A stretch of 63,604 bases of DNA. Source: Desulfonatronum sp. GTDB taxonomy: Bacteria > Desulfobacterota > Desulfovibrionia > Desulfovibrionales > Desulfonatronaceae. Under the pieces are notes generated by a model. The model had not been told where the DNA came from. It searched no databases and saw only the letters and a program-made list of their open reading frames with translations. The stretch lies in NCBI GenBank assembly GCA_011049455.1, contig DSBL01000104.1, positions 1-63,604 on the forward strand, read 5' to 3'. Shown piece after piece: positions 1 to 63,604 of this stretch. A program made the translations under genes and the position numbers. Within the stretch, counting starts at the first letter, position 1; every line of letters begins with the position of its first letter.

Positions 1-240
1 AACCGCCTTGGCCATGAATGGAATCAAGAGTCCGACCCGGCGCAGGGTATCGGCGACGATCGGCAGGGAGCTCTCCAATTTGTTGATGCTCGGATGCGCG
101 CTCTCCTGACCGATAATCATGTCCAGGGCATCCAGGGTGAACCTGTTGATCTCCTCCAGGTGTTTCACGCGGGCAAGAAGATTGCGCACGTTCACCATCT
201 CATTTCCAGGGACATGTTCAGCCGTATTCTTGGAGTTCAT
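1..240 (-). CDS. N-terminal 80 residues of an unidentified, probably signalling, protein (runs off the window)
   Basis: An open frame starts with ATG at 240 and stays open to the window edge. Its start overlaps the TGA of the upstream HDOD gene by four bases (ATGA), and GGGGAG lies just upstream, so it is almost certainly translated from the same operon. The visible part is helical, with a stretch around residues 17-30 resembling the linker helices found in sensor kinases or cyclases. No catalytic motif is inside the window, so the function cannot be named; a sensor or output protein working with the HDOD partner is only an inference. Confidence 0.6.
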   Translation of the reverse strand, partial: MNSKNTAEHVPGNEMVNVRNLLARVKHLEEINRFTLDALDMIIGQESAHPSINKLESSLPIVADTLRRVGLLIPFMAKAV

Positions 241-1505
241 ACCTTCTCCCCGGCGGCTTCAAAGAGCAGGTGGTAGACGGCGTCGACCTGCGAATCCATG
301 AGGTTCAGGGTGGCCGGAAGAATGCCCGGCGTAAAGTGCAATTGATCCCAGGACTCGCAGTCCAATGCAGGCAACGGAAGAACAAAGCCCGAATCAAGGG
401 CCATGCCGTGGGCCAGGATGGAGGCTATATGCACCATGGTCGCTTCCGTGGGATACTGCGACCGCAGAGGCGCATATTGGTATCTGACGGCCTGTTCCAG
501 ACGACGCGGCAGCTTCCAGCGCTTCATCACCGTCCCGCCGAGCCAGGCATGGTCAAAACCGAACAGATTTTTTTCAACTTCCGGCAACGACATGTTTTTT
601 TGTTTGGCTTGCACCATGGCAACGCGGATCTGGGCCGGAAAAAACTTGAGCATCACGAGCAGTCCCAGGCTGTGCATCAATCCGGCCACGAAAAAGGTTT
701 CCGTGTTGCTGAGAAATTTTTCGCTGCCCAGAAACCTGGCTCCAATGCCGCTGGCAATGCTCTGTTTCCAGAACAATTCCATATCCATCAAATCGCCGGG
801 AATGTCCTGGAACTTGGTGATCACCGCCGTGCCCAGGGCGAGCATGCTTAACTGTCTGGTACCGATGATGGTCACTGCCCGGGAAATGGTTTCGATCCGG
901 CTGGGAAAACCGTAAAACGAACTGTTCGCGATTTTAAGCAGCCTGGCGGACAGGGACTGATCCCGGCTGATCACCTCGGCCATATGCACCGCGGAAGAGC
1001 GGGGGTTGTTGATGGCATCCAGGATTTGAATAAAGATTTTCGGCAGGCTGGCCAACTCCATTTCCTTGCCCAAAAGTCGCCGCAAATCAATGCCCTTGAG
1101 CGGCGCCTGCTTTGCACCTCCGTCTTCGGGCTCGCCAAACGTGGAAAAATTCTGATCCAGGGAACTCTTGCGCCCCAGACGCTGGCCCATGCGCAGGACC
1201 AAAATCCTGCGCAGCTCTGCGCGTGCCGCATGCTCCTGAGGGCTTGGCAACCCCATGTGTGCATTGACGATCTGCTCCGCTCTGAGCCGTATTTCCGGAG
1301 ACAAGGAGACATCCGCTTCATCGCGGGGCTGCTGGCGGTCGCCATCCTCAATGGCCACATCGGTTATGCCCCAAATCCGAAAAATCCGCAGATGACCTTC
1401 CTCCAGGACACTCGTGCGTCCGAGCAGGAAACGGCCGTGACGGTCATGCACATCCGCGGCCAGGGTCATTCCGGGCTGGATCTCATCAATGGGCACAACA
1501 ATCAT
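237..1505 (-). CDS. HDOD-domain signalling protein with an N-terminal PGM-type domain
   Basis: A protein of about 422 residues. The first 55 or so residues (starting MIVVPIDEIQPGMTLAADV) form the small beta domain often found ahead of HD-type signalling domains. From about residue 150 there is an HDOD domain, recognised by SLPKIFIQILDAINNP, VISRDQSLSARLLKIANSSF and the IETISRAVTIIG segment. HDOD domains resemble HD-GYP but lack its phosphodiesterase residues; they usually act as regulatory scaffolds in c-di-GMP, chemotaxis or stress networks. The frame is open further upstream, but I place the start at the ATG at 1505: CGGGAG sits nine bases before it, whereas the ATG at 1511 is only three bases from the same Shine-Dalgarno. 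The same two domains are encoded by two separate genes at 5270-6477. Confidence 0.75.
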   Translation of the reverse strand: MIVVPIDEIQPGMTLAADVHDRHGRFLLGRTSVLEEGHLRIFRIWGITDVAIEDGDRQQPRDEADVSLSPEIRLRAEQIVNAHMGLPSPQEHAARAELRRILVLRMGQRLGRKSSLDQNFSTFGEPEDGGAKQAPLKGIDLRRLLGKEMELASLPKIFIQILDAINNPRSSAVHMAEVISRDQSLSARLLKIANSSFYGFPSRIETISRAVTIIGTRQLSMLALGTAVITKFQDIPGDLMDMELFWKQSIASGIGARFLGSEKFLSNTETFFVAGLMHSLGLLVMLKFFPAQIRVAMVQAKQKNMSLPEVEKNLFGFDHAWLGGTVMKRWKLPRRLEQAVRYQYAPLRSQYPTEATMVHIASILAHGMALDSGFVLPLPALDCESWDQLHFTPGILPATLNLMDSQVDAVYHLLFEAAGEKV

Positions 1506-1892
1506 AAACATGCACTCCCGCCGCCTACACGCCTTGGAAAACAGTCCCGGATCACCACAATCATCTGCATATGGCCATAGTAAATCCTCATGACGACGTC
1601 CAGCTCTTTTCCAGGTTCCCATGGCCTTGGTCACCGTCGCACCGATTTTTCCGGCAGAGGGGTCAACTAACCTGGAGCAGCTTTATTGCCCCGGTTCCAC
1701 GAATATTCCCGGGTGCCTGAGAAGTTTGTCTCAAACGGGCTGCGCTTCGATTTTCAGTGTTGGCGCATTGTCTGACCGAGCCAAGATTCGTCAGTCCAAA
1801 CGATTGCCCGGCGCATCCACCGCAATTTTTGGTTCACATCGCGCAATCGCGCCAGGCTTTTCCAGGAAGCCGACTCATGCTACTTTTGGGCC
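1506..1892. other. Intergenic region between divergent genes
   Basis: About 390 bases separate the leftward HDOD gene from the rightward nucleotidyltransferase gene. Both promoters should lie here, but I see no convincing -35/-10 pair. An 11-base string, GTCTGACCGAG (1770-1780), recurs in the intergenic region at 10631-10641; this may be chance. No gene, RNA or strong hairpin was recognised. Confidence 0.4.
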
Positions 1893-3371
1893 ATGCCCGA
1901 TCATATCGATTTATCCTCCCGATCCCTGGCAAAGCTCTTCGCCTGGCTGGACCCCCTGCCCATGCCGCCCGGCGGACTTTTTCTGGTGGGGGGAAGCATC
2001 CGAGACCTGCTCATGGGCAGGCCGCTCAAGGACTTGGATCTGATCTGTCGCAACGCGTTGGCTTTTGCCCGGCTGACGGCCGAAACCCACGGGGCCTGTT
2101 TCGTTCCTTTGGGCCGGGACCACGATCCGCCCAGCTTTCGTGTGGTTCATGCCCAAGACCATGAAAATTTCCTGGACATCACCGAACTGGCCGGACCAAA
2201 TATTTCTGCCGACCTGGCCCGCCGGGACTTCACGGCCAATGCCCTGGCCCTGCGTCTGGACATTTCCGGACCGGAAGTGATCGATCCCTTTCACGGCGCG
2301 GACGATATCCGCAAGGGGCTGTTGCGGCACGTCAAGCCTTCCGCCTTTCAGAACGATCCGTTGCGCATCCTGCGCGGCTTTCGCCTGCGCGCGCAATTGA
2401 ACTGGAACATCGAGCCGAACACCCTGCAAACCATGGCCGCGGTCGCCCCTATGCTGGCCGGGACTGCCGGGGAGCGGGCCGCTGCGGAACTGCGCCTGAT
2501 CCTGGAATGCCCGGCAGCGCATCAAGCCGTCGGGGAGATGATGCAAGTCGGTGCTTTGGAGGTCTTGTTTCCGGAAATGTCGGCCATGCGCGGGTGCGCG
2601 CAAAACCGCTATCACCACCTGGATGTTCTTGATCACTGCCTGGCTGCGCTGCGAAATTGCGAGGCCATGCTGGCCGAGCCCACGGCGCTTTTCAAGGACT
2701 TGACTGCAGCAGTCCTGGCGGACCTTTCCGGCTGGAGGCTGCCCTGGCTGAAACTGGCCGTGCTCCTGCACGATGTGGGCAAGCCCGGCACCTGCGGCCT
2801 GAATCCGCGCACCGGCCAAGCCACCTTTTACGGCCACGACGCCCTGGGCGCGCGAATGGCCGGGGAGGCGGCCCGGCGGCTGCGCCTGTCCGCGGCGCAA
2901 GGCGCCTTCCTTGCCGGGCTGATTCGACATCATTTGCACGTGGGTGCGATGCTCGCCCCCCAGGCCACGGAAAAGGCGCGCCTGCGCCTGCTGCGCCGTC
3001 TCGGCCCGGACGTCATCCCCGCGACCCTGCTCTGCCTGGCCGACACCCAAGCGGCCCGTGGTCCGGCCAATGCACCTGATCATTACCAGATCACGCAAGA
3101 ACAGGGCATCCGTTTAATCCTGGACAGCCTGGGCCGGGCCGAAAAAATCCTGGCCGCGCCCGCCCTGATCTCGGGTCATGACCTGATCCGCTTGGGGATG
3201 GAACCGGGCCCGAAGCTGGGCCGAATGCTCAAGATTGTGCGCGAGGCTCAGGATGTGGGAGAGATAAAGGACCGCCAGGAGGCGTTGCGCCTGGCCAAAA
3301 AGATTGTGGGACAGATAAGCATGACGCCGTCTGATGCGTCAGGCAGCAGGAAATCCGGCAAGCAGCTGTGA
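1893..3371 (+). CDS. tRNA nucleotidyltransferase / poly(A) polymerase family protein with HD domain
   Basis: A 492-residue class II nucleotidyltransferase. Residues 33-38 read GGSIRD and are followed by the metal-binding DLD at 47-49. The RRDFTANAL motif (110-118) and NDPLRILRGFRL (154-165) are the ribose/base-selecting signatures of CCA-adding and poly(A) polymerase enzymes. An HD phosphohydrolase domain follows (HHLDVLDHCL near 241-250, LLHDVGKPG with HD at 293-294). The family adds CC, A or CCA to tRNA 3' ends, or poly(A) to RNA; sequence alone does not separate these activities. The HD domain may remove 2'-phosphates or cyclic phosphates from tRNA ends. No strong Shine-Dalgarno is visible at this ATG. 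It converges on xerC. Confidence 0.85.
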   Translation: MPDHIDLSSRSLAKLFAWLDPLPMPPGGLFLVGGSIRDLLMGRPLKDLDLICRNALAFARLTAETHGACFVPLGRDHDPPSFRVVHAQDHENFLDITELAGPNISADLARRDFTANALALRLDISGPEVIDPFHGADDIRKGLLRHVKPSAFQNDPLRILRGFRLRAQLNWNIEPNTLQTMAAVAPMLAGTAGERAAAELRLILECPAAHQAVGEMMQVGALEVLFPEMSAMRGCAQNRYHHLDVLDHCLAALRNCEAMLAEPTALFKDLTAAVLADLSGWRLPWLKLAVLLHDVGKPGTCGLNPRTGQATFYGHDALGARMAGEAARRLRLSAAQGAFLAGLIRHHLHVGAMLAPQATEKARLRLLRRLGPDVIPATLLCLADTQAARGPANAPDHYQITQEQGIRLILDSLGRAEKILAAPALISGHDLIRLGMEPGPKLGRMLKIVREAQDVGEIKDRQEALRLAKKIVGQISMTPSDASGSRKSGKQL

Positions 3372-3409
3372 ACATCCCAGACAAGTATGTTCCCAGCAAT
3401 GTGCGTCTT

Positions 3410-4351
3410 TCATGATCGATCCTGTTTGTCCCGCTTTCCGGCCAGGGGATGGGACTGATCGTAGACCTGGACGATGCGGGCCAGATCCAGGTGGGTGTAG
3501 CGCTGGGTGGTGCTCAGCCGGGCATGGCCCAGGAGTTCTTGAACGCTGCGCAGGTCCGCCCCGGACTGCAGCATGTGCGTGCCGAAACTGTGCCGCAGCA
3601 TATGGGGGCTGATGCGCTGGGCAATCCCGGCCTGGGCCGCCAGCTTGGCCACAATCCGGTTGGCCTCCCTGCGGTTCAGCCGTGCGCCGCGCAGGCCCAA
3701 AAAAAACGCCTGCTCCTGAACAATGGGGGAAAAGGCCCCTCGATGCAGCAAATACCGGCGCAGGCGTTCCACGGACGCCTTTGTGAGCGGCGCCAGTCGT
3801 TGTTTGCGGCCCTTGCCCACCACCCGGGCCAGGCCCTGGCCCAGGTCCACGTCGTTCAGATCCAGGCCCACGGCCTCGCTGATCCGCAGGCCCGAACCAT
3901 AGAGCAGTTCCACCAGGGCCATGTCCCGCAAGGCGCGCGGGTCCGGTTCGTGGGACACGTCCACAAGTCCCAGAGCCTGATCCACGTTCAACACTTTGGG
4001 GTGCCGTACGTCCTGTCTGGGGTTGGAAACGCCCGCGCAGGGATTGGCCTTGACAATGTCCCGGCGGATCAAAAACCGGTAATAGCCGCGCAGGCTGGCC
4101 AGTTTGCGGGCCACGGAACTGCGCTTGACGCCCCGGCGGTGCAGTTCGGCCAGATAGCCTCGAACATCGTCCCGGGAATGGGTGCCCGGCTTGTTTGGAT
4201 TTTTCCGCCTATCCAGCAGATGGGTTTCGAACTGCAGCAGATCCTGGCCGTAGGCGCGCAGCGTGGCCTCGGAGTAGCCTCTTTCCACGCCCAGGTGGGC
4301 CATGAAGGCCCGGCCGTGGCTGGAAAGCCTACTGTCTGCGGTCCAGGACAT
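3410..4351 (-). CDS. xerC: Tyrosine recombinase XerC
   Basis: A 313-residue site-specific recombinase that with XerD resolves chromosome dimers at dif during division. An N-terminal SAM-like core-binding domain (about 10-100) precedes the catalytic domain. The catalytic set is complete: R156 in SGLRISEA, K180, H250 and R253 in HMLRHSFGTHML, H276 in LLGHARLS, and nucleophile Y285 in TTQRYTHLD. It is the last gene of the operon starting at cpoB; its start lies 23 bases inside the end of the GGDEF gene, so translation is probably coupled. XerC rather than XerD or a phage integrase is inferred from length, housekeeping context and position after dprA. Confidence 0.9.
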   Translation of the reverse strand: MSWTADSRLSSHGRAFMAHLGVERGYSEATLRAYGQDLLQFETHLLDRRKNPNKPGTHSRDDVRGYLAELHRRGVKRSSVARKLASLRGYYRFLIRRDIVKANPCAGVSNPRQDVRHPKVLNVDQALGLVDVSHEPDPRALRDMALVELLYGSGLRISEAVGLDLNDVDLGQGLARVVGKGRKQRLAPLTKASVERLRRYLLHRGAFSPIVQEQAFFLGLRGARLNRREANRIVAKLAAQAGIAQRISPHMLRHSFGTHMLQSGADLRSVQELLGHARLSTTQRYTHLDLARIVQVYDQSHPLAGKRDKQDRS

Positions 4352-5273
4352 AGCAGCTGCCCGGCTGGGCCTTGGCCTTTTTCTTCAGGTTCATGGCGAT
4401 CTGAGAGGCTTCGCCGAAGTGCCGCAACCGACCGTCGGTGTTGAAGAGCACGGCGATGGAAATGGTCATCATCGGGAACTGCTGCATGTGGCCCTTGCGG
4501 TCCGTGGAAAGGATGAACCCGCGGTCCCGGTCCTCCTGGTCGTAGAAATGGGGCACGATGCCGTCAAAGCTTTCCACGATGCGCTGGCAGGCGGTCTCCA
4601 TGACGTCCGCGGGCAGGATGAACACGAAATCGTCCCCGCCCACGTGCCCCACGAAGGACAGCTTGCCCGGAAAGCCGCGGATGATGTTCACGATCACCCG
4701 GGCGGACATCATCAGCACCTCATCGCCCCGGGAAAAACCGTACTTGTCATTGAAGGACTTGAAATGGTCCAGGTCCACGTAGGCCAAGGCAAAGGGCTCC
4801 TGACGGTCGATGAGATCCTGGATGCGGTGGATGATGGAGGTGTTGCCCGGGAGCTTTGTCAGGGGGTTGGCGTCCAACTCTCGGGAGGCCCGGTGCACAG
4901 CGAGGGTCAGCCTGGCCCGGGCTTCCACCGGGGAGAGCGGATAGAGCAGGAAATCGTCCACCTCCACACCGGCAAAATCCATCTCCGCGGTCAGCTGCTC
5001 CGGACCCAGGCAGAGCACCGCGGGCAGCTGACGATAGACGTTTTCGCTCTTGACCATGTTCACCAGAGCCGTGCCCGAGAGCTGGGGCAGCTCCGCATCC
5101 ACCAGGAGCAGGTCCGGCGGGGCGTTGAAGACTTGTTCCACGGCCATGGGCCCGCGCTGGAAAATCGTCCACTCCACCTCCTGTTCCGGCCACAGCTCCT
5201 GGAAAAAGACAACCTTTTTCGCGTCCGCGCTGACCAGGAAAAATCGCTGCCTTCGGCCTGGGATCATGGTCAA
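4329..5273 (-). CDS. Response-regulator-like GGDEF protein (diguanylate cyclase)
   Basis: A 314-residue protein. Residues 1-125 form a receiver-like domain with a candidate phospho-acceptor Asp at 59 (LLLVDAELP). The C-terminal GGDEF domain carries YVDLDHFKSFNDKYG (165-179) and the active-site variant VGGDDF (211-216). GG(D/E)(D/E)F loops are generally active, so synthesis of c-di-GMP from two GTP is expected. No RxxD inhibitory site is seen five residues upstream of the loop, so product feedback may be absent. The start overlaps the HDOD gene stop (ATGA) and the end overlaps xerC by 23 bases, placing it firmly in the dprA-xerC operon. Confidence 0.82.
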   Translation of the reverse strand: MTMIPGRRQRFFLVSADAKKVVFFQELWPEQEVEWTIFQRGPMAVEQVFNAPPDLLLVDAELPQLSGTALVNMVKSENVYRQLPAVLCLGPEQLTAEMDFAGVEVDDFLLYPLSPVEARARLTLAVHRASRELDANPLTKLPGNTSIIHRIQDLIDRQEPFALAYVDLDHFKSFNDKYGFSRGDEVLMMSARVIVNIIRGFPGKLSFVGHVGGDDFVFILPADVMETACQRIVESFDGIVPHFYDQEDRDRGFILSTDRKGHMQQFPMMTISIAVLFNTDGRLRHFGEASQIAMNLKKKAKAQPGSCYVLDRRQ

Positions 5274-6112
5274 CCCAGCCCCATGGACAAACCGTCGTCC
5301 TCCATTTCCGCGACCATGGCGTCCAGGACGATGTCCAGGCGGGATAGGTCCAGTCCCAGCAACTCCAGGGCCTGAGGGTCCAGGGCGGGCACATGGTCCT
5401 CCCCGCCGGAGCCGATCTCCAGGACCCGGGTCAGAAAGTCGCCCACATGAACCACGCAGGCCATTTTCGGATAGTGCTGGGCCGAAACCGGTCGATGGTG
5501 GCCGGAGATGCCGACCTTCAAGTTCAGGGGCAGATTCCAGTGATCAGCGACCCAGGAGTTGACCCGGTCGTGACCGAAACCCAGGACCTTTTTTTCCGCT
5601 TCCAGATAAAACAGATCGCCCTCGGCCACGGCTTGCTCCACCTCTTCCTTGGCTTCGGGCAGCTGCAGGGACACGATGACCTTGCCCAGGTCGTGCAACA
5701 GCCCGGCCACGGCGTATTCCTCGGGCTCCTTGAACCCGGCTTCCCGGGCAATGACGCCGCAGGCCATGGCGCAGCCCACGCTGTGCTCCCAGAGTCCGGA
5801 CATGGAGGTGGTCATCAGCTCGAACACCGAGGTGCTGATGATCAGGCCCTTGATCACGTTGTAGCCCAGAAGCACCAGACCGTGCTGGATGGTGCTAATC
5901 CTCCCGGGAAAACCGTACACCGGGGAATTGACCATCTTCAGAACCTTGGCCGACAGCACCTGGTCCCTGGAGATGAGCTTGGCCACCTGCTCGGTGGAGG
6001 ACAGCGGGTCCTCCAGCAGCTTGGCCACCTGTTCCAGAACCCTTGGCAAGGTGGGCAAATCCTTGACTGCCAGGAGCATGCCCTTGCGTTCGGTACGCAG
6101 ATCCTCGCTCAT
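5270..6112 (-). CDS. Stand-alone HDOD-domain signalling protein
   Basis: A 280-residue protein made almost entirely of an HDOD domain: LPTLPRVLEQVAKLLEDP (about 15-32), LISRDQVLSAKVLKMVNSPV, the ISTIQHGLVLLG segment and the HDLGKV motif near 145. HDOD proteins generally lack nucleotide-hydrolase activity and act as regulators. It overlaps both neighbours by four bases (ATGA at 6109-6112 and at 5270-5273), so the three signalling genes are translationally coupled. The N-terminal domain found in the longer HDOD protein at 237-1505 is here encoded by the preceding gene. Confidence 0.8.
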   Translation of the reverse strand: MSEDLRTERKGMLLAVKDLPTLPRVLEQVAKLLEDPLSSTEQVAKLISRDQVLSAKVLKMVNSPVYGFPGRISTIQHGLVLLGYNVIKGLIISTSVFELMTTSMSGLWEHSVGCAMACGVIAREAGFKEPEEYAVAGLLHDLGKVIVSLQLPEAKEEVEQAVAEGDLFYLEAEKKVLGFGHDRVNSWVADHWNLPLNLKVGISGHHRPVSAQHYPKMACVVHVGDFLTRVLEIGSGGEDHVPALDPQALELLGLDLSRLDIVLDAMVAEMEDDGLSMGLG

Positions 6113-6477
6113 GCCTGTCCTCCCGGGGATGCGGCGGCGTCAGGGGAAGCCTGGTCCGGGCCGGCCGCGGCCACCTTGAGCTGGAAATACTGTTGCAGAT
6201 GTCCGCGCACCTTCTGCATCCATGGGTCCTGGCCGTGCCGCCGAAAAAGATGCTCCAGTCGGCCCAGACGCTGCGCGTGGACGCCTTCTCCGCCGTCGCC
6301 CAGATCAACGGGGTTGCCCTGGACCGTGATGGTCTCGATTTCCATCCGGGCCAAGCGCTCCAGAAGCGATTCGGAAAGTTCCGTGTTTTCGGCCACCAGC
6401 ACCAAGCCGTTGTCCCGGAGAATGGGCTTGGCCAGGGCCATGCCAGGTTTGGCCAGATTCAGCGGTATCCTTTGCAT
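6109..6477 (-). CDS. Small single-domain partner of the HDOD protein
   Basis: A 122-residue protein with GGAG nine bases before its ATG. Residues 1-60 (IPLNLAKPGMALAKPILRD onward) match, by eye, the N-terminal domain of the HDOD protein at 237-1505 (VPIDEIQPGMTLAADVHDR); the rest is a helical tail. The domain commonly sits in front of HD-type signalling domains. As a free-standing gene coupled by ATGA overlap to an HDOD gene, it looks like the split half of a protein that exists elsewhere as a fusion. Its biochemical role is unknown. Confidence 0.7.
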   Translation of the reverse strand: MQRIPLNLAKPGMALAKPILRDNGLVLVAENTELSESLLERLARMEIETITVQGNPVDLGDGGEGVHAQRLGRLEHLFRRHGQDPWMQKVRGHLQQYFQLKVAAAGPDQASPDAAASPGGQA

Positions 6478-6552
6478 GAGCGCTCCACACTGCGTTGTTC
6501 GTGTATTTCGTGCCCGTGGCGGTGGAATCCGTTATTCCTCCACCTGCCCGGT

Positions 6553-7698
6553 TCACTGCAGTTGATAATACATGCCCGGCAACTGGCTGACAATGGCGCG
6601 CATTTCCAGCACCAGCAGCCGCCGGCTGATCTCGCCTGCCTCCCGGCCCAGCACCTGGCAGAGCGCGTCGATGTGCACCCGCTCCCGGCCATGCAGAGCC
6701 TCGGCCAAAAGAAGATCGTCGCCAGCCAGATCCGGCCAGCGCTGGCCGGGTCTCAGGGGCCCGGTCCCGGCAAGTTTGGGCGGTTCAGACGGCGAGTCTG
6801 CCCCAGAGGGCGCCAGCTGGGGTCGCAATTCAGCCAGGATGTCTTCGGCCGACTGCACCAGCATCGCGCCCTGGCGGATCAGGTGATGACAGCCCTCGTA
6901 GCTTTCCAGGTTCACCGGACCGGGCAGGGCGAAGACCTCCCGGCCCTGCTCCAGGGCCGAGGTGGCCGTGATCAGGCTGCCGCTGCGCACCGCGGCCTCG
7001 ATCACCAGCACGCCCAGGGACAGGCCGCTGATGATCCGGTTGCGATGGGGAAAGTTGCGCGCGTCCGGTCTGGTCCCGGGCGGAAACTCGGTGACTATCA
7101 GTCCCCGATCCCGCAAGAGAAGCCACAAATCCCTGTTCGCCGCGGGATAGACCAGATCCAGCCCTGTGCCCAGCACCGCGATGCTCGAGCCCACTTCCTC
7201 CAGGGCTGCCAGATGCGCCTGCCGGTCAATGCCCGAGGCAAAGCCGGAGACGATGCACACCCCGGCCCGGCTCACCTCCTTGCCGATCTTCCGGGCCGCC
7301 TCCAGCCCGTAACGCGAGCAGCGCCGTGAGCCCACCACGGCCAGACAGGGAGACTGCAAAAGCGTGGCGTCCCCCAGCAGATATAGACAGACGGGCGGCC
7401 CGGGGATCTGCCGAAGGATCTCTGGATACCCAGGGTCGAACCAGAGCAGCGCGTGCATATTCCGCGCCAGGGCCGCCTCGGCCTCGTGGTCGGCCTTGGC
7501 GCGCCAGGCGCCGGACTGGAATTCCCGGACCTGGCCGGCTGTGGCCAGTTTTTTGCCCGGCCACTGGACCGCGTCGGCCACGGCCTGCCCGGCGCTGGGA
7601 TAGGCCGAGAGGATCTTTTTCCAGGTGCGCGGGCCCAGGCCCGGGCTGTGGCGCAGGGCCAGGCAGGCCAGATACTCCTGCGTGCGTCGGGCGTCCAT
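6553..7698 (-). CDS. dprA: DNA-processing protein DprA
   Basis: A 381-residue DprA/Smf protein that binds incoming single-stranded DNA and loads RecA during natural transformation. An N-terminal helical region leads into the Rossmann-like core with VVGSRRCSRYG, VSGFASGIDRQAHLAAL and GLDLVYPAANR, the usual DprA signatures; a C-terminal winged-helix follows (about 310-380). I choose the ATG at 7698 because AGGGGG lies six bases upstream; the GTG at 7704 lacks a site. It follows cpoB by nine bases and precedes the signalling genes in the same operon. Confidence 0.9.
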   Translation of the reverse strand: MDARRTQEYLACLALRHSPGLGPRTWKKILSAYPSAGQAVADAVQWPGKKLATAGQVREFQSGAWRAKADHEAEAALARNMHALLWFDPGYPEILRQIPGPPVCLYLLGDATLLQSPCLAVVGSRRCSRYGLEAARKIGKEVSRAGVCIVSGFASGIDRQAHLAALEEVGSSIAVLGTGLDLVYPAANRDLWLLLRDRGLIVTEFPPGTRPDARNFPHRNRIISGLSLGVLVIEAAVRSGSLITATSALEQGREVFALPGPVNLESYEGCHHLIRQGAMLVQSAEDILAELRPQLAPSGADSPSEPPKLAGTGPLRPGQRWPDLAGDDLLLAEALHGRERVHIDALCQVLGREAGEISRRLLVLEMRAIVSQLPGMYYQLQ

Positions 7699-7707
7699 GC
7701 GCACCCC

Positions 7708-8514
7708 CTACGATCCGGGCAGGGTCTCCAGCCGTTGCCTGGCCAGTCTGGCCGCGGCGGTCCGGGGGTGATCGTCCAACACGAGCTGCAAATGGAACCG
7801 GGCGTTGGGAATGTCGCCCAGCTGTTCATAGGCAAAGCCGGCCTTGAGCAGCGCGTCCGAGGTTTTGCGGCTGGCGGGATAGCGGCGGGTCAGTTCCTTG
7901 AAAACCAGGATGGACTGGGCATATTCCTTCTGGGCGTAATGAGTCTCGGCCAGCCAGTACAGGGCATTGGCCTGCAGCGGGCTGTCCGGATGGCGCTCGG
8001 CAAAGGCAGTGAAGTCCGCCCTGGCCTGATCGTACTCGCCACGGTAGTATTTCTGCAAAGCCTGGTCGTAGAAGGCCTGTCCGGGATCTTTGGCCCTGGG
8101 TTCGGGCTGCGGGCGCGGCTCTGCTTGGGCATGGCCCGGTTCCTCGGCTTGGGCTACGGGTTCATCCTCTTCAGGCAGGGTCTGGGATTGCTTTGCAGGT
8201 GCCTCCCTTGCATCGGCCGGGTCCGGATCATCCTTCAGGCCGGGCTCGGGCCCGGCCGGCAGATCATCGGCCACAACCCTGCCGGGCACGTCGAAATACT
8301 CGCGCAGAAATTTTTCCTGGCGCAGCAGGGACATTTCCATGGAGGCCATCCGCCGGTCAAAATCGTCTTGCATCTGCTCCTGTTCGGCCTGCAGCTGCAA
8401 AACGCTCTGCTCCACGGCCGCCCGCTTCCAGGGCTGGCCCGAGGCGCAGCCCGCCAGGGCGCAGACCAGGGCCGCCATCAGCCACAACCTCGCGTTCACG
8501 CCACGTTCGCTCAT
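7708..8514 (-). CDS. cpoB: CpoB/YbgF-like TPR lipoprotein
   Basis: A 268-residue exported protein. The N terminus ends in a lipobox (ALAGC, Cys near residue 23), so it should be a lipoprotein rather than the soluble periplasmic form known from E. coli. A coiled-coil segment (about 30-75, QLQAEQEQMQDDFDRRM) and an acidic Pro-rich linker precede three tetratricopeptide repeats (about 150-265). CpoB works with the Tol-Pal complex in coordinating peptidoglycan synthesis and outer-membrane constriction. No tol or pal genes are in the window. GGGAGGTGAC precedes the ATG. It is the first gene of the operon through dprA to xerC. Confidence 0.78.
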   Translation of the reverse strand: MSERGVNARLWLMAALVCALAGCASGQPWKRAAVEQSVLQLQAEQEQMQDDFDRRMASMEMSLLRQEKFLREYFDVPGRVVADDLPAGPEPGLKDDPDPADAREAPAKQSQTLPEEDEPVAQAEEPGHAQAEPRPQPEPRAKDPGQAFYDQALQKYYRGEYDQARADFTAFAERHPDSPLQANALYWLAETHYAQKEYAQSILVFKELTRRYPASRKTSDALLKAGFAYEQLGDIPNARFHLQLVLDDHPRTAAARLARQRLETLPGS

Positions 8515-8626
8515 GTCACCTCCCGGATTTCAGCGGCCTGTCCCCTTGCTGTCTTCCGGCTTTGGGAAAGGGCCGCGCAAACATTCCCCGAGTCCATCAG
8601 ACCTCATTTCATCCTGTACCATGCGC

Positions 8627-8655
8627 ATCTAAGGACATTGTCCGCGAGGCGTCAA
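8627..8655 (-). promoter_or_regulatory. Candidate sigma-70 promoter for cpoB-dprA operon
   Basis: Read leftward, TTGACG (8655-8650) and TTAGAT (8632-8627) are separated by 17 bases, about 110 bases before cpoB. The -35 is good and the -10 is weak. Confidence 0.4.
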
Positions 8656-8805
8656 GCCGTTTCGTCATGCATTTAACTGGAACAAGACCGCTGAATTGAA
8701 CCTCATGAGACTAAAAAAAACGATCCGATGATTTACCCGCGCCGGCCTTTGGCTTCTTGACAACACCCCTGCTTTGCGGCCACAACCCACCAAGGTGCTT
8801 CAGCC

Positions 8806-10440
8806 ATGAACAACCCGCATTGCATCCAGGGCAACATCGTGGACGTGGTCCAGCGCCGCGTGTTCAGCGGCCGCGTGGACATCGAGGGAGGCCGCGTGGC
8901 GCGGATCACCCCCGGCCCTGCGCCGGAGGATCGCTTCATCCTGCCCGGCCTGATCGACAGCCATGTGCACGTGGAAAGCTCCATGCTCATTCCCAGCGAG
9001 TTCGCCCGTGCCGCCGCGGTCCATGGGACCACGGCCTGCGTGTCCGACCCGCATGAAATCGCCAATGTCCTGGGTCTGGCCGGGGTGATGTTCATGATCG
9101 CCAACGGCAACAAGACTCCCTTTAAATTCGCCTTTGGCGCCCCGTCCTGCGTGCCGGCCACGGGCTTCGAGACCTCGGGCGCAACGCTGGATCCCAGGGA
9201 TGTCGACACCCTGCTGCGCATGCCCGAAGTGGCCTATCTCTCGGAAATGATGAATTTCCCCGGGGTACTGCACGGCGACCCTGCTGTGCTGGAAAAAATT
9301 GCCATCGCCCAAAAGCATGGCAAGCCCGTGGACGGCCATGCCCCGGGCCTGCGCGGCAAGGACGCCAGAAAATACGCCCAGGCCGGGATAACCACGGACC
9401 ATGAGTGCTTTTCTCTGGACGAAGCCCTGGAAAAGATCTCTTGCGGCATGAACATCCTGATCCGCGAGGGCAGCGCGGCCAAAAACTTTGATGAGCTGCT
9501 GCCGCTGCTGCGGCTGCATCCGGAAATGGTCATGCTCTGCTCCGACGATTTGCATCCGGACGATCTCCTGGCCGGACACGTCAACCTGCTCGTGAAGCGC
9601 GCCCTGGCCCATGGATACGACCTGTTCGACGTATTGCGGGCCGCGACCCTGAACCCGGTCCGCCACTACAGCCTGGACTGCGGGCTGCTCCAGCCGGGCG
9701 ACCCCGCGGACATGGTGGTCGTGGACACCTTGGAGGAATTCACGGTCCTGGAAACATACATCAACGGTTGTCCGGCCGCCAAGCACGGCCGATGCCTCCT
9801 GGACTCCGCGGCCGAGGGACCCCTGAACATCTTCCTTTGCGATCCCATCAGCCCAGACGACCTGGCCCTGCCGGCCCGTACGGATACCATCCGGGTGATC
9901 CAGGCCCTGGACGGCCAGCTGATCACCGAGGCACTCACGATTCGGGCCAAAGTCGTCCAGGATCTGGCCGTAAGCGACCCGTCACGGGACATCCTGAAAA
10001 TCATGGTCCTGCAGCGCTACCGCAAGGCTCGGCCCGCAGTGGCCTTCATCCGGGGGTTCGGCCTGAAAAACGGGGCACTGGCCTCGACCATCGCCCATGA
10101 CAGCCACAACATCATCGCCGTGGGCGCCAACGATGCGGACATGGCCCGGGCCGTGAACCTGCTGATCGCCCATAAGGGCGGAATCAGCGCGGCCAGCGGG
10201 GAGCAAACCCATGTCCTGCCCCTGCCCTACGGCGGACTGATGAGCGGCCAAGACGCACACGCCGTGGCCGCGGCCTACCAGCGCCTGGATAAGGCGGCCA
10301 AGGACATGGGCTCCTTTCTGACAGCGCCGTTCATGACTTTGTCCTTCATGGCCCTGCTGGTCATCCCGGCCCTGAAGCTCAGCGACCAGGGCCTGTTCGA
10401 CGGGAACACCTTCGCCTTCACCGATGTTTTCCTGACATGA
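8806..10440 (+). CDS. ade: Adenine deaminase
   Basis: A 544-residue amidohydrolase converting adenine to hypoxanthine and ammonia in purine salvage. Residues 46-60 read ILPGLIDSHVHVESS with the metal-binding HxH at 53/55. The DGHAPGLRGKD segment, the TTDHECF motif and a CSDDLHPDD segment add further family metal or active-site residues. The C-terminal domain specific to adenine deaminases (SGEQTHVLPLPYGGLMS) is complete. Its length is near the family norm. AAGGTG lies nine bases upstream; a TTGACA at 8757-8762 is a possible -35. It fits with the phosphorylase, transporter and nucleotidase elsewhere in the window. Confidence 0.93.
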   Translation: MNNPHCIQGNIVDVVQRRVFSGRVDIEGGRVARITPGPAPEDRFILPGLIDSHVHVESSMLIPSEFARAAAVHGTTACVSDPHEIANVLGLAGVMFMIANGNKTPFKFAFGAPSCVPATGFETSGATLDPRDVDTLLRMPEVAYLSEMMNFPGVLHGDPAVLEKIAIAQKHGKPVDGHAPGLRGKDARKYAQAGITTDHECFSLDEALEKISCGMNILIREGSAAKNFDELLPLLRLHPEMVMLCSDDLHPDDLLAGHVNLLVKRALAHGYDLFDVLRAATLNPVRHYSLDCGLLQPGDPADMVVVDTLEEFTVLETYINGCPAAKHGRCLLDSAAEGPLNIFLCDPISPDDLALPARTDTIRVIQALDGQLITEALTIRAKVVQDLAVSDPSRDILKIMVLQRYRKARPAVAFIRGFGLKNGALASTIAHDSHNIIAVGANDADMARAVNLLIAHKGGISAASGEQTHVLPLPYGGLMSGQDAHAVAAAYQRLDKAAKDMGSFLTAPFMTLSFMALLVIPALKLSDQGLFDGNTFAFTDVFLT

Positions 10441-10589
10441 CCTATCAATTGTTCATCCGCGACGTCTCCACCAGGCGCCTTCATGGCGGAAATCTTTTGG
10501 CTGTATGCCGTATGCCAGCCTTGTTTCAATATGATCCGCGAATCACCCCTTCTTTTGCAGGACACATTTGTTCTTTTCTAACCACCTGA
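10437..10589 (+). pseudogene. Remnant 5' end of a PhzF-family gene
   Basis: A 50-codon frame begins with an ATG overlapping the ade stop (ATGA), the usual arrangement for a coupled downstream gene. Its first 25 residues (MTYQLFIRDVSTRR, then GGNLLAVCRMP) resemble the PhzF-family N terminus (pattern Y-x-x-x-x-DVFT-x-RPF-GGN-LAVF). After that the similarity ends and a stop follows at 10587; PhzF proteins are normally about 260-300 residues. Seen: the overlap, motif and early stop. Inferred: a degraded or deleted gene once cotranscribed with ade. Confidence 0.42.
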
Positions 10590-10653
10590 AATATATAAGG
10601 CTGATTTGCCCCGTTTGAGCCGGGTCGTCTGTCTGACCGAGTCTGGCATCGTT

Positions 10654-10715
10654 CATCAAGCCGTTGCCGAACATATCGTTGCAACTTCTTGTTCTCATGG
10701 GGCAACGGCTTGATG
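10654..10715. repeat. Long stem-loop: 15-bp perfect inverted repeat
   Basis: CATCAAGCCGTTGCC (10654-10668) is repeated as its exact reverse complement at 10701-10715. The stem can continue, after a five-base bulge on one side, with GAACA (10669-10673) pairing TGTTC (10690-10694), and an 8-bp palindrome GTTGCAAC lies in the loop. There is no T-tract, so it is not a classical terminator. It could be a folded RNA, a protein site or the relic of a small mobile palindrome. Confidence 0.75.
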
Positions 10716-10826
10716 GTACCAGGCCGACGAGGGAGTTTCGAGCCGGTCAATACGGGGTGAATCAGCCGCCTTCACTTGGAAAATATGCTCAGAACAAATT
10801 TGCCCTCCCTCCTTCCGCCCGCCCTG

Positions 10827-10855
10827 TTGCGAACACCGGCCGGATTCAGTATTTA
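10827..10855 (+). promoter_or_regulatory. Candidate promoter for the inositol lipid operon
   Basis: TTGCGA (10827-10832) and TATTTA (10850-10855) are 17 bases apart, about 190 bases before the synthase start. This is a moderate consensus match only. Confidence 0.35.
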
Positions 10856-11045
10856 CCGACACGTTTTTCACGCATCCGGACGAGTCGCATTCCGGGCGGG
10901 AAGCATGAGGAATTTGCCCCAAGCACAGCCTGTGACCAGCGAAATCTGATGCAATGGGACACGCTCCGGATGCCTCCTCCGGTTGTACCGCAAGGTGGCG
11001 CAGTTTACGATGAACATACCCTTTTTCGAACAACGCGAGGATGAG

Positions 11046-12146
11046 ATGGGCAAAATCAGGATCGCCATTGCCGGACTGGGCAACTGCGCCAGCGCCCTGA
11101 TCCAGGGCATCGGTCATTACCAGTCCGAAGCCGGACGAAAAAGCGAGGCCCCCGGACTGATGCACTTCAACCTCGGCGGGTACGAGCCGGGCGACATCCA
11201 GGTCGTGGCGGCCTTTGACATTGACCAGCGCAAGGTGCGCCGGCCTCTGAAGGAGGCCGTGCTGGCCAAGCCCAACTGCGCGAAGCTATTTTACCCTGAT
11301 TTTCCGGACGTTCCGGTCACGGTCTCGGTGGGCCCCATCCTGGACGGTGTTCCGGAGCATATGTTCGAGTATCCAAAGGACAGGCGCTTTCTCCCCACCA
11401 AGGAACAGCCCGACGACACGGTGGCGGTGCTGCGTGATTCCCAGGCCGAAATGCTGGTCAACTTTCTGCCCGTGGGCTCGGAACAGGCCGTCAGATTCTA
11501 CGCCCGGGCGGCCCTGGAGGCCGGCGTGGGTTTCATCAACTGCATGCCCGTGTTCGTGGCCTCCACGGACGAATGGATCGCCAGATTCCAGGACCGGGGT
11601 TTGCCCATCATCGGCGACGACGTCAAAAGCCAGGTCGGCGCCACCATTGTCCACCGCCTGCTGGCCAAATTATTCATGGACCGGGGCGTGCGGATCACCA
11701 ACACCTACCAGCTCAACGTGGGCGGAAACACGGATTTTTTGAACATGCTCAACCGCAACCGGCTCATCTCGAAAAAGATCTCCAAGACCGAGGCGGTGAA
11801 ATCCCAGATCGCCCATGAACTGCACGCGGACAACATTCACATCGGCCCGTCGGACTACGTGCCCTGGCTGAACGACAACAAGGTCTGCTTTTTGCGCCTG
11901 GAAGGCGAGGCCTTCGGCGGAGTCCCGCTGCACGTGGAGCTGAAGCTCAGCGTGGAGGACTCGCCCAACAGCGCGGGCGTGGTCATTGACGCGGTACGCT
12001 GCTGCAAGCTGGCCCTGGACCGTGGCACCGGCGGCCTGCTCAGCTCCGCTTCGGCCTACTTCATGAAGCACCCCCGGCAGCAATTCACGGACGAAGTGGC
12101 CCACGCCATGGTCGAGCAGTTCATCGCCGGCGAGCGGGAACGCTAG
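11046..12146 (+). CDS. ino1: Inositol-3-phosphate synthase
   Basis: A 366-residue myo-inositol-phosphate synthase of the short bacterial/archaeal type. It converts glucose 6-phosphate to 1D-myo-inositol 3-phosphate with bound NAD. The N terminus has the Rossmann motif AIAGLGNCASALIQGI. Family core segments include VNFLPVGSEQAVRFYA, the GDDVKSQVGATIVHR motif and the NVGGNTDFLNM motif. I use the ATG at 11046, preceded by GAGG, instead of an upstream in-frame ATG with no site. The next gene follows after two bases and encodes a CDP-alcohol phosphatidyltransferase, so the product is probably used directly as the alcohol acceptor for lipid synthesis. Confidence 0.92.
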   Translation: MGKIRIAIAGLGNCASALIQGIGHYQSEAGRKSEAPGLMHFNLGGYEPGDIQVVAAFDIDQRKVRRPLKEAVLAKPNCAKLFYPDFPDVPVTVSVGPILDGVPEHMFEYPKDRRFLPTKEQPDDTVAVLRDSQAEMLVNFLPVGSEQAVRFYARAALEAGVGFINCMPVFVASTDEWIARFQDRGLPIIGDDVKSQVGATIVHRLLAKLFMDRGVRITNTYQLNVGGNTDFLNMLNRNRLISKKISKTEAVKSQIAHELHADNIHIGPSDYVPWLNDNKVCFLRLEGEAFGGVPLHVELKLSVEDSPNSAGVVIDAVRCCKLALDRGTGGLLSSASAYFMKHPRQQFTDEVAHAMVEQFIAGERER

Positions 12147-12148
12147 AC

Positions 12149-12712
12149 ATGCTCAGCGAGAAGCTCGGCCATATTCTGGACAAGCCCCTCGCACCGCTGG
12201 CCCGGGCCCTGCCGGTCCATCCCAATCTGGTCACGATTTTGGGCATGCTCATTGCCTCTTCCTCGGCCGTTATCCTCCCAAAAAGTTTGTTCCTGGGCGG
12301 GCTGGCCATCCTGGCCGGCGGGGCTTGCGACCTGCTGGACGGGATCATCGCCCGGGTCAACGGGAAAAAAACGGATTTCGGGGCGTTTCTGGATTCCACC
12401 CTGGACAGGGTTGCGGACGGGTTCATCTTTTTCGGCCTGGCCTGGCGTTTCCTGCTTCAAGGGGAGCATGTCGCGCTGCTGACCACCGTCCTGGCACTGA
12501 TCGCCTCGCTGGTCATCAGTTATGCCCGGGCCAGGGCCGAGGCCGTCGGCTCCTCCTGCAGGGTCGGCATCATGGAGCGGCCGGAGCGGATCCTGCTGAT
12601 CGCCCTGGGCTGCATCACCACCTACATCTGGCCGGCCGTGCTCATAGTGGCGGCCCTCAGCTGGGCAACCGTGGTCCAGCGCATCCTGCACGTCAGAAAA
12701 CAGCTGGCCTGA
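12149..12712 (+). CDS. CDP-alcohol phosphatidyltransferase, probably phosphatidylinositol-phosphate synthase
   Basis: A 187-residue membrane protein with about five hydrophobic segments and the family active site D-G-x2-A-R-x8-G-x3-D-x3-D, visible as LLDGIIARVNGK and then DFGAFLDSTLDRV (around 65-92). The family transfers a phosphatidyl group from CDP-diacylglycerol to an alcohol. By itself this could be PgsA-like, but the two-base gap to inositol-phosphate synthase argues for phosphatidyl-inositol-phosphate formation, as known for actinobacteria, archaea and some Bacteroidetes. No matching phosphatase is adjacent. It converges on the aldehyde oxidoreductase gene with six bases between stops. 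Confidence 0.8.
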   Translation: MLSEKLGHILDKPLAPLARALPVHPNLVTILGMLIASSSAVILPKSLFLGGLAILAGGACDLLDGIIARVNGKKTDFGAFLDSTLDRVADGFIFFGLAWRFLLQGEHVALLTTVLALIASLVISYARARAEAVGSSCRVGIMERPERILLIALGCITTYIWPAVLIVAALSWATVVQRILHVRKQLA

Positions 12713-12718
12713 ACCTGC

Positions 12719-14668
12719 TTACACCCTGGTCTTCCCGGCGGGGTAGCTGTCCAGGGGCCAAGGCGGCGGGCCGGACCATTCCGGGACCGGAAGCGCGGCT
12801 TCCAGGCTGTCGGCCGCCCAATCCAGCCCCAAATCCGACAGCCGTTGTCTGGTGGGCGTCCCGGTGGCCGGGTCCTGCCCGGATTCCAGGTAATAAGCTG
12901 TGAGCATGGCCGCGTGCTTGGCCTGTTCCTCAGCTTCAGCCGGAGTACCTTGAAGGTCCTTGTGCAGGACCAAGCGGTCGTGCACCCGGGTGACGCCCCT
13001 AAGGGCGTTAAAAGTCTTTTCCAGCAGATAGACCCGGTCCGCGGCTTGGATCAGGCTTTCCTCGGTAAAGGACAGTCCCGTGGCAGCGGTCAGCAGCCGG
13101 GCCAGACCGTCCAACAGGGGATATCGCCACACCAGGGGCACGGCGCAACTCCAGGAATTGACCGCACCCTTGCACCGGCCGACGCAGTCCGCCAGGGTGC
13201 AGGCCCGCTCGGAAACCCGCAGGGCCGCCACGGGATTGTCATCCATGTCCGGCGGCAGCTTGCCCGCGGCCTTGAGCCTGGGAAACAAGTCCGCATCGTT
13301 CTCCCCGTAGGCCCAGCTCCTGCCGCGCAGATGATCCGCACCCCTGGTGCCCGTGGCATGGGCCAGGGCGAACATGCCCGCGGGGCTCGGTCCCCGGGAC
13401 AAGCCTTTGACATGATAGCAGACCTGCTGGGCCGCCGGCCCCAGAATCGCAGCTGCGCGAATCAGACCCTCGGCCGCCAGGTTGCCGAACCCCTGGCGCA
13501 AGGCCGTGCAGTGCAACAGTTCGATCTGTTCGTCGGCCCGTTCCCAGCCCAGGTCAAGCCCGCCGGTATCTTTCAGGGTCAGTCTCCCCTGGTCGAAGAG
13601 GTCCTTGAGCATGGCCAGGGTGTTGCCCGCGGCGATCACGTCCATGCCGTAGCGATCACAAAGGTTTTCCATCTCCATGATGGCCGCCGGATCTGTTATT
13701 CCGCAATTGGTGCCCAGACAATAGACGCACTCGTATTCCAGGGCCGCGCCCTGCTCCCCGGCCCGAGGCCCCGAAGGGATCACGAAGCGGTTTTTACATT
13801 GCACCGGGCAGTTGCGGCATCCTGCACGGCCCACCTCGGACCGGGCAAAGGACTCCGGCCGCAACTGGGGCGGGACGTCTTCGGGGCCCCATAAGGTCTT
13901 GAAATTGCGGTATCCCGGACTCCAGTTGAGGATCCCATGGAGCGAGCCGATTCTGGAGGCCACCGTGGTCTGAAAGGGATCGGTGCGAAAGAACTCGCGA
14001 TCCTCTTCGGCCAAGGTCTTGAACACCTCAGGACACGCCAGGGAGACGCGCCCCGTGCCCTTGACCACAAGGCCCTTGAGGTTCTTGGAGCCCATCACGG
14101 CGCCGCTGCCCCGGGCCGCGGAGGCATGCTTGTCCACGATGATGGAGGCGAACCGGACCAGGCATTCCCCGGCCTGGCCGATGCAGGCCACGCTGACGTT
14201 CTTTCCGTGGCGCTGGCGCATGGCGTCGGTGAAGGTCCAGGTGTCCGTGCCCCAAAATTCCGGACAGGCCTCCAAAGAGGCCCGCTGGTCCTCCACAAGC
14301 AGATAGACCGGCTTTGCAAACCGTCCGCTGACGATGATCTGGTCATAGCCGGCCCGCTTCATCACCTGGGCCATGCGACCGCCGGCGTTGCCGTCTCCGA
14401 GAATCCCGCTGTACGGGGAAAGCGTGCCCACGGCGATCCTGCTGGTCAGGCTCAATGGCGTGCCGGACAGCGGCCCGGGCGCGAAACAGAGCACGTTCTC
14501 CGGATCCAGGGGATCTATTCCCACGGGAATTCTCTTGAACAGCTCCACATCGTTGAATCCCCGGCCGCCGAGAAAATTTTCCGCCATGGTCGGGTCCAGC
14601 GGTTGTCGCAAAAGGGTATTGCGCCCCAAATCCACATCCAGGATTGTGCCTCGCCATCCGTGCACCAT
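12719..14668 (-). CDS. Aldehyde ferredoxin oxidoreductase family protein (tungsten/molybdenum pterin)
   Basis: A 649-residue AOR-family enzyme, expected to oxidise aldehydes to acids with ferredoxin as acceptor, using a bis-pterin W or Mo cofactor and one [4Fe-4S] cluster. The N-terminal domain begins GWRGTILDVDLG and has FLGGRGFNDVEL. Three cluster cysteines lie in CRNCPVQC (near 285-292) and the distal Cys in ADCVGRCKG (near 500). GRGPSPAG- and GTRGADHLRG-like segments are present. Length is somewhat above the ~605-residue classical enzyme, and the substrate cannot be told. A GTG at 14680 is an alternative start. A hot-dog thioesterase gene lies immediately upstream. moaA for its cofactor is at 38707. 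Confidence 0.88.
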   Translation of the reverse strand: MVHGWRGTILDVDLGRNTLLRQPLDPTMAENFLGGRGFNDVELFKRIPVGIDPLDPENVLCFAPGPLSGTPLSLTSRIAVGTLSPYSGILGDGNAGGRMAQVMKRAGYDQIIVSGRFAKPVYLLVEDQRASLEACPEFWGTDTWTFTDAMRQRHGKNVSVACIGQAGECLVRFASIIVDKHASAARGSGAVMGSKNLKGLVVKGTGRVSLACPEVFKTLAEEDREFFRTDPFQTTVASRIGSLHGILNWSPGYRNFKTLWGPEDVPPQLRPESFARSEVGRAGCRNCPVQCKNRFVIPSGPRAGEQGAALEYECVYCLGTNCGITDPAAIMEMENLCDRYGMDVIAAGNTLAMLKDLFDQGRLTLKDTGGLDLGWERADEQIELLHCTALRQGFGNLAAEGLIRAAAILGPAAQQVCYHVKGLSRGPSPAGMFALAHATGTRGADHLRGRSWAYGENDADLFPRLKAAGKLPPDMDDNPVAALRVSERACTLADCVGRCKGAVNSWSCAVPLVWRYPLLDGLARLLTAATGLSFTEESLIQAADRVYLLEKTFNALRGVTRVHDRLVLHKDLQGTPAEAEEQAKHAAMLTAYYLESGQDPATGTPTRQRLSDLGLDWAADSLEAALPVPEWSGPPPWPLDSYPAGKTRV

Positions 14669-14688
14669 GCTTTCTTGCACCCCCTGAT

Positions 14689-15114
14689 TCAGTATCGACG
14701 GATGTTGTACACGGATCGGCCTTCAGCCAGAATCACCTGCGGATCCGTGACGGACCAGACCGCAGTGTACACGTTGCCCACCCGATTGCCCAGGAGCTTG
14801 ACGCGCGACTCGGCAATGATGTCCGAGGCCACGGCCGGTTTCAGATAATCCACGCGCAGGTCAATGGTGGCGATGCGGTCCCGAAGCGAACCCATGCACC
14901 AGACGGCAAACCCGCCGCAGGTATCAATCAGGGTGGAAAGCACGCCGCCGTGCATGGCGCAACGCCGGGCATCGCCCACGAGCTCCTCCCTGTACGGCAA
15001 CAGCAGCTTGCATTCACCGCCGCCCAGCTGCAAAAGCTTTATGCCCAAAAATTTGTTGAACGGAATGCCTTCCTCGATCAGCTCGCGAAAAGCTTCCTGG
15101 TCGCTGCCGTTCAT
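14689..15114 (-). CDS. PaaI-type hot-dog thioesterase
   Basis: A 141-residue single hot-dog protein. The core HGGVLSTLIDTCGGFAVW (about 54-71) is the PaaI/YigI acyl-CoA thioesterase signature, and IDLRVDYLKPA follows. Such enzymes hydrolyse short or aromatic acyl-CoAs as housekeeping or detoxification steps. It sits 20 bases upstream of the aldehyde oxidoreductase on the same strand, so shared transcription is likely. Whether they share a substrate (aldehyde, acid, acyl-CoA) is speculation. Confidence 0.8.
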   Translation of the reverse strand: MNGSDQEAFRELIEEGIPFNKFLGIKLLQLGGGECKLLLPYREELVGDARRCAMHGGVLSTLIDTCGGFAVWCMGSLRDRIATIDLRVDYLKPAVASDIIAESRVKLLGNRVGNVYTAVWSVTDPQVILAEGRSVYNIRRY

Positions 15115-15150
15115 GGTGCTTTCCAGCGCAATACAACTCCAGGCGCAACG

Positions 15151-15588
15151 TTAAAAAGGCAGCTTGTCCATGTCGCTGGTTTCCGAAGGCTGCGGATCTT
15201 GCCCGGAATCAATCCGCTCCTCGGTCATGGAGGGGGCATCTTCGGTCCGCTGGCCCTTGGCATCCATGGCCTGCACCCTCTGGGCCACGATTTCCGTCAT
15301 GTATCGATTTTGGCCTTGCTGGTCCTGCCATTTTCTTGTTTCCAACCGGCCTTCCACCAAAACCAGCCTGCCCTTGGACAGATAGTTTCCGACGAACTCC
15401 GCCTGCTTGCGCCAGGCCACGATCCGGTGCCACTCGGTCTTTTCCACCTTCTGGCCGTCCCTGCCCACATAACTTTCATCCGTGGCCAGGGAAAAGGTGC
15501 ACTTGGGGTCCCCGCTCGGGAGATAGGCCAATTCCGGATCCTGTCCCAGCCGTCCCACCAGGATCACCTTGTTCAACGTTCCGCTCAT
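15151..15588 (-). CDS. ssb: Single-stranded DNA-binding protein
   Basis: A 145-residue SSB. The OB fold begins LNKVILVGRLGQDPEL and includes KVEKTEWHRIVAWRKQAE and YLSKGRLVLVEGRLETRKW. A disordered acidic tail ends in DMDKLPF, the conserved C-terminal tip that recruits replication and repair proteins. AGGAGG lies seven bases before the ATG. It probably tetramerises and coats single-stranded DNA in replication and recombination. Confidence 0.95.
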   Translation of the reverse strand: MSGTLNKVILVGRLGQDPELAYLPSGDPKCTFSLATDESYVGRDGQKVEKTEWHRIVAWRKQAEFVGNYLSKGRLVLVEGRLETRKWQDQQGQNRYMTEIVAQRVQAMDAKGQRTEDAPSMTEERIDSGQDPQPSETSDMDKLPF

Positions 15589-15669
15589 CGCCTTTCCTCC
15601 TTTGCTTTTTGCTGTAGCCGCCCAAAAAATGTTACCCGGACATGGCCGGTGCGCCTTGCAATCATCGGC

Positions 15670-16014
15670 TCAGTCCAACTCGCGCTCCAGGCCGTCCAGA
15701 ACGTCCTCGATTTCATACGACAAGGCGTCCGCCTGATCCGGCCGGCGATCCGCCAAAGCCGCTTCCAGCCGGTGATCCAGATCCAGCAGTCCTGGCAAGG
15801 CCCGTCCCACTGTCTCCCGGATCTCCTCCGACCATTCGTTGCCGAACTTCCAAAGATCGTTCACCGCGGCAATCAGTTCCCGCACGCCCATAACCCTGCC
15901 CTCGGCCGTCGCATTCACTCCCCAGGCCAGCCTGCTCAGCCTTGGCCAGTGACGCTCGACCTGCTGGGGATCATACGTCTCGGCACTGACGCGAATTTGC
16001 AAAACCTTGCCCAT
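15670..16014 (-). CDS. Small uncharacterised protein next to the carboxylase genes
   Basis: A 114-residue soluble protein with a perfect AGGAGG Shine-Dalgarno. It starts with a short beta segment (VLQIRVSAETYDPQQVERHWPRL split by helices) and ends in a strongly acidic helix (about 80-114). I recognise no family. It lies nine bases after the biotin-carrier gene in the carboxylase series, so it may be a partner of that complex or simply share the transcript. Confidence 0.65.
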   Translation of the reverse strand: MGKVLQIRVSAETYDPQQVERHWPRLSRLAWGVNATAEGRVMGVRELIAAVNDLWKFGNEWSEEIRETVGRALPGLLDLDHRLEAALADRRPDQADALSYEIEDVLDGLERELD

Positions 16015-16023
16015 CTCGACCTC

Positions 16024-16674
16024 CTATTCCTCCTCCACCCATTCGCCCTGCACCCGGCTGACCACATCCTGGATGGCCGGCAGCTGCTCCTTGGCGCATA
16101 CTCCGATCAAGGCGGCTCCGGCTTCCACATTCTGATTGGTCTCAAAATACACGGCATAGATGATTCCTTCCGGGCCCGTATAATTGAGCTGTGACTCCCG
16201 CTTCATCCGGGAGACAATGAACAGTTCCTGGCCGGAACGGACCTCCACTGTCTGGCAGCCCTTGGATTTGACCTTGATGTCCACGTCCGGAACAAAAAAA
16301 TACTTGGCCCGTTCAGGCGCAAGGAACAGGAACAGGGTCTTGCGCAACAGCTTGTCCAGCACCTCGTCCTTGCTCAAAAAATGCCGGATATGCATCAACG
16401 GCGTGCCGGCCTGCACGAACTTCCCGGCAAGGGCGTGTTCAATGCGCTCCACCACGCCCTTCTGGAACGAGTGGATCGGTTTGACATTGCCTTCCCGGGT
16501 CAGTCGGGCCAGAAGCGTGCCCGGCTTTTCCTTCCACGTACCGGACGGCCCGGCAACCTTGGCCCCGGTCTTGTTCTGGACAAACTCCACGACCCCGGTA
16601 TGCGGCGCGCGGACCACGATCTCCTCAAATGGAGAGGCCTTGATCTGGTCCAGCATTTCAGTGATGTTCAGCAA
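16024..16674 (-). CDS. Biotin/lipoyl-like carrier protein with an MKR attachment site
   Basis: About 216 residues from a TTG start at 16674, chosen because GGGAG lies seven bases upstream; the in-frame ATG at 16656 has no site. The C-terminal half has the shape of a biotinyl domain: a VP-D strand, GQELFIVSRMKRES, then GIIYAVYFETNQNVEAGAALIGV. Lys158 falls 34 residues before the domain end, where the biotinyl lysine belongs, but the usual MKM is MKR. The N-terminal half (VRAPHTGVVEFV to VQAGTPLMHI) looks like a second barrel without a modifiable MKM. Placed between carboxyltransferase and other operon genes, it is the likely BCCP of this carboxylase. Whether it is biotinylated needs proof. Confidence 0.72.
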   Translation of the reverse strand: MLNITEMLDQIKASPFEEIVVRAPHTGVVEFVQNKTGAKVAGPSGTWKEKPGTLLARLTREGNVKPIHSFQKGVVERIEHALAGKFVQAGTPLMHIRHFLSKDEVLDKLLRKTLFLFLAPERAKYFFVPDVDIKVKSKGCQTVEVRSGQELFIVSRMKRESQLNYTGPEGIIYAVYFETNQNVEAGAALIGVCAKEQLPAIQDVVSRVQGEWVEEE

Positions 16675-16746
16675 AACAATACTCCCGGCAGCCGCCGCTG
16701 ACGAATCACGGCATTTTTCATAAAAACTTCCGGTGCGCCCCACGCG

Positions 16747-19005
16747 TCACCGATAATACAGATTCCGCCCGCCCACGGTGAGCAGCGCCTGATACACGTT
16801 CTTGCGCATTTCCCGGCGATCCCAGACGCCCTGGATATGTCCCCTCGCCAGAGCTTGATAGGCGCTGTGGTAATGGGGCGGCATGGGCATGCCCGTGGTT
16901 TCCTGGATCACCCCTGGTCCGGCGAACCCGATCCGCGAGGAACGGATCGCGAATTGGTAGGGGGAACAGCCCAGGAAGCTGGCCACTGGACCGGCGTAGG
17001 AATTGGTGTCGTAAACCACCAGATACAGTCCGCCGTCTTCCAGGTAGCGGCGCACGGCCATGGTGCAGCGCGGCATCTGGATCACCCCGCAAGTGCCTTC
17101 TTGAATACGAATCCCGGCCGTACCGTGCGTGTAGGCCAGGAGGGGAAAACGCTTTTTCCGGGCGCGCTCCACGGCGCGGATGAATTTCTCGCCCTCGGCC
17201 GCCCCCACCGTGCCCCCTCGGAAACCAGCGATCAGCATGGCAATGACCACTTTCAACCCGTTGATCCGGGCTTCAAATGTCCGGCATGCGCTTTTCAGAC
17301 CGTTCTTGCGCTTGGCCTCCTCCAGCTTGAGATCAAACCCGTCGTATCCCAGGGGATTTATGGCCTCCATTTGGGCATTGAACTCCCGCACCGATTGCGG
17401 ATCAAAGACATTATGCACGTACCAGTCATACTCCATGGGGAAATGATGGCCGCAGTGGATGCACACGCCCGCCCATTCCCCGAACAGATCCGGCGCCCAC
17501 ATGTCCATGCAGCCGTGCACGAGGGCGTTGGGGCAGCTGACGGCCCGGTCCTTCCGCGCCTGAGGGCTGATATAGCCTTGCTGTTGATCGGATTCGCGCT
17601 TTTCCCAGGGCGAAAGCTGGGTCAGTTGGCACTGGTTATTGCCGTTGGGTTCATCATTGGTCCGGGAAAACACGGCCTTGAGCCGCCTCGCCGGGGCCAG
17701 ACACTTGTCGAACACCACCTGAAATTCCGCGCCCACGTCCTCGGCCAGGTTGGAGACTTTCTTTTGGTGCTTGCGCCAAAAGTCATATTTGAAAAAGGAA
17801 TACACGGACCAACCCAGATCCAGACCGAATTCCATGCATTTTCTGCCCACGGGACGACGGTCCAGAAAAGCGTGTCTGCTCATGGCCATGAACCGCTGGT
17901 AACGCTTCCACAGCAAACGCTCCCTGGCCGGACCACCCAATTTCCAGCGGACGAAAATATTCTCGGCGTTGACTCGCGGGGATTTTTTCTGACGCATGAT
18001 GGCCTTGGCCCGAAAATAATTCATGCCTCGGACATTGAGAATAATCTCATCCGTGGCATTGATCACTTCCTGACGCAATGACCGGAAGAAATCAAAATGC
18101 TCCGTACGGGCGCCGAGTACCGGCTCCTGGATGATCCGGTCGATGAATCCCAGGGAAAGATTGTCCTTGGCCGTGATTTTCAACCGTTTGGCGCAATTTT
18201 CCATCAGTTCGGTTGGCGCCTTCTGCCCCGGTTTGATGCGCCCCTCAATGGCCGCGGCTCCTTCCGGAGAAATCACGGAATAATATCCATGGGACAGCAT
18301 CAGTCGAACGTCGGCCAGACCGATGGCTTCGGCGCCGCCGGAACCGCCCTCGGAAAAAATGGCGATCACCGGAACACGCAGCCCGGCCATTTCGTAGATG
18401 TTGCGGGCAATCTGCTGGGCAGCGCCGGGGTAGTCCTCCACGGGAAAGGCTCCCGGGGTGTTCACGTAGGCGTGGATGGGAATATTTTCCATTTCCGCGA
18501 CCTTCATGTAGTGCAAAGCCTTGGCGTTGCCCCAAGGCTTGACCGAACCGCCGTTGCGAAATTCCTGGCCGTGCCCCTTTTCCTGACCGATGACCATCAC
18601 GGACTGGTTGTGAACCTTGTTTCCAACCTTGCGCGTAATGTACGCCCGGGCGATGAGCATGCTCGGATCCACGCTGTATTCGTCCTGCCCGCCGATCTCC
18701 GTGAAATTGTCATACACATGCTCCAGGATGTCTTTCAGGGAAATACGTTGCGGATGACGCACAATGCGCACTCTGTCCATGGGGGAAAGCTGACGCTCCA
18801 GCTTTTTCTCCAAAAAAGCAAACAGGTCTTCCAGGGATGTCAGCTGACGAACCTGTTCCGCTGCGTCCAGTCCCGGCAGGGCATCTGTGAGTTCCTGAAG
18901 CTTGGCGCCCAGCAGCACAACATTGTCGTTTTCCTTGAAACCGAAAATATCCTGAATATACTTCAGGCGCTCTCGTAGTTCAAAAATGTTTTTCTCAATA
19001 TCCAT
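16747..19005 (-). CDS. Acetyl-CoA carboxylase carboxyltransferase fusion in AccA-AccD order
   Basis: A 752-residue carboxyltransferase. Residues about 20-340 resemble AccA: KYIQDIFGF start, VIGQEKGHG, NTPGAFP and FSEGGSGGAEAIG. Residues about 470-752 resemble AccD: a cysteine set (CPNALVHGC, then CIHCGHH) for zinc, then MLIAGFRGGTVGAAEGEK and GTAGIRIQEG. The family moves the carboxyl group from carboxybiotin to acetyl-CoA (or another acyl-CoA), giving malonyl-CoA for fatty-acid synthesis. Bacterial alpha and beta subunits are usually separate, and known fusions more often place beta first, so this order is notable. It lies between the biotin carrier (73 bases downstream) and the biotin carboxylase (about 190 bases upstream). 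Confidence 0.85.
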   Translation of the reverse strand: MDIEKNIFELRERLKYIQDIFGFKENDNVVLLGAKLQELTDALPGLDAAEQVRQLTSLEDLFAFLEKKLERQLSPMDRVRIVRHPQRISLKDILEHVYDNFTEIGGQDEYSVDPSMLIARAYITRKVGNKVHNQSVMVIGQEKGHGQEFRNGGSVKPWGNAKALHYMKVAEMENIPIHAYVNTPGAFPVEDYPGAAQQIARNIYEMAGLRVPVIAIFSEGGSGGAEAIGLADVRLMLSHGYYSVISPEGAAAIEGRIKPGQKAPTELMENCAKRLKITAKDNLSLGFIDRIIQEPVLGARTEHFDFFRSLRQEVINATDEIILNVRGMNYFRAKAIMRQKKSPRVNAENIFVRWKLGGPARERLLWKRYQRFMAMSRHAFLDRRPVGRKCMEFGLDLGWSVYSFFKYDFWRKHQKKVSNLAEDVGAEFQVVFDKCLAPARRLKAVFSRTNDEPNGNNQCQLTQLSPWEKRESDQQQGYISPQARKDRAVSCPNALVHGCMDMWAPDLFGEWAGVCIHCGHHFPMEYDWYVHNVFDPQSVREFNAQMEAINPLGYDGFDLKLEEAKRKNGLKSACRTFEARINGLKVVIAMLIAGFRGGTVGAAEGEKFIRAVERARKKRFPLLAYTHGTAGIRIQEGTCGVIQMPRCTMAVRRYLEDGGLYLVVYDTNSYAGPVASFLGCSPYQFAIRSSRIGFAGPGVIQETTGMPMPPHYHSAYQALARGHIQGVWDRREMRKNVYQALLTVGGRNLYYR

Positions 19006-19080
19006 GGGTGTTCATCACTGGCTGCAAAAGACAACGCAACCCGCGGGGTCAAGTTGTCAGGGTGAAGGTTTGCTGTGCAA

Positions 19081-19099
19081 GGCACGAAAAAAACGTGCC
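19081..19099. other. Hairpin with A/T-rich loop between carboxylase genes
   Basis: GGCACG (19081-19086) and CGTGCC (19094-19099) enclose a seven-base A loop (T on the transcript). It lies in the about 190-base gap between the biotin carboxylase and carboxyltransferase genes. There is no T-tract after the stem, so it is more likely an RNA-stability or attenuation element than a terminator. Confidence 0.4.
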
Positions 19100-19192
19100 T
19101 CCTCAACATAATCGATTCTCGGCCGGGTTATCGTGTTTTGGTGAAGCCCACGCTCATTGTGCTGAGCAGATACGAAAAACAAGTGATGATCA

Positions 19193-20617
19193 TCAAAACA
19201 TCAGCAGGTCCACGGTCTTGGCTCGCAGATAGGAAATATTGGACTGCAGGGGGTCTCCAGCTAAATTTCGACCCTCCAGGACCAGGGAATCCAGAAACAT
19301 GCCGCCCCGCTCCCGCGCCTCCCGAAGATCCCTGCCCCAGACAATGGCCAATGCCAGGTTGGGATCATACTCTGTGGGGATTTCGTATGGCCTGTCCAGG
19401 GGCACATGGGTGTACACCCGGGCCCAGTCCTTGTCCGTCCAGGAAAACCGGTCGATACGGCCTACCCAGGGGGCGAATTTGTTGTCCGGATTCTCGGCAA
19501 TGATCCGGTATTCAATGCCGACCCCGTCAAAAGAGATGTCTGCCTGATCATATCCCAAAGGTTGACCCAGACCGAGCCGAATCTGTTCGGAAATCAAATC
19601 AACGCAAGGTTTTTTCGGCAACCTGGAAATCACGGCGCTGACCCCGTTTTCCACCTGGATCCTGGTGTTTACTTCCAGCAAAAAGGGATTCCCGTTGGGC
19701 GTAACGATCCATTCCCAGGTGCCCATATTGTCGTAACGCACTTCTTGGGCCATGTTCAGGGAATGGTTGGTGATGGATTCCAAGACCTCAGCGGCGTCAA
19801 ACGCATAACGGATGTCTCCAGGCGCGAACCCCGGCGCCACCTCGATGCGCTTCTGACGGCCCAAGCTCTGCACGGAACAGTTTCTGGTCCCGAAATGGAC
19901 GATGTTCTTGCCGAAACGCTCCGCCACGATTTGAACTTCGAGATGGTTAAAGTCAAAAATGCGCTGCTCCACCAGAACGCCTTCATCCCTGAACTGACGT
20001 TTGGCATAGTTGCGAATCCTGCGGAACGTGCTTCGAAACTTGTCCGGATCATTGACTTCCTCGATGCCCATGCCGCCTCCGCCAGCCGAAGCCTTGACCA
20101 GTACAACGGGGCGAAGAACGCCCTGATCGGCTTGAAAGGCGAACAGGGCTTCGGCGATCTCCTCGGCTTCAATCTCGTCGTACAGGGGTTTGTCCGAACC
20201 GGGAATCGTCGGAATGTTCAGTCTGCGCGCCAAACGCTTGGTGTTGATCTTGTCACCCAGGTCCCGAATCACGGACCAGGAAGGACCGATGAACACCAGG
20301 GGGCGAGAGCGTTCGCTGGCCCGTCGGGCAAAACGATGATCCTCGGCGAAAAAACCGTACCCGGGATGGATCGCCGTGGCGCCGGACTCGTCTGCGACGG
20401 AAAACACTTCATTGGGATCATGATATGAGGATATCCGGTATAAGGCGCGTTCCCCGGCCGTTTCCAAGGCCAGGCGGCAATGCCCGGATGCCGCGTCCTC
20501 CCTGGTGGCGATACAGACAAAATCCAACCCAAGGCCCTGACAGGCCCGGATTATGCGCACGGCGATCTCGCCCCGATTGGCAATGAGCAGCTTATGTTGC
20601 GTTCGGCTTTTCAACAT
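19193..20617 (-). CDS. accC: Biotin carboxylase subunit, divergent
   Basis: A 474-residue ATP-grasp biotin carboxylase, which carboxylates carrier-bound biotin using ATP and bicarbonate. The N-terminal domain has LLIANRGEIAVRIIRAC and IHPGYGFFAED; the ATP-grasp glycine loop is KASAGGGGMG. The catalytic strand reads EVNTRIQVENGVSA, keeping Glu, Asn, Arg, Gln, Val and Glu but replacing the usual HPVTE that follows. AGGAAGG precedes the ATG, which lies inside the end of the PilZ gene. A pyruvate or other acyl-CoA carboxylase role is possible, but the neighbouring AccA/AccD-like fusion favours acetyl-CoA carboxylase. Confidence 0.85.
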   Translation of the reverse strand: MLKSRTQHKLLIANRGEIAVRIIRACQGLGLDFVCIATREDAASGHCRLALETAGERALYRISSYHDPNEVFSVADESGATAIHPGYGFFAEDHRFARRASERSRPLVFIGPSWSVIRDLGDKINTKRLARRLNIPTIPGSDKPLYDEIEAEEIAEALFAFQADQGVLRPVVLVKASAGGGGMGIEEVNDPDKFRSTFRRIRNYAKRQFRDEGVLVEQRIFDFNHLEVQIVAERFGKNIVHFGTRNCSVQSLGRQKRIEVAPGFAPGDIRYAFDAAEVLESITNHSLNMAQEVRYDNMGTWEWIVTPNGNPFLLEVNTRIQVENGVSAVISRLPKKPCVDLISEQIRLGLGQPLGYDQADISFDGVGIEYRIIAENPDNKFAPWVGRIDRFSWTDKDWARVYTHVPLDRPYEIPTEYDPNLALAIVWGRDLREARERGGMFLDSLVLEGRNLAGDPLQSNISYLRAKTVDLLMF

Positions 20618-21011
20618 TGCCTTCCTGCTGCTTGCGTTTGCGCTGGTCGATCAACCGCTTCTGTATCTCCAGCGTCAATTTGTCCAGCAACCTTTCCTGC
20701 TGCCTGGTCAGGTCTTCAAAAACACAGGCCACCTTGACCGCATCACGGATGCGCACGATCTTGGCCTGGATTTCCTGAACGCAGACCCTGTCCCGAATGA
20801 AAAGATCAAGGCGGATATTCTGCCCCAGGGTGAAGGACTGCCGCTCATCCCTGAACGCCAGGCCCGCGGGGCTGAGATCAAGCACCGCATAGGACCCCTC
20901 GTGCCCCTGGATGTGAATGGCCAAGCCCGGATAATGCACCCGGTACGCCTGCCGCTTGATATCCGCTTCGCCCGGATAAACAAAAGAGAAATCTTGATTT
21001 TCAACTGCCAA
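20592..21011 (-). CDS. PilZ-domain protein
   Basis: About 139 residues from a TTG start at 21011, seven bases after GGAG; the start lies 11 bases inside motB and the end overlaps accC by 26 bases. The PilZ signature is present: a KRQAYRVHYPG segment for the RxxxR region and DLSPAGLAF for D/NxSxxG. PilZ domains bind c-di-GMP. Directly after motAB this suggests a YcgR-like brake or a stator regulator, though it lacks the YcgR N-terminal domain. A basic coiled C-terminal helix (QEIQKRLIDQRKRKQQ) may contact a partner. Confidence 0.78.
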   Translation of the reverse strand: MAVENQDFSFVYPGEADIKRQAYRVHYPGLAIHIQGHEGSYAVLDLSPAGLAFRDERQSFTLGQNIRLDLFIRDRVCVQEIQAKIVRIRDAVKVACVFEDLTRQQERLLDKLTLEIQKRLIDQRKRKQQEGNVEKPNAT

Positions 21012-21756
21012 TTCGCTTCTCCAAGACAAACTCGACCCGTCTGTTTTTGCTCCGATTTTCATCGGAAGTATTGGGATACAGGGGAAACAAGTCCGCCAGA
21101 CCCGTGGAGGTCAACCTGACCGGCTCGATCCCCAATTCCAAAAGATAGCGCAACACGTTCACGGAACGCAGGGCGGAGATTTCCCAATTGTCTTCGAATC
21201 TGCCGCCCCTGACCGGCAAATCGTCCGTAAATCCCCGAATATTGATTACCTGGTCATGGTAGCGAATGAAAAAATCCTTCAGTTCAGCGATGATTCGCCG
21301 GCCTTCCGGGGTCAACCTGACCTCCCCCACCGCGAACAGGACGTCCCCGGGCACCCGCAGGGTGATGGTCCCTTCGTCCAGATGCGCCCCGACCACGCCC
21401 TCCAGCCCCTTGGTATTCTGGTAGTAGCGAAAATCCGAGAAGATGCGCTGCTGGTTCTCGATCATCTGCTTGTGGATCAGGGCCTGATCAATGAACACCC
21501 CCAGCTCCTCCTCCCGGATTTTTTCCCCGCCCATGGTGCCCCCCATGACGTCGCCCAGGGCCATGCGCACGAAATAAAAAGACTCCTGGAAGCGCTCCGC
21601 GTCCATCTTGGACATGGAAAACAGCAGGATGAAAAAAACCAGCAGCAACAGGCACATGTCCGCGAAAGTGACCAGCCATTCGCGGGTCTCTTCCCCATCC
21701 TCCTGGCCTGCAACATCGGCCTCGTACAAAGAATCCCCCTGGTGCTCCTCAGCCAT
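21001..21756 (-). CDS. motB: Flagellar stator protein MotB
   Basis: A 251-residue protein from the ATG at 21756 (AAGGGA upstream; overlaps motA by eight bases). One transmembrane helix, TFADMCLLLLVFFILLFSMS, contains the essential ion-binding Asp in FADM. The C-terminal OmpA-like peptidoglycan-binding domain (about 130-245) has VINIRGFTDDLPV and SALRSVNVLRYLLE-like segments and ends NRSKNRRVEFVLE. With MotA it forms the torque-generating stator. Whether H+ or Na+ is used cannot be decided from the helix alone. Confidence 0.92.
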   Translation of the reverse strand: MAEEHQGDSLYEADVAGQEDGEETREWLVTFADMCLLLLVFFILLFSMSKMDAERFQESFYFVRMALGDVMGGTMGGEKIREEELGVFIDQALIHKQMIENQQRIFSDFRYYQNTKGLEGVVGAHLDEGTITLRVPGDVLFAVGEVRLTPEGRRIIAELKDFFIRYHDQVINIRGFTDDLPVRGGRFEDNWEISALRSVNVLRYLLELGIEPVRLTSTGLADLFPLYPNTSDENRSKNRRVEFVLEKRIGS

Positions 21757-22501
21757 CGCGGCGTCCCTTGGGCGGCACGAAGGAAGAAAGTTTTTCGTAA
21801 ACCAGTCGAGGGTTGTTGTTTTCAAGGATGCATTTGGCCCCCTCGAAAATTATATGCAGATGCAGAATTTCCTCCTGGCTGCGGCTGCGAAGTTTCCCGG
21901 CCATGGGCAGAAAAAACATGTTGGCCAGCATGGCCCCGTAAAACGTGGTCAACAGGGCCACGGCCATGGCCGGACCGATGGTCGAGGGATCATGCAGAGC
22001 AGCCAGCATCTGGACCAGGCCGATAAGCGTGCCGATCATCCCGAACGCCGGAGCATAGGCGCCCATGCGCTTGAACACGTCCTGAACGATGTGATGCCGG
22101 TTGCGCAACGAGGCGATCTCAATGGCCAGCATTTCCCGGATCATCAGCGGGTCGGCGTTGTCCGCGATCAATTGGCAGGCCTTCTTTAAGATCTTGTTTT
22201 CCGTCCTGATATTTTCCAGGGCCAAAAGCCCTTCCCGGCGGCTGATGTCCGCGATCTTGACCATGGTGTTGACCACGTCGATCTCTCGAACCTTTCGCGA
22301 GGCGAAAATCTTGTAGGCCGCCAAATGGGCCTGAACAATTTCGTTGAGGGGATAGTTCACGGAAATCGCCGCCAGGGTGCCGCCCATGACGATCATAAAC
22401 CCGGGAATGTTCACAAAGGTTTCCAGGGTGCCGCCCAAGAATATCGCGCCGAAAATCAGGGCAACCCCGGCGATGATCCCAAAAAGAGTCATGATATCCA
22501 T
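21749..22501 (-). CDS. motA: Flagellar stator protein MotA/PomA
   Basis: A 250-residue stator channel protein with four predicted membrane helices: two near the N terminus (DIMTLFGIIAGVALIFGAIF and a second after it) and two near 145-205 (YAPAFGMIGTLIGLVQMLAAL; AVALLTTFYGAMLANMFFLP). Spacing and the short N terminus (MDIMTLFG) resemble sodium-driven PomA more than E. coli MotA. The cytoplasmic loop holds the charged residues that contact FliG. First gene of the motA-motB-pilZ-accC series; AAGGGG lies upstream. Confidence 0.92.
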   Translation of the reverse strand: MDIMTLFGIIAGVALIFGAIFLGGTLETFVNIPGFMIVMGGTLAAISVNYPLNEIVQAHLAAYKIFASRKVREIDVVNTMVKIADISRREGLLALENIRTENKILKKACQLIADNADPLMIREMLAIEIASLRNRHHIVQDVFKRMGAYAPAFGMIGTLIGLVQMLAALHDPSTIGPAMAVALLTTFYGAMLANMFFLPMAGKLRSRSQEEILHLHIIFEGAKCILENNNPRLVYEKLSSFVPPKGRRDG

Positions 22502-22585
22502 TGATTTTTACGCCCCTTGTCTCGTAGAAGCTGTCCTGGTTCACGCACGCACGTCCGCAAAGTTCAACACGGAGGAAAACAGAAC

Positions 22586-23440
22586 ATGGGTACACCCCGC
22601 GACCAGCAACACTCCCCCCAGACATCGACGCTGACCGCCGTCGACGCCCTGCGTTCGCTCTTCCCGGTCCGTCGGGCTCCATGCGTGGGCATTATCCTGG
22701 GCACCGGCCTGGGTCAATGGGCCGAAAGCCTGACGGAACCCGCAAGCATCGCCTATGAGGACATTCCCGGTTTTCCCCGTTCCACGGTTCAAAGCCACGC
22801 CGGATTTGTTCGGTACGGCATGGTCGGCGCGCAGTCCGTACTGGTCCTGCAAGGGCGCTTCCATCTTTACGAGGGCTACACTCCGGAGCAAGTCTGCTTC
22901 GGTGTGCGCACCCTGGCCCTGCTCGGCATTAAACAACTAATCATAACCAACGCCGCGGGCGCGCTCAACCCCCTGTTTCATCCCGGGGAAATCATGGCCG
23001 TCTGCGACCAGATCAATCTTACCGGTTGCAACCCCCTGCTCGGCCTCAAGTGGGGCGAACCGCTGTTCCCGGACATGAGTCAGCTCTTTTCGCCGCGTCT
23101 GCGCGACCTGGCCCACGCAGTTGCCGCGGACTGCGGGCTGCGCCTGCAGGAAGGCGTGTATGTGGGCATCCTCGGCCCCAGCCTGGAGACCCCGGCCGAG
23201 ACCAGGGCCTATCGCATGCTGGGAGGAGACGCCATCGGCATGTCCACGGTCATGGAAACCATTGCCGCGCGCCAGATGGGCATGGAACTGCTGGGCCTGT
23301 CCTGCCTGACCAATAAAAATCTTCCGGACTGCATGGCGCCCACGTGCCTGGAGGAAATCATCGCCGTTGGACAAGCCATGGCCCCCCAGCTCTCCAGACT
23401 GCTCAGCGCCTTGGTGGCCTCCATGCCTTCCCATGCTTAG
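22586..23440 (+). CDS. Purine nucleoside phosphorylase
   Basis: A 284-residue trimeric-type purine nucleoside phosphorylase, splitting (deoxy)inosine/guanosine with phosphate to base plus ribose 1-phosphate. Phosphate-binding ILGTGLG, the GRFHLYEGY motif, LIITNAAGALNP, the substrate loop GPSLETPAET and the SCLTNKN motif, whose Asn binds the base, are all present. ATG at 22586 is chosen for GGAGG ten bases upstream. It is divergent from motA. The next gene is an EamA exporter. Confidence 0.92.
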   Translation: MGTPRDQQHSPQTSTLTAVDALRSLFPVRRAPCVGIILGTGLGQWAESLTEPASIAYEDIPGFPRSTVQSHAGFVRYGMVGAQSVLVLQGRFHLYEGYTPEQVCFGVRTLALLGIKQLIITNAAGALNPLFHPGEIMAVCDQINLTGCNPLLGLKWGEPLFPDMSQLFSPRLRDLAHAVAADCGLRLQEGVYVGILGPSLETPAETRAYRMLGGDAIGMSTVMETIAARQMGMELLGLSCLTNKNLPDCMAPTCLEEIIAVGQAMAPQLSRLLSALVASMPSHA

Positions 23441-23473
23441 AACTTTTCTCCTGCGCATTCACGGTTGGCGACA

Positions 23474-24451
23474 ATGTCCCAGAGCATAGATCGGCTGGCC
23501 GCAGCCGCTCTGTTTCTGGCCTCGGCCCTCTGGGGCGGCTCGTTCATCGCCATGAAACTGGCCATCGGCGTGTACGGGCCCATGGTCGTGGTCTTTGCAC
23601 GCATGGCCCTGGCCAGCCTTTGCTTTCTGTTTCTGGCGGGCCGTTTCAAGTCCGAACGCTACCGGCCCGGAGACTGGAAGCCTTTGGTATTTATGGCCCT
23701 GTGCGAACCATGCCTGTATTTCCTGTTCGAAGCCATGGCCTTGACCTACACCAGCGCATCCCAGGCGGGCATGATCGTGGCCATCCTGCCGGTCATGGTC
23801 GCGGTTGCGGCCCGGTTCATCCTCCATGAACACCTTCCGGCCCGGACATGGGTCGGTTTCGCCCTGGCCATCTTCGGCGTGATCTGGCTGACTGTTCACT
23901 CCGTAAGCGACGAGCATGCGCCCAACCCGCTCTTGGGCAATTTTCTGGAATTTTTGGCCATGTGCTGCGCCATGGGATACATGATCACCGTCAAAACCCT
24001 GTGCACCCGGTTCAGTCCGCTTTTCCTCACCGCTGTCCAGGCCTTTGTGGCCTGCCTTTTCTTCCTGCCCCTGCTCTTTTTGCCCGGCACGACAATGCCC
24101 GACGCCTTTCACCTGGGCGCCGTGATCTCCATCCTCTACCTGGGCATCGGGGTGACCCTGGCGGCCTACTGGCTCTATAACTTCGGCATCAGCAGGATTC
24201 CGGCCGGACAGGCCTCCAGTTTCGTGAACCTGGTCCCGGTGACCACCCTGTTTTTGGGATGGCTGTTCCTGGGAGAACGGCTCACGCCCACGCAATACCT
24301 CGCCTGCGCAGTGGTGATCTTCGCCGTGTTTCTCGGCCAAGGACGCGGGCAGGATAAAACGCAGGAAATAGATATCACCATTCACCGAACGCCGAAGACC
24401 ATGCGCAAAACGCCGAAGCCGAACAGCACGGACGCCAAGGCCCGGCTGTAG
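23474..24451 (+). CDS. EamA/DMT-superfamily transporter
   Basis: A 325-residue membrane protein with ten hydrophobic segments arranged as two EamA repeats (about 10-140 and 155-290). Signature pieces are ASALWGGSFIAMKLAIG and, in the second half, RIPAGQASSFVNLVPVTT. DMT-family members export amino acids, nucleobases or other small metabolites; the substrate is unknown. The purine phosphorylase 33 bases upstream makes a purine or nucleoside a reasonable but unproven candidate. Its last 70 bases overlap, antisense, the end of the UbiB-like gene. A TTG at 23465 is an alternative start. Confidence 0.82.
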   Translation: MSQSIDRLAAAALFLASALWGGSFIAMKLAIGVYGPMVVVFARMALASLCFLFLAGRFKSERYRPGDWKPLVFMALCEPCLYFLFEAMALTYTSASQAGMIVAILPVMVAVAARFILHEHLPARTWVGFALAIFGVIWLTVHSVSDEHAPNPLLGNFLEFLAMCCAMGYMITVKTLCTRFSPLFLTAVQAFVACLFFLPLLFLPGTTMPDAFHLGAVISILYLGIGVTLAAYWLYNFGISRIPAGQASSFVNLVPVTTLFLGWLFLGERLTPTQYLACAVVIFAVFLGQGRGQDKTQEIDITIHRTPKTMRKTPKPNSTDAKARL

Positions 24452-25935
24452 GCAAAATCAAGCTGCAGAAAAAAAAACGCCGCAAAGATGAATATCAGTC
24501 CGGAAACCAGGGGCCGGAACAGGGCCCGCAGCCGCTCGTTGATCTGGTCCACGGTATGGCGTGAAATTTTCACCTGCAGTTTCTGCTCGCTCAAATCCGT
24601 GATGATCGTCTTCACCCGCCTGAAGGTCATGGGCAAAGCGCCGAGTTCACGCCGGGCCTGACTGAAAAGGCCCTCGTCAAAACCCAGAGCCTTGGGCAGT
24701 TTCTCCCGCAGGATCGGCAGGATATCTTTGACTCCGTTGAAATTCTGCACATAGTTGGTGCCCAGTCCTTCGATCAGGGTGCTGGCCCGCAGCACGTACA
24801 CCACCTCCTGGGGCAGCTTGAAGGGCATGTCCTTCATGGAAAAGAGCACATCCAGGGCCAAAGCCTGCATGCTCGCCGCATCCAAATCAATGTTCCCGAA
24901 AATGTCGAACATCCGTTCGGCAAATTCCAGCAACTCCTCGGGCGGGGCCGTGGGGGTGATCACTCCAAGATGTTCGCAGGCCGCGATGAACAGTTCGTAA
25001 TCACGCATCGTGGCCGCCTGCACCATCTCGATCATGGCCATTTTTGTGGAACCGGTCAGGCGTTTGACCATCCCGAAGTCCAGCAGCACCAGGGTTCCGT
25101 CCTCGCGCACGAAGAGGTTGCCCGGATGCGGATCCGCGTGAAACAGTCCCTTGACCAGCATCTGCTCGGTATAAAAATCAATCAGCGTGTCCATGATCCG
25201 CGAAAAAGGAATGCGCAACCGCTCCAGGGCTCGGGCGTCGTCCACGCGCACTCCGTGCTCGAAACTCATCACCAGGGCGTCCTGATTGCTGTATTCCGGA
25301 TAATAGTCGGGCATGCGCACGTCGTCCCGGGTGAACATCTCCTTGAACTTGCGCAGATTGTCCCGCTCGATGGTCATGTCCACTTCCTTGAGGATCATGC
25401 TCGAGAACTCGGCCAGCAGCGCCTCCAGGGAATTGCGGGTGTACAGGCTGAAAAAAGGACGGAACAATCCCAGAAAAAACACCAGAATGCGAATGTCCAC
25501 CCGGACCTTTCGTTCGATGTCCAGACGGCGAATCTTCACCGCGACTTCCGTATCGTCGGCAAGACGGGCGCGATGCACCTGACCGATGGAGGCGCTGGCC
25601 AGGGGCGAAGGGTCGAACTGCTTGAACGGGGGAGACGGGCCAAAGGCCCGGGCGTACACCTCGTCAAGATCGCCCTGGGGCATAGGGGCCACCTCGTCGT
25701 GGATGGTACGCAACTCCGCCAGGTAGTCCTCGCTGAAAAAATCCGCCCGGGTGGCCAGCACCTGGGCCAGCTTGATGAAGCTGACCCCCAGGTCAAGAAT
25801 GGTTTTTTTCAGGGCCGCCGGCCCCAAGGGCGAAATGAACAGGATCCGGTCCCTTTTGAGCACAGTGGCGAAGATGGTCACCAGGAAGCGAAACGCCTGC
25901 CAGATCCGCCCCGGCGCATAATAACTGCGCATCAT
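24382..25935 (-). CDS. UbiB/ABC1-family atypical kinase
   Basis: About 517 residues from the ATG at 25935. The kinase-like core includes KLAQVLATRADFF, the Ala-rich loop PLASASIGQVHRARL, VAVKIRRLDI, LVKGLFHADPHPGNLF and VLLDFGMVKRL: the KxGQ-like, A-rich, catalytic and DFG motifs of UbiB/COQ8. Two C-terminal helices (about 465-510, LIFIFAAFFFLQLDF) anchor it in the membrane. UbiB proteins support quinone biosynthesis through ATPase activity. No quinone biosynthesis genes are nearby. No clear Shine-Dalgarno is visible, so translation probably depends on the gene 16 bases upstream. Confidence 0.88.
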   Translation of the reverse strand: MMRSYYAPGRIWQAFRFLVTIFATVLKRDRILFISPLGPAALKKTILDLGVSFIKLAQVLATRADFFSEDYLAELRTIHDEVAPMPQGDLDEVYARAFGPSPPFKQFDPSPLASASIGQVHRARLADDTEVAVKIRRLDIERKVRVDIRILVFFLGLFRPFFSLYTRNSLEALLAEFSSMILKEVDMTIERDNLRKFKEMFTRDDVRMPDYYPEYSNQDALVMSFEHGVRVDDARALERLRIPFSRIMDTLIDFYTEQMLVKGLFHADPHPGNLFVREDGTLVLLDFGMVKRLTGSTKMAMIEMVQAATMRDYELFIAACEHLGVITPTAPPEELLEFAERMFDIFGNIDLDAASMQALALDVLFSMKDMPFKLPQEVVYVLRASTLIEGLGTNYVQNFNGVKDILPILREKLPKALGFDEGLFSQARRELGALPMTFRRVKTIITDLSEQKLQVKISRHTVDQINERLRALFRPLVSGLIFIFAAFFFLQLDFAYSRALASVLFGFGVLRMVFGVR

Positions 25936-25951
25936 CGCGGGGGAAAAAGGG

Positions 25952-26236
25952 TCATGAGCCGTTCCGGCGCTCCAGCAACGCCTTGATCTCGGCGATGTCC
26001 TCTTTGGTGGCCAAGCCGGTTTCACGGATCGCCTCGGTGACTATCTCCCTGATCCTGGCATCCAGGGCTTCCTTTTCCTGCTTCGCCCGCTGCCCGGCCT
26101 CGTCCAGAAACTTGGTCAGCTCCTCGCGGCTGATGGTTCCCAACTGCTCCAGATCCTTGAGCTGGGCCTCGATCTTTTCCTTGGCCATGAACGCGGCGCC
26201 CAGGCCGATATACAACAGATCACTCGGTTTCATCAT
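25952..26236 (-). CDS. Small coiled-coil (phasin-like) protein
   Basis: A 94-residue protein with a strong GGAGG site. A short hydrophobic N-terminal helix (LLYIGLGAAFMAKE) is followed by a long charged heptad-like helix (KIEAQLKDLEQL onward, then EKEALDARIREIV). This resembles the phasin/PhaI-like or DUF-type coiled proteins often found next to UbiB-like kinase genes. It is the first gene of a pair with the UbiB homologue and may be its membrane partner; that is inference. Confidence 0.7.
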   Translation of the reverse strand: MMKPSDLLYIGLGAAFMAKEKIEAQLKDLEQLGTISREELTKFLDEAGQRAKQEKEALDARIREIVTEAIRETGLATKEDIAEIKALLERRNGS

Positions 26237-26298
26237 GCATCCTCCAGAACATTGATGGTCCGTTTCAAAATATACATTGATCCTTACCAGTTGCCCTC

Positions 26299-26331
26299 AT
26301 TGTTGACAATAACAAACAATTTCAATATGTT
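26299..26331 (+). promoter_or_regulatory. Strong sigma-70 promoter with overlapping dyad, for the P-type ATPase
   Basis: TTGACA (26303-26308) and TATGTT (26326-26331) are spaced by exactly 17 bases in an unusually AT-rich stretch. A perfect 12-base dyad, ATTGTTGACAAT (26299-26310), covers the -35 and would suit a repressor. The start codon is 62 bases downstream. Confidence 0.6.
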
Positions 26332-26393
26332 GTTTTTATATCGAGCAAAAAACCAGCAAGCCTCTCCAACCATTATCTTTCAGGAAACAGATT

Positions 26394-29129
26394 ATGATCC
26401 CGGTACACAACACTTCCAATGAATATGACACTGATCAACCCCATGCCCTCTCAGTTGAAGACTGTTTGCACGCCCTCAACTCCAAGCCCGAAGGGCTCGA
26501 ATTCGAGGAGGCCGAACAGCGGCTGCGGCAGGTGGGCCCGAACAAGCTCCCCGAACCGGAACAGGACGGCTTGCTTAAAAAATTTTTCAGGCACTTCCAC
26601 GACACATTGATCTACGTGCTGCTCGGGGCAGCGGCCATCACGGCCCTGCTGGGCCACTGGATTGATACCGGCGTGATCCTCGGGGTGGTGGTGATCAACG
26701 CCATCATCGGCTTTCTTCAAGAGGGAAAAGCCGATGAGGCCCTGGCCGGGATCCGCAAGATGCTCTCTTTGCACGCTCAGGTCCTGCGCGGGGGCGACTA
26801 TCAGGACATGGAGGCCGAATTCTTGGTGCCCGGAGATATCATCCGCCTGCGCTCAGGCGACAAGGTCCCGGCGGATGTCCGTTTGCTGGAAACCACCAAC
26901 CTGCGCATCGAGGAAGCCGCCCTGACCGGAGAATCCGTGCCCGTGACCAAGCAGACGGCCCCGGTTTCCCGCGATGCCTCCCTGGGAGACCGCACAAGCA
27001 TGGCCTATTCCGGATCCCTGGTTACCTCGGGCCGAGGCGTGGGTCTGGTCACGGCCACGGGAATCCGCACCGAACTGGGACGGATCAACGTGATGATCCA
27101 GGACGTGGAAAAACTGGCCACGCCTTTGACCCGGCAAATGGCCCGCTTCGGCAAGTACCTCTCCATTGTCATCCTGTGTCTGGCCGCCTTGATGTTCGCC
27201 ATTGGCTGGTTTGTCCACGGCACGGCCATGGAGGAACTCTTTTTTGCCTCCATCGGCTTTGCCGTGGCCGCCATTCCCGAAGGTCTGCCCGCGATCCTGT
27301 CCATCACCCTGGCCATCGGCGTGCAGCGCATGGCCGCGCGCAAAGCCATCACCCGCCGCCTGAACGCGGTGGAGACTCTGGGCTCGGTGACCGTGATCTG
27401 CTCGGACAAGACCGGCACCTTGACGCGCAATGAGATGACCGCCAAGGCCGTGGTCACCACCGCCGGAACATATTCGGTCAGTGGAACCGGCTACGCGCCT
27501 GAAGGGCATGTGCGCACGCCGGACGGAGAAAACGCGGACATCCGCCACCGCCAGGATCTGAAAAGGCTCGTGGAAATTATGGCCGTATGCAACGACGCTG
27601 CTATCTATGAGGAGGACGGCCATTGGATGCTCAACGGCGAACCCACGGAAGGCGCCCTGCGCGTCCTGGCCCGCAAGGCGGACTTCCAGGAAAAGCCCTA
27701 CGCCCGCTTGGCCGAGCTGCCCTTTGAATCAGAGAACAAATTCATGGCCACCCTGGCCAGAAGTCCGGAGGACGAGGTCCGCCTGATGATCAAGGGGGCA
27801 CCGGACCGCCTTTTGGAACGTTGTACGCGGCAAATGGGTTCGGACGGCAAACTTCACCCCTTGGATCGCGAAATCTGGGAACAGGCCATGGACAAGCTGG
27901 CTGCCCAGGGACAGCGCGTCCTGGCCGCGGCCTGGCGAAATTGGCCTGAAAAGCCTCGTGGGATCGACCTGGATGACGTAGAAAAGGACATGATCTTCGC
28001 CGGTCTCGTAGGCATTGTGGACCCGCCCCGGCCCGAAGCCATTGCCGCCATCAAGACCTGTCGCCAGGCCGGCATCAGGGTGAAGATGATTACCGGCGAC
28101 CACGCGGGCACGGCCCTGGCCATCGGCCTGGAAATGGGCATCGGTGATGGCCAGAACGTGGTCACCGGCGACGAGCTGGAGGCCGCCGACGATGAAAAGC
28201 TTCAACAGCTCGCCGTGGAACACGATATTTTCGCCCGCACCAGCCCGGAGCACAAGCTGCGGCTGGTCATGGCCCTGCAATCCAACCAGGAGGTGGTGGC
28301 CATGACCGGCGACGGGGTTAACGACGCCCCTGCCCTGAAGCGGGCCGACGTGGGCGTGGCCATGGGCGTCAAGGGTACTGAGGCCACCAAGGAGGCTGCG
28401 GAAATTGTGCTCGCGGACGACAATTTCGCTTCCATCGAACATGCCGTGGAAGAAGGCCGGACCATTTACGACAATCTGCGCAAGGCCATCTTGTTCATCC
28501 TGCCCACCAACGGGGCCGAAGGACTGGTGATGCTCATCGCCATTGTGGCCGGTTTCGCCGTGTTGCCCCTGACCCCGGTGCAAATCCTGTGGGTGAACAT
28601 GGTCACGGCCGTGACCCTGGCCGTATCCCTGGCCTTTGAACCATCGGAGCCCGGATTGATGTCCCGTCCTCCACGGCGGCCCGGAGCTCCCATTCTTAGC
28701 GGCTACTACATCTGGCGGATCGGTTTCGTGTCCCTGCTCATCGGCTGCGCCACCCTGGCCGTGTTCCATGTGGAAATGAGCCTGGACATGGACGTGGACG
28801 TCGTGCGCACGGTCTGCGTGAACACCCTGGTGGCCGGCCAGCTCTTCTACCTCTTCAACAGCCGCTATCTGCGCGAATCCGCATGGCATCCGAAACGGCT
28901 CCTGGGCAACAGCGCGGCCTTGGCCGCGGCAGGCGCCCTGGTTCTCTTTCAACTTGTTTTTGTCTATACCCCGTTCATGAACGTCTGGTTCGGGTCTGCT
29001 CCGCTGGAACTGCGCCATTGGCTGGTCCCCGTGGGCATCGGGATGTTGGTGTTCACCCTGGCGGAGATGGAAAAAGCCATCAGACGATATTTCCTCTCCA
29101 GGACTGGGCCGTTTGAGGAACCGAGCTGA
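26394..29129 (+). CDS. P-type cation ATPase, calcium-transporter type
   Basis: A 911-residue type II P-type ATPase. An N-terminal cation-ATPase domain (to about 75) is followed by helices M1-M2 and the actuator loop with LTGESVPV. M4 contains AAIPEGLPAILS, and the phosphorylation motif SDKTGTLT has Asp338. A KGAPDRLLERC nucleotide-binding segment, MITGDHAGTA and MTGDGVNDAPALKRADVG complete the core; six C-terminal helices follow. The overall pattern fits SERCA/PMR1-like Ca2+ (or Ca2+/Mn2+) pumps, but Na+ or other ions cannot be excluded. AGGAA lies nine bases before the ATG. It is monocistronic or leads into the TAXI gene 52 bases on. Confidence 0.9.
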   Translation: MIPVHNTSNEYDTDQPHALSVEDCLHALNSKPEGLEFEEAEQRLRQVGPNKLPEPEQDGLLKKFFRHFHDTLIYVLLGAAAITALLGHWIDTGVILGVVVINAIIGFLQEGKADEALAGIRKMLSLHAQVLRGGDYQDMEAEFLVPGDIIRLRSGDKVPADVRLLETTNLRIEEAALTGESVPVTKQTAPVSRDASLGDRTSMAYSGSLVTSGRGVGLVTATGIRTELGRINVMIQDVEKLATPLTRQMARFGKYLSIVILCLAALMFAIGWFVHGTAMEELFFASIGFAVAAIPEGLPAILSITLAIGVQRMAARKAITRRLNAVETLGSVTVICSDKTGTLTRNEMTAKAVVTTAGTYSVSGTGYAPEGHVRTPDGENADIRHRQDLKRLVEIMAVCNDAAIYEEDGHWMLNGEPTEGALRVLARKADFQEKPYARLAELPFESENKFMATLARSPEDEVRLMIKGAPDRLLERCTRQMGSDGKLHPLDREIWEQAMDKLAAQGQRVLAAAWRNWPEKPRGIDLDDVEKDMIFAGLVGIVDPPRPEAIAAIKTCRQAGIRVKMITGDHAGTALAIGLEMGIGDGQNVVTGDELEAADDEKLQQLAVEHDIFARTSPEHKLRLVMALQSNQEVVAMTGDGVNDAPALKRADVGVAMGVKGTEATKEAAEIVLADDNFASIEHAVEEGRTIYDNLRKAILFILPTNGAEGLVMLIAIVAGFAVLPLTPVQILWVNMVTAVTLAVSLAFEPSEPGLMSRPPRRPGAPILSGYYIWRIGFVSLLIGCATLAVFHVEMSLDMDVDVVRTVCVNTLVAGQLFYLFNSRYLRESAWHPKRLLGNSAALAAAGALVLFQLVFVYTPFMNVWFGSAPLELRHWLVPVGIGMLVFTLAEMEKAIRRYFLSRTGPFEEPS

Positions 29130-29181
29130 CAACCTCGCTAATGCACATCCGCGCTTGGGCGGATCAACCACGGGAGCTTCC

Positions 29182-30189
29182 ATGGCTCAAACTCCTTTTT
29201 TACGGCTCATTTCCCGCCTGACATCGTCGGTTCTGGCGCTTTTCCTTTGTTTCCCGTCCGCAACGGCTTGGGCCCAGGAGATTCGTTTGTTCCGCATCGG
29301 CACCGGCGGCCTGCTGGGCGTTTACCATCCTCTTGGCCAGGCCCTGGCCGAGGGGATCACCACGGCCACCGCCTTGCCTGAATTGATTGCCGTGGCTCAG
29401 ACCTCCGGAGGCTCCGTGGAAAACGTGCAGGCCTTGCTTGCCGGAGAAATCGAAGCCGGGCTGGTCCAGGCCGACGTGGCCCTATGGGCGCTGCAAGGCC
29501 GGGGGCCCTTTGCGGGCGACGACCGGGGGCGTCATGTCCGCGCCGTAGCCAGTCTCTATCCGGAACGCCTCCAGATCGTCACCCGGCGTGACGCAGACAT
29601 TCGATCCATTACCGATCTGCGCGGCAAATCCATCTCCCTGGATGAGGCCGGTTCCGGCACACTGGCCGTGATGCGCATCGTTTTGGAGGATCACGGACTT
29701 TCGGAAAAAGATCTTTCTCCGGTCTATCTCAAGCCGGAATTCACCACGGAAAAAATTATCTCCGGTGGTTTGCACGGCTTTTGTCTGATGGCCGGCACTC
29801 CGGCCCAGGCCATTACAACCGTCATGGACCAGGATCTGTTCATGGTGCCTGTTGCGCCCGAAATCGCGGCCCGCATCTCCCGGCGACATCCCTATCTTGT
29901 GCCGGGGATGATCCCCGCAGACAGCTACGAAGGCGTCCCGGAAACTGCGACCATTGAAGTGCACGCCTTGCTTCTGGTCCATGAAGACCTAGATGAAGCC
30001 CTGGTTTACGAGATGACAGCAACCCTTTGGAGCGAACAAACCCGGTTTCTGCTGCACCAAGCTCATCCCCAAAGCCGATCCGTCACCCTGGACACCGCTC
30101 TGCAAGGGCTTTCCGTCCCGCTTCATCCCGGGGCTCGCCGCTTCTATCAGGAGCAGAACATGCTGCCTTTGGAGACTCCTGCTCCATGA
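29182..30189 (+). CDS. TAXI-family periplasmic solute-binding protein
   Basis: A 335-residue exported protein with a signal peptide ending near ATAWAQE (about residue 32); GGGAG precedes the ATG at 29182. It has TAXI/TRAP receptor features: IGTGGLLGVYHPLGQALA, QTSGGSVENVQALLAGEIEAGLVQADV, SLYPERLQIVTR and ITDLRGKSISLDEAGSGT. TAXI proteins normally deliver substrates to a fused TRAP membrane component, which is absent here. Its stop overlaps the start of a hybrid histidine kinase (ATGA), so it more likely acts as the sensing subunit of that kinase. The ligand is unknown; organic acids or glutamate-like compounds are typical for the family. Confidence 0.88.
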   Translation: MAQTPFLRLISRLTSSVLALFLCFPSATAWAQEIRLFRIGTGGLLGVYHPLGQALAEGITTATALPELIAVAQTSGGSVENVQALLAGEIEAGLVQADVALWALQGRGPFAGDDRGRHVRAVASLYPERLQIVTRRDADIRSITDLRGKSISLDEAGSGTLAVMRIVLEDHGLSEKDLSPVYLKPEFTTEKIISGGLHGFCLMAGTPAQAITTVMDQDLFMVPVAPEIAARISRRHPYLVPGMIPADSYEGVPETATIEVHALLLVHEDLDEALVYEMTATLWSEQTRFLLHQAHPQSRSVTLDTALQGLSVPLHPGARRFYQEQNMLPLETPAP

Positions 30190-32378
30190 CCCCTGCCCGG
30201 CCGCGGGTCGAGCCCATGCTCTGGATCATTGCCGTGGCTGTGCTGGCCATGGTCCTGGGCTCCGGCATCCATACCAATGTGACGCTGCGATCCGTGGAAC
30301 AGACGCTGCCCACTACCCTGTTGGCCCAGCTTGAAGACCTGACGCGGATCATGGAACACATGTCCGAACTCGTGAATTCCTCTGATCCGAACCGTGGCAG
30401 CCCAACACCGGATTCCATCGATCTTCTCTTGAAAGACATTGAAGTGTTGTTCACCAAGTTGGTGAACCTGCGCAACACCTATGTATTCGACAACCTGATC
30501 CAGGCCTCGGCTTTTCATGCCGTGGTCGCCCCGGCTCTGGTGGATGCCCGGGAATGGTTGACTCGCGGGGTTTCCGGACATGCGCCGGAATCATCTTTGA
30601 CCATGCGCATCGTGCACGCACGACTGCACGACGCCCGGCGCAAGGCCTCAATAGTGCGCTACGAGTCCCATGCCGCGGCCCGGGATGTGCTCCTGGAGCA
30701 GCGCCATCGTCTGGAACGGTTCTTGTCCGGTGTCAACCTGCTTCTTTTCCTGGCCCTGGCCGCCGCCTTGATGGTCCTGGGTCTGACGCTGCGCCAGCTG
30801 CGCCTTGCGCGCCGGGAGGCCATGGTCCAAGCTGAGCGCGAACGGCTGACCATCATCATCGAATCCACCAATGACATGGTGTCCACATTCACTCCGGACG
30901 GCGCCCTGACTTTTCTCAACACCGCGGGCAGGAAGCTGCTGGGCTGGGAAGGGGAAGAAAACTTGAACACCAAGGTCATCTCGGACATTCATCCGTTGCG
31001 GGAAGCAAAAAACATCCTTGCCGTCGGCATCCCCACGGCGGTTCGTCGCGGCAGTTGGTCCGGCGAAACCGCGCTGCTGAACGCACACGGGATCGAGATA
31101 CCCGTGGTGCAGACCATCATGTCTCATAGGACTCCTGACGGCCAAGTGGAGTATCTCTCCTCCATCATCCACGACATATCGGATCGCAAACGCGCTGAGC
31201 AGGAGCGGGAATCCCTTCAAATCCAATTGCTCCAGGCTCAGAAAATGGAGGCTCTGGGCACCTTGGCCGGCGGCGTGGCCCACGACTTCAACAACCTGCT
31301 CCAGGCCATCGGCGGCTGCACCCAGGCGCTGCTCAAGAACGCGGACCGTCACAATCCGGAACACGCCAAGCTAAAGACCATCGAACGAACCGTGGATCGA
31401 GCGGCCCAGCTGGTGCGCAGGCTGCTGCTGTTCAGCCGCAGGGCCGAGGCGCAACGCATCCCCGTCAATTTGAACCAGGCGTTACTGGACGCGGCCACGA
31501 TCCTGGAACAGACCATTCCCAGAATGATCAGCCTGACCATGAACTTGAACGAGCAGCTGTGGCCGGTCCTCGCCGATCCCGCGCAGATTGAACAGATGCT
31601 TCTGAATCTGGGCAGCAACGCCGCCGATGCCATGCCTGACGGCGGCCGACTGGTCCTGGAAACCCGGAACATGTCGCTGGATGACGAGACCGCCGGGGAG
31701 CGCATGGGCTTGCCGCCCGGACCTTACGTCGTGTTGAGCGTCTCGGACACGGGATGCGGCATGGACAAGCCCACCCTGGAAAAAATTTTCGATCCTTTCT
31801 TTACCACCAAGGAAGTGGGCAAGGGTACGGGTTTGGGTATGGCCTCGGTCTACGGCATTGTCCAGGACCATGGCGGGATGATTGCCTGCAGCAGTGAATT
31901 GGACCGCGGAACCGCGTTTACCATCTATTTCCCGGCCATGCCTGATCAGGAGGCCACGAAAACGCTTGCGTCAGCCACAGAAGCGCCTTGCGGCAAACAG
32001 ACCGGAACGGAAACCATCCTGGTCGTGGACGACGAGGCCGATTTGCTGGAACTGACCGCCGAAGCCCTCCGAAACGCGGGCTATGCGACCCTGGAAGCCA
32101 AAAGCGGCGAACAGGCGCTGGAGGCTTTCAGGCTGCACAGGGAGGTCATTGATCTGATCCTTTTGGATCTGAACATGCCCGGCATGGGCGGGCAACGCTG
32201 CCTGAAAGAGCTTCAGCGTCTGGATCCGGCCGCCCGGGTGCTCATTGTCAGCGGCTATGTGCTCAATGATCAGGTCAAGCAGGCCATGGACTCCGGGGCA
32301 TCGGGATTTCTCGGCAAACCTTTCCAGATCGACGAACTGCTCCTCCAGATCCGCCAAATTCTGGACCGCCGGGAATAA
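30186..32378 (+). CDS. Hybrid sensor histidine kinase with C-terminal receiver, coupled to the TAXI protein
   Basis: A 730-residue membrane kinase. Two transmembrane helices (about 12-28 and 182-202) enclose a 150-residue periplasmic domain. A PAS domain follows (about 215-340), then a dimerisation domain with the phospho-accepting His366 in [10 protein letters not shown]. The ATPase domain has the N-box [10 protein letters not shown] and the G-boxes SDTGCGM and [10 protein letters not shown]. The C-terminal receiver starts [10 protein letters not shown] and has the acceptor Asp in LLDLNMPG. No DNA-binding output is attached, so a separate histidine phosphotransfer protein or regulator is expected. 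The start ATG overlaps the TAXI stop, implying the binding protein feeds this periplasmic domain. Confidence 0.9.
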
Positions 32379-32409
32379 ACATTCCGGCCGTTTCCGCACA
32401 CCATGAAGT

Positions 32410-33177
32410 TCACGCCGCCGGCACAGCGGACGGGCTTCTGCGCAGCCAGATCAGGTATTCCTGATTGCCCTTGGGGCCGAGAATTCTTGCGGGTACGCTG
32501 CCCAGACACCCGAGTCCCAGTTGGTCCCGGGCGAACCGGATCACCTCGGACAAAAGCCGCTCACGCAGGCTTGAATCGCGTATCACGCCTTTGACCGTCG
32601 CCCTCGGACCGGCTTCGAACTGGGGTTTGACCAGGGCGATGATGTGGCCCTGGGGCTTGAGAAATTGGAGGCTGGGCGGAAGAATCAGGCGCAGGGAAAT
32701 AAAGGAGCAGTCGGCAACGATCAGGTCCACGGCTTCCGGAAGCAGGTCCGGTCCGGCCCTGCGGAAATTCACGCCCTCCAGATTGACCACGCGCGGATCT
32801 TGGCGCAGCCTCCAGTGCAGCTGCCCCCGCCCCACGTCCAGGCTATAGACCCTGACCGCGCCGTGCTGCAAAAGACAATCGGTGAAGCCTCCAGTGGACG
32901 CGCCCACGTCCAGGGCGATCATTCCCCGGACATCCAAGGCGAAATGATCCAGGGCCGTAAGCAGCTTCTCTCCGCCGCGGCTGACGAACCGCTCTTGGGC
33001 CGTAATCCGGAGAATCGTCTCCAGCGGCAAAAACCGCCCCGGCTTGTCCACGAGCCGCAACTCGCCGTCCACCAGCATCTGCGCCCGGCCGGCCATGATC
33101 AACCGCTTGCCCTGCTCCCTGGACTCGGCCAGGCCTTGTTCCGCCAAAAGCTGGTCGGCCCGGATTTTCGCGGCCAC
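32410..33177 (-). CDS. tlyA: TlyA-family rRNA methyltransferase
   Basis: A 255-residue protein from a GTG start (AGGGA seven bases before). An N-terminal S4 RNA-binding domain (about 5-65) is joined to an RrmJ/FtsJ-like methyltransferase fold with the SAM loop LDVGASTGGFTDCLL, the SRGGEKL motif, and VADCSFISL and LVKPQFE at the catalytic Asp and Lys. TlyA enzymes 2'-O-methylate cytidines in 16S and/or 23S rRNA, and the haemolysin label is historical. Two bases past the threonine synthase stop, it is probably translated from the same mRNA. Confidence 0.9.
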   Translation of the reverse strand: MAAKIRADQLLAEQGLAESREQGKRLIMAGRAQMLVDGELRLVDKPGRFLPLETILRITAQERFVSRGGEKLLTALDHFALDVRGMIALDVGASTGGFTDCLLQHGAVRVYSLDVGRGQLHWRLRQDPRVVNLEGVNFRRAGPDLLPEAVDLIVADCSFISLRLILPPSLQFLKPQGHIIALVKPQFEAGPRATVKGVIRDSSLRERLLSEVIRFARDQLGLGCLGSVPARILGPKGNQEYLIWLRRSPSAVPAA

Positions 33178-33180
33178 AGA

Positions 33181-34638
33181 CTAGTCCCTGGATTGCAATC
33201 CGAGCAATTCAACCACGGACCGGGCCGCCTTGAGCACGTACTCCGGTTCGGAAAGCCCTGCCTTGTCCTCTGCGGACAAGACCTGATGCGGCCGGTTCAC
33301 CAGCTCCCGCCTGGGGACAATCTCGTATTCAGGGGCAAAGGCGTTTGCAAAATACATCTCCTGAAACCCGATAAACTTCAAGCTGTGGGCCGTGGCGTCC
33401 AGAACGGCCAGTTCCTCCTTGTCCATCAATCCCAGCTCCCTGGCCCGCAGCAACCCGGCCAGGCATTCTCCGCCCTGGGTGCAGGCGATGTGTCCATGCC
33501 TGTTGGCCATGAGCATGCCTTCGATGATGGCCTGTTCCTCCACCTGGATCACGTGAAACAGGCCCGGGCCCCCGGACTGTTCGTACTGTTCCACGAAACA
33601 CCTGACTCTTGGGAAGGAGACCGGATTGCCGATCATCGCGGCCTGGGCCACGCTGGGTCGTACCGGCACCGGATGATAGCGTCGCTTGGCTGCGTTCCGC
33701 TCCAGGTAGTAACGAAAAACCGGATCGGCATGAGCCGACTGCACGCCGAAAATCCTGGGCAGGACCTCGATGATGCCCAGCCGCTTGAGCTTCAAAAAGC
33801 CGCTCATGATCGCGGTGATATTGCCCGCGTTGCCGATGGGCACGAAAATGGCCTTGTCCGCCAGGTCCCAGGCATAGTGCTGAGCCGTTTCAAAAGCATA
33901 GGATTCCTGGCCCAGGATGCGCCAGGCGTTTTTGGAATTAAGCAGGGCCACGCGATAGTTCTCGGCCAAATGCTCCACCACCTTCATGCAGTCGTCAAAC
34001 ACGCCGGGAAGTTCCAGAACCACGGCCCCGCTGCCCAAGGGCTGGGCCAATTGCTGCGGCGTAACCTTGCCCTGGGGCAAAAGCACCACGCTCTTGATCG
34101 CCCCGCCCACATAGGCCGCATAAAGAGCCGCGGCAGCCGAGGTGTCCCCGGTGGAGGCGCAGACCGTGAGCACCTGGTCCCAGCCATGCCGGCGAATCAG
34201 GGCCTTGAGATAGCTGAAAGCGCAAGCCATGCCCCGGTCCTTGAAGGACGCACTGGGATTCTGACCGTCGTTCTTAAAGGCCAGATCCTGGCCGACATGG
34301 CTGCAAAGGGCCGGGGAAGCCGGAATGATCGGCGTGTTGCCTTCGCCGAGCCAGACAATGTCCTCGGGCTCCAGCACCGGTGCGATCAGCTCGTAGAAAC
34401 GGAAAACACCTTTAAGTTCGCAACGGCGCGTGGCCGCCCGCAGATCGAAAATCTTCCGCCACTGTATTCCCGCGATCCGGTCCAAAGCGGCAAAGCGCTC
34501 ATCTTCCAGAAGCAGGACTTCCCCGCAGTGCGGGCAGGTGTAATGCAATTCGGCAATGTCCAGGCGCGCCTTGCACCCCAGACAGACATACGTCATGCGG
34601 CCGCGGTGGGTTGGAAAGCGGTCTTGCGTCGTATCCAT
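33181..34638 (-). CDS. thrC: Threonine synthase
   Basis: A 485-residue PLP enzyme converting O-phosphohomoserine to threonine. The N terminus carries a zinc ribbon with C19, C22, C35 and C38, followed by the fold II PLP core. The Schiff-base Lys is K133 in NPSASFKDRGM, and the STGDTSAAAALYAAY phosphate-binding helix follows. A TQGGE motif lies late in the protein. The combination of ribbon and core resembles the threonine-synthase subgroup with a longer C-terminal extension (from about 400). The upstream gene on the same strand is a flavin-dependent reductase 29 bases away. Confidence 0.85.
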   Translation of the reverse strand: MDTTQDRFPTHRGRMTYVCLGCKARLDIAELHYTCPHCGEVLLLEDERFAALDRIAGIQWRKIFDLRAATRRCELKGVFRFYELIAPVLEPEDIVWLGEGNTPIIPASPALCSHVGQDLAFKNDGQNPSASFKDRGMACAFSYLKALIRRHGWDQVLTVCASTGDTSAAAALYAAYVGGAIKSVVLLPQGKVTPQQLAQPLGSGAVVLELPGVFDDCMKVVEHLAENYRVALLNSKNAWRILGQESYAFETAQHYAWDLADKAIFVPIGNAGNITAIMSGFLKLKRLGIIEVLPRIFGVQSAHADPVFRYYLERNAAKRRYHPVPVRPSVAQAAMIGNPVSFPRVRCFVEQYEQSGGPGLFHVIQVEEQAIIEGMLMANRHGHIACTQGGECLAGLLRARELGLMDKEELAVLDATAHSLKFIGFQEMYFANAFAPEYEIVPRRELVNRPHQVLSAEDKAGLSEPEYVLKAARSVVELLGLQSRD

Positions 34639-34666
34639 GGGAAGCTCGAAAGAGATGGGGTGCCGG

Positions 34667-36361
34667 TTATATTTCCATGCCGATCCTGCGCAGGGCCGCC
34701 AAGCCCCCCTCCAGGTACTGCGTTTTGGTCACGCCTGCGTTTTCCAGGGTAATCTGCGCCTCGTAGGCCCGGCCTCCTGCGTTGCAAAACAGAATGATTC
34801 TTCTGTCCCTGGGCACCTCACCCAGCCTGACCCGCAGTTCATCCTGGGGGATATTTTTCCACACGTCCGGATATTTCTTCAAAAAATCCTGGGCATTGGC
34901 CGGGGCACGGCAATCCAGGATCAGGAAATCCCGGTCAGCCCGTTGCCACAGCTCCGCGAATTCCCGAACATTGAGGGTCTTGCCGCGGCCGTCCAGGATA
35001 TTTTCGGCCGCGTTGGCCACGGCGTTGAGAATGTCCATGGCTGACGAAAAGGGCGGGGAATAGGGCAGCTCCAGATTGCTGATCTCCGACACATGGGGAT
35101 GGCGGGCCAACAATGCGGCCACGGCTCCGACACGGCCGACCAGGCCGTCGTTCTTGCTCCCCAGCCCCTGAATGCCCAGGACCCGCCCGGATTTTCCCAC
35201 GACCAATTCCAGGTGCATTAATTCCTTTTCTGGGAAAAAATGGGCCCGATCAGTCTGGACCACATGGGCGCAAATGGCCTCAAGATCGTTTCGCTTGGCC
35301 ATTTCCAGGCTCAATCCGGCTCCGGCCACGGAAATGTCAAACAGCTTGACCGCAAAACTGCCCACGGCACCGGGAAATTCGGCGTCACCTCCGGCCAGGT
35401 TGGTGCCGATGACCCGTCCTTGCCTGTTGGCCAGGGAACCCAAGGGATAATAGCCGGGCTGGTTCGTGACCAGGTTGGGCAGCTGCACGCAGTTGCCCCC
35501 GGCGTAAATATCCGGATCAGAGGTCTGCATCCGGGCATTGACCATGATCGTGCCCTTGGCGGACACCTCCAGGCCGGCCTCCATCGCCAATTCAGAATTG
35601 GGAATCACACCCACGGACATGATCACCAGGTCGGCTTCCAGCTCCTCGCCTTCCAGGAGAACGCGCTGCACGTGGCTGCCCCCGGCAAAACCGAGAACCT
35701 TGGAGGGCAGGCGAAAATCGACCCCCTGTTCCTGCATATGCTGCCGGGCCATGCGGGCCAGATCAACGCTGACAAATCCCGGCAGCACCTGGTTTGCGAT
35801 CTCCACCACCGTGGTCTCCACGCCCCACATCTCGGTCAATGCCTCGGCCATTTCCAAACCGATGAACCCGGCGCCGATGACCACGGCCTTGCTCACCTTG
35901 CCCCCCTCCACCCGGGAACGAATGGCTTCGGCTTCATCCAGATTGGAAACCGTGAACACCTCGGGCAGGTCCACGCCCGGCAGGTCCGGCTGGCGGGGGC
36001 GGCTGCCGGTGGCCAGGACCAGCTTGTCGTAAGCCAACTGAATCGACTCTCCGGTGTCCAGATTGCGGGCGTGCACCACCTTTGCGACGCGATCTATCCG
36101 CTCCGCTTTGGTCCGGACAAGCACGTCCACGCCCTTGGCCTCGCGAAAAAAGTCAGGGTCTCGAACCATGTTGAAACTGGTTGATTGCAAGGCCTCCACA
36201 TCGCTGACATCCCCTGAAACATAATAGGGAATGCCGCATCCGCCATACGAAATCCGCGCCCCCTGCTCCAGCATGGTCACGCGCGCATCCGGCACAAGCC
36301 GCTTCAATCGGCACGCCGCCTTGGGACCAAGCGCCACTGCTCCAATAATCACCACATGCAT
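34667..36361 (-). CDS. CoA-disulfide reductase-like flavoprotein fused to a rhodanese domain
   Basis: A 564-residue pyridine-nucleotide-disulfide oxidoreductase. FAD-binding IIGAVALGPKAA at the N terminus, redox Cys42 in SYGGCGIPYYVSG, NADH-binding VVIGAGFIGLEMAEAL (about 162-177) and the IYAGGNCVQLPN FAD loop are visible. A rhodanese-like domain occupies about 455-564, with Cys526 in ILFCNAGGRA. Such fusions reduce CoA-disulfide or CoA-persulfide and polysulfide with NAD(P)H and move sulfane sulfur, fitting sulfur metabolism and redox balance in an anaerobe. AAGGAG lies ten bases before the start. Confidence 0.88.
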   Translation of the reverse strand: MHVVIIGAVALGPKAACRLKRLVPDARVTMLEQGARISYGGCGIPYYVSGDVSDVEALQSTSFNMVRDPDFFREAKGVDVLVRTKAERIDRVAKVVHARNLDTGESIQLAYDKLVLATGSRPRQPDLPGVDLPEVFTVSNLDEAEAIRSRVEGGKVSKAVVIGAGFIGLEMAEALTEMWGVETTVVEIANQVLPGFVSVDLARMARQHMQEQGVDFRLPSKVLGFAGGSHVQRVLLEGEELEADLVIMSVGVIPNSELAMEAGLEVSAKGTIMVNARMQTSDPDIYAGGNCVQLPNLVTNQPGYYPLGSLANRQGRVIGTNLAGGDAEFPGAVGSFAVKLFDISVAGAGLSLEMAKRNDLEAICAHVVQTDRAHFFPEKELMHLELVVGKSGRVLGIQGLGSKNDGLVGRVGAVAALLARHPHVSEISNLELPYSPPFSSAMDILNAVANAAENILDGRGKTLNVREFAELWQRADRDFLILDCRAPANAQDFLKKYPDVWKNIPQDELRVRLGEVPRDRRIILFCNAGGRAYEAQITLENAGVTKTQYLEGGLAALRRIGMEI

Positions 36362-36702
36362 GAATCATTGCTCCTTTCAACTGTCGCTTTCTTCGAGAAT
36401 AATCGACAACCGCCTTGAAATATGTCGCAAAACAAAATTGTCCACTTACTCCTCAAGGACAATGCCTGCAAGTGCCGTGCTCAACTCCGGCGCCAGTTCA
36501 CCTTGCAAGGCGCCCGGGCTGCATCACCCGGCTTGACACATCAGCATGCAGCATTAAAGTTGTTTCAGTTCCTGCGCGTCTACGAACCGGCGGATCTTTT
36601 TTGATTTGATTTTTCACAAGGATTGCCTTTCTTGGTTCATCATTTTATAATATTTTTTTTTTGCACTACTCTATGGCCAACCGGCTTCTCGAAGGAGCAT
36701 TC
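36362..36702. other. Divergent intergenic region
   Basis: About 340 bases between the leftward flavoprotein and the rightward DksA-like gene. The right end is AT-rich and contains the promoter at 36623-36651. Nothing else was recognised. Confidence 0.5.
36623..36651 (+). promoter_or_regulatory. Sigma-70 promoter of the DksA-like gene
   Basis: TTGCCT (36623-36628) and a perfect TATAAT (36646-36651) are 17 bases apart, about 52 bases before the start codon. Confidence 0.65.
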
Positions 36703-37065
36703 ATGAACCCGCAAGACTTGGATTATTTTGAAAAACTTTTGAAAGACACCTTGCATGACCTCACCCAAAGAGGTTCCGAGGCCATTGATGAGATGACCGA
36801 CAACAGGGAGGTTCATGCCGATCCCACGGACAGGGCTACCATGGAAACGGACAGGGCCACCATGCTTCGCCTGCGCGACAGGGAGCGCAAACTGATCCCC
36901 AAGGTCCATGAAGCCTTGGCCCGCATCCAAAACGGCACCTACGGACTCTGCGATGACTGCGGAGAAGAGATCAGCATAGAACGGCTCAAGGCCAGGCCCG
37001 TCACCACCTTATGCATCAAATGCAAAAACCTGCGCGAGCAGGAGGAGCAGTTGCGCTGCGAATAA
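36703..37065 (+). CDS. dksA: DksA/TraR-family zinc-finger transcription factor
   Basis: A 120-residue protein with AAGGAG upstream. A coiled-coil hairpin (about 10-75) has the tip motif DPTDRA (40-45), matching the DxxDxA element that reaches into the RNA polymerase secondary channel. The C4 zinc finger uses C83, C86, C104 and C107 (CDDCGEEI and CIKC). DksA potentiates ppGpp control of rRNA and amino-acid promoters. Its own promoter is unusually strong in this window. Confidence 0.88.
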   Translation: MNPQDLDYFEKLLKDTLHDLTQRGSEAIDEMTDNREVHADPTDRATMETDRATMLRLRDRERKLIPKVHEALARIQNGTYGLCDDCGEEISIERLKARPVTTLCIKCKNLREQEEQLRCE

Positions 37066-37187
37066 CACCATCGCCACTGCGCCTTAGCGCGGTCCATTTC
37101 GGCCTTTGCCCCCATCCCAACCGCGTTCACCGCCGTGCCCTCTTCACTTGATCGGACCCGCGCGAAGCCGACCTCTTTTTTTAAACC

Positions 37188-38717
37188 ATGGAGGCATTGC
37201 TCTTTCGCTTTCTTGTCCAAGACTTGCATCCCATGCTCCTGGGAAGACGATTGGAGCGGATACACTCACCGGGACCAGGCCGGTGGACCCTTCGTCTTCA
37301 ACCCTGCCCCTTCCCCCGCTTTCTGCTTTTCGCGCATCACCCCTCTCGCTGCGCTCTGATGCTTTCCGAGCAACGACCTGAAAACCCTTTGATCCCCACA
37401 GCGCAAGTGATGTGGTTGCGTAAAAGGATCCAGGGATTGCGCATTCTCGATATCAAAACGGACTGGAGCAACCGCAGGTTGAGCCTGGGGCTGGGGCTGC
37501 AGGCGGCCGACTTCTGGATGACCCTGGATCTGCGCGCCGGCATCGGCCTGGAATCCCAGCCCTTTCGGACCAGCATTGCAAAAGCCCTTTGGCCGTCACT
37601 TGACGAGATCAATAACAATGACGATGTGTGGCAATCTTTTCCGCACATCTCCCCTCTGCTCCGGAAAACCCTGGCCGGCTTGCCCCGATCCGCGGCATCG
37701 GCAGTGTATGTCGAACTGCAACGCCCAAGCCGCCCCGAATACTTTGTGTACGGCAATGAGCAGGGACCGATGCTGGCATGTCCCTGGCGCATTCCGGACA
37801 GGCTGCGCCAAGGCCAAAAGGAGCGCCGGGTTGCATCGGCCCTGGAGGCGGCGGCGATTGTCGGCGAACGCATCTTTTTCCCAGCAGGTCTTCAGCCGAT
37901 GGATGGTGCATCCGTTGCCGCGCAAAAAAAACGCAACCGTCTTCTTCAGCGGCTGGAAGCGGATGAAAGGCGCATGCAAAACTACTGCAAGCTCGCTGAA
38001 CAGGCCCGTCTGCTCCAGGCGGAACTGCATCATCTGCCGACCCGCAAACGCCTGAAAATGGTGACCCTGAACGGTTCGGACGGAACGCCGCGGGAAATCG
38101 CCCTGGACCCGCGAAAAACCGTTTTGGAAAACATGGAGCATTGGTTCCGTCTGGCCAACAAGGGCAAACGCGGACTTGTCCATATCCGCACGAGACGCGA
38201 AATAATGCTCTCTGACGAGTTGTCCGCGCCTTTCATCGGCTTGGGGCATCCCTCTCAGGAGCCCGCTGCATCCCCCTTTGCCCAGGCTGACAATCCGCCC
38301 AAACCGGACTTGCCCGTGCATCGCTTTTTGAGTAGCGACGGGTTCATCATGTTGCGGGGCAAAAACAAAAAGGCCAACCACGCTCTTCTCACCAGGCTGG
38401 CCAAGCCTTTTGACTATTGGTTTCATGCGGAGTCGGGCCCCGGCGCCCATGTGATCATCAAACGGAACAGCCCCGTCCATGCGGTCCCTGAACAGAGCAT
38501 GCGCGAGGCTGCGATTCTGGCTGGGTTGGCCAGTCACTGTTCCGATGCGGGCAAGGCATCCGTCATCTGCGCCGAGGTCAGAAACGTCCGGACAATCAAG
38601 GGCAGCCCCGGCCAGGTCAGAGTGGAAAGAACCCTGCGCACCCTGTTTGTGGACCTTGATCGCGAAATGGAAACGCGACTAAAAATGGCAAACGCAAGGA
38701 ACGCTTATGCTGGTTGA
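37188..38717 (+). CDS. NFACT-family protein (RqcH/fibronectin-binding-like)
   Basis: A 509-residue NFACT protein. The N-terminal NFACT-N domain begins MEALLFRFLVQDLHPMLLG, a helical/coiled middle covers about 250-340, and the C-terminal NFACT-R domain has FLSSDGFIMLRGKNKKAN, FDYWFHAESGPGAHVIIK and a late VRVERTLRTL. RqcH-type proteins bind stalled 50S-peptidyl-tRNA and add alanine tails; the shorter, more divergent form here may differ. It overlaps the moaA start by 11 bases. No clear ribosome site is visible at the ATG. Confidence 0.8.
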   Translation: MEALLFRFLVQDLHPMLLGRRLERIHSPGPGRWTLRLQPCPFPRFLLFAHHPSRCALMLSEQRPENPLIPTAQVMWLRKRIQGLRILDIKTDWSNRRLSLGLGLQAADFWMTLDLRAGIGLESQPFRTSIAKALWPSLDEINNNDDVWQSFPHISPLLRKTLAGLPRSAASAVYVELQRPSRPEYFVYGNEQGPMLACPWRIPDRLRQGQKERRVASALEAAAIVGERIFFPAGLQPMDGASVAAQKKRNRLLQRLEADERRMQNYCKLAEQARLLQAELHHLPTRKRLKMVTLNGSDGTPREIALDPRKTVLENMEHWFRLANKGKRGLVHIRTRREIMLSDELSAPFIGLGHPSQEPAASPFAQADNPPKPDLPVHRFLSSDGFIMLRGKNKKANHALLTRLAKPFDYWFHAESGPGAHVIIKRNSPVHAVPEQSMREAAILAGLASHCSDAGKASVICAEVRNVRTIKGSPGQVRVERTLRTLFVDLDREMETRLKMANARNAYAG

Positions 38718-39729
38718 AGCCAACATCTCGAGAACACTGACGGATCTGCATGGCCGCAGCATCAGCTATTTGCGGCTCAGCGTCACGGACCGCTGCAACC
38801 TGCGCTGTCTATACTGCAGAAGCGCCGCCGGTTGGCAAATGCTGCCCCATGAACATATACTCACCTATGAGGAATGCCTGGAACTCATTGCCGTGGCCAC
38901 GGAACTGGGCATGAGCAAAGTTCGTCTGACCGGCGGGGAACCGTTTATCCGCAAAAACTTCATCCAGTTCCTGGAGCAGGTCCTCTTCCGGCATCCGCAT
39001 TTGAATCTGCGACTGACCACCAACGGAACACTGCTCAACGGCAAGATCCCGGCCTTGAAATCCATCGGCGTCCAGGCCTTGAACATATCCCTGGACACAT
39101 TGAAACGCGAAAAGTTCCAACGCATCACCGGCCGGGACTTCTATGCCCAGGTCAGGCGGGCCATTGATCAATGCCTGGAAAACGATCTGCGGGTAAAAAT
39201 CAATGTGGTCGCGCTGAAAGGAATCAATGACGACGAGCTGGAAGATTTCCTGCGCTTGGCCATACAACTGCCGGTGGACTTGAGGTTTATCGAATTCATG
39301 CCTGTGGGCGAGAAAACCATCTGGCGCCCGGATCAGGTCTGGACGGCAAAGGATATCCTGGATCAGGCCCGAGAATTCGTGGAATTGCGGCCCAGCAACG
39401 ATCAGGACAAACAGCACGGTCCGGCAAGGATGTTCCACATTTCCGGCGGCCAGGGAAGGTTGGGAATCATTTCTCCCATGAGTTCACACTTCTGCAACCA
39501 ATGCAACAGGTTGCGCATCACGCCTGACGGAAGGCTGCGCACTTGTCTTTTTTCCGATCACGAATATCGCCTCCGCCCCGTGCTGCGTTCGACCAAACTG
39601 GGACGTTCCCAGCTGCGCAGAATCATTGTCCTGGCCAGCCGCATCAAACCCATCGGGCACGACTTGCTTTCCGGGATGCGCCAGGAACCAGCGGTGTGCC
39701 GCAAGGTCATGTCCGCCATCGGTGGCTGA
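38707..39729 (+). CDS. moaA: GTP 3',8-cyclase MoaA
   Basis: A 340-residue radical-SAM enzyme for the first step of molybdopterin synthesis. The SAM cluster cysteines are C30, C34 and C37 in CNLRCLYC; the second cluster is formed by FCNQCNRLRIT with a later Cys in LRTCLF. The C terminus ends in the conserved Gly-Gly required for activity. AAGGAA precedes the start. No other mo genes are adjacent, although the window also encodes a pterin-dependent aldehyde oxidoreductase. Confidence 0.92.
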   Translation: MLVEANISRTLTDLHGRSISYLRLSVTDRCNLRCLYCRSAAGWQMLPHEHILTYEECLELIAVATELGMSKVRLTGGEPFIRKNFIQFLEQVLFRHPHLNLRLTTNGTLLNGKIPALKSIGVQALNISLDTLKREKFQRITGRDFYAQVRRAIDQCLENDLRVKINVVALKGINDDELEDFLRLAIQLPVDLRFIEFMPVGEKTIWRPDQVWTAKDILDQAREFVELRPSNDQDKQHGPARMFHISGGQGRLGIISPMSSHFCNQCNRLRITPDGRLRTCLFSDHEYRLRPVLRSTKLGRSQLRRIIVLASRIKPIGHDLLSGMRQEPAVCRKVMSAIGG

Positions 39730-39735
39730 GGGTTG

Positions 39736-40008
39736 TTATATTTTGTCCATGAAAATAAGCACGCCGACGATCACAAAGGCCACCGCGGCCGCCTTCTTGA
39801 TCAAATCAACCGGCAAATACTGGCACAAGACCTGGGCCAGAAGCACCCCCAACAGGCTGACGCTTACAAGCCCCAAAGAGGCGCCCATGAAAACGCTCCA
39901 GGGCTTCTCGGTCTTGGCGGCCATGAAAATGCAGGCTAATTGGGTCTTATCGCCCAGTTCGGCCAAAAATATGATTCCAAAGGTGACCATCGCCAGTTTC
40001 CAGTCCAT
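39736..40008 (-). CDS. Half-size UPF0016/GDT1-family membrane protein
   Basis: A 90-residue membrane protein with three predicted helices and one copy of the ELGDKTQ motif (FLAELGDKTQLACIF). Full-length UPF0016 members (TMEM165, MneA) have two such repeats and export Mn2+ or Ca2+. A single-repeat protein must pair with itself or a second half-protein. No partner gene is in this window. ATG at 40008 is chosen because the protein starts cleanly there; further upstream the frame lacks family character. A hairpin lies in the leader. Confidence 0.78.
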   Translation of the reverse strand: MDWKLAMVTFGIIFLAELGDKTQLACIFMAAKTEKPWSVFMGASLGLVSVSLLGVLLAQVLCQYLPVDLIKKAAAVAFVIVGVLIFMDKI

Positions 40009-40032
40009 AATCCCACCCCTTGGCAGTAAGCA

Positions 40033-40078
40033 GTGCGTGCAACGTAGCGAGAAGGATGATAAATGTCGATGCACGCAC
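40033..40078. repeat. Inverted repeat between UPF0016 and phoH genes
   Basis: GTGCGTGCA (40033-40041) and its exact complement TGCACGCAC (40070-40078) can form a nine-pair stem, extended by two more pairs after one mismatch, with a loop of about 22 bases. It lies 25 bases before the UPF0016 start and 46 bases before phoH. It could be an operator or an RNA element in either leader. Confidence 0.5.
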
Positions 40079-40124
40079 CCCGAAACCTTAAAGGACATGA
40101 ACATGCACCAAATGCCGGAAAGAC

Positions 40125-41114
40125 ATGATTACTGAAAAATTAAACCGTCGCCTGGAATTCCAGGATTCCAGCCAGACACAAAAACTTTTCGGTCCCCACA
40201 ACACTCATCTGCGCTTGCTTGCCGAAATGAGCGGCATTGCCCTGGACAGTTGTGGAACCGTGGTCACCTTGTGCGGCGAGGACGCCGTTGCCCTGGACCA
40301 GACCGCCAATTGCCTGGTGCAGTTGTATGGCATGCTGCAAAACGACCAAACCCTTTTTTCCCAGGATGTGGAACATGCCTGGCGAATTTTATGCCGCGAC
40401 CCGAAGGCCGATATACAATCCATTTTCAAGGACGTGGTCTACGCTGTTTCTCCCCGGCGAACCATCACGCCGCGAACCCTCAGCCAAAGGACCTATCTGC
40501 AGGCCATTAGGGAAAACGATCTGGTTTTCGGAATCGGTCCGGCCGGGACCGGCAAGACCTATCTTGCCGTGGCCATGGCCGTGGCCGCGCTGACCAAAAA
40601 ACAGGTCAAACGTCTGGTATTGACCAGACCTGCCGTGGAAGCCGGAGAAAAACTGGGTTTCTTGCCCGGGGATCTCAGCGAAAAAGTCAATCCCTATTTG
40701 CGGCCCCTGTATGATGCACTGCACGACATGCTCGACTTCCGAAAGGTGCAGGAAATGCTCGAAACCGGAGTGATTGAAATCGCGCCCCTGGCCTTCATGC
40801 GCGGCCGGACTCTGAACGACGCCTTCATCATTCTGGACGAAGCCCAGAATACGACACCGGAACAGATGAAAATGTTTCTGACCCGCTTTGGATTCGGTTC
40901 CAAAGTCGTGGTTACGGGAGACATCACCCAGATCGACCTGCCCTCCCACGCCAAATCCGGGCTGGTCCAGGCCGAAGCGATCCTTGCCTCTGTTTCCGGC
41001 CTGCGCTTCGTCCATTTTCACGAAGAGGACGTCATCCGGCATCCCTTGGTGGGCCGTATTGTCCATGCTTATGAACGATACACGCAACAAACAATCCCTC
41101 AAAAAGGCGAATAG
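40125..41114 (+). CDS. phoH: PhoH-family ATPase
   Basis: A 329-residue P-loop protein with GIGPAGTGKTYLAVAMAV (about 138-155), LTRPAVEAGEKLGFLPGDL and the Walker B-like FIILDEAQNTTPEQM. PhoH proteins are RNA helicase/ATPase-like and are linked with YbeY in rRNA processing and translation quality control. The downstream HD-domain gene starts inside its end, and ybeY follows, the conserved phoH-pgpH-ybeY order. Confidence 0.92.
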   Translation: MITEKLNRRLEFQDSSQTQKLFGPHNTHLRLLAEMSGIALDSCGTVVTLCGEDAVALDQTANCLVQLYGMLQNDQTLFSQDVEHAWRILCRDPKADIQSIFKDVVYAVSPRRTITPRTLSQRTYLQAIRENDLVFGIGPAGTGKTYLAVAMAVAALTKKQVKRLVLTRPAVEAGEKLGFLPGDLSEKVNPYLRPLYDALHDMLDFRKVQEMLETGVIEIAPLAFMRGRTLNDAFIILDEAQNTTPEQMKMFLTRFGFGSKVVVTGDITQIDLPSHAKSGLVQAEAILASVSGLRFVHFHEEDVIRHPLVGRIVHAYERYTQQTIPQKGE

Positions 41115-43404
41115 CCTCAAGCCGGCGGTGCCATCGCCCATGCCTCCGGTCAAGCCGGACGCCGCCGCGTCCACCAGCATCGGCAGTGTAGCGGTGTTCG
41201 TGGCTTGCATGCTGTTTGTGGCCGCGCTTGCCGGGGTAAATATCGAACCGGGGCAAAAAGTCTTTCTTGAAGGAGAGATCGCGGCCCAGGACGTGACCGC
41301 ACCCAGGGATTTCCTGATAGAGGACCAGGAATCGACTCGCACCAGGAAAGAACAGGTGGCCCTGACCCAACCCCCGATTTTCGATCTGGCTCAGATTCCC
41401 TTTGCCCAGATGACCAAAAAATTGACCGCCTTGCTGGAACTGATCGCTTCGTCCACGTCTGAGGAACCGTCCCAGATACAAAACTTGGTGGCCGAGGAAC
41501 TGAACACGCAGATCGCCTCATCGGTCTGGGCTCAATGGACCGGGGAATCCTTTCACGAATTGATGCATTCCACGGTCATACCCTGGCTGGAAGAGGCGTA
41601 TCAACGAGGAGTGCTGGCAGAACGCCGGTTTGTCGCGGACATCCCCACGGGAATCGTGGTCCGGGACTTGTCCTCCGGAACCGAGCAACTGCACCTGAAT
41701 GTCTCGGACTATCACGACTTGGCCGATCTGAGCGACGCCCTGGACAACCATCTTCGCGCAGCTCAACACTCCCAGGCTTTGCGCCGAGCCGTGCTGGCCC
41801 TGGTTTCTCCCCTTTTGCGTCCCAACCTGACCTTGAACCAGGAAGCCACCCAATCCAGGGTGGCGAACGCGGTACAGGCAGTGGAACCGGTATTCTACCA
41901 GATCAAAAAAGGAGAAATCATCGTCCGCAAGGCCGAGCGAGTGTCCTTCGACCAGCAACAGAAGATGCAGACCCTGTTTTCCGACAGCACCGACGTTTAT
42001 CTCTGGGGCCGGTTCGGCGGGATGTTTTTGATCACCCTAGCCTTTGCCATGGGTATCTTTCATTCCGCCAAAAGCCTGGGCAAACGCTTATCGCCCAAGG
42101 ACTCTCTGCTTTTGGCTTCAATGATCATCATCTTCGCGGCACTGGCCAAGTTCGTGGCCGTTAACCGCCTTCCGCTCAACCAGGAGCTGACGTATCTTGC
42201 GGCGGACGTTTTTGTTTTCAGCCTGCCCGTGGCCGGCGCGGCGGGTTTGCTGGTCCTGTACTTTCCCGTGCTGATATGTCTTTTCAGCGGTGCTTTGCTG
42301 GCCTTTGTCTGCAGTCAGATGCTCCACGCCGGATATGACATCTTTCTGTTTTTCCTCGTGGGCACAAGCGGATATGCCATATTTTTACGCAACGCCCAGA
42401 CCAGGATGGACATCCTCAGAAGCGCTTCACCGCTGTTGGCCATCTTGTTGGGAACATGGGCCGCTCTAAATCTTCTGCACATGCAGACCCTGGCCTGGTT
42501 CGTCTCCGGCACGGTCTTCGTCACCGCCGGAGCCATTCTTTCCACCCTGCTGGTTCTGGCCCTGAGCCCCGTGGTGGAATTTCTGTTCGGATACACCTCC
42601 CGTTTCAAACTCATGGAATTGATGAGCCTGGAACAGCCCCTGCTGCAATCGCTCATGGTCAATGCACCGGGCACCTATCATCACTGCCTGATCGTGGCCA
42701 ACATGACCGAGGCCGGAGCCAGGGCCATCGGCGCCAACCCGCTGTTGGCCAAGGTCGCGGCCCTGTACCATGACATCGGCAAATTGAAAAATCCGCACTA
42801 TTTCATTGAAAACCAGTTCGGCTGCGAAAACAGACACGACAAATTGGCCCCGTCCATGAGCGCCTTGGTTTTGACCTCCCACGTCAAAAAGGGCGTGGAA
42901 CTGGCCTCGGCCTACAAGCTTGGGCCGGAAATCACCGACTTGATCCAGCAGCACCACGGCACCCGCCTGATTTCATTTTTTTACCAGAAAGCCTTGAACC
43001 AGGCCGAGGGCAGGGGAATGGAAAACGTGCGCGAAGACGATTTTCGCTATCCCGGGCCGAAACCCCAAACCCGGGAGGCCGGCATTATTCTGCTGGCCGA
43101 CGCCATCGAGGCTTCCAGCCGGACCCTGGTGGATCCGACTCCCAGCCGAATCAAGGGCCATATTCAAAATTTGGTGCGCACCGTATTCAACGAAGGACAA
43201 CTGGACGAGTCGGATTTGAGCCTTAAGGACCTGCATATTCTCAGCGAAACCTTTCAACGCATACTTACCGGCATATTCCACCAACGAATTCATTACCCCG
43301 GACCCCATGACCACGACGCATCACAGCCGCCCAAGGCGGAAACAGCCAAGACCGCCCCGCTGCGCCTGGCTCCCAGAGCCTCCTTTGCGCATTCAGGTGG
43401 ATGA
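41071..43404 (+). CDS. PgpH/YqfF-type membrane HD-domain protein, c-di-AMP phosphodiesterase family
   Basis: About 777 residues from an ATG at 41071, which overlaps phoH by 44 bases and has no clear ribosome site; 41140 is an alternative. One N-terminal helix (about 40-57), a 270-residue extracytoplasmic 7TMR-HDED domain, seven membrane helices (about 310-510) and a cytoplasmic HD domain. The metal residues are in TYHHCL and AALYHDIGKLKNP, with LIQQHHGT following. In Gram-positive bacteria this family degrades c-di-AMP. No diadenylate cyclase gene is in the window. Confidence 0.88.
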   Translation: MNDTRNKQSLKKANSLKPAVPSPMPPVKPDAAASTSIGSVAVFVACMLFVAALAGVNIEPGQKVFLEGEIAAQDVTAPRDFLIEDQESTRTRKEQVALTQPPIFDLAQIPFAQMTKKLTALLELIASSTSEEPSQIQNLVAEELNTQIASSVWAQWTGESFHELMHSTVIPWLEEAYQRGVLAERRFVADIPTGIVVRDLSSGTEQLHLNVSDYHDLADLSDALDNHLRAAQHSQALRRAVLALVSPLLRPNLTLNQEATQSRVANAVQAVEPVFYQIKKGEIIVRKAERVSFDQQQKMQTLFSDSTDVYLWGRFGGMFLITLAFAMGIFHSAKSLGKRLSPKDSLLLASMIIIFAALAKFVAVNRLPLNQELTYLAADVFVFSLPVAGAAGLLVLYFPVLICLFSGALLAFVCSQMLHAGYDIFLFFLVGTSGYAIFLRNAQTRMDILRSASPLLAILLGTWAALNLLHMQTLAWFVSGTVFVTAGAILSTLLVLALSPVVEFLFGYTSRFKLMELMSLEQPLLQSLMVNAPGTYHHCLIVANMTEAGARAIGANPLLAKVAALYHDIGKLKNPHYFIENQFGCENRHDKLAPSMSALVLTSHVKKGVELASAYKLGPEITDLIQQHHGTRLISFFYQKALNQAEGRGMENVREDDFRYPGPKPQTREAGIILLADAIEASSRTLVDPTPSRIKGHIQNLVRTVFNEGQLDESDLSLKDLHILSETFQRILTGIFHQRIHYPGPHDHDASQPPKAETAKTAPLRLAPRASFAHSGG

Positions 43405-43825
43405 CATGATTCTGCGCCACCCTGTGCTGCCTCTGGGCCGATCCGAGCTGCGGAACGTCCTTGGGCGGATTCTGGAAAGACTTGAGCTGTCCGGGACCAA
43501 TCTGGAACTGCTCATTACCTCTGACCAAGCCATGGCCGTGCTTCATGCCAAGCACCTGAACGGCGTCGGACCGACCAACGTGCTCGCGTTCCCAAACACC
43601 ACATCCGCCGAGAAGACCCGGACCTGCCTCGGTGCCATCGCGCTCAACGCGGACGCGGTCATCCGGGAGGCATGGCTCTATCGACAAAACCCCATAGACC
43701 AGTTCATCCGTCTGGTGACCCACGCCCTGCTCCACTTGACCGGCTTTGAACATGGTCAACTCATGGATGAACTGACCGAGTCCGTGGTGGAAGAATTTCA
43801 AAACGGCTTTTCCTCGCCCAACTGA
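43307..43825 (+). CDS. ybeY: Endoribonuclease YbeY
   Basis: A zinc-dependent RNase for 16S rRNA 3' maturation and 70S quality control. The signature H-x3-H-x5-H appears as THALLHLTGFEHG, after GPTNVLAFPN. The longest frame (172 residues) begins 98 bases inside the preceding gene with an Arg/Pro-rich stretch unlike the family. A TTG at 43385 gives a start just before the first expected strand (RIQVDDM), and an ATG at 43406 sits five bases after AGGTGG. I list the longest form and consider the true start to lie between 43307 and 43406. Confidence 0.85.
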   Translation: MTTTHHSRPRRKQPRPPRCAWLPEPPLRIQVDDMILRHPVLPLGRSELRNVLGRILERLELSGTNLELLITSDQAMAVLHAKHLNGVGPTNVLAFPNTTSAEKTRTCLGAIALNADAVIREAWLYRQNPIDQFIRLVTHALLHLTGFEHGQLMDELTESVVEEFQNGFSSPN

Positions 43826-43852
43826 TTATTCATTGCCCAAGGAACACCTTTG

Positions 43853-45514
43853 ATGCGCATCGCCATGCTCCAGAACAACTATGTGGTCGGCGATCTAGTG
43901 GGCAACGCCGCAAAAATCGCATCTTCCGTGCATGCCGCGTCCCAGGCCCGGCCTGACCTCTGCCTTTGCTCGGAACTGTCGCTGCTGGGCTATCCTCCCC
44001 TGGACTTGCTGCTCAACAAAGGCTTCATTGATGCAAGCTGGCGCATCCTGAAAGAGCTGGCTCAAACCCTGCGCAAAACCCCGCCCGTGCTCGTGGGCCT
44101 GGCCGAACCCAACACCCGGCAGGAAGGCCGGCCCCTGTGGAACAGCGCGGCACTGCTCGCCGGGGGAGAAGTCAAGAACGTATTCCACAAGACGCTGCTG
44201 CCCACCTACGACGTGTTTGACGAGGACCGGTATTTCGAACCCTTTGACGAGCCGGGCTGGTTTGAACTTGGCGGCCTTCGCATCGGTGTGACCATTTGTG
44301 AAGACATCTGGAACGACAAGGATTTCTGGAAATCCAGAAGATATCGACTGGACCCCATCGCACGGCTGGCATCGCAGGGCGTGCACTGCATCGTGAATCT
44401 TTCGGCCTCGCCGTTTCATCTGGGCAAGCACGCCTTCCGGCAAAAAATGCTCTCGGAGCTGGCCCGCAAACATGGACTGCCGCTAATCTATGTCAACCAG
44501 GTGGGAGGCAACGACGACCTTGTCTTTGACGGCCGCAGCAGCGTGTTTTCCGCGGCCGGCGCTTTGATCGCCACGGGCAAAGCCTTTGCCGAGGATCTGG
44601 TCGTGGCGGATCTGGACAGCTTCCCGGGAAAAAACGCCCAAGCCCTGGAACAACAAGACGAGGTTTCCTGCCAAGAACAGGAAGCTTGGAAAGCCCTGAT
44701 CCTGGGGACCGGGGATTATCTGCGCAAGACCGGCTTTTCCAAGGCCTTGCTGGGTATTTCCGGAGGGATCGACTCTTCCCTGGTGGCGGCCATCGCGGCA
44801 CATGCCCTGGGGCCGGAAAACGTGCTGGGGGTCCTGCTGCCTTCGCCCTACACCAGTTCGGCCAGCATTGAGGATGCTCTGGAACTGGCCGCCAACCTGG
44901 GCATCAAAAGCATGACCATCCCCATTGACGAGCTCATGACCGGCTTTGATCAAGCCCTGAAAAGCGCCTTTGCAGGACGGCCCGCAGACGTGACCGAGGA
45001 GAACATTCAAGCCCGCATCCGCGGCAATCTGCTGATGGCTTTATCCAATAAATTCAAATATATGTTGCTGACAACAGGGAACAAATCCGAACTGGCCGTG
45101 GGTTACTGCACCATGTACGGGGACATGGCCGGCGGCCTTGCGGTCATTGCCGACGTGCCCAAGTCCCTGGTCTATGCCCTGGCCAGATGGCTCAACGCCA
45201 CCCACGGCCGGGTGATCCCGGAACGGGTCATCAGCCGGCCGCCCTCGGCGGAACTGCGCCCGAACCAGACAGACCAGGACAGCCTGCCCGCCTATGCCGA
45301 CCTGGACGAAATTCTTCAGCGCTACGTACAGGAGCATCGCAGCGACGAAGAGATCATCCGGGACGGCTTTGACCCGGATGTGGTCCAGCGGGTTGTCAAG
45401 CTGATCAAGGCGGCGGAGTTCAAACGCAGGCAGGCCGCGCCGGGGCTGAAGATCACTGACGTGGCCTTCGGCTCCGGCTGGAGAATGCCCATCGCGGCGC
45501 ATTGGCCCTTGTAG
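43853..45514 (+). CDS. nadE: Glutamine-dependent NAD+ synthetase
   Basis: A 553-residue two-domain enzyme amidating nicotinate adenine dinucleotide with glutamine-derived ammonia. The nitrilase-like glutaminase domain (about 1-260) has Glu in SELSLLGYPPLDL, Lys in FHKTLLPTYDVFDE and Cys in GVTICEDIWND. The synthetase domain (about 280-553) carries the ATP-pyrophosphatase loop GISGGIDSSL and the GNKSELAVGY motif. AGGAA lies upstream of the ATG at 43853. Confidence 0.94.
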   Translation: MRIAMLQNNYVVGDLVGNAAKIASSVHAASQARPDLCLCSELSLLGYPPLDLLLNKGFIDASWRILKELAQTLRKTPPVLVGLAEPNTRQEGRPLWNSAALLAGGEVKNVFHKTLLPTYDVFDEDRYFEPFDEPGWFELGGLRIGVTICEDIWNDKDFWKSRRYRLDPIARLASQGVHCIVNLSASPFHLGKHAFRQKMLSELARKHGLPLIYVNQVGGNDDLVFDGRSSVFSAAGALIATGKAFAEDLVVADLDSFPGKNAQALEQQDEVSCQEQEAWKALILGTGDYLRKTGFSKALLGISGGIDSSLVAAIAAHALGPENVLGVLLPSPYTSSASIEDALELAANLGIKSMTIPIDELMTGFDQALKSAFAGRPADVTEENIQARIRGNLLMALSNKFKYMLLTTGNKSELAVGYCTMYGDMAGGLAVIADVPKSLVYALARWLNATHGRVIPERVISRPPSAELRPNQTDQDSLPAYADLDEILQRYVQEHRSDEEIIRDGFDPDVVQRVVKLIKAAEFKRRQAAPGLKITDVAFGSGWRMPIAAHWPL

Positions 45515-45549
45515 CCCTGCGCTTTCAATCCTTCCAAGGGAGACCATTC

Positions 45550-46470
45550 GTGCAGGCGAAACTGGCGACAATCATCCAGGGCATCAGCCGATTCCTGCTG
45601 GGCAAGGAGCATGAAATACGCTTGGCCATGGCCTGCCTGCTGGCGCGCGGCCATCTGCTCATCGAGGACATTCCAGGCGTGGGCAAGACCACCATGGCCG
45701 AGGCCATGGCCAGGGTTCTCGGTCTGCAGCTGCGACGCATCCAGTTCACCAGCGATCTTCTGCCCGCGGACATTCTCGGCGTTTCCGTGTTCGATCGCCG
45801 GGAACAGGACTTTGCCTTTCATCCCGGTCCGATTTTCGCGCAAGTGATTCTGGCCGACGAAATCAACCGGGCCGCCCCCAAAACCCAAAGCGCCCTGCTG
45901 GAAGCCATGGAGGAAGGGCAGGTGACCATGGACGGCCAGACCAGGGTTCTGCCGCAACCGTTCTTCGTCATTGCCACGCAAAACCCTTTGCACCAAATCG
46001 GCACCTTTCCGCTGCCCGAGTCCCAATTGGATCGTTTTCTGATGCGCATTCATCTGGGATACCCTGATCCGGAAGCAGAACGGGAATTGCTGCGTCTGGC
46101 CGACCCCCGCAAAGCTTTACGCGCCTGTGAGGCCCTGATTCACCCCGAAGAACAGCAAGATCTGCAGGCAGGCGTGCTGCGCGTGCATGTCGCCGACGCC
46201 CTGCTGGATTACATCCAGGCCCTGCTGCACGCTTCGCGGGATGCAAACGTTTATCAGGCCGGCCTTTCGCCCAGGGCCGGAAGGGCGCTTCTGCGCGGAT
46301 CCCAGTCCTGGGCCTTTCTGGAAGGCCGAAGCATGGTCCTGCCAGAGGACGTGCAGGCCGTCCTGCCGTCCATCACGGCGCATCGCCTCAGACCCGGCCG
46401 AGACGCACCCGATGCTGTGCTGGAAGATCCTGTTGACTTTCTGCTGCGGATCCCTCTGCCCCATCCGTGA
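45550..46470 (+). CDS. MoxR-family AAA+ ATPase
   Basis: A 306-residue ATPase from a GTG start, seven bases after AGGGAG. Walker A IPGVGKTTMAEAM, Walker B VILADEINRAAPKTQSALLEAMEEGQV, sensor 1 VIATQNP and the RAGRALL arginine region are present. MoxR proteins usually act as chaperones with a DUF58 and VWA protein encoded next door; none is here. The next gene is a UPF0182 membrane protein on the opposite strand, so its partner is unknown. Confidence 0.87.
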   Translation: MQAKLATIIQGISRFLLGKEHEIRLAMACLLARGHLLIEDIPGVGKTTMAEAMARVLGLQLRRIQFTSDLLPADILGVSVFDRREQDFAFHPGPIFAQVILADEINRAAPKTQSALLEAMEEGQVTMDGQTRVLPQPFFVIATQNPLHQIGTFPLPESQLDRFLMRIHLGYPDPEAERELLRLADPRKALRACEALIHPEEQQDLQAGVLRVHVADALLDYIQALLHASRDANVYQAGLSPRAGRALLRGSQSWAFLEGRSMVLPEDVQAVLPSITAHRLRPGRDAPDAVLEDPVDFLLRIPLPHP

Positions 46471-46572
46471 CCAACGAAATCAAATGCTCCACACAATGAG
46501 AGGGTCGCGACAGCCCTGACAATTCAGGCATTCGAGGGGACGTTCATGAACAAGAACGCCCTGTTCATAAAA

Positions 46573-49275
46573 CTAGCGCACCAGCTGCCGCAGCTGATTT
46601 ACCACTTCCTGCAGCTTGTCGATGGCCTCCTGCAAGCCCTGCTTGAAGTCGGGCAAAAGCGGTGCCCCGGGAATCTCCTCCTCCACGCTGTCCACCACCG
46701 GCGCCACGGCCGGAAGATCTCCGGTCAAGGCGCTGATGGATGCATCCAAAGTCTGGTGCATGACCACTTGCCGCGAGTCGGCCAGAATGATCCGCCGCAG
46801 TTCCGGAAAATCAATGGTCTCGGGCCGGAGAAAGACCGGCTCGGCGTAGAGGATGGAGTCGCCGATGGGGATCACCAGCAGGATGCCCCGAAACACCTCC
46901 GAACCCACCTGCCCCCAGAGGGTAAACTGCTCGGAAATCACTGCGTCGTTGTCAATGCGCGCCTCCACCTGGCTGGGACCGTCCACGTGCCGCCCCGTGG
47001 GGAAGCGATAGAGCACCAGCTCGCCGTACTTGTCCCCGTCGCTGCGCGCCGCCATCCAGCCCACCAGATTATGCCGGTTGATGGGCGTGAAAGGCTGGAT
47101 CAGCAGGAATTCCTCCTTTTCCTCTCCCGGCAGGCGGGCCACGATGTAATAGGGCCGCAGCACATCGGTCTTGCCGAAGGAGGTCTGCATGGGCACGGAC
47201 CACTGGTCTTCCTTGTTGTAAAAGACCACCGGATCCTCCATGTGATACTGTAAAAGCATCTGGGTCTGCACCGTGAACAAATCCTGCGGGTACCGCACAT
47301 GGCTGCGCAGGTGTTCGGGCATCTGGTCCCGAGGCTTGAAAAGCCCGGGGAACATGGCCTGATAGGTCTTGATTATAGGATCATGATCATCGAAAACGTA
47401 AAAATCAATGCTCCCATGGTAGGCGTCCACCACGGCCTTGACGCTGTTACGGATATAGTTGAACCGTCGTTCCCAGGGAGTGGAGTACGGATATCGATTC
47501 GTGGTGGTGTAGGCGTCCTGGATCCAGGATAGCCGTCCGTCCGCCACCACGGCATAGGCTTCCCGGTCTCGCAGCAGAAACGGGGTTATCGTGGAAAAAC
47601 GCTGGGCTATGGTGCGCCGGTATTGAATCATGCTGTCCGGAGTGATTTCCCCGGAAATGAGAATGTTCAGGTCCTTGAATTGCCACGCATACATCAGCCT
47701 CCGGAACAGGGAGCACAGCTTTACTCCGCCCTGGCCCGCATAGTGGGTGTATACCGGACCGTCCGCTCCAGGATAGTTGAACTCCTGCATGCGGCTGTTC
47801 ACAATCAGGAACTCCAGGCTTTTCAAGCCATAGTAGATCTCGGAGCGTTGCAACGGAATCCTGCCCGCAGGCGGCAGGTCGCGAATAAAGAAGTCCGGCC
47901 TGCCTCCGGCCTGAACCTCTGTCACCGGGCTCATGGCCACGCCGTATCCATGGGTGAACTGCAAATGCCTGTTCACCCAGCGCTGGGCCTCGCCGGGCAA
48001 TTTTTCCGCGGAAAGTTCGCGGGTGGCCAGCATTACCTGACGCAGTTCGCCATCCACGTTGTAGCGGTCCGTATGCACGGCCAGAAAGTCGTAATACAGC
48101 CGGAAAAACTGAATCTGGTTGTAGCTTTGCAGCAAAGGGCCCTCGTCCCAGAGCCGAATATTTTGGATGGTGCCCTGGTTGGCGTCCACGGTGGAGTGGT
48201 CCACCTCACCCCGAGCCGGATGGCTGCTGGTCGTGAGGTGTTCCAGGCCAAAAGCTTGGCGCGTGTGCGCGATGTTGTTGGCCAAAAATTCGGTTTCCCG
48301 GGCCAGTTCACTGGGCTCCACCGCCAGGCGCTGGACAAGACCCGGAACAACGCTGCCAAGTATAAGGTTCAAGGCGAACCACGTCGCCACGGGCCAGATC
48401 ACCAGCTGCTGGCGTTGCGTGTGCGCGGCGGCCAGAAGCGCCGCGGCGGTTGCCACCGCCACAACAGTCATCAAGGCCCGCGCTGGAAGGTTGATCAGGT
48501 TGTCGGTGTATCCGATTCCATACACCGCCCCCAGGGTGGAATTGAGCAGTTCATAGCGTCCCAGCCAGTGCCCGGCGGCCACCAGCAGGAAGAGCAACGC
48601 CCCGATGACGGAAACATGGGCGAGGATCGGCCCCGTGAAAGCGAACCTCTCGCCCCGGAGCATGCCGTTCAAATAATACACCGCGGCCACGATGATCATG
48701 ACCACCATGGTCAGGCCGACCATCCAGGCACGAAAGAAGTTCAAGGCCGGCAGGGTGAAGATGTAGAAGGAAAAATCCTTGTGAAAAATAGGATCGCTGG
48801 CGTCAAAAGAGACCTGGTTCAGGTAGCGAAGCACAATGTCCCACTCCGCAGCAGGGCCTGTGGCCAGCAGCACGGCTCCCAGGGCCACTGCTCCACCGGC
48901 CAGCCAGATCAGCATGCTCCGGGCGGCAGCGTAGATCTGCGGCGGCAGTCTGTGACCGCCCTTGGGGAACATGCGGTCGGTGATCCGCCAGGCTGCGTAC
49001 AAATTGGGCACGGCCAGGGCCAGGAAAATCAGCGCGCAAACCGTGAACAGCCAAACCTTGGTGGACACGATCTTCCAAAGCACCGCCTCATAGCCCAGGG
49101 AACCGAACCACAGCCAGTCCGTGTAGAAGCTCTGCGCCCAGTTCAAACCGGATAAAAGCAGGATCAGGGCCAATGCGAACAGGCCGAATCGAACCAAACG
49201 ATGGAACTTGGTAAAATCCAGGTCTTCAATACGAAACTGCGGCAAGGGGTCACGGGGGTCGTGGGGACCGAACAT
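46573..49275 (-). CDS. UPF0182-family large membrane protein
   Basis: A 900-residue protein. Seven predicted helices lie in the first 320 residues (FGLFALALILLLSGLNW, VWLFTVCALIFLALAVPNLY and others), followed by a large domain, probably outside the cytoplasm, with segments typical of UPF0182: SQVEARIDND, FTPINRHNLVGWMAARSD and an acidic C-terminal tail with a coiled segment (QEAIDKLQEVVNQLRQL). Function is unknown in the family. GGAGG lies seven bases before the ATG. It stands alone, converging with moxR. Confidence 0.85.
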   Translation of the reverse strand: MFGPHDPRDPLPQFRIEDLDFTKFHRLVRFGLFALALILLLSGLNWAQSFYTDWLWFGSLGYEAVLWKIVSTKVWLFTVCALIFLALAVPNLYAAWRITDRMFPKGGHRLPPQIYAAARSMLIWLAGGAVALGAVLLATGPAAEWDIVLRYLNQVSFDASDPIFHKDFSFYIFTLPALNFFRAWMVGLTMVVMIIVAAVYYLNGMLRGERFAFTGPILAHVSVIGALLFLLVAAGHWLGRYELLNSTLGAVYGIGYTDNLINLPARALMTVVAVATAAALLAAAHTQRQQLVIWPVATWFALNLILGSVVPGLVQRLAVEPSELARETEFLANNIAHTRQAFGLEHLTTSSHPARGEVDHSTVDANQGTIQNIRLWDEGPLLQSYNQIQFFRLYYDFLAVHTDRYNVDGELRQVMLATRELSAEKLPGEAQRWVNRHLQFTHGYGVAMSPVTEVQAGGRPDFFIRDLPPAGRIPLQRSEIYYGLKSLEFLIVNSRMQEFNYPGADGPVYTHYAGQGGVKLCSLFRRLMYAWQFKDLNILISGEITPDSMIQYRRTIAQRFSTITPFLLRDREAYAVVADGRLSWIQDAYTTTNRYPYSTPWERRFNYIRNSVKAVVDAYHGSIDFYVFDDHDPIIKTYQAMFPGLFKPRDQMPEHLRSHVRYPQDLFTVQTQMLLQYHMEDPVVFYNKEDQWSVPMQTSFGKTDVLRPYYIVARLPGEEKEEFLLIQPFTPINRHNLVGWMAARSDGDKYGELVLYRFPTGRHVDGPSQVEARIDNDAVISEQFTLWGQVGSEVFRGILLVIPIGDSILYAEPVFLRPETIDFPELRRIILADSRQVVMHQTLDASISALTGDLPAVAPVVDSVEEEIPGAPLLPDFKQGLQEAIDKLQEVVNQLRQLVR

Positions 49276-49475
49276 CAGCGCACCTCCAGGGGCTCATTGT
49301 CGCTGTTATGGCAAGACGGATCGTCCGGCAAAACAGAGAACGATCCTGAAAAACAAAACGCGGACCAAGCCTGCCTTTGCCATTTATGGTTTAGCAAGAG
49401 ATACCCGGAGTTGAATGAAATGGCAAACCGCCGCCGTGAACCACTCCGTCCGCAGCATCGGTTGGAAGAAAACGG

Positions 49476-49510
49476 CGGAAAAGCCCGGCGCCTCAGGGCG
49501 TCGGGTTTTT
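49476..49510 (-). terminator. Rho-independent terminator of nrfHA
   Basis: CCCGGCGCC (49484-49492) and GGCGTCGGG (49497-49505) form a nine-pair stem with one G-T pair and a TCAG loop. T-runs flank both sides: five on the plus strand and CTTTTCC on the minus strand. It starts about 50 bases after the nrfA stop and may work in both directions. Confidence 0.8.
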
Positions 49511-49554
49511 CCGCACGGAACAAAAAATTATCAGGAAGCGCCTGGATGTGATCG

Positions 49555-51105
49555 TTATCTGACTCGCTTGTTCAAATCCCACATCAGCTCGGCCTCGGGC
49601 AACAGCGGCAGATAACCCAGCCATTGATGGGAATCCAAATGGGCTTGGCTTTGCTGGAGTTTGCGGCTGTGTTCCATGATGGGCGGGACAATCTGCTTGA
49701 TGTCTCCTTCCAAATACGGACCAATGACGTAATTTGTGGCCTGCATGGCGAAATTCACCGCCTCCTGGCTGTACTGCTGCGACCTGGCCAAAGTTTCCAG
49801 TGCCTTGGCCGGATTATGAAACCCGGCACTGTTTTCCGCGGACACCAGATCCCAGAAAAACTGGCTCTTGCGGATCATCTGCCGCGCTTGGATCATCAGG
49901 TCGTCATAGTTTCCCGGCCTGTCCCCCCGAAATTCCCTGGCCAACCGCACTGCCTCATGGGCTCTGACGGAAAAATCCTGGGCAGTCATCAACTGCTCCC
50001 AAACCCGTTTCTGGGTAAACAGCACCCGCTCCTTGAGGTATTCCGGCTGCTTGTCCATATGGCACTGACGGCAGGCCCGGTTGATGCCGTCCACGCTTTT
50101 CAAAGGCGAGGTCCATTGGTGCTGGGAAATTTTCTTTTTCCCGTCGATCCGAATGTAGGGCATGTGGCAGTCGGCGCAGGCCACTCCGGCGGCGCCGTGC
50201 ACCCCGTTGATCCAGAATTCGAATTCCGGGTGCTGGGCTTTGAGCATCGGGGTATCGGACACCGCATGGGTCCAATCGATGAAATTGTTTTCAAAGCCCG
50301 GTCTCGTGGTAGAGCCGTGGTCCTTGTAGTATTCATACATGTCTTCCGGATCAAACCCATTGGTCCAGGGAAAGATGGGCTTGGCCGCGGCCCCGAGCTT
50401 GGCTTCCTGGAAATAATACTCCACGTGGCACTGTCCACAGACATAGGACCGCATCTCGTTGCGCGAGGCCTGTTTCCAGTCGATGCCCAACGTGATCAGG
50501 GCTTCGTTGAAAGGAATACCGGTGATACGCAAATCCATGGTTTCCGGATCATGGCACACGGCACATCCGATGCTGTGATCGTCCAGGTCGATTTCCTCGC
50601 GGAAATTGTTGAATTCCATGGCCCAGACGTCGTCCCCGTATTTGCCGTGCCATTCAACGATTTTCGGCCCCTTGCAGTTGTAGCAGGTGGTGGGCAGCTC
50701 ACCCTTTTCGCCGTAGCGGTTCACGCGGTCGATGTCCAAAACGTCGTGCATGGCATAGGTGTGACCGCGGGCCCGGTTGTACTCGAAGCTGAAGGGATAG
50801 CCCATCCACAAATTCTTCAAGTAGGGCTGGCAGTACTTGTATCCCCGGGGCAGGTCCCCGCACAGATGCTTTTCATGGGGCACGGACCCGGCGTATTCGG
50901 TCATCTGGGAATCGTCGTTGTTCAAGAGGTAGCTGGCGTAATGCAGAGGCAGAAACTCCTCGAAGGCGCTGGTTTTGATTTCCGTGGACTTCAGCGTGGT
51001 CTTGTAGGACGGTGTTACCGGCTCCGGGACTTCAGTGCAGCTGAACAAGACTGCAGTGCCCACCATCAAAGCCACGGCCAAAATGAATGGAACCCATCTA
51101 CTCAT
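49555..51105 (-). CDS. nrfA: Cytochrome c nitrite reductase, catalytic subunit NrfA
   Basis: A 516-residue pentahaem enzyme reducing nitrite to ammonium with six electrons; it can also reduce NO and hydroxylamine. The catalytic haem motif is TCYNCK (Lys ligand). Four further CxxCH motifs are visible: GCAVCH, CGQCH, CADCH and CRQCH. Calcium and active-site segments such as WTHAVSDTPMLKAQHPE are present. The export signal ends in LFSC, so it may be a lipoprotein instead of a cleaved soluble form. AGGAGGG precedes the ATG, which overlaps nrfH by eight bases. Confidence 0.95.
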   Translation of the reverse strand: MSRWVPFILAVALMVGTAVLFSCTEVPEPVTPSYKTTLKSTEIKTSAFEEFLPLHYASYLLNNDDSQMTEYAGSVPHEKHLCGDLPRGYKYCQPYLKNLWMGYPFSFEYNRARGHTYAMHDVLDIDRVNRYGEKGELPTTCYNCKGPKIVEWHGKYGDDVWAMEFNNFREEIDLDDHSIGCAVCHDPETMDLRITGIPFNEALITLGIDWKQASRNEMRSYVCGQCHVEYYFQEAKLGAAAKPIFPWTNGFDPEDMYEYYKDHGSTTRPGFENNFIDWTHAVSDTPMLKAQHPEFEFWINGVHGAAGVACADCHMPYIRIDGKKKISQHQWTSPLKSVDGINRACRQCHMDKQPEYLKERVLFTQKRVWEQLMTAQDFSVRAHEAVRLAREFRGDRPGNYDDLMIQARQMIRKSQFFWDLVSAENSAGFHNPAKALETLARSQQYSQEAVNFAMQATNYVIGPYLEGDIKQIVPPIMEHSRKLQQSQAHLDSHQWLGYLPLLPEAELMWDLNKRVR

Positions 51106-51571
51106 CAGCCACCCTCCTATGAGCAATAGACAGTTTGGACATATGCGGCACCGACCGGTGACAATCCGTACAGTACTCCTTGGCCTCGGCCACACCCTCG
51201 GCGACATTGATGGTGGTCATCGCGTGACACCGTGAACAGTTGTCGTTGACCACCTGCTTGGTGCTGTCCGAGGCATGGATCACGTCGTACACGTTGCCCA
51301 AGGTGTTTATGAACATGTCCTTGGCCCCGGATTTGGATTTGTAGATCATCTTCGTGGGCAACTGATGCGGAATGTGACATTCGTTGCAGGCCTGCTTGGC
51401 ATGGCCGGACATCTGGTGAGTGCGTACGGCCTCGTACATCACGTGGCACGAACCGCAAAACTCGGGCTCGTCAGTGGCCTTCATGGAAAAAGCAAAACCT
51501 GCGTACAGCAAGGCTCCTACAAGGAGCAGAAACAACACCGCTGCCCTGCTTTTGCGTGCCTTTCGTACCAT
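51098..51571 (-). CDS. nrfH: NrfH, membrane tetrahaem quinol dehydrogenase for NrfA
   Basis: A 157-residue NapC/NrfH cytochrome passing electrons from menaquinol to NrfA. One N-terminal membrane helix (AAVLFLLLVGALLYAGFAF) anchors it, and four haem motifs follow: CGSCHVM (the Met-ligated first haem), CNECH, CSRCH and CTDCH. AGGAGGTGA lies upstream of the ATG at 51571. It has its own promoter about 70 bases away. Order nrfH-nrfA is the usual one. Confidence 0.95.
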   Translation of the reverse strand: MVRKARKSRAAVLFLLLVGALLYAGFAFSMKATDEPEFCGSCHVMYEAVRTHQMSGHAKQACNECHIPHQLPTKMIYKSKSGAKDMFINTLGNVYDVIHASDSTKQVVNDNCSRCHAMTTINVAEGVAEAKEYCTDCHRSVPHMSKLSIAHRRVADE

Positions 51572-51637
51572 GGACGTCACCTCCTGAACCGGTTTCAATA
51601 ACAAAGAGCACCTTGTTGAAAATAACAAATTTAAAAT

Positions 51638-51666
51638 ACTTTATGAAAAGTCTGAAAGAAAGTCAA
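51638..51666 (-). promoter_or_regulatory. Promoter of nrfHA
   Basis: Read leftward, TTGACT (51666-51661) and TAAAGT (51643-51638) are 17 bases apart in an AT-rich stretch, about 67 bases before nrfH. A TTGTT-N6-AACAA dyad (51613-51628) lies just downstream. Confidence 0.55.
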
Positions 51667-51782
51667 AAACAAAGTATCTGAGCCGTGATCTTTGAGGGCA
51701 ACAGAAGCCCGGTTCATGGAGCGATACAGCGTGGAAACATTCAAGCAACTCGTGTTTGTCCAGAAATAAGCCGCATGAATAC

Positions 51783-51800
51783 GACCGCCCCTGGGCGGTC
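51783..51800 (-). terminator. Second hairpin downstream of hcp
   Basis: GACCGCCC and GGGCGGTC form a compact GC stem with a two- to four-base loop, four bases beyond the main hcp terminator. It has no long T-run and probably strengthens termination. Confidence 0.5.
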
Positions 51801-51803
51801 TTC

Positions 51804-51830
51804 AAAATGGGGGGCAGGGCCCCCCATTTT
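51804..51830 (-). terminator. Terminator of hcp
   Basis: AAAATGGGGGGC (51804-51815) is perfectly complementary to GCCCCCCATTTT (51819-51830) around a three-base loop. It starts nine bases after the hcp stop; the A/T flanks of the stem act as the T-tract on either strand. Confidence 0.85.
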
Positions 51831-51838
51831 CAAACACT

Positions 51839-53506
51839 CTATTTTCCGGCCATCATGGCCGCGATATCCTCTTGCACCGTGCCGATGGGCTTGATGTCGA
51901 ACTTTTCCACCAGGACCTTGGCCACGTTGGGAGAGAGAAACGCGGGCAGGGTCGGGCCCAGGCGGATGCCCTTCACACCCAAAAAGAGCAGGGCCAAAAG
52001 CACGGCCACGGCCTTTTGCTCATACCAAGCGATATCGTAGGACACGGGCAGTTCGTTGATGTCCTCCAGACCGAACACTTCCTTCAGTTTCAAAGCGATC
52101 ACGGCCAGGGAGTAGGAATCATTGCACTGCCCGGCGTCCAAAACCCGGGGAATGCCGCCGATGTCGCCCAGATTCAGCTTGTTGTAGCGGTACTTGGCGC
52201 AGCCGGCCGTGAGGATGACCGTGTCCTTGGGCAGGTTCTCGGCCACTTCGGTATAGTAGCTGCGGCTTTTCTGGCGGCCGTCGCACCCGGCCATGACCAC
52301 GAAGCGCTTGATGGCCCCGGATTTGACCGCGTCCACGACCTTGTCGGCCAGGGCCAGAACCTGATGGTGGGCAAAACCGCCGGTGATGCTCCCGGTCTCA
52401 ATTTCCTTGGGCGGCGGACAGGTGTTGGCCTGGGCGATGAGCGCTGAAAAGTCCTTTTTGCCGCCGGCCGGACGGTCGGGAATGTGCTTGCTCCCCGGAT
52501 ATCCGACAACGCCGGTGGTGTAGAGCCGGTCCAGATAGGTGTTGTTTTTCTTCAGGGGCACCAGGCAGTTGGTGGTCAACAGAATCGGGCCGTTGAAGGA
52601 CTCGAATTCCTCGTTCTGATGCCACCAGGATCCGCCGTAGTTGCCCACGAAGTGCTTGTACTTCTTGAAGGCCGGGTAGTAGTTGGCCGGAAGCATCTCG
52701 CCGTGGGTGTAGACGTCCACGCCCGTGCCCTCGGTCTGCTGAAGCAGCTCTTCCATATCCTTCAAATCGTGGCCGCTGATCAGGATGCCCGGGTTTGTGC
52801 CCACGCCGATGTTCACCTGGGTGATCTCCGGGTTGCCGTAGGTGGAGGTGTTGGCCTCGTCCAGCAGGGCCATGGTGGTCACGGCGGTTTGGCCGGCCTT
52901 CATGACCAGGGCGATCATCTCGTCCACGGGCAGATCCTTGGTGGTGGAGGCCAGGGCCTCGAGCATGAAATCATCGATCTCGGGCTTGCGAAAACCCAGC
53001 ACCGCGGCATGCTCGGCATAGGCGGCAATGCCCTTCAGGCCGATGATCAGCAGCTCGCGCAAGGACCGCACGTCCTCGTGCTCCGTAGCCAGAATGCCCA
53101 CGCTCTTGGCCTTTTCGGCAAAAGCGGAAACAGGGCCGCTCCAGGTGGCCGCCTCGGGCAGGGTCTCGGCAAAGTCCTTTTTGTGCTTGGCCTTGTATGC
53201 GGCCAAAAACGTGGTCCTGAGCTGGTCACGCCGGACCAGGCCGTCCTGGATCATGGCCTCGAAACGGGCGTCGTCCCAGTTGGCGTTGGTGATGGTGGCG
53301 AACAGGCCCTGGAGCACGAAATCGTCATTGCTGTGATCCGGCTGGCCCAGCTCTTTGAGTTTTTCGCCGTACACGGCGATGCCGCGGAGCACGAAAATCA
53401 GCAGATCCTGCAAATTCGCTGTTTCCTCGGGCTTGCCGCACATCCCCTTGACCGTGCAGCCGACGTTCTTGGCGGTTTCCTGACATTGAAAACAAAACAT
53501 GGACAT
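51839..53506 (-). CDS. hcp: Hybrid cluster protein (hydroxylamine / NO reductase)
   Basis: A 555-residue class I Hcp. The N terminus [19 protein letters not shown] plus GMCGK carries the cubane cluster cysteines. Hybrid-cluster ligands are found in the later segments [13 protein letters not shown] (His), TTNCLVPLK (Cys), [17 protein letters not shown] (Cys) and [10 protein letters not shown] (Cys). The sequence resembles Desulfovibrio Hcp almost throughout, from memory. Hcp reduces hydroxylamine in vitro and NO in vivo, protecting anaerobes from nitrosative stress. AGGAGG precedes the ATG at 53506, and a CRP/FNR-type dyad lies 80 bases upstream. Confidence 0.96.
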
Positions 53507-53581
53507 GATTGACCTCCTGGTGGCTAGATGAATTTTTTGTCGAACACGCCCGTAATATTTCCTAAATTTTTGAACATTGCC

Positions 53582-53595
53582 TTGACCTATGTCAA
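53582..53595 (-). promoter_or_regulatory. CRP/FNR-family operator upstream of hcp
   Basis: TTGAC-CTAT-GTCAA is a perfect five-base-arm dyad with four-base spacer, the geometry of FNR-family sites. Its centre lies about 43 bases before the start site expected from the TATTAC -10-like sequence, a class II activator position. HcpR, the CRP/FNR regulator of hcp in sulfate reducers, is the natural candidate. Confidence 0.6.
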
Positions 53596-53704
53596 AAAGC
53601 AAAACACATCCTGTCATCCAACCCCCTGCCCACGATGCTGCCGCGTGATGGACTCGGCCGGCGCATCCGATCCCATCCGATACTTCTCTTATGGCATTGA
53701 AATT

Positions 53705-53765
53705 GGTATCGGAATCCGCTTCGGGGTCATGTCATGTACCCCCGAACGATTTCGTTCCCGATACC
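53705..53765. repeat. Nested inverted repeats between ferredoxin and hcp
   Basis: GGTATCGG (53705-53712) pairs with CCGATACC (53758-53765). Inside, TTCGGGG (53720-53726) pairs with CCCCGAA (53740-53746). Together they can form a long structured element of about 60 bases; function unknown. Confidence 0.5.
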
Positions 53766-53823
53766 GATCCCGGGAGCAACTCTGATTCGCCTCGAAGTGC
53801 GTCATTTTGATCGTCATGGGGCA

Positions 53824-54018
53824 TTATTCTTCCCAGGAAATGCACTCCACCGGACAATTGTCCATGGCTTCCTGGATCTTCTCCTCGGGTCCCCCCTCGG
53901 GTTCGATCACTTCGGCCTTGCCGGCGTCTTCATCCAGTCGAAACACTTCCGGACAAAGTTCAGCGCAATTTCCGCAACCAATACATTCATCCCAGTCTAT
54001 TACAACCTTGCGTGCCAT
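53824..54018 (-). CDS. Small [4Fe-4S] ferredoxin
   Basis: A 64-residue ferredoxin with a single cluster motif CIGCGNCAELCP plus a distal CPVEC, and an acidic C terminus. AAGGAGGAG precedes the ATG. Third gene of a leftward iron-sulfur/cupin/ferredoxin series and directly upstream of hcp; it resembles the frdX-like ferredoxins that accompany hcp and may be its electron donor (inference). Confidence 0.88.
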   Translation of the reverse strand: MARKVVIDWDECIGCGNCAELCPEVFRLDEDAGKAEVIEPEGGPEEKIQEAMDNCPVECISWEE

Positions 54019-54077
54019 GACACTCCTCCTTGCTGGATTCGGTTTTTCAAACTCTAGCCATCTGATTTCACCAAATC

Positions 54078-54392
54078 TTAAATGGGCGGGGCAATGGTCA
54101 CCAGCGTGCGCATGTCCGTGGCAGCCTTTATCCCGTGTGGCACGGCAATATCGCAGACCAGCACGTCGCCGGCTTTGGCAGGCAGGGTCCCGTCCTTGGC
54201 CAGGAACTCGCCCTCGCCTTCCAGAATGAGGATGGAGAGCTGGCCTTCGAGGTCATGCGAATGAATGGGAAGTTGCTGTCCCGCCCGAAAGTTAAAGTTC
54301 AGAATCTTGAAATAGGGTGAGTCGTGAACCAGAAATTTTTTCAGACCCAGATCGTTGAACCCATTGGCTTCAAAAAGATTGACTTTTTTCAT
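54078..54392 (-). CDS. Small cupin-domain protein
   Basis: A 104-residue single-domain cupin. The motifs appear as GQQLPIHSHDLEGQLSILILEGEGEF and GDVLVCDIAVPHGIKA, supplying His ligands for a metal. The substrate is unknown. It lies between an Fe-S protein (69 bases upstream) and a ferredoxin (59 bases downstream), all probably on one transcript. A sensor or small-molecule (NO or thiol) handling role is speculative. Confidence 0.82.
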   Translation of the reverse strand: MKKVNLFEANGFNDLGLKKFLVHDSPYFKILNFNFRAGQQLPIHSHDLEGQLSILILEGEGEFLAKDGTLPAKAGDVLVCDIAVPHGIKAATDMRTLVTIAPPI

Positions 54393-54461
54393 CAGACAAC
54401 TCCTTGTGATTTTATGGTGTTTGGTTCAAGGCAGGAAATCTTGCAAGACGAAAAGAACCTC

Positions 54462-55235
54462 TTACAGCGTCTTGAGGCCTCGGGCCTCGGGCATGATGTC
54501 GCCCTGCCTGGAAACAACGACTTCTTTGAATGGAATCCGCACTCCGGCCTTTGCCATGGATTGGACGACAATGTCCGCCAGTCCCGAGCAGCAGGGCACC
54601 TCCATGGACAGGACCGTGACGCTGCTGATCCCGGCCTGTTGAAAAATTTCCGTGAAACGCCGCGAATAATCCTGCACATCGTCAAACTTCGGGCAGCCCA
54701 TCAGGATTATTTTTCCCGGAAGCAGCTCCTGGTGCAACAGGGGATAGGCCACCGGAGCGCAATCTGCGGCCACCAACAACTCAGCGCCCTTGAGAAACGG
54801 GGCTTCAGGAGGCACCAACCGGATCTGCACCGGCCAGTGCGTCAAGGCCGATCCTCCCTCGCCGTTAGCCGAAGCAACAGGCCGTAAAGAGGCCGGAGCG
54901 AACGTGGACATGGCCGTTCCCGGACAGCCGCAGCCGAGGTTCGGCAAGGCCCTGTTCTGTAAAGCCCGGGCCTTTTCCGCGGCTATGAACTTGTTCATCC
55001 TGTCTTCCACGGCTGCAGCATCAAAGACCTCGGCTTCGCGCTGGACCATGGTGATGGCACCCTTGGGGCACTCGCCCAGGCAGGCGCCCAGGCCGTCGCA
55101 GTATTTCTCGGCCACCAGCCGGGCTTTGCCCTCCCGGACTTCAATGGCCCCTTCAGCGCACCCGGGCACGCACAGTCCGCACCCGTCGCACAAGTCTTCG
55201 TCAATATGAACGATGTCCCGCTTTGTTTTGATCAT
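54462..55235 (-). CDS. 4Fe-4S protein associated with hcp regulon
   Basis: A 257-residue protein. Two 4Fe-4S motifs at the N terminus (CDGCGLCVPGC and CDGLGACLGECP) are followed by a linker with GCGCPG. A C-terminal domain holds MGCPKFDD and a CCSGLADIVVQSM segment with more cysteines. Such two-cluster proteins are often encoded beside hcp and ferredoxin in anaerobes; the reaction is not known. The FNR-type dyad at 55331-55344 lies about 100 bases upstream, pointing to shared control with hcp. Confidence 0.8.
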   Translation of the reverse strand: MIKTKRDIVHIDEDLCDGCGLCVPGCAEGAIEVREGKARLVAEKYCDGLGACLGECPKGAITMVQREAEVFDAAAVEDRMNKFIAAEKARALQNRALPNLGCGCPGTAMSTFAPASLRPVASANGEGGSALTHWPVQIRLVPPEAPFLKGAELLVAADCAPVAYPLLHQELLPGKIILMGCPKFDDVQDYSRRFTEIFQQAGISSVTVLSMEVPCCSGLADIVVQSMAKAGVRIPFKEVVVSRQGDIMPEARGLKTL

Positions 55236-55330
55236 GACTCAACACCCCCTGCTGAATGATGTGGGTAACGCGCCGGCAGTCCTTCATCCCTTGCGCGAGT
55301 CCCTTGTCGCATCTTTCCGTAAGCAGTGCA

Positions 55331-55344
55331 TTGACATGAATCAA
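55331..55344 (-). promoter_or_regulatory. CRP/FNR-family operator upstream of the Fe-S/cupin/ferredoxin operon
   Basis: TTGAC-ATGA-ATCAA has the same arm and spacer geometry as the hcp dyad, with one arm mismatch. It is 96 bases before the first gene. I could not identify a good -10. Confidence 0.5.
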
Positions 55345-55461
55345 AAATTTGAAAACGAGAAAAAACGGCATCCGCGCATCAAAAATAATCAGCGGCACCC
55401 AACCATGGGAAGCGGAATCAATAAACAGCGATCAATCAATCCGTGATTGCGTCAAGGATGT

Positions 55462-55668
55462 TCAGAAGTAACGGGCCCACGGAAGATGCGAATAATCGCG
55501 CATCTCCAACTGGTCAGGAATGCCCCGCGAGACCTTGCTGGCGGCCGAACCCAGCGAAGACCGGGTCACGGAGGAAATGGCCGGCTGAGACTTGAACGGC
55601 CCTGCAGGCACCCCATCTCGTATCATAAGTTTGCCGCAAGGGGCAGAACTTGTGCTCGCGGAAAACAT
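55462..55668 (-). CDS. Possible small protein downstream of the nucleoside transporter
   Basis: A 68-residue frame beginning eight bases after the transporter stop and ending in HLPWARYF. It has many Ser residues and no recognisable family. The start lacks a good ribosome site. It fills an otherwise empty 200-base stretch; it may be a real short gene, the tail of a lost gene or chance. Confidence 0.25.
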   Translation of the reverse strand: MFSASTSSAPCGKLMIRDGVPAGPFKSQPAISSVTRSSLGSAASKVSRGIPDQLEMRDYSHLPWARYF

Positions 55669-55676
55669 GGAGACAC

Positions 55677-56927
55677 TCAGTACAAAATCCCGACCACCGC
55701 CCCGGTCATCAACGTACTTAAAACGCCGGCCAGAATGGACCGAGGCCCCAGGGCCACGATTTCTTCGCCCCGCTGCGGGGCGATGCTGGAAAGCCCGCCG
55801 ATCAGGATGCCCAGGCTGCCGATGTTGGCAAAACCGCACAAGGCATAGGTCATGATCAGGGCGCTGCGTTCGGAAAGCGCGCCGGCAGGCAAAGCGGCCA
55901 GATCCAGATAGGCCAGCAATTCATTGAGTACAACCTTGACGCCCATCAGGCTGCCCGCTGTGCGGGCTTCATCCCAGGGGATTCCGGCCAGCCAGACCAG
56001 GGGGCTCATGATCCATCCCAAAATGCCCTGCAAGGTCAATGGCCGCCCGTCCGGATGCGGCAAAAATCCCAGCACCTGGTTGACCATGCTGACCAGCGCC
56101 ACCAGGACCACCAACAGGGCCACGACATTGATGAAAATTTTCACCCCGGACATGGTTCCTTGGACCAAAGCGTCCATGGAACTGCGGGTCTGTATGGGCG
56201 GAGCGATCTTGCCCAGCGTCAGCGGACCGCTTTCCGGGATCATCACTCCGGCGATGAGGATGGAAGCTGGTGCGCTGATCAGGGAGGCGGAAATAATGTG
56301 TCCCAGGGCATCCGGCACCACGGACCCGATGATGCCGGCGTAAAGCACCAGCACGGTCCCGGCGATGGTGGCCATGCCGCAGGTCATCAGGGTGAACAGT
56401 TCGCTGCGGGTCATGGATGAAATATAGGGCCGGATGAACAGCGGCGATTCGACCATGCCCGCGAATATGTTCGCCCCACACCCCACGCCAAGCGCTCCGC
56501 CGATGCCCATGGTCCGCTGCAGCACCGCGGAAAAGGCCTTGACCAGCATTGGAATGATCTTCCAGTGATACAGCAACGTGGTCAGGGCGCCGGTGACGAC
56601 AATCACGGGCAGGGCGCGAAAGGCGAAAATGTACCCCGCACCGGGAAACGGCTCTTCAAAGGGCAAAGGGCCGCCGCCTAGATAGCCGAACACGAAGCTC
56701 GTCCCGGCCCGGGTGCCCGTTTCCAGTGTTTTTACGACCTGGTTCAGCACCAGAAACACCTCTCCCAGGACCGGAACCTTCAGCAAGAACAAGGCCAGAA
56801 CCAATTGCAGAACAAGCCCAATGCCGATCAAACGCAGGCTCACGGCCCGGCGGTTCTCGGACAAAACCCAGGCAATGGCCACGAATGCCAACAAGCCGAA
56901 CGCGCTTTGCAGCATGGAAACAGGCAT
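55677..56927 (-). CDS. nupC: CNT-family (NupC) nucleoside transporter
   Basis: A 416-residue concentrative nucleoside transporter with 8-10 hydrophobic segments. Family segments include GTSFVFGYLGGGP, the GGALGVGCGANIFAGMVESPLFIRPYI stretch split by a turn, and CGFANIGSLGILIGGLSSIAP near the end; the first is the nucleoside/Na+ site region. It imports nucleosides with H+ or Na+. AAGGA precedes the ATG at 56927. It diverges from the 5'-nucleotidase, so nucleosides released outside could be taken up. Confidence 0.9.
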   Translation of the reverse strand: MPVSMLQSAFGLLAFVAIAWVLSENRRAVSLRLIGIGLVLQLVLALFLLKVPVLGEVFLVLNQVVKTLETGTRAGTSFVFGYLGGGPLPFEEPFPGAGYIFAFRALPVIVVTGALTTLLYHWKIIPMLVKAFSAVLQRTMGIGGALGVGCGANIFAGMVESPLFIRPYISSMTRSELFTLMTCGMATIAGTVLVLYAGIIGSVVPDALGHIISASLISAPASILIAGVMIPESGPLTLGKIAPPIQTRSSMDALVQGTMSGVKIFINVVALLVVLVALVSMVNQVLGFLPHPDGRPLTLQGILGWIMSPLVWLAGIPWDEARTAGSLMGVKVVLNELLAYLDLAALPAGALSERSALIMTYALCGFANIGSLGILIGGLSSIAPQRGEEIVALGPRSILAGVLSTLMTGAVVGILY

Positions 56928-57005
56928 GCGGATTGTCCTTGTTTTCTTGTGCCGAAAAAATTTTCGGATCGTTTCCCTGGGGTAAAACCCGCCAACCATC
57001 CAATA

Positions 57006-57204
57006 TTATTGCTTTTTAACCTTGAATTCTTTGGGCATTGCACCGGAAAGATCCGGCAAAGCGACCGGCACCACTCCAGGGATCAGGACATAACCGCGGC
57101 TCTTGATTTCGTCCAGCACGCGTGAAAAACAACAGGACTCCGTCATAGTCCTTTTTGCCTTGCACCCGGAAGTGGATGGCGACCTGAACGGCTGGCCTGG
57201 ACAT
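57006..57204 (-). pseudogene. Possible small frameshifted gene
   Basis: Read leftward, an ATG at 57204 opens a frame (MSRPAVQVAIHFRVQGKKDY, then DGVLLFFTR). A second frame shifted by one base continues in a protein-like way (VLDEIKSRGYVLIPGVVPV) and stops at 57006. The 199-base total is not a multiple of three. No family was recognised. A genuine frameshift mutation, a sequencing error or coincidence are all possible. Confidence 0.3.
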
Positions 57205-57569
57205 GGTGAACGGGCATTGCACTGCTGACCGATCTTGTCCTGTGCTGGTTAAACCAATGCCCAACGGTTTAACTTCATCTACGGCATCTTCAATGCATTG
57301 ATTTTGCCCGACGCAGGCAGCAAGGGAGTTTGCCTTATTGAATCAAATCCGTTGGTCACAGGCTGCGCTGTATTTTTCAGCGCCGCCGCAAATTTCCACA
57401 CCGGCTTCGGATACCCAAACGATTGCGCTTTTCGAACCAATTATTGCCGTGTATACACTGTGCAATCGCTTGGACTGACCAATCCCGGCTCGGTTTCTTG
57501 AATTCGTTTACTCGAAAACAGAACAGCCCCGGCATCGGCTTGCCAATTACCACCACCCAGGGAGCAACC
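57205..57569. other. Leader region of the 5'-nucleotidase
   Basis: About 365 bases with no supported gene. A 12-base palindrome TCAATGCATTGA lies near 57290, and TATACA (57452-57457) is a possible -10 without a clear -35. The final bases carry GGGAG six bases before the start codon. Confidence 0.4.
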
Positions 57570-59588
57570 ATGAAACAAAAGACATCTCCGACGGCATTTC
57601 CCGCAACTGCAATCGTTATTCCCCAGGTCCTGGGACAAGCTGTTGCGGCATGCCGCGGCACGGGGCCATACCGGGGTCTTGCCCGGGCATTCCTGTCTGT
57701 GCTGCTTGTTCTGGCCTTTCTTCTGGCCGGCCTGGCCGGATGCATGCATTCCAACAACGAACCGCGATTAATCCAGGCAGCATCCAACGGCGTTGAATCC
57801 TCTAAGGATCGTTTTGTGGTCTACATCGCCCATGTCAACGACACCCATGCCCATCTCGACCCAATCACGCGCTCATTTGCCCTGGACGGCCATACGGTTT
57901 CCATGTCCGTGGGCGGATATCCCCGGCTGCACACCCAGGTGGACGGATGGAGGAAAACGGCTGGCGACGAGCAGGCCGGATTCCTCTTTCTGCACGCCGG
58001 GGACACGTTCCAGGGGTCCGGCTATTTCATGCTTTTTTACGGCGAACCCGAGGCAGCAATGTGGAACCGCATCGGCCTGGACGCCATGGTCCTGGGCAAC
58101 CACGAGTTCGACTCCCTGCGGGCCATGGACATCCAGCGCGATGCGCAAGGGCGCATTCTTTCCGTAACCCCGGGAGAAGCACTGCCGGCCGGATTGAACC
58201 TGGCCGAATTCATCCGCCTGGCCCACTTCCCGGTCCTGGCGGCAAACATGCATGTTCCTGATTCTTCTCTCCTGTCCAACATTCCCAACCTGGTCCCGTG
58301 GGTCATCACGGAAGTGGAAGGCCGATCCGTTGGCATTTTCGGCATCGTCCTGGCCGACATGCCGGAAATTGCCTATCCGGGCAAGGAACTGATCTTCCTG
58401 CCCGAGGCCGACGTGGCCCGGGAGATGGTCTCTTTGTTCGAGGCGCAGGGCGTTGACCGGATCATCATGATCTCGCACATCGGCTATGAGCAGGACATGG
58501 AGATCGCCCGGTCCGTGGACGGCATCGACGTCATCGTGGGCGGGCATTCTCATTCCGTGCTGGGAGATTTCTCCCCGTCCGGTCTTGAAAGCGACGGACC
58601 GTATCCGACAATCATCGCCTCCCCCTCCGGCTGGCCCACCGTGGTCGTGCAGGCCGGGGCCTACGCATCCATGGCCGGATTGCTCCGGGTCGTTTTCAAC
58701 GACCAGGGCGAAGTGGTCCAGGCCGACGGGGCGAATCATTTCTTGATTCTCGCAAACCAGGGGGATGATCGCGAGGTTGATACGAAACGCGAGCAGGACT
58801 TGCCTCAGGAGACTGTGCTGGGCCAGGGCGCGGTCCTCTCCTGGGGCCGGGAAAACCCGCAGGATCGGGAATTCATTGATCAGCGCTACGGCAGGGACGT
58901 CAAGGAGGCATACGGTCCGGTGATCGCCATGGTTGCCCAGCCTTTGGATCATGAACGGATTCCCGCTGACCCGGCCGGCCACGGAAGTATTCTTGCGCCG
59001 TTGACTGCCGAGGCCCTGGCCGCTGGGCTGGCCTTGCAGGGCGAGGGCGTGGATTTTGCTCTGCTCAACGCGGGAAGCGTCAGGGCCTCAATCCCTGCCG
59101 GACCGTTTCGGGAGAATCAGACCATGCTGGAAATCATGATTTTCGGCAACAGGGTCGCGGCCTTTGCATTGACCGGAGCCCAGACCAGGGCGGTCCTGGA
59201 GTCGGTCATCTCCTCGGCCCTGGCCAACTCCCAGGACGACGGGCGCTTCCCGTACCCGGCGCGCCTGAAGTATTCCTACGATGCAGCCCAACCCGAGGGC
59301 GGCCGTCTTTCTGATCTGACCGTATGGGACCAAGAAATGGGCTGGCGGTCTTTGGAGGACGACCGGACCTACCGGGTCGCTTCCAGCTATTACATCGCTT
59401 CAGGGCGGGACGGCTACGATTTATTGAAACAGTACGTCGACGCCAATGCCTCCCTGCAGGTGTTCAGCGCCCTGGATAACCAGATGTTCGTGGATTATGT
59501 CCGGCAAACAGCCGCCCAGAACAACGGGTTCCTGCTTCCGCTGGACTACGCGCCCGTGACCTTGAAGAATCAGGTTCTGCAACGCTGA
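57570..59588 (+). CDS. 5'-nucleotidase / UshA-family lipoprotein
   Basis: A 672-residue exported metallophosphoesterase. The N terminus has an unusually long lead (about 40 residues) before a hydrophobic segment and lipobox LAGC (Cys58). The metallophosphatase domain has HVNDTHAHLD, HAGDTFQGS, GNHEFD and GGHSHS. The C-terminal nucleotidase domain has LLNAGSVRASI and a YIASGRDGYD substrate motif. It should dephosphorylate nucleotides (or UDP-sugars, cyclic nucleotides) outside the cytoplasm. It is divergent from the nucleoside transporter, and together they make an acquisition pair. Confidence 0.9.
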   Translation: MKQKTSPTAFPATAIVIPQVLGQAVAACRGTGPYRGLARAFLSVLLVLAFLLAGLAGCMHSNNEPRLIQAASNGVESSKDRFVVYIAHVNDTHAHLDPITRSFALDGHTVSMSVGGYPRLHTQVDGWRKTAGDEQAGFLFLHAGDTFQGSGYFMLFYGEPEAAMWNRIGLDAMVLGNHEFDSLRAMDIQRDAQGRILSVTPGEALPAGLNLAEFIRLAHFPVLAANMHVPDSSLLSNIPNLVPWVITEVEGRSVGIFGIVLADMPEIAYPGKELIFLPEADVAREMVSLFEAQGVDRIIMISHIGYEQDMEIARSVDGIDVIVGGHSHSVLGDFSPSGLESDGPYPTIIASPSGWPTVVVQAGAYASMAGLLRVVFNDQGEVVQADGANHFLILANQGDDREVDTKREQDLPQETVLGQGAVLSWGRENPQDREFIDQRYGRDVKEAYGPVIAMVAQPLDHERIPADPAGHGSILAPLTAEALAAGLALQGEGVDFALLNAGSVRASIPAGPFRENQTMLEIMIFGNRVAAFALTGAQTRAVLESVISSALANSQDDGRFPYPARLKYSYDAAQPEGGRLSDLTVWDQEMGWRSLEDDRTYRVASSYYIASGRDGYDLLKQYVDANASLQVFSALDNQMFVDYVRQTAAQNNGFLLPLDYAPVTLKNQVLQR

Positions 59589-59804
59589 ACGTGGAATTCA
59601 TGCGTTGAACAACTCAGGAATGGGCGCTTGCCCGCTGCCTGACATCGGATTTTCTGGCAACCCATGCGCCGATTCACTCCCTGGGGGCATCCCCGGCGTA
59701 TGCACGATTCCGCTTCCACCGCCGCGCTTTCCCAAAAGGCATCCTTGATCCCAGTCGCCATGGCACGGGGTATCCGCCTCATGAATTGGAATAGGCTTTC
59801 TTTT

Positions 59805-60917
59805 CTATCCGAAACGTTTACGAAAAATAACGACCGCCACGCTCAGCGTTCCCGCGGCGATGATTCCCAACGGGATGGCGCTGTGCAGCACGAACGTAAC
59901 GGATACGTCCTTCAGGAAAATGCTCTTCACGATGACCATGAAATGACGGATGGGGTTGACCCAGGTGACGGTTTGCAACCATTGGGGCATGTTCTCCACC
60001 GGGGTGGCGTATCCGGATAGGAGAATAGCCGGCATGATAAAGGCGAAAGCCCCCAGGAAGGCTTGCTGCTGCGTGGAGCAAACGGCGCTGATGAAGAACC
60101 CAACGCCCACCAGGGCCGCGAAATAGAGCACGCTGGAGGCGTAGATGAGCGCCAGGGAGCCGGACAGGGGCACCTTGTACACGAAGACCGCGGCCGCAAG
60201 GATCACCGTGGCCTGGAACAGGCCCACCAGGAGCACTGCAACGGCCTTGCCGAGCATGATCATCTCCGGGGTCAGGGGCGAGACCAGGAGCTGTTCCAGG
60301 GTTCCGTGCTCCCGTTCCCGGGCCACGGACAGGGCGGTCAGGATCAGCGCGCTGACCGTGAGGATGATGGCCACCAGGCTTGGCAGAATGAACCACCGGT
60401 ATTCGAGATTTGGATTGTAGCGGTGCATAACCACGAGCTCCGACGCCGCGGGCTTTCCCGCGGCCAAACTTTGTTCGTTGAAATACTGCGTGGTCATGTC
60501 CTGCACGTAGCTGGCCGCGATCTGGCTGCTGTTGGAGCGGCGGCCGTCCAGAAGCAATTGCATGGAGGCGGGCAGTCCTGCCGCCGCATGGCGCGAGAAG
60601 TCCGGCCCGAAACGGACCACGGCAATGGCCTGCTGGCCGTCCAAAACCGTTTTGATCTGACCGGCCCCGGCCAAATGGATGACACCGGTGAAGGCCTGGG
60701 CGCGGGCAAAGCGCTGGGTCAGCTCGATGGACGCCGCGCCGCCGTCTTCGTTCAGCACGGCCAGGGTGTTGTTCTTGACCTCCAGGGTGGCGGCCAGAGG
60801 AAAGAGAACGAGCTGCAAAAGCACCGGAATGAACACAAGCTTGCGGCTTTGCGGGTCGGCCAGGAGAATCTGCAGCTCCTTTCTGACCAGGGCCAGAATG
60901 CGGTGCAGCCAGATCAT
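59805..60917 (-). CDS. ABC-2 type permease (YbhR-like)
   Basis: A 370-residue ABC-2 permease: one N-terminal helix (RKLVFIPVLLQLVLFPLAATL), a 130-residue periplasmic domain, then five helices with the conserved AREREHGTLEQLLVSPL motif (around 199-215) and LGKAVAVLLVGL. The start overlaps the preceding permease stop (ATGA). It pairs with the gene upstream as the second half of a YbhFSR-type exporter for drugs, ions or lipids. Confidence 0.85.
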   Translation of the reverse strand: MIWLHRILALVRKELQILLADPQSRKLVFIPVLLQLVLFPLAATLEVKNNTLAVLNEDGGAASIELTQRFARAQAFTGVIHLAGAGQIKTVLDGQQAIAVVRFGPDFSRHAAAGLPASMQLLLDGRRSNSSQIAASYVQDMTTQYFNEQSLAAGKPAASELVVMHRYNPNLEYRWFILPSLVAIILTVSALILTALSVAREREHGTLEQLLVSPLTPEMIMLGKAVAVLLVGLFQATVILAAAVFVYKVPLSGSLALIYASSVLYFAALVGVGFFISAVCSTQQQAFLGAFAFIMPAILLSGYATPVENMPQWLQTVTWVNPIRHFMVIVKSIFLKDVSVTFVLHSAIPLGIIAAGTLSVAVVIFRKRFG

Positions 60918-62041
60918 GAATCCAGCCTGCGCCTGGTCTTGAGCGCAGTCAGGGTCAGGAAGAGGACGCTGGTGGCGCTCAGAAAAAGGATGTCCGGGAT
61001 CAGGATCTCCCACACGTCGCCGGCCAGAAAGAGGGTCTGCAGGGCGCTGACCAGATAGCGCGGCGGGAGCAGAAAGGTCAGGGCCCTCAGCGGGGCGGGC
61101 ATGCTGGAAATGACGAAAAACGCCCCGGAGAGCATGACCGCGGGCAGGAAGGCCACGTTGAGGGTGGTCTGGGCGCTGTCGAACTGGTTGCGCATGACCG
61201 ATGAGATCAGCAGGCCGATGCCCAGCATGCTCAGCAGAAAGACCGTGGTGACCAGCAGCAGCGCCCCCACCGAGCCCCGAAAGGGCACGCCCATGATATG
61301 CACGGCGCAGAGGGCGACCACGGACATGGAGATCATGCCCAGCACGTAGTAGGGAATGAGTTTGGAGAGCAACAGTTCGGCCTTGGTCACGGGCGAGGCC
61401 AGCAACGCCTCCATGGTTCCCCGTTCCCATTCGCGGGCCACCACCAGCGAGGTGAGCATGGCCCCGATCACGGTCATGATGATGGTGATGGAACCGGGGA
61501 TGAGGTAATGGCGGCTGATGGCAGCCGGATTATACCAGTAGCGGACCTGTATTTCCACGCCCATGGCAGTGTCATGGCCCAGGTCCCGGGCCCGGGTCCG
61601 GCGCCACTCCTGCCATGCATTTTTCATGAACGCCCCGATGAAGTTCGCCGTATTGGGCTCCGCCCCGTCCGTAACGACTTGGATGGGGGCTGTGGCCCGA
61701 CCCTCCTCGATGATTCTGGAAAAATCCTGGGCCAAAACCGCATATCCCCGGATACGGCCGGTTTCGAGCAAGGTGTCCAGCTCAGCGCGGCTGCCCGGAA
61801 CAATCTCAAAATAGGTGGAGCCGGTCAGCTTGGCCGTAAAGGACTCGGCCGCGGCTCCTTTGTCTTCATTGCACAGCCCCATGCGCAGACGCGTGGTGTC
61901 CAGGTTCAGGCCGTAGCCGAAAATAACCAGCAGGATCATGGGCAGGGCAAAGGCGACGATGCCGCTGCTGGGGTCGCGCAGAATCTGGCGGGTCTCCTTC
62001 AGGCACAGGGCCGTGAGTCTTCGCCGGGACATGAATTTCAT
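60914..62041 (-). CDS. ABC-2 type permease (YbhS-like)
   Basis: A 375-residue ABC-2 permease with a helix near 28-44 (IVAFALPMILLVIFGYG), a periplasmic domain and five further helices. The signature AREWERGTMEALLASPVT lies around 202-219. GGAGG sits four bases before the ATG, which overlaps the ATPase stop (ATGA). Both permeases are intact although their ATPase is damaged. Confidence 0.87.
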   Translation of the reverse strand: MKFMSRRRLTALCLKETRQILRDPSSGIVAFALPMILLVIFGYGLNLDTTRLRMGLCNEDKGAAAESFTAKLTGSTYFEIVPGSRAELDTLLETGRIRGYAVLAQDFSRIIEEGRATAPIQVVTDGAEPNTANFIGAFMKNAWQEWRRTRARDLGHDTAMGVEIQVRYWYNPAAISRHYLIPGSITIIMTVIGAMLTSLVVAREWERGTMEALLASPVTKAELLLSKLIPYYVLGMISMSVVALCAVHIMGVPFRGSVGALLLVTTVFLLSMLGIGLLISSVMRNQFDSAQTTLNVAFLPAVMLSGAFFVISSMPAPLRALTFLLPPRYLVSALQTLFLAGDVWEILIPDILFLSATSVLFLTLTALKTRRRLDS

Positions 62042-63483
62042 GTCGCCTCCTGGCGGCGGATGAGTTCGATAAAGGCGTCCTCCATGGTCGGGTCGGGCAG
62101 GTCGGGGGTGGCCACGCCGGCCTTGAGATCGTCCGGCGGGGCCAGGGCGATGAGTCTGCCGTGATACACCAGGCCGATGCGGTCGCAGTACTCGGCTTCG
62201 TCCATGAAATGCGTGGTGACCATGACCGTGACTCCCTTTTCCACCACGCCGTTGATGTGGTTCCAGAATTCGCGGCGAGTAATGGGGTCCACGCCCGAGG
62301 TGGGTTCGTCCAGAAAAAGGATGTCCGGTTCGTGCATGGCCGCGCAGGCCAGGGCGATGCGCTGCTTGTAGCCCAGGGAGAGATTGTCCGTGGCAACATT
62401 CAAAAACCGCCGCAGGTGGAAGGATTCGATCATGAAATCCACGGCCCGGCGCTGTTTGGACGGCGAAAGCCCATACACCCCGGAAAAGAATTCGAGATTC
62501 TGGCGCACGGTCAGTTTGCCGTACAGGGAAAACTTCTGGGCCATGTAGCCCAGGCGCGCCCTGGCTCTGGCCGGACTGCGGCGCAGGTCGATGCCCATGA
62601 CTTCGGCCCGGCCCGAGGTGGGTTTCAGCAGCCCGCACATCATCTTGAAGGTCGTGGACTTGCCCGCGCCGTTGGGGCCGAGCAGTCCGAAAATTTCGCC
62701 CTGTTCGACCTCGAAGCTGACATGGTCCGTGGCCGTGAAACCGCCGTAACGTTTGGTCAACTCCTCGGCCCTGATCAGGCTGCCAAAGGTTTCAGCCCGG
62801 GGCCGCATGGACGCGGCCAGGGCGGATTCCCCGCCCGGTCCGCCGCCGAGCAGGTCGATAAAAGCGTCCTCAAAACGCGGGGCGACTTCCTTCCATTCCG
62901 GCCGGCCGGCAAGGCCCAGGACCGCGGGATCAGGCCTTGCGGCGTCATTCTTCAGAACAACGCGCAGGTTGTGGCCCTGGATGACTCCATCGGCAACCTG
63001 CGCCTGGCGCAACAGCTGCGCCAAGACCTGTCGCCTGCGGCCCTTCACGTTGCTCAGATGCAGGCAGCGTCCCTGCATCCGCTGGGTCAGTGCGTTTGGC
63101 TGGCCCGCAAAAAGCAGCTTCCCTTGGTTGAGCAGCAAAACAGTATCGCAAGCTTCGGCCTCGTCGAGATAGGACGTGCTCCAGACCACTGCGATGCCTT
63201 GTCCGGCCAGTTCTCGAACCATTCGCCACAGTTCGCGGCGGGATATGGGGTCCACGCCCACGCCGGGTTCGTCCAGCAGGAGAAGCTTTGGCGTGCCCAG
63301 CAACGCGCAGGCCAGGCCGAGCTTCTGCTTCATGCCGCCTGAAAGCCTCCCGGCCAGGCGTGTCGTGAATCGTTCCAGGTCGGTGAAATCGAGCAAGCGG
63401 TCGAAGGTTTGTCTGCGTTCCTTTCCAATCACCCCTCGCAGATCCGCGTGCAGGGCCAGGTTTTCGATGACGCTGAGATCCTC
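62038..63483 (-). pseudogene. 5'-truncated tandem ABC ATPase (YbhF-like)
   Basis: The remaining about 480 codons cover part of a first nucleotide-binding domain (signature RLSGGMKQKLGLACALLG, Walker B LLLLDEPGVGVDP) and a complete second one. The second has Walker A GLLGPNGAGKST, signature LSLGYKQRIALACA and Walker B DILFLDEPTSGVDP. YbhF-type proteins are about 570-580 residues; here the first Walker A and Q-loop region is missing. Upstream sequence remains in frame only to about 63510, and none of the three frames shows a Walker A. A transposase tail starts within 20 bases. Translation may begin at the GTG at 63432, giving a partial protein whose activity is doubtful. Confidence 0.75.
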
Positions 63484-63497
63484 GGTCGTGGTCCCTT

Positions 63498-63604
63498 TTA
63501 AATGACAAGGTTTTCAGGACGTGTTTTGAGCAATTCGTTCATATTCCAGACGTGGTCGGTAAGCCCAGCTGACATGAAGGGAGTAGTAGGGCGTCCATGA
63601 CGTT
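63498..63604 (-). mobile_element. C-terminal fragment of an insertion-sequence transposase
   Basis: Reading leftward from the window edge, an open frame encodes TTPFMSAGLTDHVWNMNELL and then a short tail ending at the TAA at 63498. The TPAM-x-AGLTDH-x-W-x-x-EELL pattern is a common C-terminal end of DDE transposases. I cannot assign the IS family, and the rest lies outside the window. It abuts the truncated ABC ATPase gene. Confidence 0.55.

Follow-up and report, generated by a model that had tools for sequence, protein, structure and literature searches.

Binding proteins are known to engage the sensor kinases TorS, LuxQ and LytS, forming the pairs TorT/TorS, LuxP/LuxQ and XylFII/LytS (PMC6321045). 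BctC/BctE is a further system with a kinase driven by a binding protein; its binding protein works for the permease BctBA as well, and the regulator BctD is adjacent (PMC5812351, PMC9602780). About ten binding-protein-driven sensor kinases have been characterised so far (PMC9602780). For proteins of the TAXI family, the sole partner described outside TRAP transporters is that of TAXI-GltS; the TAXI-GltS protein BP0403 has a carrier partner and an extra N-terminal domain (PMC12344293). Our literature search found no report of a TAXI protein paired with a histidine kinase, an earlier mention in a review being possible.

Here we analysed such a pair in a 63.6-kb stretch of Desulfonatronum DNA (the window). 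A 335-aa TAXI-family periplasmic binding protein (29182..30189, + strand) is followed by a 730-aa transmembrane hybrid histidine kinase (30186..32378, +), whose ATG lies within the TAXI stop, so that the two genes overlap by 4 bp (ATGA). The first-pass annotation had placed the unit at 29182-32378, noted this overlap and assigned to the kinase a periplasmic domain of about 150 residues and a C-terminal receiver; the coordinates proved exact and all three features were found again.

We read the pair as a binding-protein-dependent sensor kinase with a probability of about 0.84, the contact between the TAXI protein and the kinase, the ligand, the direction of control and the phosphate route being what we infer. 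Rather than importing an amino acid such as glutamate, the TAXI protein most likely informs the cell of its presence outside.

By analogy, the best reading is that the pair operates like TorT/TorS or LuxP/LuxQ. As in TorT/TorS, which senses TMAO in Escherichia and Vibrio, a transporter-less binding protein would act on the helical periplasmic domain of a hybrid kinase, and the two genes are encoded together. However, TorT has a sugar-binding-type fold, not a TAXI one, and TorS comes with an Hpt of its own and with TorR next to it, whereas both an Hpt and an adjacent TorR-like regulator are missing at the window pair. In addition, the window kinase scored below the cut-off of the TorS family TIGR02956 (130 bits against 676.5), and only its cytoplasmic residues 423-727 were matched. 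The autoinducer-2 system LuxP/LuxQ likewise has a periplasmic binding-protein gene adjoining a hybrid kinase gene, with no transporter, but it is built from protein families other than TAXI and the window sensor module: the LuxQ sensor is of the PAS type and LuxP is a ribose-binding-type protein.

The citrate system BctC/BctE of Bordetella has a sensor kinase activated by a binding protein of a secondary-transporter family, as we propose for the window pair, which, however, has neither a permease nor an adjacent regulator. Among transport proteins, the TAXI-TRAP receptors VcGluP and TtGluBP share whole-length homology and identical pocket residues with the window protein, but a fused DctQM permease lies beside them, in contrast to the kinase found beside members of the window clade. 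In TAXI-GltS of Bordetella, the TAXI protein has also departed from the TRAP transporter, whereas the partner in the window is a kinase and the genome lacks GltS (no PF03616 match, controls positive). The window unit is neither a TAXI-TRAP transporter, having no adjacent DctQM, nor a TAXI-GltS system, having no GltS gene.

Profile searches assign the binding protein to the TAXI family above the curated cut-offs of both PF16868 (1.5e-66; 225.4 bits, cut-off 27) and TIGR02122 TRAP_TAXI (2.7e-78; 263 bits over the whole protein, cut-off 84.35). Its alignments with two glutamate-binding proteins of solved structure, TtGluBP (1us4, E 4e-42) and VcGluP (8s4j), covered the full length. A Sec-type leader (MAQTPFLRL...ATAWA-QE), read from the sequence, predicts its export to the periplasm.

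The residues that hold glutamate in VcGluP are Y45, S75, Q93, E125 and G156, of which Y45 and Q93 matter most (PMC11574862). All of them are retained in the alignment of 7/7 kinase-linked TAXI proteins compared, which also match TtGluBP in T at 157 and Y at 123. This makes glutamate or glutamine the foremost candidate, and the pocket predicts one of the two as the most likely ligand. A related ligand is also possible, since the Y200 position carries L or M instead. Since transporter-linked TAXI proteins commonly carry identical pocket residues in the alignment, these residues point to a working pocket and do not form a kinase-specific signature.

The order of elements in the kinase is TM1, about 150 periplasmic residues, TM2, a PAS domain (residues 224-331; 30855..31178, +; PF00989, 1.1e-7), HisKA (357-419), HATPase (464-584) and a receiver (611-722; 32016..32351, +; PF00072, 5.6e-26). 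Domain profiles and the alignment place the HisKA and HATPase core at residues 357-584 (31254..31937, +). With H366 as the phospho-acceptor in the core and D661 in the receiver, the protein is, judging by its domains, a hybrid histidine kinase.

The periplasmic sensor module spans approximately residues 33-182 (30282..30731, +), as delimited by alignments and an AlphaFold2 model, and profile searches in Pfam and NCBIfam returned no family for it. Alignments revealed the motif TYVFDN..QAS..H..VAP..D..WL..G.SG..P. In the model, built from four sequences (pLDDT 82.5), helices at 8-65, 75-102, 105-127 and 137-218 form a four-helix bundle continuous with both transmembrane helices; the module is thus predicted to be such a bundle set between two membrane spans. 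Most of the invariant residues fall in the third helix and its flanks (R96, TYVFDN 98-103, QAS 106-108, H111, VAP 114-116, D120, WL 124-125, G128, SG 130-131 and P134). Judging by them, this region is the best candidate for a docking face.

Foldseek gave no fold match to the sensor model at E <= 0.001. The top match, 9m08 chain C, was weak at E 0.02, as is usual for helical bundles, which are common and resemble many structures; further weak matches were to bundles of other kinases and of chemoreceptors. The structure 9m08 is a complex of the kinase QseE with the accessory lipoprotein QseG, and the QseE sensor is a four-helix bundle engaged by the accessory protein (PMC12691602). TorS was absent among the Foldseek matches listed, a TorS-like fold being nevertheless possible. 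A search of the sensor sequence against solved structures gave a best E of 0.049.

No DctM was found in the window, nor near any of the eight TAXI-kinase pairs described below in the available flanks, two of the contigs being short. The assembly of the window genome (2.87 Mb in 164 contigs) is 95% complete, so a permease may be missing from it. TAXI genes and good DctM genes number three each. Besides the window gene there are TAXI genes at C9 and C59, each adjoining its own fused TAXI-type TRAP permease, and therefore the window protein has no unclaimed TAXI permease to serve. At the third DctM locus (C32), which probably belongs to the DctP type, 12 kb of sequence contained no adjacent TAXI gene.

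The TAXI-kinase pair occurs in at least eight genomes from several families of Desulfobacterota, the window genome included. Relatives of the window TAXI protein with 55-67% identity were found in G003, G004 (a Desulfonatronum MAG; same contig as L025), G027, G079 (Pseudodesulfovibrio pelocollis; L026), L027 (Desulfobacteraceae UBA5852), G563 and G712. Directly 3' of each lies a kinase that carries this sensor module (42-58% identical; 47-62% in a comparison against the module of the window). The genes overlap by 4 bp (ATGA or GTGA) at 7/8 junctions; the exception is L027, with the kinase start 7 nt past the TAXI stop. That both the gene pair and the sensor module persist in eight genomes excludes chance pairing.

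Among the 297 genomes of the order, independent searches for the TAXI clade and for the sensor module returned the same five genomes, the two never occurring apart. In 395 genomes of the phylum the module was detected in G000 and G563, and in 55 genomes of another class in G563 and G712, always beside a TAXI gene. One weak match from the phylum search (G416) proved to be an RNase Y coiled coil and was rejected as a chance hit; the remaining weak ones span 36-65 positions. The search of plasmids gave no match to the module.

In a tree of 48 rows, which took in seven kinase-linked proteins, the latter form one clade with 100/100 support, apart from transporter-linked TAXI proteins; its sister is a permease-linked protein of G600. 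The available flanks of 36/39 more distant TAXI proteins (about 27-43% identity) contain a DctM sequence. The three exceptions are L051 and L053, for which only short flanks exist, and L031 (wider locus L068), with none nearby. At this last locus, in G260 (5651-7249, -), the TAXI gene lies beside a short gene for a membrane-protein-like product, DUF1850-like by eye; related loci in other genomes mostly do have DctM.

As a rule, the sensor domain of a kinase evolves more quickly than its core. Here, in G027 and P. pelocollis, identity of the kinase core drops to 26-28% and that of the sensor module is 56-57%. The P. pelocollis kinase has no receiver, and those of G563 and G712 have three PAS domains each, so the sensor module is retained where the kinase core, the number of PAS domains or the receiver is swapped. 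Because the module and its TAXI partner are conserved across swapped cores, and sensors usually diverge faster, this points to mutual constraint between the two. Their pairwise identities are correlated (r 0.82, Mantel p 0.0006, 8 genomes), as would also be expected from co-inheritance alone. The conserved linkage, seen in the eight pairs, their co-occurrence and co-divergence, argues for placing the pair among binding-protein-dependent sensor kinases.

As for the output route, no other receiver-domain gene was detected in the window, and no output regulator lies beside any of the eight pairs within the stretches read. A stand-alone small Hpt protein was not found in the window genome, all four Hpt matches falling in large proteins (frames of 717-1247 aa). 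Possible targets of the receiver are the kinase itself and a distant partner to which it would relay phosphate. The first-pass annotation had described a sensory system with a TAXI protein lacking a transporter and a kinase lacking an adjacent output regulator, in which the ligand-loaded TAXI protein would activate the kinase, and had proposed looking for the pair in other genomes and for a permease in need of the protein. This reading gains support from the conserved pair, its constant adjacency in genomes searched for both parts and the absence of a spare TAXI permease.

The mechanism that we propose is as follows. The exported TAXI protein would capture a small carboxylate or amino acid, likeliest glutamate or glutamine, and dock on the periplasmic four-helix bundle of the kinase, which is translated from the same mRNA. 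When it closed around its ligand, the TAXI protein would alter the bundle and, through it, the kinase, which would autophosphorylate on H366 and pass the phosphate to D661 of its own receiver. From there it would go to an Hpt protein or regulator encoded elsewhere. Slightly better than even odds attach to a broader version: the whole TAXI branch would have left transport and now serve only as the separable ligand-binding part of a sensor. It would dock on a previously undescribed four-helix module that was passed together with it, as a cassette, between kinase types, and would read periplasmic glutamate or a related amino acid.

The same locus could be explained in other ways. The TAXI protein might be an orphan transport receptor whose place ahead of the kinase is incidental and which serves one of the TAXI-TRAP permeases, or a different carrier such as GltS, from another part of the genome. 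Two fused TAXI-type permeases (C9 and C59) are indeed present, and TAXI-GltS provides a precedent for a TAXI protein whose carrier is not of the TRAP type (PMC12344293). However, each of these permeases adjoins a TAXI gene of its own, the genome has no GltS gene, and the pair stays intact in eight genomes despite changing neighbours, unlike what an incidental position would give; we regard this explanation as quite improbable. It is even harder to see the locus as the functionless remnant of a TRAP operon that lost its permease and retained a regulatory kinase. An ancestral link of TAXI to transporters is apparent from the tree, where the sister protein, from G600, is permease-linked, but both frames, the leader, the pocket and the catalytic residues are intact at 42-67% identity across genomes. 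This requires lasting selection, which leaves decay with hardly any probability.

Direct sensing is another possibility: the four-helix bundle of the kinase would itself perceive a ligand or the state of the envelope, with the TAXI protein merely buffering or delivering the ligand, or with both sensing. The sensors NarQ, Tar and PcaY, structural neighbours of the sensor model, are four-helix bundles that bind ligands directly, and the invariant charged and aromatic residues R96, Y99, D102, H111 and W124 would fit such a role. Against it, the sensor module was never found without a TAXI gene in the genomes searched, and we consider direct sensing unlikely.

If the pair is a binding-protein-dependent sensor kinase, it would likely provide an amino-acid sense for sulfate-reducing bacteria. 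Its sensor module belongs to no family and is confined, in the genomes searched, to the vicinity of the TAXI clade, which makes this a clean new pair. Docking, ligand and signalling can be addressed with two small soluble domains.

The surroundings of the pair differ between genomes. In the window, a gene for a P-type cation ATPase (PF00122, PF00689, PF00690; 26394-29129, +) ends 52 bases upstream of the TAXI gene and is possibly on one message with it; it was not seen beside the other pairs. A promoter scan gave nothing above chance. The other neighbour, on the opposite strand, encodes a TlyA/FtsJ-type methyltransferase. In Desulfonatronum G003, the pair is directly preceded by another hybrid kinase, one with multiple PAS domains (L055, 1699-4557, +), which itself follows a short receiver frame (1079-1381), and in G027 a divergent SBP_bac_3 binding-protein gene is located just upstream (L065, 4616-5425, -). 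The window also contains, at 34667-36361 (-), a pyridine nucleotide-disulfide oxidoreductase with a C-terminal rhodanese domain, a layout like that of CoA-disulfide reductase.

Follow-up and report, generated by a model that had tools for sequence, protein, structure and literature searches.

We analysed a 63,604-nucleotide stretch of Desulfonatronum sp. DNA (the window). The host assembly comprises 2.87 Mb in 164 contigs with a completeness of 95.2%, and its relatives are Desulfovibrionales-type genomes. On the minus strand, genes for an iron–sulfur (Fe-S) protein, a cupin and a small ferredoxin (fdx) are followed by hcp, nrfH and nrfA.

54462–55235, minus strand: Fe-S protein, 257 aa, with an N-terminal two-[4Fe-4S] ferredoxin domain and a C-terminal cysteine-bearing domain
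54078–54392, minus strand: Cupin_2 protein, 104 aa, a close match to the solved chain 2q30_A
53824–54018, minus strand: ferredoxin (fdx) of the single-[4Fe-4S] type, 64 aa, sharing 81% identity with the fdx 5' of hcp in congener G001
51839–53506, minus strand: hcp, hybrid cluster protein, 555 aa, recognised by domain models and placed by the tree within the clade of another family
51098–51571, minus strand: nrfH, without an HcpR dyad upstream
49555–51105, minus strand: nrfA, nitrite reductase, native by identity

The mechanical open reading frame of hcp starts at 53617, which is upstream of the dyad described below. The real start was placed at 53506 (MSMFCFQCQ), because the hydroxylamine-reductase model begins at residue 40 of the mechanical frame. 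Upstream of the Fe-S operon, NupC-type nucleoside transporter and 5'-nucleotidase-type genes lie head to head (55677–59588).

A preliminary description of this DNA had reported similar dyads before hcp and before the Fe-S gene, with no further intergenic copy in the window. Both observations were confirmed. The forward-strand letters are TTGACCTATGTCAA at 53582–53595 and TTGACATGAATCAA at 55331–55344, each before its gene start, and the latter is one base away from a palindrome. In the whole window, TTGAYNNNNRTCAA was found only at these two places, and the other one-mismatch matches (30723 and 43746) were both within called genes. The elements of the two promoters are as follows.

53582–53595, minus strand: predicted HcpR-type operator of hcp, TTGACATAGGTCAA on the gene strand, centred at −82 from the start codon and homologous to congener hcp promoters
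53554–53559, minus strand: −10-like hexamer AATATT of hcp, 22 nt after the dyad, 4 of 6 matching, at the peak of the 71 promoters described below
53539–53547, minus strand: leader element GTGTTCGAC of hcp, 34 nt after the dyad, common to 6 of 8 congener hcp copies
55331–55344, minus strand: predicted HcpR-type operator of the Fe-S operon, TTGATTCATGTCAA on the gene strand, centred at −102 and present in all five congeners with the gene
55303–55308, minus strand: weak −10 candidate GACAAG of the Fe-S promoter (3 of 6), where congeners have CATACA or CATAAA

The pattern alone is weak evidence. With at most one mismatch, the window contained 4 matches against 1.49 expected, and 7 of 100 shuffles reached 4, which is not significant. 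When the two upstream stretches (317 and 441 bases, picked after the dyads had been seen) were dinucleotide-shuffled, a site appeared in 0.7% of 20,000 shuffles and both sites in 0 of 20,000. The whole-genome scan proposed in the preliminary description was performed. It gave 29 places with TTGAYNNNNRTCAA (24 + 5), or 28 distinct ones without one contig-end duplicate. Twenty-three of these were within called genes, 1 was in an uncalled ORF, 1 overlapped a gene end and one lay 166 bp before a gene. The remaining 2, which are the hcp and Fe-S dyads, lay in non-coding DNA, no more than 150 bp upstream of a called gene. The scan was indecisive, because about 1.8 such upstream places were expected by position alone (from a 6.4% share, in a site-biased sample). 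The exact dyad occurred at 5 places in the genome, of which only the hcp one was outside called genes. Genome-wide enrichment was thus rejected as proof of a regulon, with most matches intragenic and the upstream count not above expectation; it is cross-genome conservation that carries the regulon case.

Conservation was analysed at 110 Fe-S loci, 80 of them named (the best 80 kept out of 467 relatives) and 30 drawn from 41 genomes of the order. The two sets overlap; for example, L086 and L116 share one match. The loci contained hcp in 57/110 cases and an hcpR relative (at least 40% identity) in 35/110; among the best 80 named homologues, 60 had hcp or hcpR in the locus. The 300 bp upstream of each gene were scanned for TTGAC-N4-GTCAA, leaving out our own rows, matches starting after residue 20 and genes with fewer than 60 upstream bases. 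The exact dyad was found upstream of 31/45 hcp homologues, 18/35 hcpR genes and 8/109 Fe-S genes. With at most one mismatch, the counts rose to 42/45, 30/35 and 31/109, respectively. Among 59 controls with rearranged arms, the highest counts were 2, 2 and 4 (at most one mismatch, own rows included). Many Fe-S genes are expected to lack an operator of their own because they are inner genes of hcp-led operons. In the second set (41 order genomes), the exact dyad preceded 12/29 hcp (one hcp locus was too short to score), 3/22 cupin and 5/30 hcpR genes, and controls gave 0. Three further families of the order had cupin genes with their own upstream dyad (5/22 loci with at most one mismatch: L233, L234, L236, L237 and L241).

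Additional dyads were observed in congeners. Paired dyads about 55 bp apart were located at L172:2176-2241, L173:13858-13926, L174:7812-7881, L176:1495-1560 and L177:6931-7000. In L172 and L176 they separate a gene of 436–452 aa (Fer4_5-type in L172) from a gene for a sulfur transporter, which has TusA after it. By sequence, these pairs would indicate a larger HcpR regulon in the bigger congener genomes; the congener 436-aa protein had only a weak Fer4-region match in our genome. In congener G006, a small gene for a nitrite/sulfite reductase-like protein (NIR_SIR) has a dyad upstream (L181:3759-4567). A search of our genome with this protein, run without a positive control, gave no match.

The promoter geometry was analysed with 71 promoters, from which redundancy had been removed at 80% identity. 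The −10 matches were best at a single offset, 22 nt past the dyad, with a mean of 3.1 of 6. At this offset 44% of the promoters scored at least 4 of 6, and the next best offset reached 21%. The fixed offset therefore places the dyad centre at −41.5, where the dyad occupies the place of the −35 box. CRP/FNR activators of class II bind at this position. At the level of sequence, the dyads have the geometry of operators of a class II activator.

The preliminary description had also called for an HcpR gene. We found hcpR outside the window (G000:C20:21247-21924), encoding a protein of 225 aa with cNMP-binding and Crp-type HTH domains. An HTH_Crp_2 profile search of the genome gave only this protein above the Pfam cut-off, with a second match below it. 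HcpR contains no cysteine, as do 43 of 58 aligned homologues, and His74 is retained in 57/58. FNR requires cysteines for its [4Fe-4S] cluster. The protein is therefore not a [4Fe-4S] FNR, and classical FNR was rejected as the regulator. Its recognition helix is TTPETLSR, with P188, E189 and R193 (CRP numbering of the helix by eye); among the 58 homologues these positions are P in 46 and Q in 12, E in 58, and R in 58. The published motif of delta-proteobacterial HcpR is wyTTGACnnnnGTCAArw, accompanied by Pro or Ser180 and Glu181 (PMC1274295; PMC545781, Table 10), and the helix rule pairs Pro or Ser180, Glu181 and Arg185 with the TTGAC motif (PMC1274295). Our HcpR has the helix residues and the domain make-up of the delta-proteobacterial HcpR1 branch, and the hcp operator matches the published motif.

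In the HcpR1 branch, hcpR is frequently but not always a neighbour of hcp. The two genes are not adjacent in our genome (C20 versus C6), but they are in G002 and at many of the named loci. In G002, an 82% identical hcpR ortholog in the same gene neighbourhood is divergent from hcp, with CCTTGACCTGGATCAAAA in between. Our genome has CCTTGACCTGGATCATAA at −72 of hcpR, a one-base-decayed copy of the congener operator, and hcp is absent there. Because of this copy, weak autoregulation of hcpR is possible.

Motif, sole regulator, conservation and constant promoter geometry support the proposal that hcp and the Fe-S/cupin/ferredoxin operon belong to one HcpR regulon, and a common HcpR-type operator before both is well supported by sequence. 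We propose that HcpR, the sole recognisable CRP/FNR-family regulator of the genome, binds both dyads. As judged from published HcpR work, it would bind heme, and NO would displace the heme ligands. Active HcpR at −41.5 would recruit RNA polymerase for transcription of hcp, encoding an NO reductase, and at the second promoter for transcription of the Fe-S/cupin/ferredoxin operon. The Fe-S protein and the ferredoxin might then hand electrons to Hcp, and hcpR itself may be weakly autoregulated via the decayed operator. Heme and NO sensing by our HcpR is inferred by analogy with the HcpR of Porphyromonas gingivalis (as described in PMC12750200).

Other readings of the dyads were weighed. HcpR might act as a repressor released by NO, as in the published model for HcpR2 of D. 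desulfuricans 27774, which involves repression with an Fe-S cluster (PMC5701242). We consider this very unlikely here: in 71 promoters the −10 lies at class II activator distance and the dyad replaces the −35 box, and our regulator lacks the cysteines that an Fe-S cluster would need. In addition, matches to our HcpR in the f5/g10 genomes are weak (22–33%), so HcpR2 may be a different branch. A comparably small probability is given to the Fe-S dyad being a chance or Fur-like palindrome, with hcp as the sole HcpR target. That dyad does have one mismatch and a weak −10, and one-mismatch matches are common by chance in the window. Against this, all five congeners with the gene retain the TTGAYCCAKRTCAAGG dyad at −102 to −135, and Fe-S genes from the order's other families frequently carry dyads at about −50 to −70. 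Seven congeners were searched, of which G002 and G007 gave no close Fe-S match. Least probable is that the dyads are bound by another CRP/FNR protein (FNR, DNR or a second HcpR) absent from the assembly. Its completeness of about 95% and the overlap of FNR-type sites with the variant TTGAT-N4-ATCAA leave some room for such a protein, and D. desulfuricans is described as having five CRP/FNR factors (PMC5701242). Nevertheless, a single such gene was found, its helix fits the motif, and its ortholog in G002 shares an intergenic operator with hcp. Activation of both promoters by HcpR is thus preferred.

The descent of hcp differs from that of its surroundings. It was 87–91% identical to hcp of five g13 genomes (family f4) and 79–80% to that of G010 (f4), versus 41–47% to the hcp copies of seven congeners. 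In a tree of 50 rows, it fell inside the g13 clade with support 100/100. The DNA match to g13 hcp (84%) spans 53500–51838 and nothing beyond. Upstream, fdx resembles the G001 fdx that sits just upstream of hcp there, and nrfA was 72% identical to those of G001 and G003 versus 62% to that of G031, of the family nearest in hcp. The congener-type hcp promoter mostly reads CTTTTTGACATAG(G/A)TCAAGGC, followed by GTGTTCG(A/G)C 34 nt after the dyad (33 in one). This leader is present at our hcp and six of the eight congener copies, and is absent from L280 and L281. No dyad was found within 300 bp of hcp in the four of five g13 loci that could be scored. Our Hcp and congener Hcp begin with MxMFC, whereas g13 proteins start with MFC. 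The putative 5' junction lies at or near ATGTTTTGT, a 9-base identity common to our sequence, the congeners and 3 of 4 g13 sequences compared. GC3 of hcp gave no additional sign of foreign descent, and no second hcp was found in the assembly.

In the wider loci, a gene of 384–402 aa (flavodiiron-type by Pfam, one tested) precedes the two copies of G031 and that of G027, and an ABC-transporter-type region precedes the one in G019. At L274:15133-18023 (G031, f4/g13), a close hcp relative lies behind ABC-transporter-type and flavodiiron-type genes, without an HcpR dyad.

Judged from these sequences, the most likely history is that the coding sequence of hcp came from a different family within the order and took the place of the native gene, whose HcpR promoter was retained. 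An ancestor with both hcp types, of which our species retained type A and the congeners type B, would require no transfer. This is unlikely, even though G019, G027, G031 and G035 have both types and type-A hcp of other lineages is also found with dyads. Our hcp lies within the f4/g13 clade and is closer to it than is hcp of G010 of f4 (87–91% versus 77–80%), and its promoter and leader match the congeners' type-B gene. An assembly chimera of two organisms is less probable still. The assembly, in 164 contigs, may be a metagenome bin, and the 5' junction falls in the 9-base identity noted above. A chimera would nevertheless require the 63.6 kb contig to be broken precisely at two internal points, and the assembly has no other hcp. 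The preferred reading is an exchange in place. As the joint best explanation, it is very likely that HcpR operators at both dyads drive hcp and the Fe-S operon, with a foreign hcp behind a native promoter. The fuller version is also favoured, with less assurance: a foreign hcp was exchanged at or near the ATGTTTTGT start, leaving the native promoter and leader, fdx and nrfHA; the imported gene thereby came under HcpR control in one step; and the partner Fe-S protein may donate electrons to Hcp.

The preliminary description had suggested separate control of nitrite reductase. No HcpR dyad was found upstream of nrfH, where the best match within 300 bp has 3 mismatches. Two further features lie between hcp and nrfH.

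51779–51831, minus strand: hairpins in tandem directly behind hcp, likely to act as a terminator or attenuator ahead of nrfHA (51770–51845: −36.7 kcal/mol, z −4.2)
51638–51666, minus strand: promoter-like site TTGACT-17-TAAAGT before nrfH

Because of the hairpins, the promoter-like site and the lack of a dyad, nrfHA is probably a separate unit in our genome. In three other genomes nrfHA is downstream of a dyad-led hcp: in G001 and G003 with an inserted gene in between (an IS1595-type transposase in G003), and in G008 about 1 kb behind hcp. A single hcp-nrfHA transcription unit, colinear here and in these three genomes, appears less likely here. Geobacter-type nrfHA, an HcpR target, differs in having its own operator before nrfH. 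As for the fdx–hcp gap, it was rejected as a hairpin-forming repeat; a 101-base piece of it occurs once in the genome, and its fold was no better than those of shuffles.

The N-terminal domain of the Fe-S protein matched bacterial ferredoxins in structure. The C-terminal domain (54480–54854, minus strand) gave an alpha/beta model with a pLDDT of 91, and C159, C181, C215 and C216 are invariant across 61 sequences. No Pfam or NCBIfam model covered this domain. Searched alone against the PDB, it gave no Foldseek match at E up to 0.001; a second structural comparison reached a best Z of 6.6, within noise, and a PDB profile search gave nothing better than E 0.5. Beta-carbonic anhydrases and RecR appeared among the matches and are not claimed as fold relatives. 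The Fe-S protein with this undescribed cysteine-bearing domain accompanies hcp and hcpR in many delta-proteobacterial-type genomes. From this context we guess that it may supply Hcp with electrons.

Chain 2q30_A, which the cupin resembles, belongs to an uncharacterised protein. The preliminary description had added a cupin to the set, but a cupin was linked to hcp before: Ddes_1828 of D. desulfuricans lies next to hcp and is NO-induced with it according to Table 4 of PMC5701242, whose Figure 4 legend gives disagreeing locus tags. What may be new is the subfamily as an additional regulon member. In G016 (f5/g10), where the order is CRP-like gene, cupin, hcp, the cupin is 29% identical to ours and the CRP-like neighbour about 32% identical to our HcpR.

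The system is of the known HcpR regulon type, and its motif and helix rule are already published (PMC545781, PMC1274295). As in the delta-proteobacterial HcpR1 regulon described there, we found the operator TTGACnnnnGTCAA, the Pro-Glu residues, hcp and ferredoxin-type partner targets, and predicted positive control. FrdX, an hcp-linked ferredoxin-type protein, was reported beside hcp under HcpR control (Rodionov 2004, PMC545781). In contrast to the published regulon, here the Fe-S/cupin/fdx operon has its own operator, hcpR is not beside hcp, hcp appears to be of foreign descent and nrfHA lacks an operator. The hcpR2-cupin-hcp cluster of D. desulfuricans 27774 is alike in its NO-co-induced cupin and hcp and its CRP/FNR-family control, but its published model is repression via an Fe-S regulator, opposite in sign to the activation proposed here (PMC5701242). 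The heme sensor HcpR of P. gingivalis shares the CRP/FNR fold, the hcp target and the NO response (the last inferred for our protein), but has the heme ligand Met68 (PMC12750200) and a different DNA motif (PMC1274295). Enterobacterial FNR belongs to the same half-site family (TTGAT-N4-ATCAA), but has the cluster cysteines that our HcpR lacks. To this, our analysis adds the regulator in this genome, a second operator, the geometry of the promoters, a decayed operator at hcpR and a probable exchange of hcp in place.

These results make the regulon precise and testable, with its regulator, operators and promoter geometry defined, and provide a cross-genome data set of 71 promoters on class II activation by HcpR. 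With the Fe-S protein they also offer a conserved candidate for the donor of electrons to Hcp. If the exchange is true, an acquired enzyme was wired into the stress response of its new host by landing behind a native promoter.
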